From: Hymenobacter monticola
GTDB lineage: Bacteria > Bacteroidota > Bacteroidia > Cytophagales > Hymenobacteraceae
Reading direction: 5' to 3'
Length of the DNA stretch: 15,253 bases
Assembly: GCF_022811645.1 (NCBI RefSeq)
Contig: NZ_CP094539.1
Span: 1-15,253 of the forward strand
Below the pieces are notes generated by a model. That model worked only from the letters and a program-made list of their open reading frames with translations, searched no databases and had not been told where the DNA came from. Shown here piece after piece: positions 1 through 15,253 of this stretch; position 1 is the stretch's first letter, and each line of letters starts with the position of its first letter. The translations under genes and the position numbers were made by a program.

Positions 1-105
1 GCGGATGCTCGGCCAACGCTGTTTTGCGTGACAAAATATTTGAAAGATGGCAAACGCAAAATCACCATCACCTATGATGACGCACTGAATCCAACACCTT
101 CATAG
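1..105 (+). CDS. C-terminal fragment of an unknown protein
   Basis: Frame 1 is open from the window edge to a TAG at 103-105, giving 34 residues that end in LNPTPS. The fragment has a lysine-rich strand-like stretch (KYLKDGKRKITITYDD), which looks like the end of a beta-rich domain, but it is too short to assign to a family. The strong hairpin terminator 22 nt downstream supports a real gene ending here. The start and most of the gene lie outside the window. Confidence 0.6.
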   Translation, partial: ADARPTLFCVTKYLKDGKRKITITYDDALNPTPS

Positions 106-126
106 TCAGCACTAAAATGAAATCAC

Positions 127-175
127 GAGGGTATTCATGAAGCATTGGAGTGCTTATGAATACCCTCTTCGTTTT
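127..175 (+). terminator. Rho-independent terminator after the left-edge gene
   Basis: A perfect 12-bp stem, GAGGGTATTCAT (127-138) with ATGAATACCCTC (156-167), continues through AAGCA/TGCTT (140-144/151-155) with one bulged G and a 6-nt loop. CTTCGTTTT follows. It separates the truncated left gene from the protease gene at 202. Confidence 0.85.
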
Positions 176-201
176 ACCCTGTTTCCTCTCGAATTCAAGC
201 T

Positions 202-801
202 ATGAATGTCACCCTACCATCTTTCTTGTTTTTTTCCATTCCCTCGTTGGTGTACTGGTATTTCTCAAAAAGAAAAGGGCTCCCTCGCGCTGAAATATTT
301 CTCAGGTTAGGTTGGACCAGGGGCACTAGTCGCTACTACTGGTGGGCCATCGGCTTAGGACTGTTCTTGGCTGCAGTTGGCACTTTGGTGTTCTATTCAG
401 GGGTCATTCCCCATGATTTTTACAAAACACAAGGCACGGGAGCCGTTTACTACGCCACTTGGCACGCCAGCATTAGCACTTTTTTTCTGGCGCTGCTCCG
501 AGAGGCGATTGTAGTAGCGCTGGGGGAAGAGGTCTTTTTTCGGGGCTTTTTGGGAGGGTTGCTGATGCGAAAGTTTGGGTTTGTAAAAGGCAATGCGATA
601 CAACTGTTATTGTTCTTGCTGCCACACTTACCCATCGTATTTTTACTCAGTGCCCGGATTTGGCCTTTAGCGATGCTCTCGGTCACCTCATTCGGATGGA
701 TTGCTGGCTGGCTGCGCCACCGCTCGACGAGCATTTTCCCTGGTTGGATAATGCACAGCCTTGGAAACGCAACAGGCGCATTACTAGCCATGAGCCATTA
801 A
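202..801 (+). CDS. CPBP family intramembrane metalloprotease
   Basis: A 199-residue polytopic membrane protein. The three motifs of the CPBP (CAAX protease and bacteriocin-processing) family are visible: EEVFFRG with E109, E110 and R114; F138 followed by H142 (FLLPH); and H185 with N189 in IMHSLGN. Members are membrane-embedded glutamic/metal proteases that cleave within or next to the bilayer. In bacteria they are linked to bacteriocin maturation or immunity, or to membrane-protein turnover. Hydrophobic segments lie near residues 5-21, 47-66, 90-108, 132-150 and 155-170. The ATG has no clear Shine-Dalgarno, as is common in Bacteroidota. The gene stands alone between the terminator at 127-175 and the minus-strand cluster that ends at 830. 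The substrate is unknown; calling it an immunity protein would be speculation. Confidence 0.9.
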   Translation: MNVTLPSFLFFSIPSLVYWYFSKRKGLPRAEIFLRLGWTRGTSRYYWWAIGLGLFLAAVGTLVFYSGVIPHDFYKTQGTGAVYYATWHASISTFFLALLREAIVVALGEEVFFRGFLGGLLMRKFGFVKGNAIQLLLFLLPHLPIVFLLSARIWPLAMLSVTSFGWIAGWLRHRSTSIFPGWIMHSLGNATGALLAMSH

Positions 802-829
802 AGGGAGTTCTTCTTACAACGGGGCGGAT

Positions 830-1048
830 TTACACGCTAAGCCCTACGCCCGCGTAGTGCTGGCGCAGCTGCGCGCTGCACTCGGCCAAACTCAGCTCGC
901 CGGCAACGTAGCGTTGGTAAAGCCGCTGACCGAATGGGCTCAGCGGGGGCAGGCCCTGGATGGCTTTCAGGGCTTCCACTTCATCGAGTAGCGCCTGGCG
1001 CTGCGCCGGGGTCTGCTCGGCGGGGCCAAAACGTTCAACTGCTGCCAT
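830..1048 (-). CDS. Small VbhA-antitoxin-like protein, copy 1
   Basis: A 72-residue protein, mostly helical. Residues near 35-60 (IQGLPPLS ... QRYVAGELSLAE) resemble the VbhA antitoxin fold that inhibits Fic AMP-transferases: a short helix with an E-G pair, a linker, then a helix ending in (V/Y)VxGEL. Here the inhibitory (S/T)xxxE(G/N) motif is degenerate: the glutamate position is Q and the S/T position is L. No fic gene lies in the window. It is a paralogue of the 120-residue protein at 1449-1811, sharing EQTPAQR near the N-terminus and R-Y-(V/I)-A-G-E-(L/I). It is the last gene of a minus-strand run beginning at 2156. It may be a decayed or repurposed antitoxin, or simply a plasmid protein with that fold. 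The family call is from memory of the motif. Confidence 0.5.
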   Translation of the reverse strand: MAAVERFGPAEQTPAQRQALLDEVEALKAIQGLPPLSPFGQRLYQRYVAGELSLAECSAQLRQHYAGVGLSV

Positions 1049-1120
1049 GGGTAAACAACTAGGGGAAAACCGCCGACTTGGCGCGGGGACCTGGTGTAGC
1101 AGGGAGGGGGTGAAATTACC

Positions 1121-1180
1121 CTAAGCCCTGCCCGGTGGGTGGTTTTGCAATTGCAAAACCACCCACCGGGCAGGGCTTAG
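1121..1180. repeat. Perfect 60-bp loop-less palindrome
   Basis: Bases 1121-1150 are the exact reverse complement of 1151-1180, with no mismatch and no spacer. The outer arms are GC-rich (CTAAGCCCTGCCCGGTGGG), and the centre is the 16-bp TTTTGCAATTGCAAAA (1143-1158). It overlaps the TAA stop (1177-1179) of the 75-residue gene, so on the minus strand it would form a very stable 3' hairpin between that gene and the 72-residue gene. There is no clear T-tract on the minus-strand exit side. It could be a terminator, an mRNA-stabilising or processing hairpin, or a recombination/replication structure. Confidence 0.95.
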
Positions 1181-1404
1181 TCGTTCGGAATGTGGCCACC
1201 GTCGGCTTCTAATATCCATTCCAAGGCGGCAGCTTTCGCCCGCACGGCCAGCAGCTGGCGCTCGGCCAGCGTCCGGCTGCGCTCGTGGCCCGCGTCGGGG
1301 TAGAGCTGGTGCAGCTGCTGGTGCTTCACCACGTCGTTTTCCAGGCGCTCGTCGGCCTGGTCAAGGTTGGCCAGATAGGCGGTTATTTCGGCTTCGGTCT
1401 TCAT
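1177..1404 (-). CDS. Hypothetical 75-residue helical protein
   Basis: I do not recognise this family. The protein is charged and predicted all-helical, rich in A, L, E and R, with a heptad-like stretch at residues 25-68 (QQLHQLYPDAG, then AERQLLAVRAKAAALEWIL). It ends GHIPND. The ATG at 1402-1404 is in a consistent minus-strand cluster with neighbours on both sides. One copy of TTTTGCAATTGCAAAA lies 10 nt upstream of the start (1414-1429). A second copy lies just past the stop, inside the 60-bp palindrome. Bracketing by these palindromes is its most unusual property. Confidence 0.6.
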   Translation of the reverse strand: MKTEAEITAYLANLDQADERLENDVVKHQQLHQLYPDAGHERSRTLAERQLLAVRAKAAALEWILEADGGHIPND

Positions 1405-1413
1405 TAAGGGCTG

Positions 1414-1429
1414 TTTTGCAATTGCAAAA
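1414..1429. repeat. 16-bp palindrome TTTTGCAATTGCAAAA, copy 2
   Basis: Perfect 16-bp palindrome between the start of the 75-residue gene (1404) and the end of the 120-residue gene (1449). It is identical to the centre of the 60-bp palindrome (1143-1158). Its position just upstream of the start codon would suit an operator or a structure affecting translation. Confidence 0.9.
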
Positions 1430-1448
1430 AGAGGGCAACAATAGGCGA

Positions 1449-1811
1449 TTAGAGCGGCGACAACGGCAAGGTTTCGTCCATCACGGTATAGGGCACGTAG
1501 GGCGGCAAATCATTCATTTCCGCCATCAGCGCCGCCATTTCCGCCGCGTAGGGGTACACCCGGCCGGGCTGCTCGGGCGGCAGTGGGCGCACGTCGGCCG
1601 CTGGGGCAATGTCGGGCCGATACCATCGCATCAGCTCGTCGTGGACCTGCATCTGGTCAATCTCGCCCGCGATGTAGCGCAGCTCTAGCCGGGCCAGCTC
1701 CTGGGAGGGCACGGCGCGGTCACTGGCCCCGGCGCCAATGGCCCACCGCACCGCCGCCCACCGCTGCGCGGGCGTTTGTTCGTCCTCATGAAAATGGGGC
1801 GTGTAGCTCAT
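1449..1811 (-). CDS. Small VbhA-antitoxin-like protein, copy 2
   Basis: A 120-residue paralogue of the 72-residue protein at 830-1048. Both carry EQTPAQR near the N-terminus and a helix ending in RYxAGE: LELRYIAGEIDQ here, LYQRYVAGELSL in copy 1. This matches the second helix of VbhA-type antitoxins, but the inhibitory E-G pair is absent (the aligned residues read SDRAVPS). It has an extra C-terminal region, proline- and methionine-rich, ending DETLPLSPL. The start ATG at 1809-1811 lies 9 nt after the stop of the upstream 111-residue gene, so the two are probably co-transcribed and possibly translationally coupled. No Fic-domain partner is visible. Function unknown. Confidence 0.6.
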   Translation of the reverse strand: MSYTPHFHEDEQTPAQRWAAVRWAIGAGASDRAVPSQELARLELRYIAGEIDQMQVHDELMRWYRPDIAPAADVRPLPPEQPGRVYPYAAEMAALMAEMNDLPPYVPYTVMDETLPLSPL

Positions 1812-1820
1812 GCCGGTCCT

Positions 1821-2156
1821 TTACTGGTCAAATTGAAGCGGCTGCTCCTGCGGGATGGCTTGCGCGATGCAGACGAAATTGCGGCTATCGTACACCGCAG
1901 TTTGACCAACGGCAATCGTGGCCGGCAAGGCAAACCGGGCCGCGAGGGCGGGCAGGTCCAGGGGCTGTTCAAAATAGAACGTGCCGTATCCGTCGCGGTC
2001 AAAATAAAATCCGTCGTCGCCGGCGGGCCGGTCGCTGGGCGCTATCCAAGGCGGGTTGCCCTGGGCTTTCAGGAAGTCAATCAGGGGCTGTAAATGCGCC
2101 GTGCGCGAAGCCGTCATTTTCTCCGAAATGGGCACTTTTCCGGGGGCTGTTACCAT
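1821..2156 (-). CDS. Hypothetical protein, 111-residue family, copy 1
   Basis: Unrecognised family, but a real gene, because a diverged paralogue lies at 8259-8579. The two share RTAHL-P-I-x-L-x-AQGN-P, then F-x-FD-x-x-G-x-G-x-Y-x-F-x-x-P-x-D, L-x-x-x-FA-P-A-x-I-x-V and a C-terminal I-x-QA-x-P. The alternating hydrophobic pattern after residue 48 suggests a small alpha/beta fold. The start is uncertain: ATG 2156 gives 111 residues, while an internal ATG (M14, MTASRTAHL) would begin close to the shared region. It is the first gene of the minus-strand small-gene cluster (2156 to 830), downstream of the relaxase and separated from it by a hairpin-rich 120-bp gap. Confidence 0.6.
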   Translation of the reverse strand: MVTAPGKVPISEKMTASRTAHLQPLIDFLKAQGNPPWIAPSDRPAGDDGFYFDRDGYGTFYFEQPLDLPALAARFALPATIAVGQTAVYDSRNFVCIAQAIPQEQPLQFDQ

Positions 2157-2212
2157 GCTACAAGATACACCACAACAGTCGTATTACCTCAAAAACGGCG
2201 TTTTAAGCCCTC

Positions 2213-2278
2213 GAGCTTCGCGTAGTTGCGGAGCGGCTTGGGCAGCGGGTCAACTACGCGAAGCTCGCCCCGCTCCGC
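2213..2278 (-). terminator. Inverted-repeat hairpin after the mobilization genes
   Basis: GAGCTTCGCGTAGTTG (2213-2228) pairs perfectly with CAACTACGCGAAGCTC (2251-2266), with a 22-nt loop. A second, overlapping pair is GCGGAGCG (2228-2235) with CGCTCCGC (2271-2278). The structure begins immediately after the relaxase stop (2279-2281). It probably ends or stabilises the bfmA-relaxase mRNA. The two pairings are mutually exclusive, so alternative folds are possible. Confidence 0.6.
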
Positions 2279-3226
2279 TCAGAGCCGGGGGCCGCGCACC
2301 CGCCGCTGCTCGGGAGCCGGGGGCTCGGGCACGGCTGGCTGCTGGGCGGGGCTTGGTGGCTGGGGAGCCTGCGCGGGGGCAGTAACGGCCAGCGGCGGGC
2401 GCTGCTCCGGGGCCAACTGCTGCACGGCGGCTTGCGGCTCAGGAACGACTTGCGACACCGCCTGGCGCTGCTGCGCGGCCTGTTGCTCCTGGATAGCCTG
2501 CACGCGCAGGGCCGCGCACTCTTCCGGGGTGCCGTGCTGCATCGTGTGGGCATAGCGGAACGTTTCGGTCAGGGGCCGCTCGTAGGCAAACGCTTGGTCG
2601 AATGCCTGCTCTACCCGCTCCGAATACTGCTTACGCTCGAAGCCGCCCGTTACCACCCCGCGCTGCGTGTTCTTGTGGTTGGTCAGCGGGCTCAGGTGGT
2701 ACGGGTTTTTCCGCTCCAGCTCGCCGGCCCGCTTGCGCTCGGTGTAGCGGGCGAGGTTTTCCGTCCGGCTGACGATGACGTGAATGTGCGTCTGCGGGCC
2801 GGCCTTCGCCTGGCCCGTGGCCACGTCGCCCACCTGCACCGCCCGGTCCTGGTGGTTGGTCGTGCGCTCGTGCTCCACCTTGGCGAAGTACACCAGGTCG
2901 CGGCCCGCGATGCCCTTCCCAAAGTTGGCCGCGTACTGCTCCATCGCCGCCCGCGTGTAGGCCCGCAGCTTCTCCGGGTCGCTGTCAATATGGCGCAGTT
3001 CGGCTTGGCTTGGGGCGAGTACCACCTGGTAATACTTGTCCGCGTCGCGGTTCAGGTTGCGCTTGTTCTGGTCGAGCGTGGCCACCACCTCGGCGGCCGG
3101 CACGTCGGCGCGGTCGAGGCTGAACCACTGCCCTTGCACCTCCTTTTCCAGGTAGGCCACCAGGCCCCCGCAGCTGCCCGACCGCTGGGAAAGGCCCTTG
3201 CCCGAGGCGGGAATCTTGGCTACCAT
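2279..3226 (-). CDS. mobB: MobB-type relaxase (DUF5712 family)
   Basis: A 315-residue DNA-nicking relaxase that would cut oriT and pilot the transferred strand. The N-terminal 235 residues match the Bacteroidota DUF5712/MobB relaxases: MVAKIPASGKG, SCGGLVAYLEKE, YYQVVLAPSQAEL, YFAKVEHER (H119), and the metal-binding histidine pair in THIHVIVSR (H147, H149). Tyrosines near the N-terminus (Y25, or Y65/Y66) are candidates for the nucleophile; the sequence alone does not decide which. The last 75 residues are Q/P/A-rich and low-complexity, ending in a basic RRVRGPRL. Its start overlaps the stop of the BfmA-like gene by one base (TGATG), indicating translational coupling. No complete conjugation machinery is in view, so transfer would need a helper. 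Confidence 0.88.
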   Translation of the reverse strand: MVAKIPASGKGLSQRSGSCGGLVAYLEKEVQGQWFSLDRADVPAAEVVATLDQNKRNLNRDADKYYQVVLAPSQAELRHIDSDPEKLRAYTRAAMEQYAANFGKGIAGRDLVYFAKVEHERTTNHQDRAVQVGDVATGQAKAGPQTHIHVIVSRTENLARYTERKRAGELERKNPYHLSPLTNHKNTQRGVVTGGFERKQYSERVEQAFDQAFAYERPLTETFRYAHTMQHGTPEECAALRVQAIQEQQAAQQRQAVSQVVPEPQAAVQQLAPEQRPPLAVTAPAQAPQPPSPAQQPAVPEPPAPEQRRVRGPRL

Positions 3227-3849
3227 CAGACCGGATTGCTGGGGGGTGAAACGGGTGTGCCGGCCGGAGCCGGGGTGCTGCTGGGCGCAGCCCCTGGGGC
3301 GGTTTTAGGGGGTGGATTTAATACGGCGGTGAGTAGCTCCGGCTTCAGCGCCGCCTTCAGCACGGCGACGATGGCCCGCTGCGTGGGCGCTAGCTGCGGG
3401 TCGGCTTGGCTCGGGGTTACGTTGGTTTTGGGCACGCGCTCCAAGAAGGCCGGGGCGAGCCCTATCGGCTGCACGCTCTTAAAAAACACCCGCTCCAACC
3501 AGTGGCTCAGCTCCTGTACCTGGTCTTCGCTCAGGCCGGCCGGGGCACTCGCGGCCGGCGCGGCCAGCACCTTGTGCGCCTGCACCTCGGCCAGAATGGG
3601 CTTGAGGTAGGTCTTTTCCTGCTCTCGGATAAATCCAATCGTGCGCTTGTCCAAGTCGGCCAGCTTGGCCGTGAGCTTGGCTAGGCTCGTGGTCAGGTCT
3701 GGGCCGGTGGGGTGCCGGGGGTCGGCCTTGGTCACCCGGAAGTACTGCACCATCGCGGCCAGCAGCTCGGGGTTGCTCAGCTCGTACTCCTTGGCCAGTT
3801 GCCGGAAACCGTCATAGGCCGCTTCCTCGGCGCGTATCGTTTTATCCAT
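3226..3849 (-). CDS. bfmA: BfmA/BtgA-family mobilization accessory protein
   Basis: A 207-residue relaxosome accessory protein. The diagnostic stretch is TIGFIREQEKTYLKPI at residues 70-85, typical of BfmA/BtgA proteins of Bacteroidota mobilizable elements. The N-terminal 40 residues (EEAAYDGFRQLAKEYELSNPE) look like a small helical DNA-binding unit. A probable coiled coil covers about 50-90, and the C-terminal third is proline/alanine-rich. It overlaps the relaxase by one base (TGATG), so the two form one operon, with this gene first. The upstream gap (3850-4293) carries inverted repeats that could serve as its operator and as oriT. The known family role is binding near oriT to assist the relaxase. 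Confidence 0.85.
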   Translation of the reverse strand: MDKTIRAEEAAYDGFRQLAKEYELSNPELLAAMVQYFRVTKADPRHPTGPDLTTSLAKLTAKLADLDKRTIGFIREQEKTYLKPILAEVQAHKVLAAPAASAPAGLSEDQVQELSHWLERVFFKSVQPIGLAPAFLERVPKTNVTPSQADPQLAPTQRAIVAVLKAALKPELLTAVLNPPPKTAPGAAPSSTPAPAGTPVSPPSNPV

Positions 3850-3860
3850 GAACTCGGTTT

Positions 3861-4020
3861 TGAACTCAAATTATTACTGACTATCAGTAGTTTACACACT
3901 TATGTACTCGCTATGAGTTCATTATATTTTGCTTTACTGCTTATTATCAACTATATAACGTAGAGCGGAACGGTATGAAACGAAGCGAATAGCGTTCCTG
4001 CTCGCTTCTTTCAGAACGGA
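3861..4020. other. Candidate oriT / operator region with nested inverted repeats
   Basis: The 444-bp gap 3850-4293, between the coupling protein and the mobilization genes, holds no plausible gene. Its left part is AT-rich and structured. TGAACTCA (3861-3868) pairs with TGAGTTCA (3914-3921), enclosing ACTGA-CTA-TCAGT (3876-3888). GAAACGAAGCGA (3977-3988) pairs with TCGCTTCTTTC (4002-4012), with one bulged C, and GGAACG recurs inverted as CGTTCC (3967/3993). Relaxase operons usually have oriT directly upstream, so the 3963-4020 hairpin is the best nick-site candidate, and the repeats nearer 3849 may regulate bfmA. No nick sequence is identified. The stretch 4021-4293 shows nothing I can name. 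Confidence 0.45.
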
Positions 4021-4293
4021 ATCGTTGCTTACCCTGGGGCTAGTCGCACCGTCTGCTGTCGTCTGGTTGGGCTTCCGGAAGCAAGGTAGAACAAAAGGGA
4101 AGAATGTGCCAAATCCCCCGCTTACTCAGCTGGGCCTCCCTCGCGCCTGGCCTATCCTAAAAGGAGCTTTCTGGATTCACTAGCCGGCTCGTTCCTCGCG
4201 GCTTTCCATCTGAAATGATAGGTTTCGTCAGTCTAATTAGGAGGTTCTATCAGCTAACTATGAGTTTTTATAAACTACTTACAAACCGGATAG

Positions 4294-6153
4294 TTACCAT
4301 TTACTCGGGTCGGTTTCTTCCTCCGTGGTGGCCGGACTGGGAGCTGTTTCGGTCGTGGTTGGTTTTACAATTGCAAAATCCTCGGCACCCTGGGCGGGCT
4401 GCTCGACGGGTTCTGTTTTTGCAATTGCAAATGCCTGGACCTCCTGTGCGGGGCCTGTCTCTCCGCCCACGACGGCCCGCACCTGCGCCTTGATGGCCGT
4501 GAAATTCTGGCGCACCTGCTCGGGGCTAGCCTCCTGGAACGGGGCAATTTTTACGGCCTTGGTGGGCTCCGCTCGGAAGGTGGCGCGGAACTCCGGCCGG
4601 CCACTCTCCACCACCAGGCCCGCGAACTCGCCCACGCCAAAGCGCATCACCTGCTGGGCCTCCAACTTGTCGCGCTGCTGGATGCTCACCGACCCGCTGG
4701 TGCTGCTGCTGCGGCTCGTCGGCTTCAGCAAATTCCACTCGTTGCTTTTGCTCGTGCCCTCCGTGGTGGAGCGATACGTTTTGTCGATTTTGCCGAACAT
4801 CTTACTCACCCGCTCGGCTGTGGCCGTGTTGGTGGTGCGGCCCCAAAACTGATTCCCAAGGTTAGCCAGAATCATCTCGGATTCCTGCCGACTGGTCAGG
4901 GCTTCCATCTGGGCCACGTCCTGCACGGCGTACACCGTGGCCACTTGGTTGCTGCGGGCGGTGGCCGGCAGCTGGGCAAAATTTGGGATAAACAGGGTCG
5001 GCGCTTCGTCGAGCAGCACCAGGCTCGGCAAGCGGCCCTGCTGGTTCAGGCGCTTGATGGCCGTGGCCACGATGAGGGAAATAAGCGGGGAAAAGGTCGT
5101 GCTCAGGGCCGGGTCGTTGCCCACCACCAACACGCCCGGCGTGGCGGCCGTGTTCAGGTCGAGCGGCACCTGGTCGCCGCTCATCACCCAAAAAATCTCC
5201 GGCGTGTTGAGCACGGCGAGGTAATTCCGAATGGTCGAGAACACGCCCGCAATGGTGTTTTCCGATTTGCTGGCGCTGGCAATCGAGGCAATGAGGCCGC
5301 GCACTTCCTCGTCCTGCTGCAAGGTGGCCAGCAGCTGCGGCGCGTCGGCCTCGAGAATCATGCTCACGGCGGCCGGCAAGCTGCACTGCTGGGGGTGGTT
5401 GCGGCGCAGGTACCAGATGCAGCCGGCCAGCAGCACCTCGCCCGACTGAATCCAGAAATTGCGCTGCTGGGCGGCTTTGGCGTCGAGGTTGGTAATGATG
5501 GTGGCCGCGGCCTCGCGGGCAAAGCTGGCGGTGGCCAGCAGCTCGGGGGCCAGCGGGTTTACCCGGTGGCTCCGGGTGAGGTCGGTGAAATTGACAAAGT
5601 AGGGCGTAACAGTGCCGCCCGCGTAGCTGCCGGCCACTTCCTCGGCCAGCGTGGGAAACTTGAAGTCATACACCACGCCCGTTAGGCCGGCCGCGCCCGC
5701 CTGCTGAAGAATGGGCTCAATAATCGACTTGCTTTTGCCACTGCCCGCGCCGCCGGCAATGAAGGTGCCCCGAAACGGGTTGCCTAGGCGCACGGCGGGG
5801 CCGCTAGTGGTGCGTAGGGTGAAGCTCAGGGCCTGGGCAGCTCCTGGGGCCGCTGTGGCTCCCTGGGGGCTGGAATAAGCGCGGTACACGTTCCAGCCCA
5901 ACCAGGCCAGCAGCAGTAGTGTGGCCAGCTCGCCCAACCAGTGCTGCAAAAGGCCGGTGGCCAGAAACAGGCCAGTAAAGCCGGTAACGGAAGGCACCCA
6001 ATCAAAAGGAGCGGCGGGTATCAGCGTCGCCCGGTAAAGGCCCTGGGCGGCCGGGGGCGCTACTTTTTTGAGCACCAGGACCACCAGGTGCGCGACAACG
6101 CCAAAAATTACGGCCCCAATCAGGATGCCCAACCAGTGAAAAAATGCAGCCAT
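4294..6153 (-). CDS. TraG/VirD4-like type IV coupling protein
   Basis: An inner-membrane ATPase that links a relaxosome to a mating channel. Counting from the ATG at 6153 it has 619 residues; an in-frame TTG at 6198 would add 15. I prefer the ATG because the first membrane segment begins directly after it. Numbered from the longer form, there are membrane segments near 18-44 and 70-106, Walker A GGAGSGKSKS (149-158), Walker B LVLLDEAP (393-400), and the downstream QDVAQMEAL and NQFWGRT motifs typical of TraD/TraG P-loop DNA-binding domains. The C-terminal tail (from about 575) is non-conserved, acidic and Thr/Pro-rich. It contains FAIAK and FAIVK, each encoded by a 16-bp TTTTGCAATTGCAAAA-like palindrome. 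It lies on the same strand as bfmA-relaxase but is separated by the candidate oriT gap. Confidence 0.88.
   Translation of the reverse strand: MAAFFHWLGILIGAVIFGVVAHLVVLVLKKVAPPAAQGLYRATLIPAAPFDWVPSVTGFTGLFLATGLLQHWLGELATLLLLAWLGWNVYRAYSSPQGATAAPGAAQALSFTLRTTSGPAVRLGNPFRGTFIAGGAGSGKSKSIIEPILQQAGAAGLTGVVYDFKFPTLAEEVAGSYAGGTVTPYFVNFTDLTRSHRVNPLAPELLATASFAREAAATIITNLDAKAAQQRNFWIQSGEVLLAGCIWYLRRNHPQQCSLPAAVSMILEADAPQLLATLQQDEEVRGLIASIASASKSENTIAGVFSTIRNYLAVLNTPEIFWVMSGDQVPLDLNTAATPGVLVVGNDPALSTTFSPLISLIVATAIKRLNQQGRLPSLVLLDEAPTLFIPNFAQLPATARSNQVATVYAVQDVAQMEALTSRQESEMILANLGNQFWGRTTNTATAERVSKMFGKIDKTYRSTTEGTSKSNEWNLLKPTSRSSSTSGSVSIQQRDKLEAQQVMRFGVGEFAGLVVESGRPEFRATFRAEPTKAVKIAPFQEASPEQVRQNFTAIKAQVRAVVGGETGPAQEVQAFAIAKTEPVEQPAQGAEDFAIVKPTTTETAPSPATTEEETDPSKW
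4363..4378. repeat. 16-bp palindrome variant inside the coupling-protein gene
   Basis: TTTTACAATTGCAAAA differs at one base from the perfect palindrome at 1143 and 1414. On the minus strand it encodes FAIVK in the non-conserved tail of the coupling protein. Confidence 0.85.
4417..4432. repeat. 16-bp palindrome variant inside the coupling-protein gene
   Basis: TTTTGCAATTGCAAAT differs at the last base only from the perfect 16-bp palindrome. On the minus strand it encodes FAIAK. It lies 54 bp from the 4363 copy, in the same coding frame. Confidence 0.85.
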
Positions 6154-6198
6154 ACCAGTAGAAAAGAAGGTTTGGCGTAGGTACGGCCGGCCGGCCAA

Positions 6199-6480
6199 AG
6201 GAGCCTAAAACCCGGCAGTAAACCGGGGCACAAGGCCGCACAAATAAGCACAACAATAAGCTATTATACCATTGATTACCAATAATATACAGTTTTAAAA
6301 ATGCGCGCAAATTACTGGCTTTTAGGACTTTGTTGTTTTTGTTTGGGTTGCGCCGCATCGCCCACCACCAAGCCCTAAAAGCCTGTTTTCTTCGCGCGAA
6401 ACACAATTTGTGTTATTTGAGCTATTTGTTCTATTTGTAGGGCTCATAACTAATTGATTTTCAGAATCCCACAAGCACAA
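6199..6480. other. AT-rich flank of the replication origin
   Basis: Non-coding stretch between the coupling-protein gene and the iterons. It contains three 9-bp direct repeats, TTATTTGAG / CTATTTGTT / CTATTTGTA (6413-6439), which could be the DNA-unwinding element. It also has an inverted repeat GGCTTTTAGG (6317-6326) with CCTAAAAGCC (6374-6383), and a local palindrome TTCGCGCGAA (6391-6400). No complete TTATCCACA-type DnaA box was found by eye. Confidence 0.5.
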
Positions 6481-6490
6481 AGGGAAACCA

Positions 6491-6585
6491 TTGATTCGTG
6501 AAAGGAAACCTTTGATTCGTGAAAAGACACTTTTGATTCGTCAAAAGGAAACCTTTGATTCGTCAAAGGGAAACTTTTGATTCGT
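6491..6585 (+). repeat. Five replication-origin iterons
   Basis: The core TTGATTCGT starts at 6491, 6512, 6533, 6555 and 6577, so spacing is 21, 21, 22 and 22 bp. Each unit extends to approximately GGAAACCTTTGATTCGTGAAA, with CGT followed by GAAA or CAAA. Two-helical-turn spacing directly upstream of a Rep_3-family initiator is the classic iteron arrangement: Rep binds here to open the origin and limit copy number. A degenerate partial sixth unit (CACGAAAGGAAAC) follows near 6596. Confidence 0.92.
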
Positions 6586-6624
6586 GAAAAGACATCACGA
6601 AAGGAAACGGTTACTAATTATAGT

Positions 6625-6632
6625 TACCTTTG
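6625..6632 (+). promoter_or_regulatory. Candidate -7 box of the rep promoter
   Basis: TACCTTTG matches the Bacteroidota -7 consensus TAnnTTTG, 35 nt before the rep ATG. No clear TTTG-type -33 element is seen at the usual distance; the iterons end 40 bp upstream, so Rep binding could autoregulate. Confidence 0.45.
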
Positions 6633-6666
6633 GTCTGTAATCAGGTAAGCAGCAGCTTTAGACACT

Positions 6667-7641
6667 ATGAAACAGGCCCTGGAAGTCCGTCATCACAACG
6701 CCATTACAACGGCCCGCTACGAGTATAGCGAGCTGCAAATGGACCTGTTTTTCTACTTGCTCTCGCAGTTGCGGAAGGATGACACAACCGGGCTATATGA
6801 GATTGTAGTAAAGGACCTTAGCGAAATTACCGGCAAGAAATACGCCTACAACTACCTACGCAAAGCAACGGAGGGAATGGGCTCTCGAATGTTTGAGGTT
6901 ATGACGGAAAAGAGCTACAAGCAGCTCTGGATGTTTCAGCACATTGAATACATGACCGGGGAAGGTCGGATTGAAATGAAGCTGTCCGAATCCATCCGGC
7001 CGTATCTGTTCGACCTCAAAAACAACTTCACGAGCTTCGAACTGCTCTCGGCGCTGCGCCTAACAAGCAAGCACGCCAAACGCATCTACACGCTATGCAG
7101 CCAGTGGAAAGACGTGGGCGAAACCAAGAAATTCGACCTGCTGGAATTCAAGAAAATGCTGGGCCTGGTCGATGCAAAGGGCAACGAGGAATACACCAAG
7201 GTCACCATGCTCAAAACCAAAGTGCTGGATATTGCAGTCAGGCAAATCAACGAGCACACGGACCTGAGCATCAGCTACACACTAGAAAAGAAGGGCCGCG
7301 CCTTCAAAAACGTAGTTTTCACGGTCAAGCCGCAAGTTGTGGATGTGGTGGCCACGTTGCCCGACCTGAGGGCTACTGCTAACCCGCTGCCGGGAGTGGC
7401 CGCGCATCAGGTCGAAAACGCTGGCAGACTACTCGCGCAGCTCAGCATCACTACGCCCGACCTGGTGGCGCAAATCTTGGCCAGTCCGGCGCACGTCGCC
7501 GCCTGCAACAAGTTCGCCCACGACTTGAAAACCGGCAAGTACACCAAGTCGCACTCCCTCTCGGGCCTACTGCTTACTGTTTTGGGAATCAAGAAAGCCA
7601 GCAATGGGCCGCTGTTCGACAAACCCACTAAAGCGCGCTAA
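6667..7641 (+). CDS. Replication initiator, Rep_3/RepB family
   Basis: A 324-residue plasmid initiator. The N-terminal 230 residues carry the paired winged-helix pattern of Rep_3: a start like NAITTARYEYSELQMDLFFYLL, a middle section with YNYLRKATEGMGSRMFEV, then SKHAKRIYTLCSQWKD and FKKMLGLVDAKGNEEYTKVTMLKTKVLDIAVRQIN, the classic second winged helix. It would bind the iterons at 6491-6585 as a monomer to start replication and as a dimer to restrain it. The last 90 residues are more variable and end in a basic tail. A short GC hairpin (7644-7658) separates it from the convergent gene at 7659. The length is normal for the family and no disruption is seen. Confidence 0.95.
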   Translation: MKQALEVRHHNAITTARYEYSELQMDLFFYLLSQLRKDDTTGLYEIVVKDLSEITGKKYAYNYLRKATEGMGSRMFEVMTEKSYKQLWMFQHIEYMTGEGRIEMKLSESIRPYLFDLKNNFTSFELLSALRLTSKHAKRIYTLCSQWKDVGETKKFDLLEFKKMLGLVDAKGNEEYTKVTMLKTKVLDIAVRQINEHTDLSISYTLEKKGRAFKNVVFTVKPQVVDVVATLPDLRATANPLPGVAAHQVENAGRLLAQLSITTPDLVAQILASPAHVAACNKFAHDLKTGKYTKSHSLSGLLLTVLGIKKASNGPLFDKPTKAR

Positions 7642-7643
7642 GC

Positions 7644-7658
7644 GGGGGCGCTGCCCCC
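7644..7658. terminator. Short GC hairpin between convergent genes
   Basis: GGGGGC (7644-7649) pairs with GCCCCC (7653-7658) around a 3-nt loop, exactly filling the gap between rep and the convergent gene ending at 7659. There is no T-tract, so termination efficiency is doubtful. Confidence 0.45.
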
Positions 7659-8141
7659 CTACTTGCCAAACACGCGCTGCCAAAAGCCCTTGCGGGCCGG
7701 CTCGGACATACGGGCGGCAATGCCTTCGACTAGCTGAGTCAGCTGCTCTACCTGCACCTGCAAGTCGCGGGGGCTGGCCGGCAGCTGCGATTGGGTGAGC
7801 TGGCCCTGACAGAAGGAACGCATATCCTCGTTCACAAACTGGCCGATGGTCTTGCCAGCGCGCTGGGCGGTTTTCTCCACGATGGCCCGCGTTTCCATAT
7901 CTACCCCCCGAATGGCCCAAAGGCCCGTATCCGGGGCCTTTCGGGGCCGGCCTCCTTTGGCTTTGTGTTTTGTTGTGTTTTGTTCCGGTTCTGTTTCGGC
8001 TGTTTCAGCGGGTGCTAAACTTAACTCGGGTTCTGTTGCCGCCGTTTCGGGAAGTGTTATACTTAACTCGGGTTCTGTTGCGGCTCCTGCGGCGGGAGTT
8101 ACACTTAACTCCGGTTTTGTTGCTCCTTTTGGCTGCTTCAT
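7659..8141 (-). CDS. AT-hook/ribbon-helix-helix-like plasmid protein with repeats
   Basis: A 160-residue protein in three parts. Residues 7-56 are four 14-residue repeats built on A-T-E-P-E-L-S, the last one degenerate. Residues 58-68 are a basic patch ending GGRPRK, which resembles an AT-hook. Residues 72-111 (RGVDMETRAIVEKTAQRAG, TIGQFVNEDMRSF) resemble a ribbon-helix-helix DNA-binding unit, followed by a short coiled-coil-like segment and FWQRVFGK. It is convergent with rep and has a 19-bp inverted repeat directly upstream of its start, suggesting autoregulation. A role in partition or copy control fits the position but is inference; no ParA ATPase is present in the window. Confidence 0.65.
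   Translation of the reverse strand: MKQPKGATKPELSVTPAAGAATEPELSITLPETAATEPELSLAPAETAETEPEQNTTKHKAKGGRPRKAPDTGLWAIRGVDMETRAIVEKTAQRAGKTIGQFVNEDMRSFCQGQLTQSQLPASPRDLQVQVEQLTQLVEGIAARMSEPARKGFWQRVFGK
7978..8123. repeat. 42-bp tandem coding repeats
   Basis: CTTAACTCGGGTTCTGTTGC begins at 8020 and 8062, a diverged copy at 8104, and a degenerate one near 7978, so the period is exactly 42 bp. These encode the 14-residue repeats at the N-terminus of the gene at 7659-8141 and stay in frame. Copy number probably varies between related plasmids. Confidence 0.85.
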
Positions 8142-8149
8142 CGGGCTTT

Positions 8150-8168
8150 GTTAAACATTTAGTTTAAC
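8150..8168. promoter_or_regulatory. Operator-like inverted repeat
   Basis: GTTAAAC-ATTTA-GTTTAAC has perfect 7-bp arms and lies 9 bp upstream of the start (8141) of the ribbon-helix-helix-like gene. It is a likely autoregulatory site for that protein. Confidence 0.5.
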
Positions 8169-8258
8169 AGCTAATGTAGCGCGTTTCAGTGGATTTGGTT
8201 TAGTGCAACAAAACCTTAGGTTCAGTTTTCACAACACAACCCGCTATCTACCTGGTAT

Positions 8259-8579
8259 TTATTCCTGTGGCTGCTCAAAACTGAAAAGCCGGCGCGGCAG
8301 CGCCTGGCTAATGTCCACCCGGTTCAGGCTGTCTTTGATTGAACCGTCCTCATACACCCGGATAGAGGCCGGAAAGGCAAACTGCTTGCGCAGCTGGGCC
8401 GCGTCGATGGGGCTGGCAAAGAGGTAATGCCCTTCGCCGCCTTGGTCGAACGCGAACGCATCTCCCCGCCAGCCGGCCGGCGTGTTGCCCTGGGCCAGCA
8501 AGTACTCGATGACGGGGCGCAAGTGGGCGGTGCGTGGGGCCTGGTCGCCTCCCTGGGCGGCAAGTTTTAGTTTGGGCAT
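8259..8579 (-). CDS. Hypothetical protein, 111-residue family, copy 2
   Basis: A 106-residue paralogue of the protein at 1821-2156. Shared features in order: RTAHLRPVIEYLLAQGNTP, FAFDQGGEGHYLF, P-I-D, L-x-x-x-FAFPASI-x-V, and DISQALP near the end. I chose the ATG at 8577-8579 (MPKLKLAAQ) because homology to the other copy starts shortly after it. An upstream in-frame GTG at 8789 would overlap the Abi-like gene (8644-9327) and is unlikely. It sits 64 bp downstream of that gene on the same strand. The family is not one I recognise; having two copies in different contexts shows it is a real, duplicating gene family. Confidence 0.65.
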   Translation of the reverse strand: MPKLKLAAQGGDQAPRTAHLRPVIEYLLAQGNTPAGWRGDAFAFDQGGEGHYLFASPIDAAQLRKQFAFPASIRVYEDGSIKDSLNRVDISQALPRRLFSFEQPQE

Positions 8580-8643
8580 GATAGGCAAACAGAATTTTGG
8601 GGGTAGTGGCGGGCGGGTGTTTTTCCCTCTTGTTCTGTTATGG

Positions 8644-9327
8644 TTACAAGCGGTCGAGTTTATCGCAAACTGCCTCGATGTGGTCAAGGCCATATAATAG
8701 GTCCGCTTCATCCACCCCCATCCATTGAAAAAGGGTTTTGATGAGGCCGTACTGCTGTCGAACGTAGGCGCTGCTAATGGCGGCCCCACCGACCTGGAAA
8801 CAAATGGGCTCGTGGTGGGCCATGCGGTTGCGCACGTCGTTCACCTGCGCCAATTCGTTAAATATCAGCGTCTGGTTGTACTGAATCAGGGGCGTACTGC
8901 TGGGCTTGGCGGGAAATATCTGAAGCAGGGTTTGGTGCGCCGCATAGAACTGCGGCTGCGCGAACAGGTAGCGCCACAGGCCGAAGTCCATCTCAGCCAC
9001 CAGTTTATGATGCGTGTACAGTGGTCCCAATCGCCGGATACCGGTGCGGATGACATCCGCCGTTTTCCGGCACCTATTCGTGTCGAATATGCCGCCAGGG
9101 GCCACGGCATTGCGAAGCCAGTCACTGCCCAATCGGGCCGTATAATGCGCGTCCACGGCGTTGCGCAGGGCGATTTCAAAGCAGCTGACCACCGTGTACA
9201 ACTCCTGCGACAAGCGCAGGTTGAGCCGGTAGAGCATCATGGCCTTTTTCGTATTGTTGCCACAGGCGCGCACGTAGCGGCCTAACCGGGGAGCAGAGAT
9301 AATCTGCTCAAAATCTGCGTATTTCAT
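8644..9327 (-). CDS. Abi_2-like abortive-infection protein
   Basis: A 227-residue protein resembling the Abi_2/AbiD-AbiF phage-exclusion family (Pfam PF07751). Typical features are LSQELYTVVSCFEIALRNAVDAHY (residues 39-62, an E-x-x-L-R-N helix), MDFGLWRYLF (113-122) and DVRNRMAHHEP (164-174). The last contains R166-N167-x-x-x-H171, the Rx4H signature of HEPN ribonucleases. Family members stop phage growth, probably by cutting RNA when infection is sensed. It is a compact single-protein candidate with no obvious antitoxin. The start ATG at 9325-9327 has no strong Shine-Dalgarno. It lies in the cargo region between the plasmid backbone and the recombinase, upstream of the 106-residue gene, and the two could form an operon. 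Confidence 0.75.
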   Translation of the reverse strand: MKYADFEQIISAPRLGRYVRACGNNTKKAMMLYRLNLRLSQELYTVVSCFEIALRNAVDAHYTARLGSDWLRNAVAPGGIFDTNRCRKTADVIRTGIRRLGPLYTHHKLVAEMDFGLWRYLFAQPQFYAAHQTLLQIFPAKPSSTPLIQYNQTLIFNELAQVNDVRNRMAHHEPICFQVGGAAISSAYVRQQYGLIKTLFQWMGVDEADLLYGLDHIEAVCDKLDRL

Positions 9328-9342
9328 TAAAGGTCGGGCAGG

Positions 9343-9366
9343 AAACGCCTATTTTTTTAGGCGTTT
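9343..9366. repeat. Hairpin upstream of the Abi-like gene
   Basis: AAACGCCTA (9343-9351) pairs with TAGGCGTTT (9358-9366) across a T6 loop, between the Abi-like start and a plus-strand promoter-like box. It could be an operator for either transcript. Confidence 0.5.
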
Positions 9367-9380
9367 GGAAAAGTTTTTCG

Positions 9381-9388
9381 TATATTTG
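9381..9388 (+). promoter_or_regulatory. Candidate -7 box of a short transcript
   Basis: TATATTTG matches TAnnTTTG exactly. The region upstream is T-rich, with a TTTG at 9364-9367, closer than the usual -33 distance. The predicted start, about 9395, lies immediately before the hairpin at 9401. Confidence 0.5.
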
Positions 9389-9400
9389 CCTCATATTATT

Positions 9401-9447
9401 CCCGGTAGCCCCTGAACTCGTTCAAGCTACCGGGTTTTGCTTTTTAG
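9401..9447 (+). ncRNA. Possible ~50-nt orphan promoter-hairpin-terminator RNA
   Basis: CCCGGTAGC (9401-9409) pairs perfectly with GCTACCGGG (9426-9434) and is followed by TTTTGCTTTTT, a strong Rho-independent terminator. With a TAnnTTTG box ending 12 bp upstream, the unit would make an RNA that is little more than the hairpin. No open reading frame fits. It may be a small RNA or the decayed remnant of a gene, or merely a fortuitous arrangement. Confidence 0.4.
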
Positions 9448-9565
9448 GCCGGTTGCCACGCCAGTGCGCGGGCAGACCGTTGGGCTGAGACAAAGCTACT
9501 TGGTCCTTTTGATGGATTTGTTTGATACAGGCTGTCCTTGATAAGATAAGCAAAACCGGTAGCTT
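9424..9565. repeat. Long-range inverted copy of the terminator arm
   Basis: AAGCTACCGGGTTTTGCT (9424-9441) is matched in inverse orientation by AGCAAAACCGGTAGCTT (9549-9565) with a single-base gap. The distal copy could pair with the arm used by the 9401-9434 terminator hairpin, making the two folds mutually exclusive. The 386-bp gap 9328-9713 contains no convincing gene. Confidence 0.7.
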
Positions 9566-9621
9566 TTCCAAGTGTGGCCCTGGATACTCGAGAAAAAATC
9601 AGCTACTCCAAATAGCACAAA

Positions 9622-9661
9622 AAGACGCCCGGCCTACTCATTAGAGCAGGCCGGGCGTCTT
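9622..9661 (-). terminator. Bidirectional terminator after the recombinase gene
   Basis: A perfect 14-bp stem, AAGACGCCCGGCCT (9622-9635) with AGGCCGGGCGTCTT (9648-9661), and a 12-nt loop. On the minus strand a T-run (TTTTTGTGC) follows, so it ends the recombinase transcript, whose stop lies at 9714. Confidence 0.8.
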
Positions 9662-9713
9662 AGTTTCGTCTCTTAACATAACATCCGATTTAAGACAAGA
9701 CAACTCACTGATT

Positions 9714-10283
9714 TTAAGAAATTTGTCTTTCAATCTCCTGACGGTAACGCTTGACGCTGGCGCGGCTAATGCCGGTAAGGGTCACAATTTCAGCCACTGA
9801 TAAGCCCCGCTCTAAAGCCGTGGCCACCTTTGATAGCTTCTCGGCGTCGCGCCCGGTGGGCCGGCCCAGGTGCTTCCCCTGCTGCTTGGCCAGCTCAATG
9901 CCGGCCAAGCTCTTCTGCCGGTTGTTCTCGCGCTCGTACTGGTTGAAGGAGCTGAACACTCCAATAATCATCTTGCCCGCTGGGGTGCGCGAGTCGATGC
10001 CCAGGTCGAGCGCCCTAAAGTGTACGCCGCGCCGATTGAATTCCTCCACCAATTGAATGGTGTGCACGGTATTGCGGCCAAGTCGCGCCAGGCGGTTCAC
10101 CACCACCACGTCACTTTCGCGCACGGCGGCTAGCAATTCGTCGAGGGCCGGGCTCTGGGTCCGCGTGCCGGAAACTTTCTCCTGAAAAATGCGCGTGCAG
10201 CCCGCTTGGGTGAGGTCTTCCACCTGCGTGGCTAGGTTTTGGTCGGTGGCGGAAACGCGGGCGTAGCCGAAAGTCTGCTGCAT
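9714..10283 (-). CDS. Serine recombinase (resolvase/invertase family)
   Basis: A 189-residue small serine recombinase. Catalytic features: YARVS with nucleophile S11, LARLGRN (residues 65-71) with the conserved arginines, GKMIIGVFSSFNQYEREN around E117-R118, then GKHLGRPTG and a C-terminal helix-turn-helix (about 160-183, LSVAEIVTLTGISRASVKRY). It would bind paired inverted sites, make staggered cuts and rejoin DNA for cointegrate resolution, inversion or integration. Directly upstream lies an imperfect inverted repeat that contains a TAAGTTTG -7 box on the minus strand, so the enzyme probably represses its own gene while bound at its recombination site. No transposase is present in the window. 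As the only recombinase here it may serve plasmid multimer resolution. Confidence 0.92.
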   Translation of the reverse strand: MQQTFGYARVSATDQNLATQVEDLTQAGCTRIFQEKVSGTRTQSPALDELLAAVRESDVVVVNRLARLGRNTVHTIQLVEEFNRRGVHFRALDLGIDSRTPAGKMIIGVFSSFNQYERENNRQKSLAGIELAKQQGKHLGRPTGRDAEKLSKVATALERGLSVAEIVTLTGISRASVKRYRQEIERQIS

Positions 10284-10336
10284 GGCTCAATAAGTATGGG
10301 TCACAAACTTACATTACGGAACCCACTTCTTGAGCC
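10284..10336. promoter_or_regulatory. Candidate res site / operator of the recombinase
   Basis: GGCTCAATAAGTATGGGT (10284-10301) is an imperfect inverse match to ACCCACTTCTTGAGCC (10321-10336). CAAACTTA (10304-10311), between the arms, reads TAAGTTTG on the minus strand, a TAnnTTTG -7 box 20 bp before the ATG. The overlap of arms and promoter fits the usual self-repression by resolvases at res. Confidence 0.5.
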
Positions 10337-10378
10337 ACTGGAAAGGCCTTCATGACAATGAATCGCTACGCTGACTTA

Positions 10379-10414
10379 GTGGCTCAGAAAGGTGCACCTT
10401 TCTGACGCAGCCAC
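10379..10414. repeat. Perfect 20-bp palindrome with matching flanks
   Basis: CAGAAAGGTGCACCTTTCTG (10385-10404) is a perfect palindrome. It is flanked by GTGGCT (10379-10384) and AGCCAC (10409-10414), the right flank offset by ACGC. GTGGCTCA resembles the arms of the inverted repeat at 10284-10336, so this could be a second recombinase-binding subsite. The rest of the 208-bp gap before 10492 shows no gene. Confidence 0.6.
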
Positions 10415-10491
10415 TGCCACTCTCAATTTGGTGCACTTGTCATACGCTACCTTATTTGGGTAAACGCTTGGCTGGCGCTCAGGTCGGTTAC

Positions 10492-11203
10492 TCACAGGTG
10501 TTTTACACGACCTTCATATTTAGCGTATAATGCCTCATTACTGGGGCCATCCACGTTTTGGCTATGATAGATGGGGAGCGTTGCTCCCTGCGCAGCGGCT
10601 AGTTTCATGGCTTCGGTGGCAATCGTATTGACGAGCAGAATGCCCGCCATTGACGACACGGGGCCCGTCAGATGTTCGCCAATCTGCATGAGGCCATCCC
10701 CGGAAGGCACACCATTATCAATTACCAGGTCTGCTAACTCGTACAACTTCTGGCCACTCGCATGGCGGGAAGGATATTGTCGGGATTGCGTTAGGGACGT
10801 AATAGCAATGGTTTTGACCCCTTCTTGTTTGGCCCGCATCGCCAGCTCGATGGGCAGCGCGTTCCGGCCCGAGTTGGACACGATGAGCAAGACATCGGTG
10901 GACCGGATATCATATTTGGCCCATAGAATATCCGCTAGCCCGCTCACCCGCTCGATAGCGCCGCCGCGCCCCACTTGCCGACAGTACCAGGTCATCCAGG
11001 ACCGTGTTGACGTTGGCCAAGCCACTGGCCCGCGTGAACAACTCCATCGCCACCATTTGCGAGTGCCCCGTGCCAACCGCGTGAATCATGTGCTCGTGGA
11101 CAATGGCGTGGGCGAACCACTCCGCCGCCGCCGTGATTTGGGGCGCTTGGCTAGTGGCCAACGCGAGCAGCTGTGCATTGATTTTTTCGACGTACTCGAA
11201 CAT
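10492..11203 (-). pseudogene. Frameshifted SIS-domain protein (UPF0309 type)
   Basis: Two reading frames together make one phosphosugar-isomerase-like protein of about 237 residues. The N-terminal frame starts at 11203 with MFEYVEKINAQL, VGTGHSQMVAMELFTRASGLANVN. The C-terminal frame carries YDIRSTDVLLIVSNSGRNALPIE, IAITSLTQSRQYPSRHASG, ELADLVIDNGVPSGD and ends EGRVKHL*. This matches the UPF0309 SIS family, including the ISNSGRN phosphosugar loop. The frames join in a CGG-rich stretch near 10958-10980, where ERVSG lies in one frame and LDDLVLSASGA in the other. A single extra base (or two missing) accounts for the break. It is either a pseudogene or a sequencing error in a GC repeat. Both halves are well conserved, so the damage is recent or artificial. 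The enzyme is expected in the cytoplasm, acting on a phosphorylated aminosugar or sugar. Confidence 0.8.
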
Positions 11204-11368
11204 GGGGGTGGGGTAGGGAATGGTATCTGGCTAAGTGGTGAGTCAAACTACGACGGATAGGTTGCCAGGCTTCGGGCGGGACCCGCTTCCGCGACAGTTA
11301 CAGCTCAAAAAGTAGGCAACCGCTACGCCATCAACGCCACGCCTATCTTGCGTTGTTAGACCTTTCCA

Positions 11369-11884
11369 ATGATAAACTTGCTACCCTTGCGCCTAGACCA
11401 GGCCCCCTATTTTCAACGCTGGCTGCGTGACCCCGAAGTCATCACCTACTCCTTATCGGTTTTTCAGGAATTGACCACCCTGGCCCAAGTAACGGACTGG
11501 CTCGCGCGAACCCTCCAGGACCAGAAAAGTCTGACGCTGGGCGTTTACCTGGCCGAGACGAACGAACTAATCGGGTACGCCGGCATCGCCAATATCTCCC
11601 GGGTCAATCAGGCCGGCGAATACTTCATTCTGCTCGGCGAGAAACGCCACTGGGGTCAGGGTATCGGGACAGCCGTCACAAAGCAGGTCGTTGCGCGAGG
11701 TTTTCAGGAATTAGGACTGAATCGCGTTATGCTGACCGTTTCCGTGCCCAACGAGGGGGGCGTAAAGGCTTACCTACGGGCAGGCTTTCAGGTCGAGGGG
11801 CGGCTGCGGCAGGCTTGCTACCGCCACGAGGCTTTTCACGATAAGCTCGTCATGTCGGTGTTAAAGGCCGACTGGTCCACGTAG
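11369..11884 (+). CDS. GNAT family N-acetyltransferase (RimJ/RimL type)
   Basis: A 171-residue acetyl-CoA-dependent acetyltransferase. It begins INLLPLRLDQAPYFQRWLRDPEV, the typical RimJ/L start. Motif A is R93-HWGQGIG (the pyrophosphate-binding Q/RxxGxG loop), followed by a long helix and LNRVMLTVSVPNEGGVKAYLRAGFQVEGR (from residue 117), the conserved N-x-x-x-x-x-x-Y-x-x-x-G-F of the family. The acceptor is unknown: ribosomal-protein N-termini, antibiotics or small amines are all possible. A weak TATCTTG box sits 19 bp before the ATG. The gene is convergent with the nucleoside hydrolase, and a hairpin overlapping its stop separates them. Confidence 0.9.
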   Translation: MINLLPLRLDQAPYFQRWLRDPEVITYSLSVFQELTTLAQVTDWLARTLQDQKSLTLGVYLAETNELIGYAGIANISRVNQAGEYFILLGEKRHWGQGIGTAVTKQVVARGFQELGLNRVMLTVSVPNEGGVKAYLRAGFQVEGRLRQACYRHEAFHDKLVMSVLKADWST

Positions 11885-11902
11885 CTGGAGCCAGTCGGCC
11901 TT
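11864..11902. terminator. Hairpin between convergent genes
   Basis: AAGGCCGACTGG (11864-11875) pairs perfectly with CCAGTCGGCCTT (11891-11902); the stem extends inward through TCCA/TGGA with one bulge. It overlaps the acetyltransferase stop codon. No T-tract follows on either strand, so it may end both transcripts weakly or act as a 3' stabiliser. Confidence 0.6.
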
Positions 11903-11922
11903 CAATCGCCAGCTAATTAACT

Positions 11923-12879
11923 TTACGCCTGGGTTAGTTGCCCAAACAGATAGGCGTAGAAAGCTGCCTGGTCTACGGCGGTGGCTACCTGCACCCATTG
12001 CCCACTTCCCGGCTGCCGCCGCGTGCACCCGGCACTTGGGCCCGTCGAGGCAATGCTCAGTTCCAGCTTTTCCAGCCGAAAGGCCTCTGGGATGGCCAAG
12101 TAGCTGGTGGCCAGTACGTCCCACATGAAGTATGTGTATTCGTAGGCCGGAATCGTATCCACGGTGGTGGCCCAGAACTGCCCGGCTAGGCAGGCCCACG
12201 GGTGCGCCGCGTGCTGGGCCAACGCCTGGAGAAATGTCCGGCTCACGGGCACTTGGTTAGTCACGTCCAGGGGAATGAGCGTGAGCGGCAGGTGGTAGGC
12301 GAGCAGGCGCTGGGCGGCCAGCGGGTCCCAGAACACATTCCACTCGGCGCTGCCGTCGTGGTTGTACGTGCGCACATTGCCGCCCACATCCACCGCCCCG
12401 CCCATCCAGACCACGCGGGCAATCTTGGTGACCAGTTCAGGGGCCAGGTCCAGGGCATGCACCAGATTGGTGCACGGGCCCGTCAGCAGCACAGTCACCG
12501 GCTGCGAGGCGGCGGCCAGCGCGTCGCGCAAAAAGGCGGGGCTGGGGCGGGCATCTATCCGGGATAAGTCCACCTCCAGATTAATCAAGGTGGGCAGCGC
12601 GTTCAGAATGCGGGGCTTGGCCCGCCACTCGGCCGGAAACGCATTAACGCCGTGACAGTGCCCAACGCTCACGCCCACATCTACTCGCTGCCGCAGCAAG
12701 AGCAGCTTTAAAGTTGTCTCCACCGCTTGTTCGGCGTAGCAGTCGGCAGGGGTGATGGAGACACCTTGCAGGTCTACCGCGTCCATCGTCAGCAACAGCA
12801 GCAGGGAGAGAAAATCGTCGGCTGAGCCGTCGTGGTCGAAGAGGACCGGCACTTTGGGGGGTAAGTTTACCGTGTTCAT
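11923..12879 (-). CDS. Inosine/uridine-preferring nucleoside hydrolase
   Basis: A 318-residue N-ribohydrolase that splits purine or pyrimidine nucleosides into base and ribose. The calcium-binding signature DHDGSADD (residues 15-22, the DxDxxxDD motif) is intact. Further family marks are LLTGPCTNL (131-139), VVWMGGAV (156-163), AEWNVFWDP (178-186) and the late MWD with D254. The length is typical. It starts at ATG 12879, 61 bp from the divergent Nudix regulator gene. In the gap the -7 box TAAGTTTG (minus strand, 12905-12912) sits exactly between the two arms of an inverted repeat, so the neighbouring regulator probably represses it. A role in nucleoside salvage is expected. Base specificity cannot be read from the sequence. 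No signal peptide is seen. Confidence 0.92.
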   Translation of the reverse strand: MNTVNLPPKVPVLFDHDGSADDFLSLLLLLTMDAVDLQGVSITPADCYAEQAVETTLKLLLLRQRVDVGVSVGHCHGVNAFPAEWRAKPRILNALPTLINLEVDLSRIDARPSPAFLRDALAAASQPVTVLLTGPCTNLVHALDLAPELVTKIARVVWMGGAVDVGGNVRTYNHDGSAEWNVFWDPLAAQRLLAYHLPLTLIPLDVTNQVPVSRTFLQALAQHAAHPWACLAGQFWATTVDTIPAYEYTYFMWDVLATSYLAIPEAFRLEKLELSIASTGPSAGCTRRQPGSGQWVQVATAVDQAAFYAYLFGQLTQA

Positions 12880-12890
12880 GTGCTAAGAAT

Positions 12891-12927
12891 GCGTATTTAG
12901 TACGCAAACTTAACGTACTAAATACGC
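12891..12927. promoter_or_regulatory. Operator-promoter between nucleoside hydrolase and regulator
   Basis: GCGTATTTAGTACG (12891-12904) pairs perfectly with CGTACTAAATACGC (12914-12927). Each arm is itself a partial palindrome of the form GCGTA-N5-TACGC. The 9-bp spacer holds CAAACTTA, which is TAAGTTTG on the minus strand, a perfect TAnnTTTG -7 box for the nucleoside hydrolase. A dimeric regulator bound on either or both arms would cover this box. Confidence 0.85.
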
Positions 12928-12940
12928 TTTATTACACTCC

Positions 12941-13612
12941 ATGCTCTTTAAACTCGCGGTTGACTGTATTATTCTGGCGTACGACCCGCTGGACAACCAC
13001 TTAAAAGTGCTGCTGATTCAGCGGGAAAATGAGCCCGCTAAGGGCCACTGGGCCCTTCCGGGCGGGTTTGTCGACCAGTCCGAAGACTTCGCCGCAACGG
13101 CGGCGCGCAAGCTGCGTCAGGAGACGGGTGTAACCGTGAGCTACCTGGAACAAGTGAGGGCTTATGCCCTCACCGACCCCACAGCGGGCCAGCGCCTGGC
13201 GTCCGTTTCGTACTACGCCCTGCTGGACCTCGCCCACTACGCACCGGCGACAGACCGCTCTCACCTGGCCCAATGGGTGCCTTTAGTCCACTTGCCCACG
13301 TTGCCCTTTGACCACGGGTTGAAGGTGCAGGATGCTTGGCAGCGGCTCCAGGAGGCCGCCCGCAACCAGCCCGTCCCATTCCATTTACTACCGCCAAAGT
13401 TTCCCCTCAACCAGCTGCAACGGTTTTACGAAGCCCTCTACCAAGTACCGCTTGACAACCGCAATTTTCGCAAATGGGTGAAAGGCCTTCCGTACATAGA
13501 ACCGCTGGAAGAGGTGGAAACCAACGTCTCCCACCGGCCTAGCCGGCTCTATCATTTTAAGGCTGCCGTTTATGCCACCTTCCGCCAAGCGGCTCAGTTG
13601 ACCCCCTACTAA
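12941..13612 (+). CDS. Nudix-type transcription factor (NrtR/AraR-like)
   Basis: A 223-residue protein: an N-terminal Nudix-fold domain (about 1-145) and a C-terminal winged helix (about 150-223, ending RLYHFKAAVYATFRQA), the architecture of NrtR and Bacteroidota AraR-like regulators. The Nudix box starts normally, G42-x5-E48, but the catalytic REUxEE is R56-K57-L-x-Q60-E61, so two of the metal-binding glutamates are replaced by K and Q. In this regulator family such loss converts a hydrolase domain into a ligand sensor, for ADP-ribose or a sugar-like effector. It is divergent from the nucleoside hydrolase across a perfect inverted repeat, which fits regulation of that gene and of itself. Release of repression by a nucleoside- or ribose-derived ligand is inference. 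Confidence 0.88.
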   Translation: MLFKLAVDCIILAYDPLDNHLKVLLIQRENEPAKGHWALPGGFVDQSEDFAATAARKLRQETGVTVSYLEQVRAYALTDPTAGQRLASVSYYALLDLAHYAPATDRSHLAQWVPLVHLPTLPFDHGLKVQDAWQRLQEAARNQPVPFHLLPPKFPLNQLQRFYEALYQVPLDNRNFRKWVKGLPYIEPLEEVETNVSHRPSRLYHFKAAVYATFRQAAQLTPY

Positions 13613-13807
13613 ATAGTTAAGCTTACCTATTAGTAGACAATTGAACGAAAGGGAGAAAAGACGCTGGCAAAAGTCAGCTGACTCTTCTTGTTTCTGTTCA
13701 GTTACATAATCGGTGTTATAAGCGCCGCCTCGGAATCGCACCGCTTTTGGCCTTCCTGAACTGCCCTCGGCCGGCGTGGTACTTTTCCAATTTAGGAGAT
13801 ACTACTA

Positions 13808-14365
13808 TCACACCGCTACACCTCTCTGTAGCTTCACCAAGCGTTCGTAAACTTGGCGGGCATTAGGAATGCGAGCAAGCTGGGGCGTTTGAGGCACCCC
13901 CGGCCAGCCCACTCTGGCAAGAGCTGCGTAGCGGGAGTATATAGCACCCAAAGAAATAGTACCGGTTCCATCTGGCTTCTCCACTAACGTCAACGCCGGG
14001 AGGCTTTTAAGGTCAAATGAGGTAACCTGTTTGCGAAATATCCCTGACCGGATGAGCACCCGTTCGCTAGTAATGTTATACGCTGTATGAGCACGTTGTT
14101 GCGCCACGTACAGAAAGCGGCCAACGGCTAGATAAAGCCCCATGAGCAAAAAAGGAACGCCTAAAAAAATGGCTGGGTGGAAACCGGCAGCCTGTACCCT
14201 CCACATCCAACGCAGGGCATAGCCGAACAGCAATAGACCAAGAGGAGCAATACAAAAATCCACCCGTTGAATATCCAACCCGGTTTTTGGGTGACCACTC
14301 CACAGCAGCTTTTCCCCTGGCTGTAGTTCAGCTACTATCTTTTGCTGTAATACAATGGTTTTCAT
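13808..14365 (-). CDS. Bacterial PH-domain (DUF304-like) membrane protein
   Basis: A 185-residue membrane protein. After a short N-terminal stretch with PGEKLLWSGHPK (16-27), two membrane segments lie near 37-56 and 66-86. Then AYNITSERVLIRSGIFRKQVTSFDLKSLPAL (95-125) gives the core strand pattern of the bacterial PH-like domain, and the C-terminus is soluble. The family (bPH_2/DUF304, as in YdbS/YdbT) is widespread; some members influence lipid or bacteriocin sensitivity, but the function is mostly unknown. It is convergent with the Nudix regulator gene across a 195-bp gap that holds a 12-bp palindrome AGTCAGCTGACT (13672-13683) and no gene. It has no evident link with the leader-like genes to its right, which are divergent. 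Confidence 0.75.
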   Translation of the reverse strand: MKTIVLQQKIVAELQPGEKLLWSGHPKTGLDIQRVDFCIAPLGLLLFGYALRWMWRVQAAGFHPAIFLGVPFLLMGLYLAVGRFLYVAQQRAHTAYNITSERVLIRSGIFRKQVTSFDLKSLPALTLVEKPDGTGTISLGAIYSRYAALARVGWPGVPQTPQLARIPNARQVYERLVKLQRGVAV

Positions 14366-14561
14366 GAGATGGCAATGATTAAATCTGCGGGCTATGAAAT
14401 AAAGTCCAGCGCTTCACGTTACTCCTAAACCACTGGCAAACAAATATTTTTTGACTTATATTCGTACCATTCTAGTTCCTGCTGCCGCCGCAATACCTGT
14501 TTTCGGCGGAATGAGTTGTTTGATTTAAGTTTCCAATTTTTCACTTTAATCCAACGTACCA

Positions 14562-14942
14562 ATGGCAAAGCAAGGAGTTCCAACCGAAAAGATGATTCAG
14601 GACTTAGGAAAAGTCGTGAGTCACCCTCAGTTCCAAAGCATTGTTCAGGAATTAGAGGAAACTCCCGCTCCTCAGCGGCGGAGTAAGGCCAAGCAGTTAG
14701 CTTCTGTTGACGAGCTTAAACGCCGTGGTATCCCGGTGCCTTCCACAATGCGGTTTACAACCCGCATGTTTGAAAATCCGACGGCCCCAACAACTGAGTT
14801 TGACTTACTGGACACGTTTGACCCGGCTAGTGAGCGGGTATCTACCTTGCAGCAGTCGGAATTAGTGGCCCCTACGTTCTGCATCACCGTGGGAGTGGGA
14901 GAGCTAATCTATATCTGTGCTTCCCTAGGCGATACTATCTAG
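14562..14942 (+). CDS. Leader-plus-core-shaped protein; possible RiPP precursor, copy 1
   Basis: A 126-residue protein I cannot assign firmly. The N-terminal 70 residues form a charged helical region with HPQFQSIVQELEETPAPQR and a hinge ELKRRGIPVPSTMRF, which resembles nitrile-hydratase-like leader peptides (NHLP) of modified peptides, in which a GI-x-(V/L)P element ends the leader. A low-complexity linker follows. The last 21 residues, from T105, hold FCITVGVG, Y-I-C and SLGDTI, with C107, C119 and several Thr/Ser, shaped like a core. A homologous gene starts at 15035, in tandem. TAAGTTTC (14526-14533) is one mismatch from a -7 box. No modifying enzyme is in the window. It may instead be an ordinary small protein of an unknown family. 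Confidence 0.6.
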   Translation: MAKQGVPTEKMIQDLGKVVSHPQFQSIVQELEETPAPQRRSKAKQLASVDELKRRGIPVPSTMRFTTRMFENPTAPTTEFDLLDTFDPASERVSTLQQSELVAPTFCITVGVGELIYICASLGDTI

Positions 14943-14952
14943 AGAACATCTG

Positions 14953-14990
14953 CCAAATCGGCCTAGTGCATATGCACTAGGCCGATTTGG
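14953..14990. repeat. Perfect 38-bp palindrome between the tandem genes
   Basis: CCAAATCGGCCTAGTGCAT (14953-14971) is followed without spacer by its exact reverse complement (14972-14990). It lies 11 bp after the first gene's stop and 44 bp before the second gene's ATG. No long T-run follows (TGTAATAGTATTT). It could be an attenuator that sets the ratio of the two products, a terminator, or a recombination site. Confidence 0.93.
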
Positions 14991-15034
14991 TGTAATAGTA
15001 TTTCTCCACCTAGCCCCATAAACAGAACAGTTGT

Positions 15035-15253
15035 ATGAACCAGGTTCTAGATACCGAGGATATGATGGCAACGCTACGTGACGTCAGCGCATTTGCCGAA
15101 ACGCCAGCATTCCAGGCTTTGCTGCAAGAATTAAAGGACACACCGCGGCCGCAACGGCAAGATTTTGTCAAGTCATTCGTCCTGCAAAAAGGCGCGTTAG
15201 AAAAAAGGGGCATCCAAGTTCCCGAGGACATGATTATCCAACGTTCCAAGTTT
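15035..15253 (+). CDS. Leader-like protein, copy 2 (truncated by window edge)
   Basis: The frame from ATG 15035 is open for 73 codons to the window end. It is homologous to the first protein: TE(D/K)M near the start, P-x-FQ-x-x-x-QEL-(K/E)-(D/E)-TP-x-PQR in the middle, then (E/K)-x-RGI-x-VP-x-x-M-x-x-x-x-x-x-F. The first protein's C-terminal core-like part is not reached here, so whether the second copy has one is unknown. It is in tandem with copy 1, separated by 92 bp containing the 38-bp palindrome. Confidence 0.7.
   Translation, partial: MNQVLDTEDMMATLRDVSAFAETPAFQALLQELKDTPRPQRQDFVKSFVLQKGALEKRGIQVPEDMIIQRSKF

Follow-up and report, generated by a model that had tools for sequence, protein, structure and literature searches.

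Two paralogous small genes and a CPBP-type protease gene on a Hymenobacter plasmid: probably a rare, mobile peptide-and-protease unit

Results

Three genes across the ends of a plasmid contig

The DNA analysed here (the window) is an entire contig, G000:C6, of 15,253 bases, in a genome of 7 contigs and 6.12 Mb. Two adjacent small genes, which we call A and B, lie at its right end, and gene B runs on across the contig ends; a third gene, C, follows at the left end. The features are as follows.

14562..14942, + strand: gene A, an ATG open reading frame of 126 aa with a helical N-terminal domain, a linker and a hydrophobic two-Cys tail (homologues P0002 and P0009–P0014)
14562..14771, + strand: gene A residues 1–70, ordered N-terminal domain common to B (helices 8–19, 22–33, 36–46 and 49–54; strand 63–70)
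14772..14870, + strand: gene A residues 71–103, variable linker of low confidence (from structure prediction and conservation)
14871..14939, + strand: gene A residues 104–126, hydrophobic tail PTFCITVGVGELIYICASLGDTI with two [FIL]C[AIV][ST][LVI]G motifs (C107 and C119)
14953..14990, unstranded: perfect 38-bp palindrome between A and B, two 19-nt arms with no spacer
15035..15253, + strand: gene B codons 1–73 of 107, helical domain common to A (ATG at 15035)
1..105, + strand: gene B codons 74–107 and stop, continuing from 15253, with the conserved beta-hairpin PTLFCVTKYLKDGKRKITITYD at 13–78
120..174, unstranded: imperfect inverted repeat between B and the protease gene (19-nt arms, 84%)
202..801, + strand: gene C, a 199-aa CPBP (CAAX-type, Rce1-like, PF02517) intramembrane protease with EEVFFR, FLLPH and HSLGN present

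The 38-bp palindrome may be a transcript-end or processing hairpin, and the inverted repeat downstream of B appears to be terminator-like.

The original prediction regarded gene B as truncated by the window edge. It is only the linear write-up of the contig that cuts the gene, and the joined ends give one frame of 107 aa. Sequence comparison indicates that the contig is probably circular, with base 1 joining base 15253, since the frame of B stays open across 15253/1 up to a stop at window positions 103–105; since a database protein (P0003, also 107 aa, one residue different and 99% identical) spans the joined gene at full length; and since a profile match ends at 15253 (model position 75) and picks up again at window positions 1–99 (model position 76). 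The longest contig carrying the gene A protein in the protein database has 15,313 bases, as would be expected of a circle assembled with a short overlap.

Pieces of the window between about 2.5 and 8.6 kb, amounting to 31% of its length, are 86–87% identical to two small Hymenobacter plasmids, and the same region encodes a Rep3 replication gene, a type IV coupling protein and a DUF5712 gene; the contig is thus a plasmid of Hymenobacter type. Elsewhere on it, an Abi_2-like gene (PF07751; 8644–9327, − strand), which also matches the PADLOC model PD-T4-5 (1.6e-14), is by its sequence a possible phage-defence gene. A SIS-domain gene (10492–11203, − strand) is apparently split into overlapping frames (10492–11076 and 10910–11203), each matching SIS_2, suggesting either a sequencing error or a frameshift.

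A common N-terminal half and different C-terminal ends

That A and B share their N-terminal half, including the motifs from which the likeness was first recognised, was borne out by all three kinds of comparison. BLASTP aligned the two proteins at 37% identity over 65 positions (E 1e-10, as a single comparison), their Smith–Waterman score of 99 compares with 50 for the best of 2000 shuffles, and profile–profile comparison gave a probability of 96.9%. A and B are paralogues over their N-terminal 65–70 residues. The tails are another matter: A-to-B similarity is weak in the window, where 80 of 5000 shuffles reach the score, and none was detected by shuffling in the second locus described below, that of Cruoricaptor ignavus (1565 of 5000). 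What all A and B proteins do have in common at this point is a Thr-x(1,2)-Cys that opens the tail (14 of 14).

For A, AlphaFold2 predicts an ordered N-terminal part of four helices and one strand (block means of 75–84 pLDDT over residues 11–60), followed by a stretch below pLDDT 50 (residues 70–104) that corresponds to the poorly conserved linker, and a tail hairpin of low confidence (mean pLDDT 58). The hydrophobic tail and the positions of its two cysteines, C107 and C119, stand as originally described. For B, on the other hand, the prediction from six sequences is a single compact domain of four helices and three strands (mean pLDDT 85), in which the C-terminal end is a conserved charged beta-hairpin; the protein is hydrophilic over its last 34 residues (GRAVY about −0.5). 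A leader–core layout, as initially proposed for both genes, fits A, with its ordered N-terminal part, free linker and two-Cys tail, and is not supported for B, which is predicted to be one compact domain.

All eight gene A proteins carry two [FIL]C[AIV][ST][LVI]G motifs. Their order separates a window-type lineage (the window and P0002), with FCIT[VI]G followed by ICASLG, from the other six, Cruoricaptor-side proteins, with ICASLG followed by LC[VI][TS]VG. Aligned across the two lineages, the tails are weakly alike (93 of 5000 shuffles reach the score). We considered a circular permutation of the tail between the lineages and set it aside: such a swap could have occurred, but two motif copies that vary independently account for the order equally well.

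Conservation is highest at the C-terminal ends. Among the six Cruoricaptor-side A homologues, the mean identity between pairs rises from 0.58 in the linker to 0.815 in the leader and 0.89 over the last 20 residues (tail), and the window-type pair is identical at 61 of 73 leader, 15 of 24 linker and 21 of 23 tail positions. Among six B proteins the hairpin reaches 0.90, compared with 0.50 for the N-terminal part. This is the opposite of a fixed leader with a variable core, although a single peptide family may also have a fixed core. Directly before the tail, the Cruoricaptor-side A proteins have GG (P0014), GA (P0013) or GS (P0009–P0012), from its sequence a possible leader-cleavage site; no GG-type pair occurs there in either window-type A protein, and none of the six B proteins has a GG.

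Gene C and a second locus in Cruoricaptor ignavus

Cruoricaptor ignavus belongs to the class Flavobacteriia and Hymenobacter, the type of the window plasmid, to the class Cytophagia. Both loci that could be read have the order A-B-C. At the Cruoricaptor locus (L004), A lies at 9641–9964, B at 9977–10327 and the CPBP protease gene at 10344–10925; the gaps of only 12 and 16 bases suggest that A-B-C is most likely one transcript there. A candidate −7 motif, TATCTTTG, which we take to be of the Bacteroidota type, lies upstream of A in this locus. The corresponding gaps in the window are 92 bases (A-B) and 96 bases (B-C), with palindromes between the genes, so that the inference of a single transcript is limited to Cruoricaptor. 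Between window and Cruoricaptor, identity is 35% for A, 50–53% for B and 32% for C.

Both C proteins score well above the Pfam cut-off for PF02517 (55.7 bits in the window and 49.9 in Cruoricaptor vs 22.4), and both keep EExxxR, FxxxH and HxxxN, the motifs by which catalytic members of the CPBP family are defined. Gene C stays below the NCBIfam cut-offs for Mrt (myxosortase) models, the best being MrtS (E 3.5e-11; 43.6 bits vs 130).

In Cruoricaptor the three genes are bracketed by copies of a repeat (left at about 8939–9310, right from about 10938) that has 13 matching pieces in the genome; with a copy on either side, one inter-repeat piece holds just A, B and the protease gene. The surrounding stretch (L004, 1846–20265) is a gene-cassette array with eight repeat copies that share a sharp common start. 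Its other contents include a YefM/YoeB pair (PF02604, PF06769), a piece of an IS110-type transposase, and a D12-class DNA adenine methylase gene (PF02086) beside a NOV_C-domain gene (PF13020); metal-related, TonB-receptor and transposase genes lie in the wider surroundings.

Occurrence

Among 5.8 billion proteins, clustered at 90% identity, we found 14 distinct proteins, eight A and six B, the window's own included; the search required shared short words, so remoter relatives may have been missed. It returned two relatives of A and six of B, and a profile of A found eight proteins, of which six were new. The pair A-B also seems to recur on the contigs of P0002 with P0004 and of P0010 with P0007, each couple being placed on one contig from the equal size of its longest contigs (3575 bases each and 1449 bases each, respectively).

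Among the genomes searched, Cruoricaptor ignavus, with one locus, is the only one besides that of the window to carry the pair clearly. In overlapping samples, matches were found in 1 of 198 relatives and 1 of 204 members of the window's family (in both cases the own genome only), in 5 of 395 genomes of the phylum (the own genome and four weak matches, E 7e-4 to 5e-3), and in 4 of 395 and 3 of 296 genomes of the Cruoricaptor class and family (Cruoricaptor itself with three and two weak matches). We attributed all these weak matches to chance and set them aside. Three scans of viral contigs gave no match, A, B and C had none in a plasmid collection from which records of the window's own genome may have been left out, no PADLOC family matches any of the three, and searches of open-licence papers gave no paper on the A/B family. 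The unit is rare and patchy, as expected of mobile cargo.

Search for modified-peptide machinery

The original prediction interpreted A and B as precursors of ribosomally made, modified peptides (RiPPs) and placed any modifying enzyme or transporter to the right of B. The next gene there is the CPBP protease gene, and no such enzyme or transporter was recognised. Pfam searches of 19 open reading frames recognised no modifying enzyme or exporter on the whole 15.25-kb contig, with five of the nine frames in one subset giving no family. Nor was one recognised near the Cruoricaptor copy, in a stretch of 20.3 kb that extends about 10 kb to either side, where 13 frames were searched with Pfam and the rest judged by eye. 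Within these stretches, biosynthetic genes were thus recognised in neither of the two readable genomes, which speaks against the RiPP reading by the distance of about 15 kb set in the original prediction. LanC-like and YcaO domains were each found in neither of the two whole genomes (E 0.001), the same searches matching 1 (LanC) and 5 (YcaO) of 14 other genomes. C39 peptidase searches gave two matches in the window's genome, on contig C2, and none in Cruoricaptor, from which it follows that C39 is not a shared requirement. The two C2 matches are neighbours (155154–159141; L033 and L034) and may mark a peptide-export locus.

A resemblance to nitrile-hydratase-like leaders had also been suggested. 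Neither NHLP nor Nif11 models in Pfam or NCBIfam match A or B, and the NHLP model (TIGR03793) matches neither of them nor any scanned homologue at E up to 10. Membership of the family is thereby contradicted, and what is left of the suggestion is that the A profile faintly resembles NHLP leaders: it scores 25.3 (23.6% probability), which none of 200 column shuffles reaches (best 18.3). The score of the B profile is reached by 18 of 200. For comparison, eight NHLP-type proteins gave 45.6 to 182 in a leave-one-out test, in which each was scored against the remaining seven; they come from 12 loci, of which L022 (a near-copy of L021), L026, L027 and L032 were left out, and six of the eight exceed the family cut-off. 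Single A and B proteins scored 11.2–20.0 (single A proteins 13.9 to 20.0), and one of the eight A proteins lies above the best of 97 unrelated natural pieces (18.95); these pieces are single sequences, which suits them as a control for single A proteins and makes them less apt for the A profile. NHLP genes occur in 4 of 149 relatives searched and are absent from the window's genome. In one genome of the same genus (G013:C39, 133249–147918; L021, L025 and L028–L032), seven NHLP-type matches are clustered; of those inspected, several have both a short hydrophobic tail and a GG site.

Discussion

The anatomy of A, B and C is near-certain. As a distant relative has the same three genes as neighbours, they probably form a single rare, mobile and uncharacterised peptide-and-protease unit, and not a classical modified-peptide cluster. 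We hypothesize that A, B and the CPBP protease are a self-contained mobile effector module, a proposal of function to which we give a probability of roughly 40%. A would be the precursor of a small effector, its side chains left unmodified and its tail serving as the active, membrane-seeking end. The dedicated protease C would cut A near the conserved Thr-x(1,2)-Cys and so release or sort the tail; alternatively, C may protect the producer from it. B, with the shared docking domain and a soluble hairpin in place of the hydrophobic tail, would pair with A or keep it silent.

In favour of such a module, the order A-B-C is kept at both readable loci, A-B pairs seem to recur, repeat copies bracket just these three genes in Cruoricaptor, both proteases retain their motifs, Thr-x(1,2)-Cys is present throughout, and the tails are the best-kept parts of both A and B. 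Against it, A and B have no recognised exporter gene beside them, neither protein has an apparent signal peptide (by eye), and the Cruoricaptor genome showed no C39 transporter peptidase. The soluble hairpin of B does not look like the second peptide of a bacteriocin, the A tails of the two lineages are weakly alike, and the model of the A tail is of low confidence. A bolder version would be a minimal, previously undescribed peptide system of the Bacteroidota, in which an unmodified, hydrophobic two-Cys tail sits behind a helical docking domain, the soluble paralogue B keeps guard over it, and the CPBP protease of the unit excises it from the membrane or extrudes it across, with neither a separate exporter nor a maturase; we regard this as rather improbable.

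The main rival is an addiction or phage-defence module, in which the tail of A would putatively harm the membrane of its own cell, B would be a paralogous antidote pairing through the shared domain, and the protease would trigger or quench A. Although we consider it unlikely, it agrees with the plasmid location, with the great rarity and patchy spread of the unit, and with the Cruoricaptor array, where the repeat-bracketed genes stand beside a YefM/YoeB toxin–antitoxin pair and share their array with the DNA adenine methylase and its NOV_C-domain neighbour. However, none of the three genes falls in a PADLOC family, and the surroundings also hold genes of other kinds, namely metal-related, TonB-receptor and transposase genes. 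A protein-sorting pair, in which A and B would be small proteins of an ordinary kind, their Cys-bearing C-terminal part serving as a myxosortase-like sorting or lipidation tag for protease C, draws on the below-threshold similarity of C to the Mrt models and on the Thr-x(1,2)-Cys conserved in both proteins. It is the least probable of the readings weighed here, given that A and B have no apparent signal peptide, that neither has a transmembrane helix followed by an Arg-rich end, and that the end of B is hydrophilic.

Under a classical RiPP reading, A and perhaps B would be leader–core precursors modified by enzymes encoded elsewhere. The leader–linker–tail layout of A, with Cys beside Thr or Ser, and the faint likeness of its profile to NHLP leaders speak for it, as do the two C39 matches on another contig of the window's genome. 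GA and GS can act as double-glycine-type sites, and a GG, GA or GS precedes the tail in all six Cruoricaptor-side A proteins, which is the one new point in favour. Such a residue pair is missing in the window's A and P0002, however, and Cruoricaptor, which carries genes A and B, has no C39 match. Neither the plasmid nor the surroundings of the Cruoricaptor copy yielded a recognisable modifying enzyme, both genomes lack LanC and YcaO, the tails are better conserved than the leaders, and B is predicted to be compact. We therefore hold this reading to be quite improbable and drop the RiPP label for now; a leader-and-tail look alone does not make a RiPP. The effector module, our preferred reading, has the practical merit of compactness: as the unit occurs in two Bacteroidota classes, its substrate, cut site and role are directly testable with three small genes. 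Prokaryotic CPBP proteases are described as largely unexplored (PMC11980579).

Relation to known systems

One likeness is to NHLP precursors (TIGR03793), which share a helical N-terminal part, a Gly-x-x-Pro-like turn and a strand, together with the faint similarity of the A profile; A and B differ in having no match to the model, scores far under those of NHLP-type proteins and no maturase.

By analogy of gene order, the nearest working systems may be operons for bacteriocins that have a CPBP-type gene downstream of two small genes. Precursors of the plantaricin EF type (plnE-plnF-plnI) have double-glycine leaders, and we take PlnI to be of the CPBP family. Here, a GG-type pair is found in six of the eight A proteins (one GG, one GA and four GS), all on the Cruoricaptor side. 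In plantaricin EF, two precursor genes are followed by the immunity gene plnI, and CAAX-motif Abi-family proteins are linked to bacteriocin self-immunity (PMC4467070). The arrangement of two adjacent small genes and then a CPBP gene is the same in both readable loci. Plantaricin has, however, its own exporter and regulators (plnG, plnH and plnD; PMC4467070), and no exporter was recognised here; in addition, the hosts of our unit are Bacteroidota and its B protein has a soluble hairpin.

A CAAX protease inside a bacteriocin locus is also known from Angicin, where SilX is required for bacteriocin activity (PMC9298176). SilX differs in that it is proposed to act on a pheromone of a quorum-sensing locus and gave no immunity, and the abstract mentions no A/B-like paralogue pair (PMC9298176). 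For cutting at a C-terminal end, the precedent is the CPBP protease MrtX, which cuts C-terminal tags in dependence on conserved Cys (PMC11980579). Cys-dependent C-terminal cutting by a CPBP protease is the feature that our unit may share with the myxosortases, whose Mrt models match C below their cut-off. The difference lies in the substrates: a MYXO-CTERM tag combines a transmembrane helix with an Arg-rich end, and dozens of substrates are typical, whereas here the protease stands beside two small neighbours.
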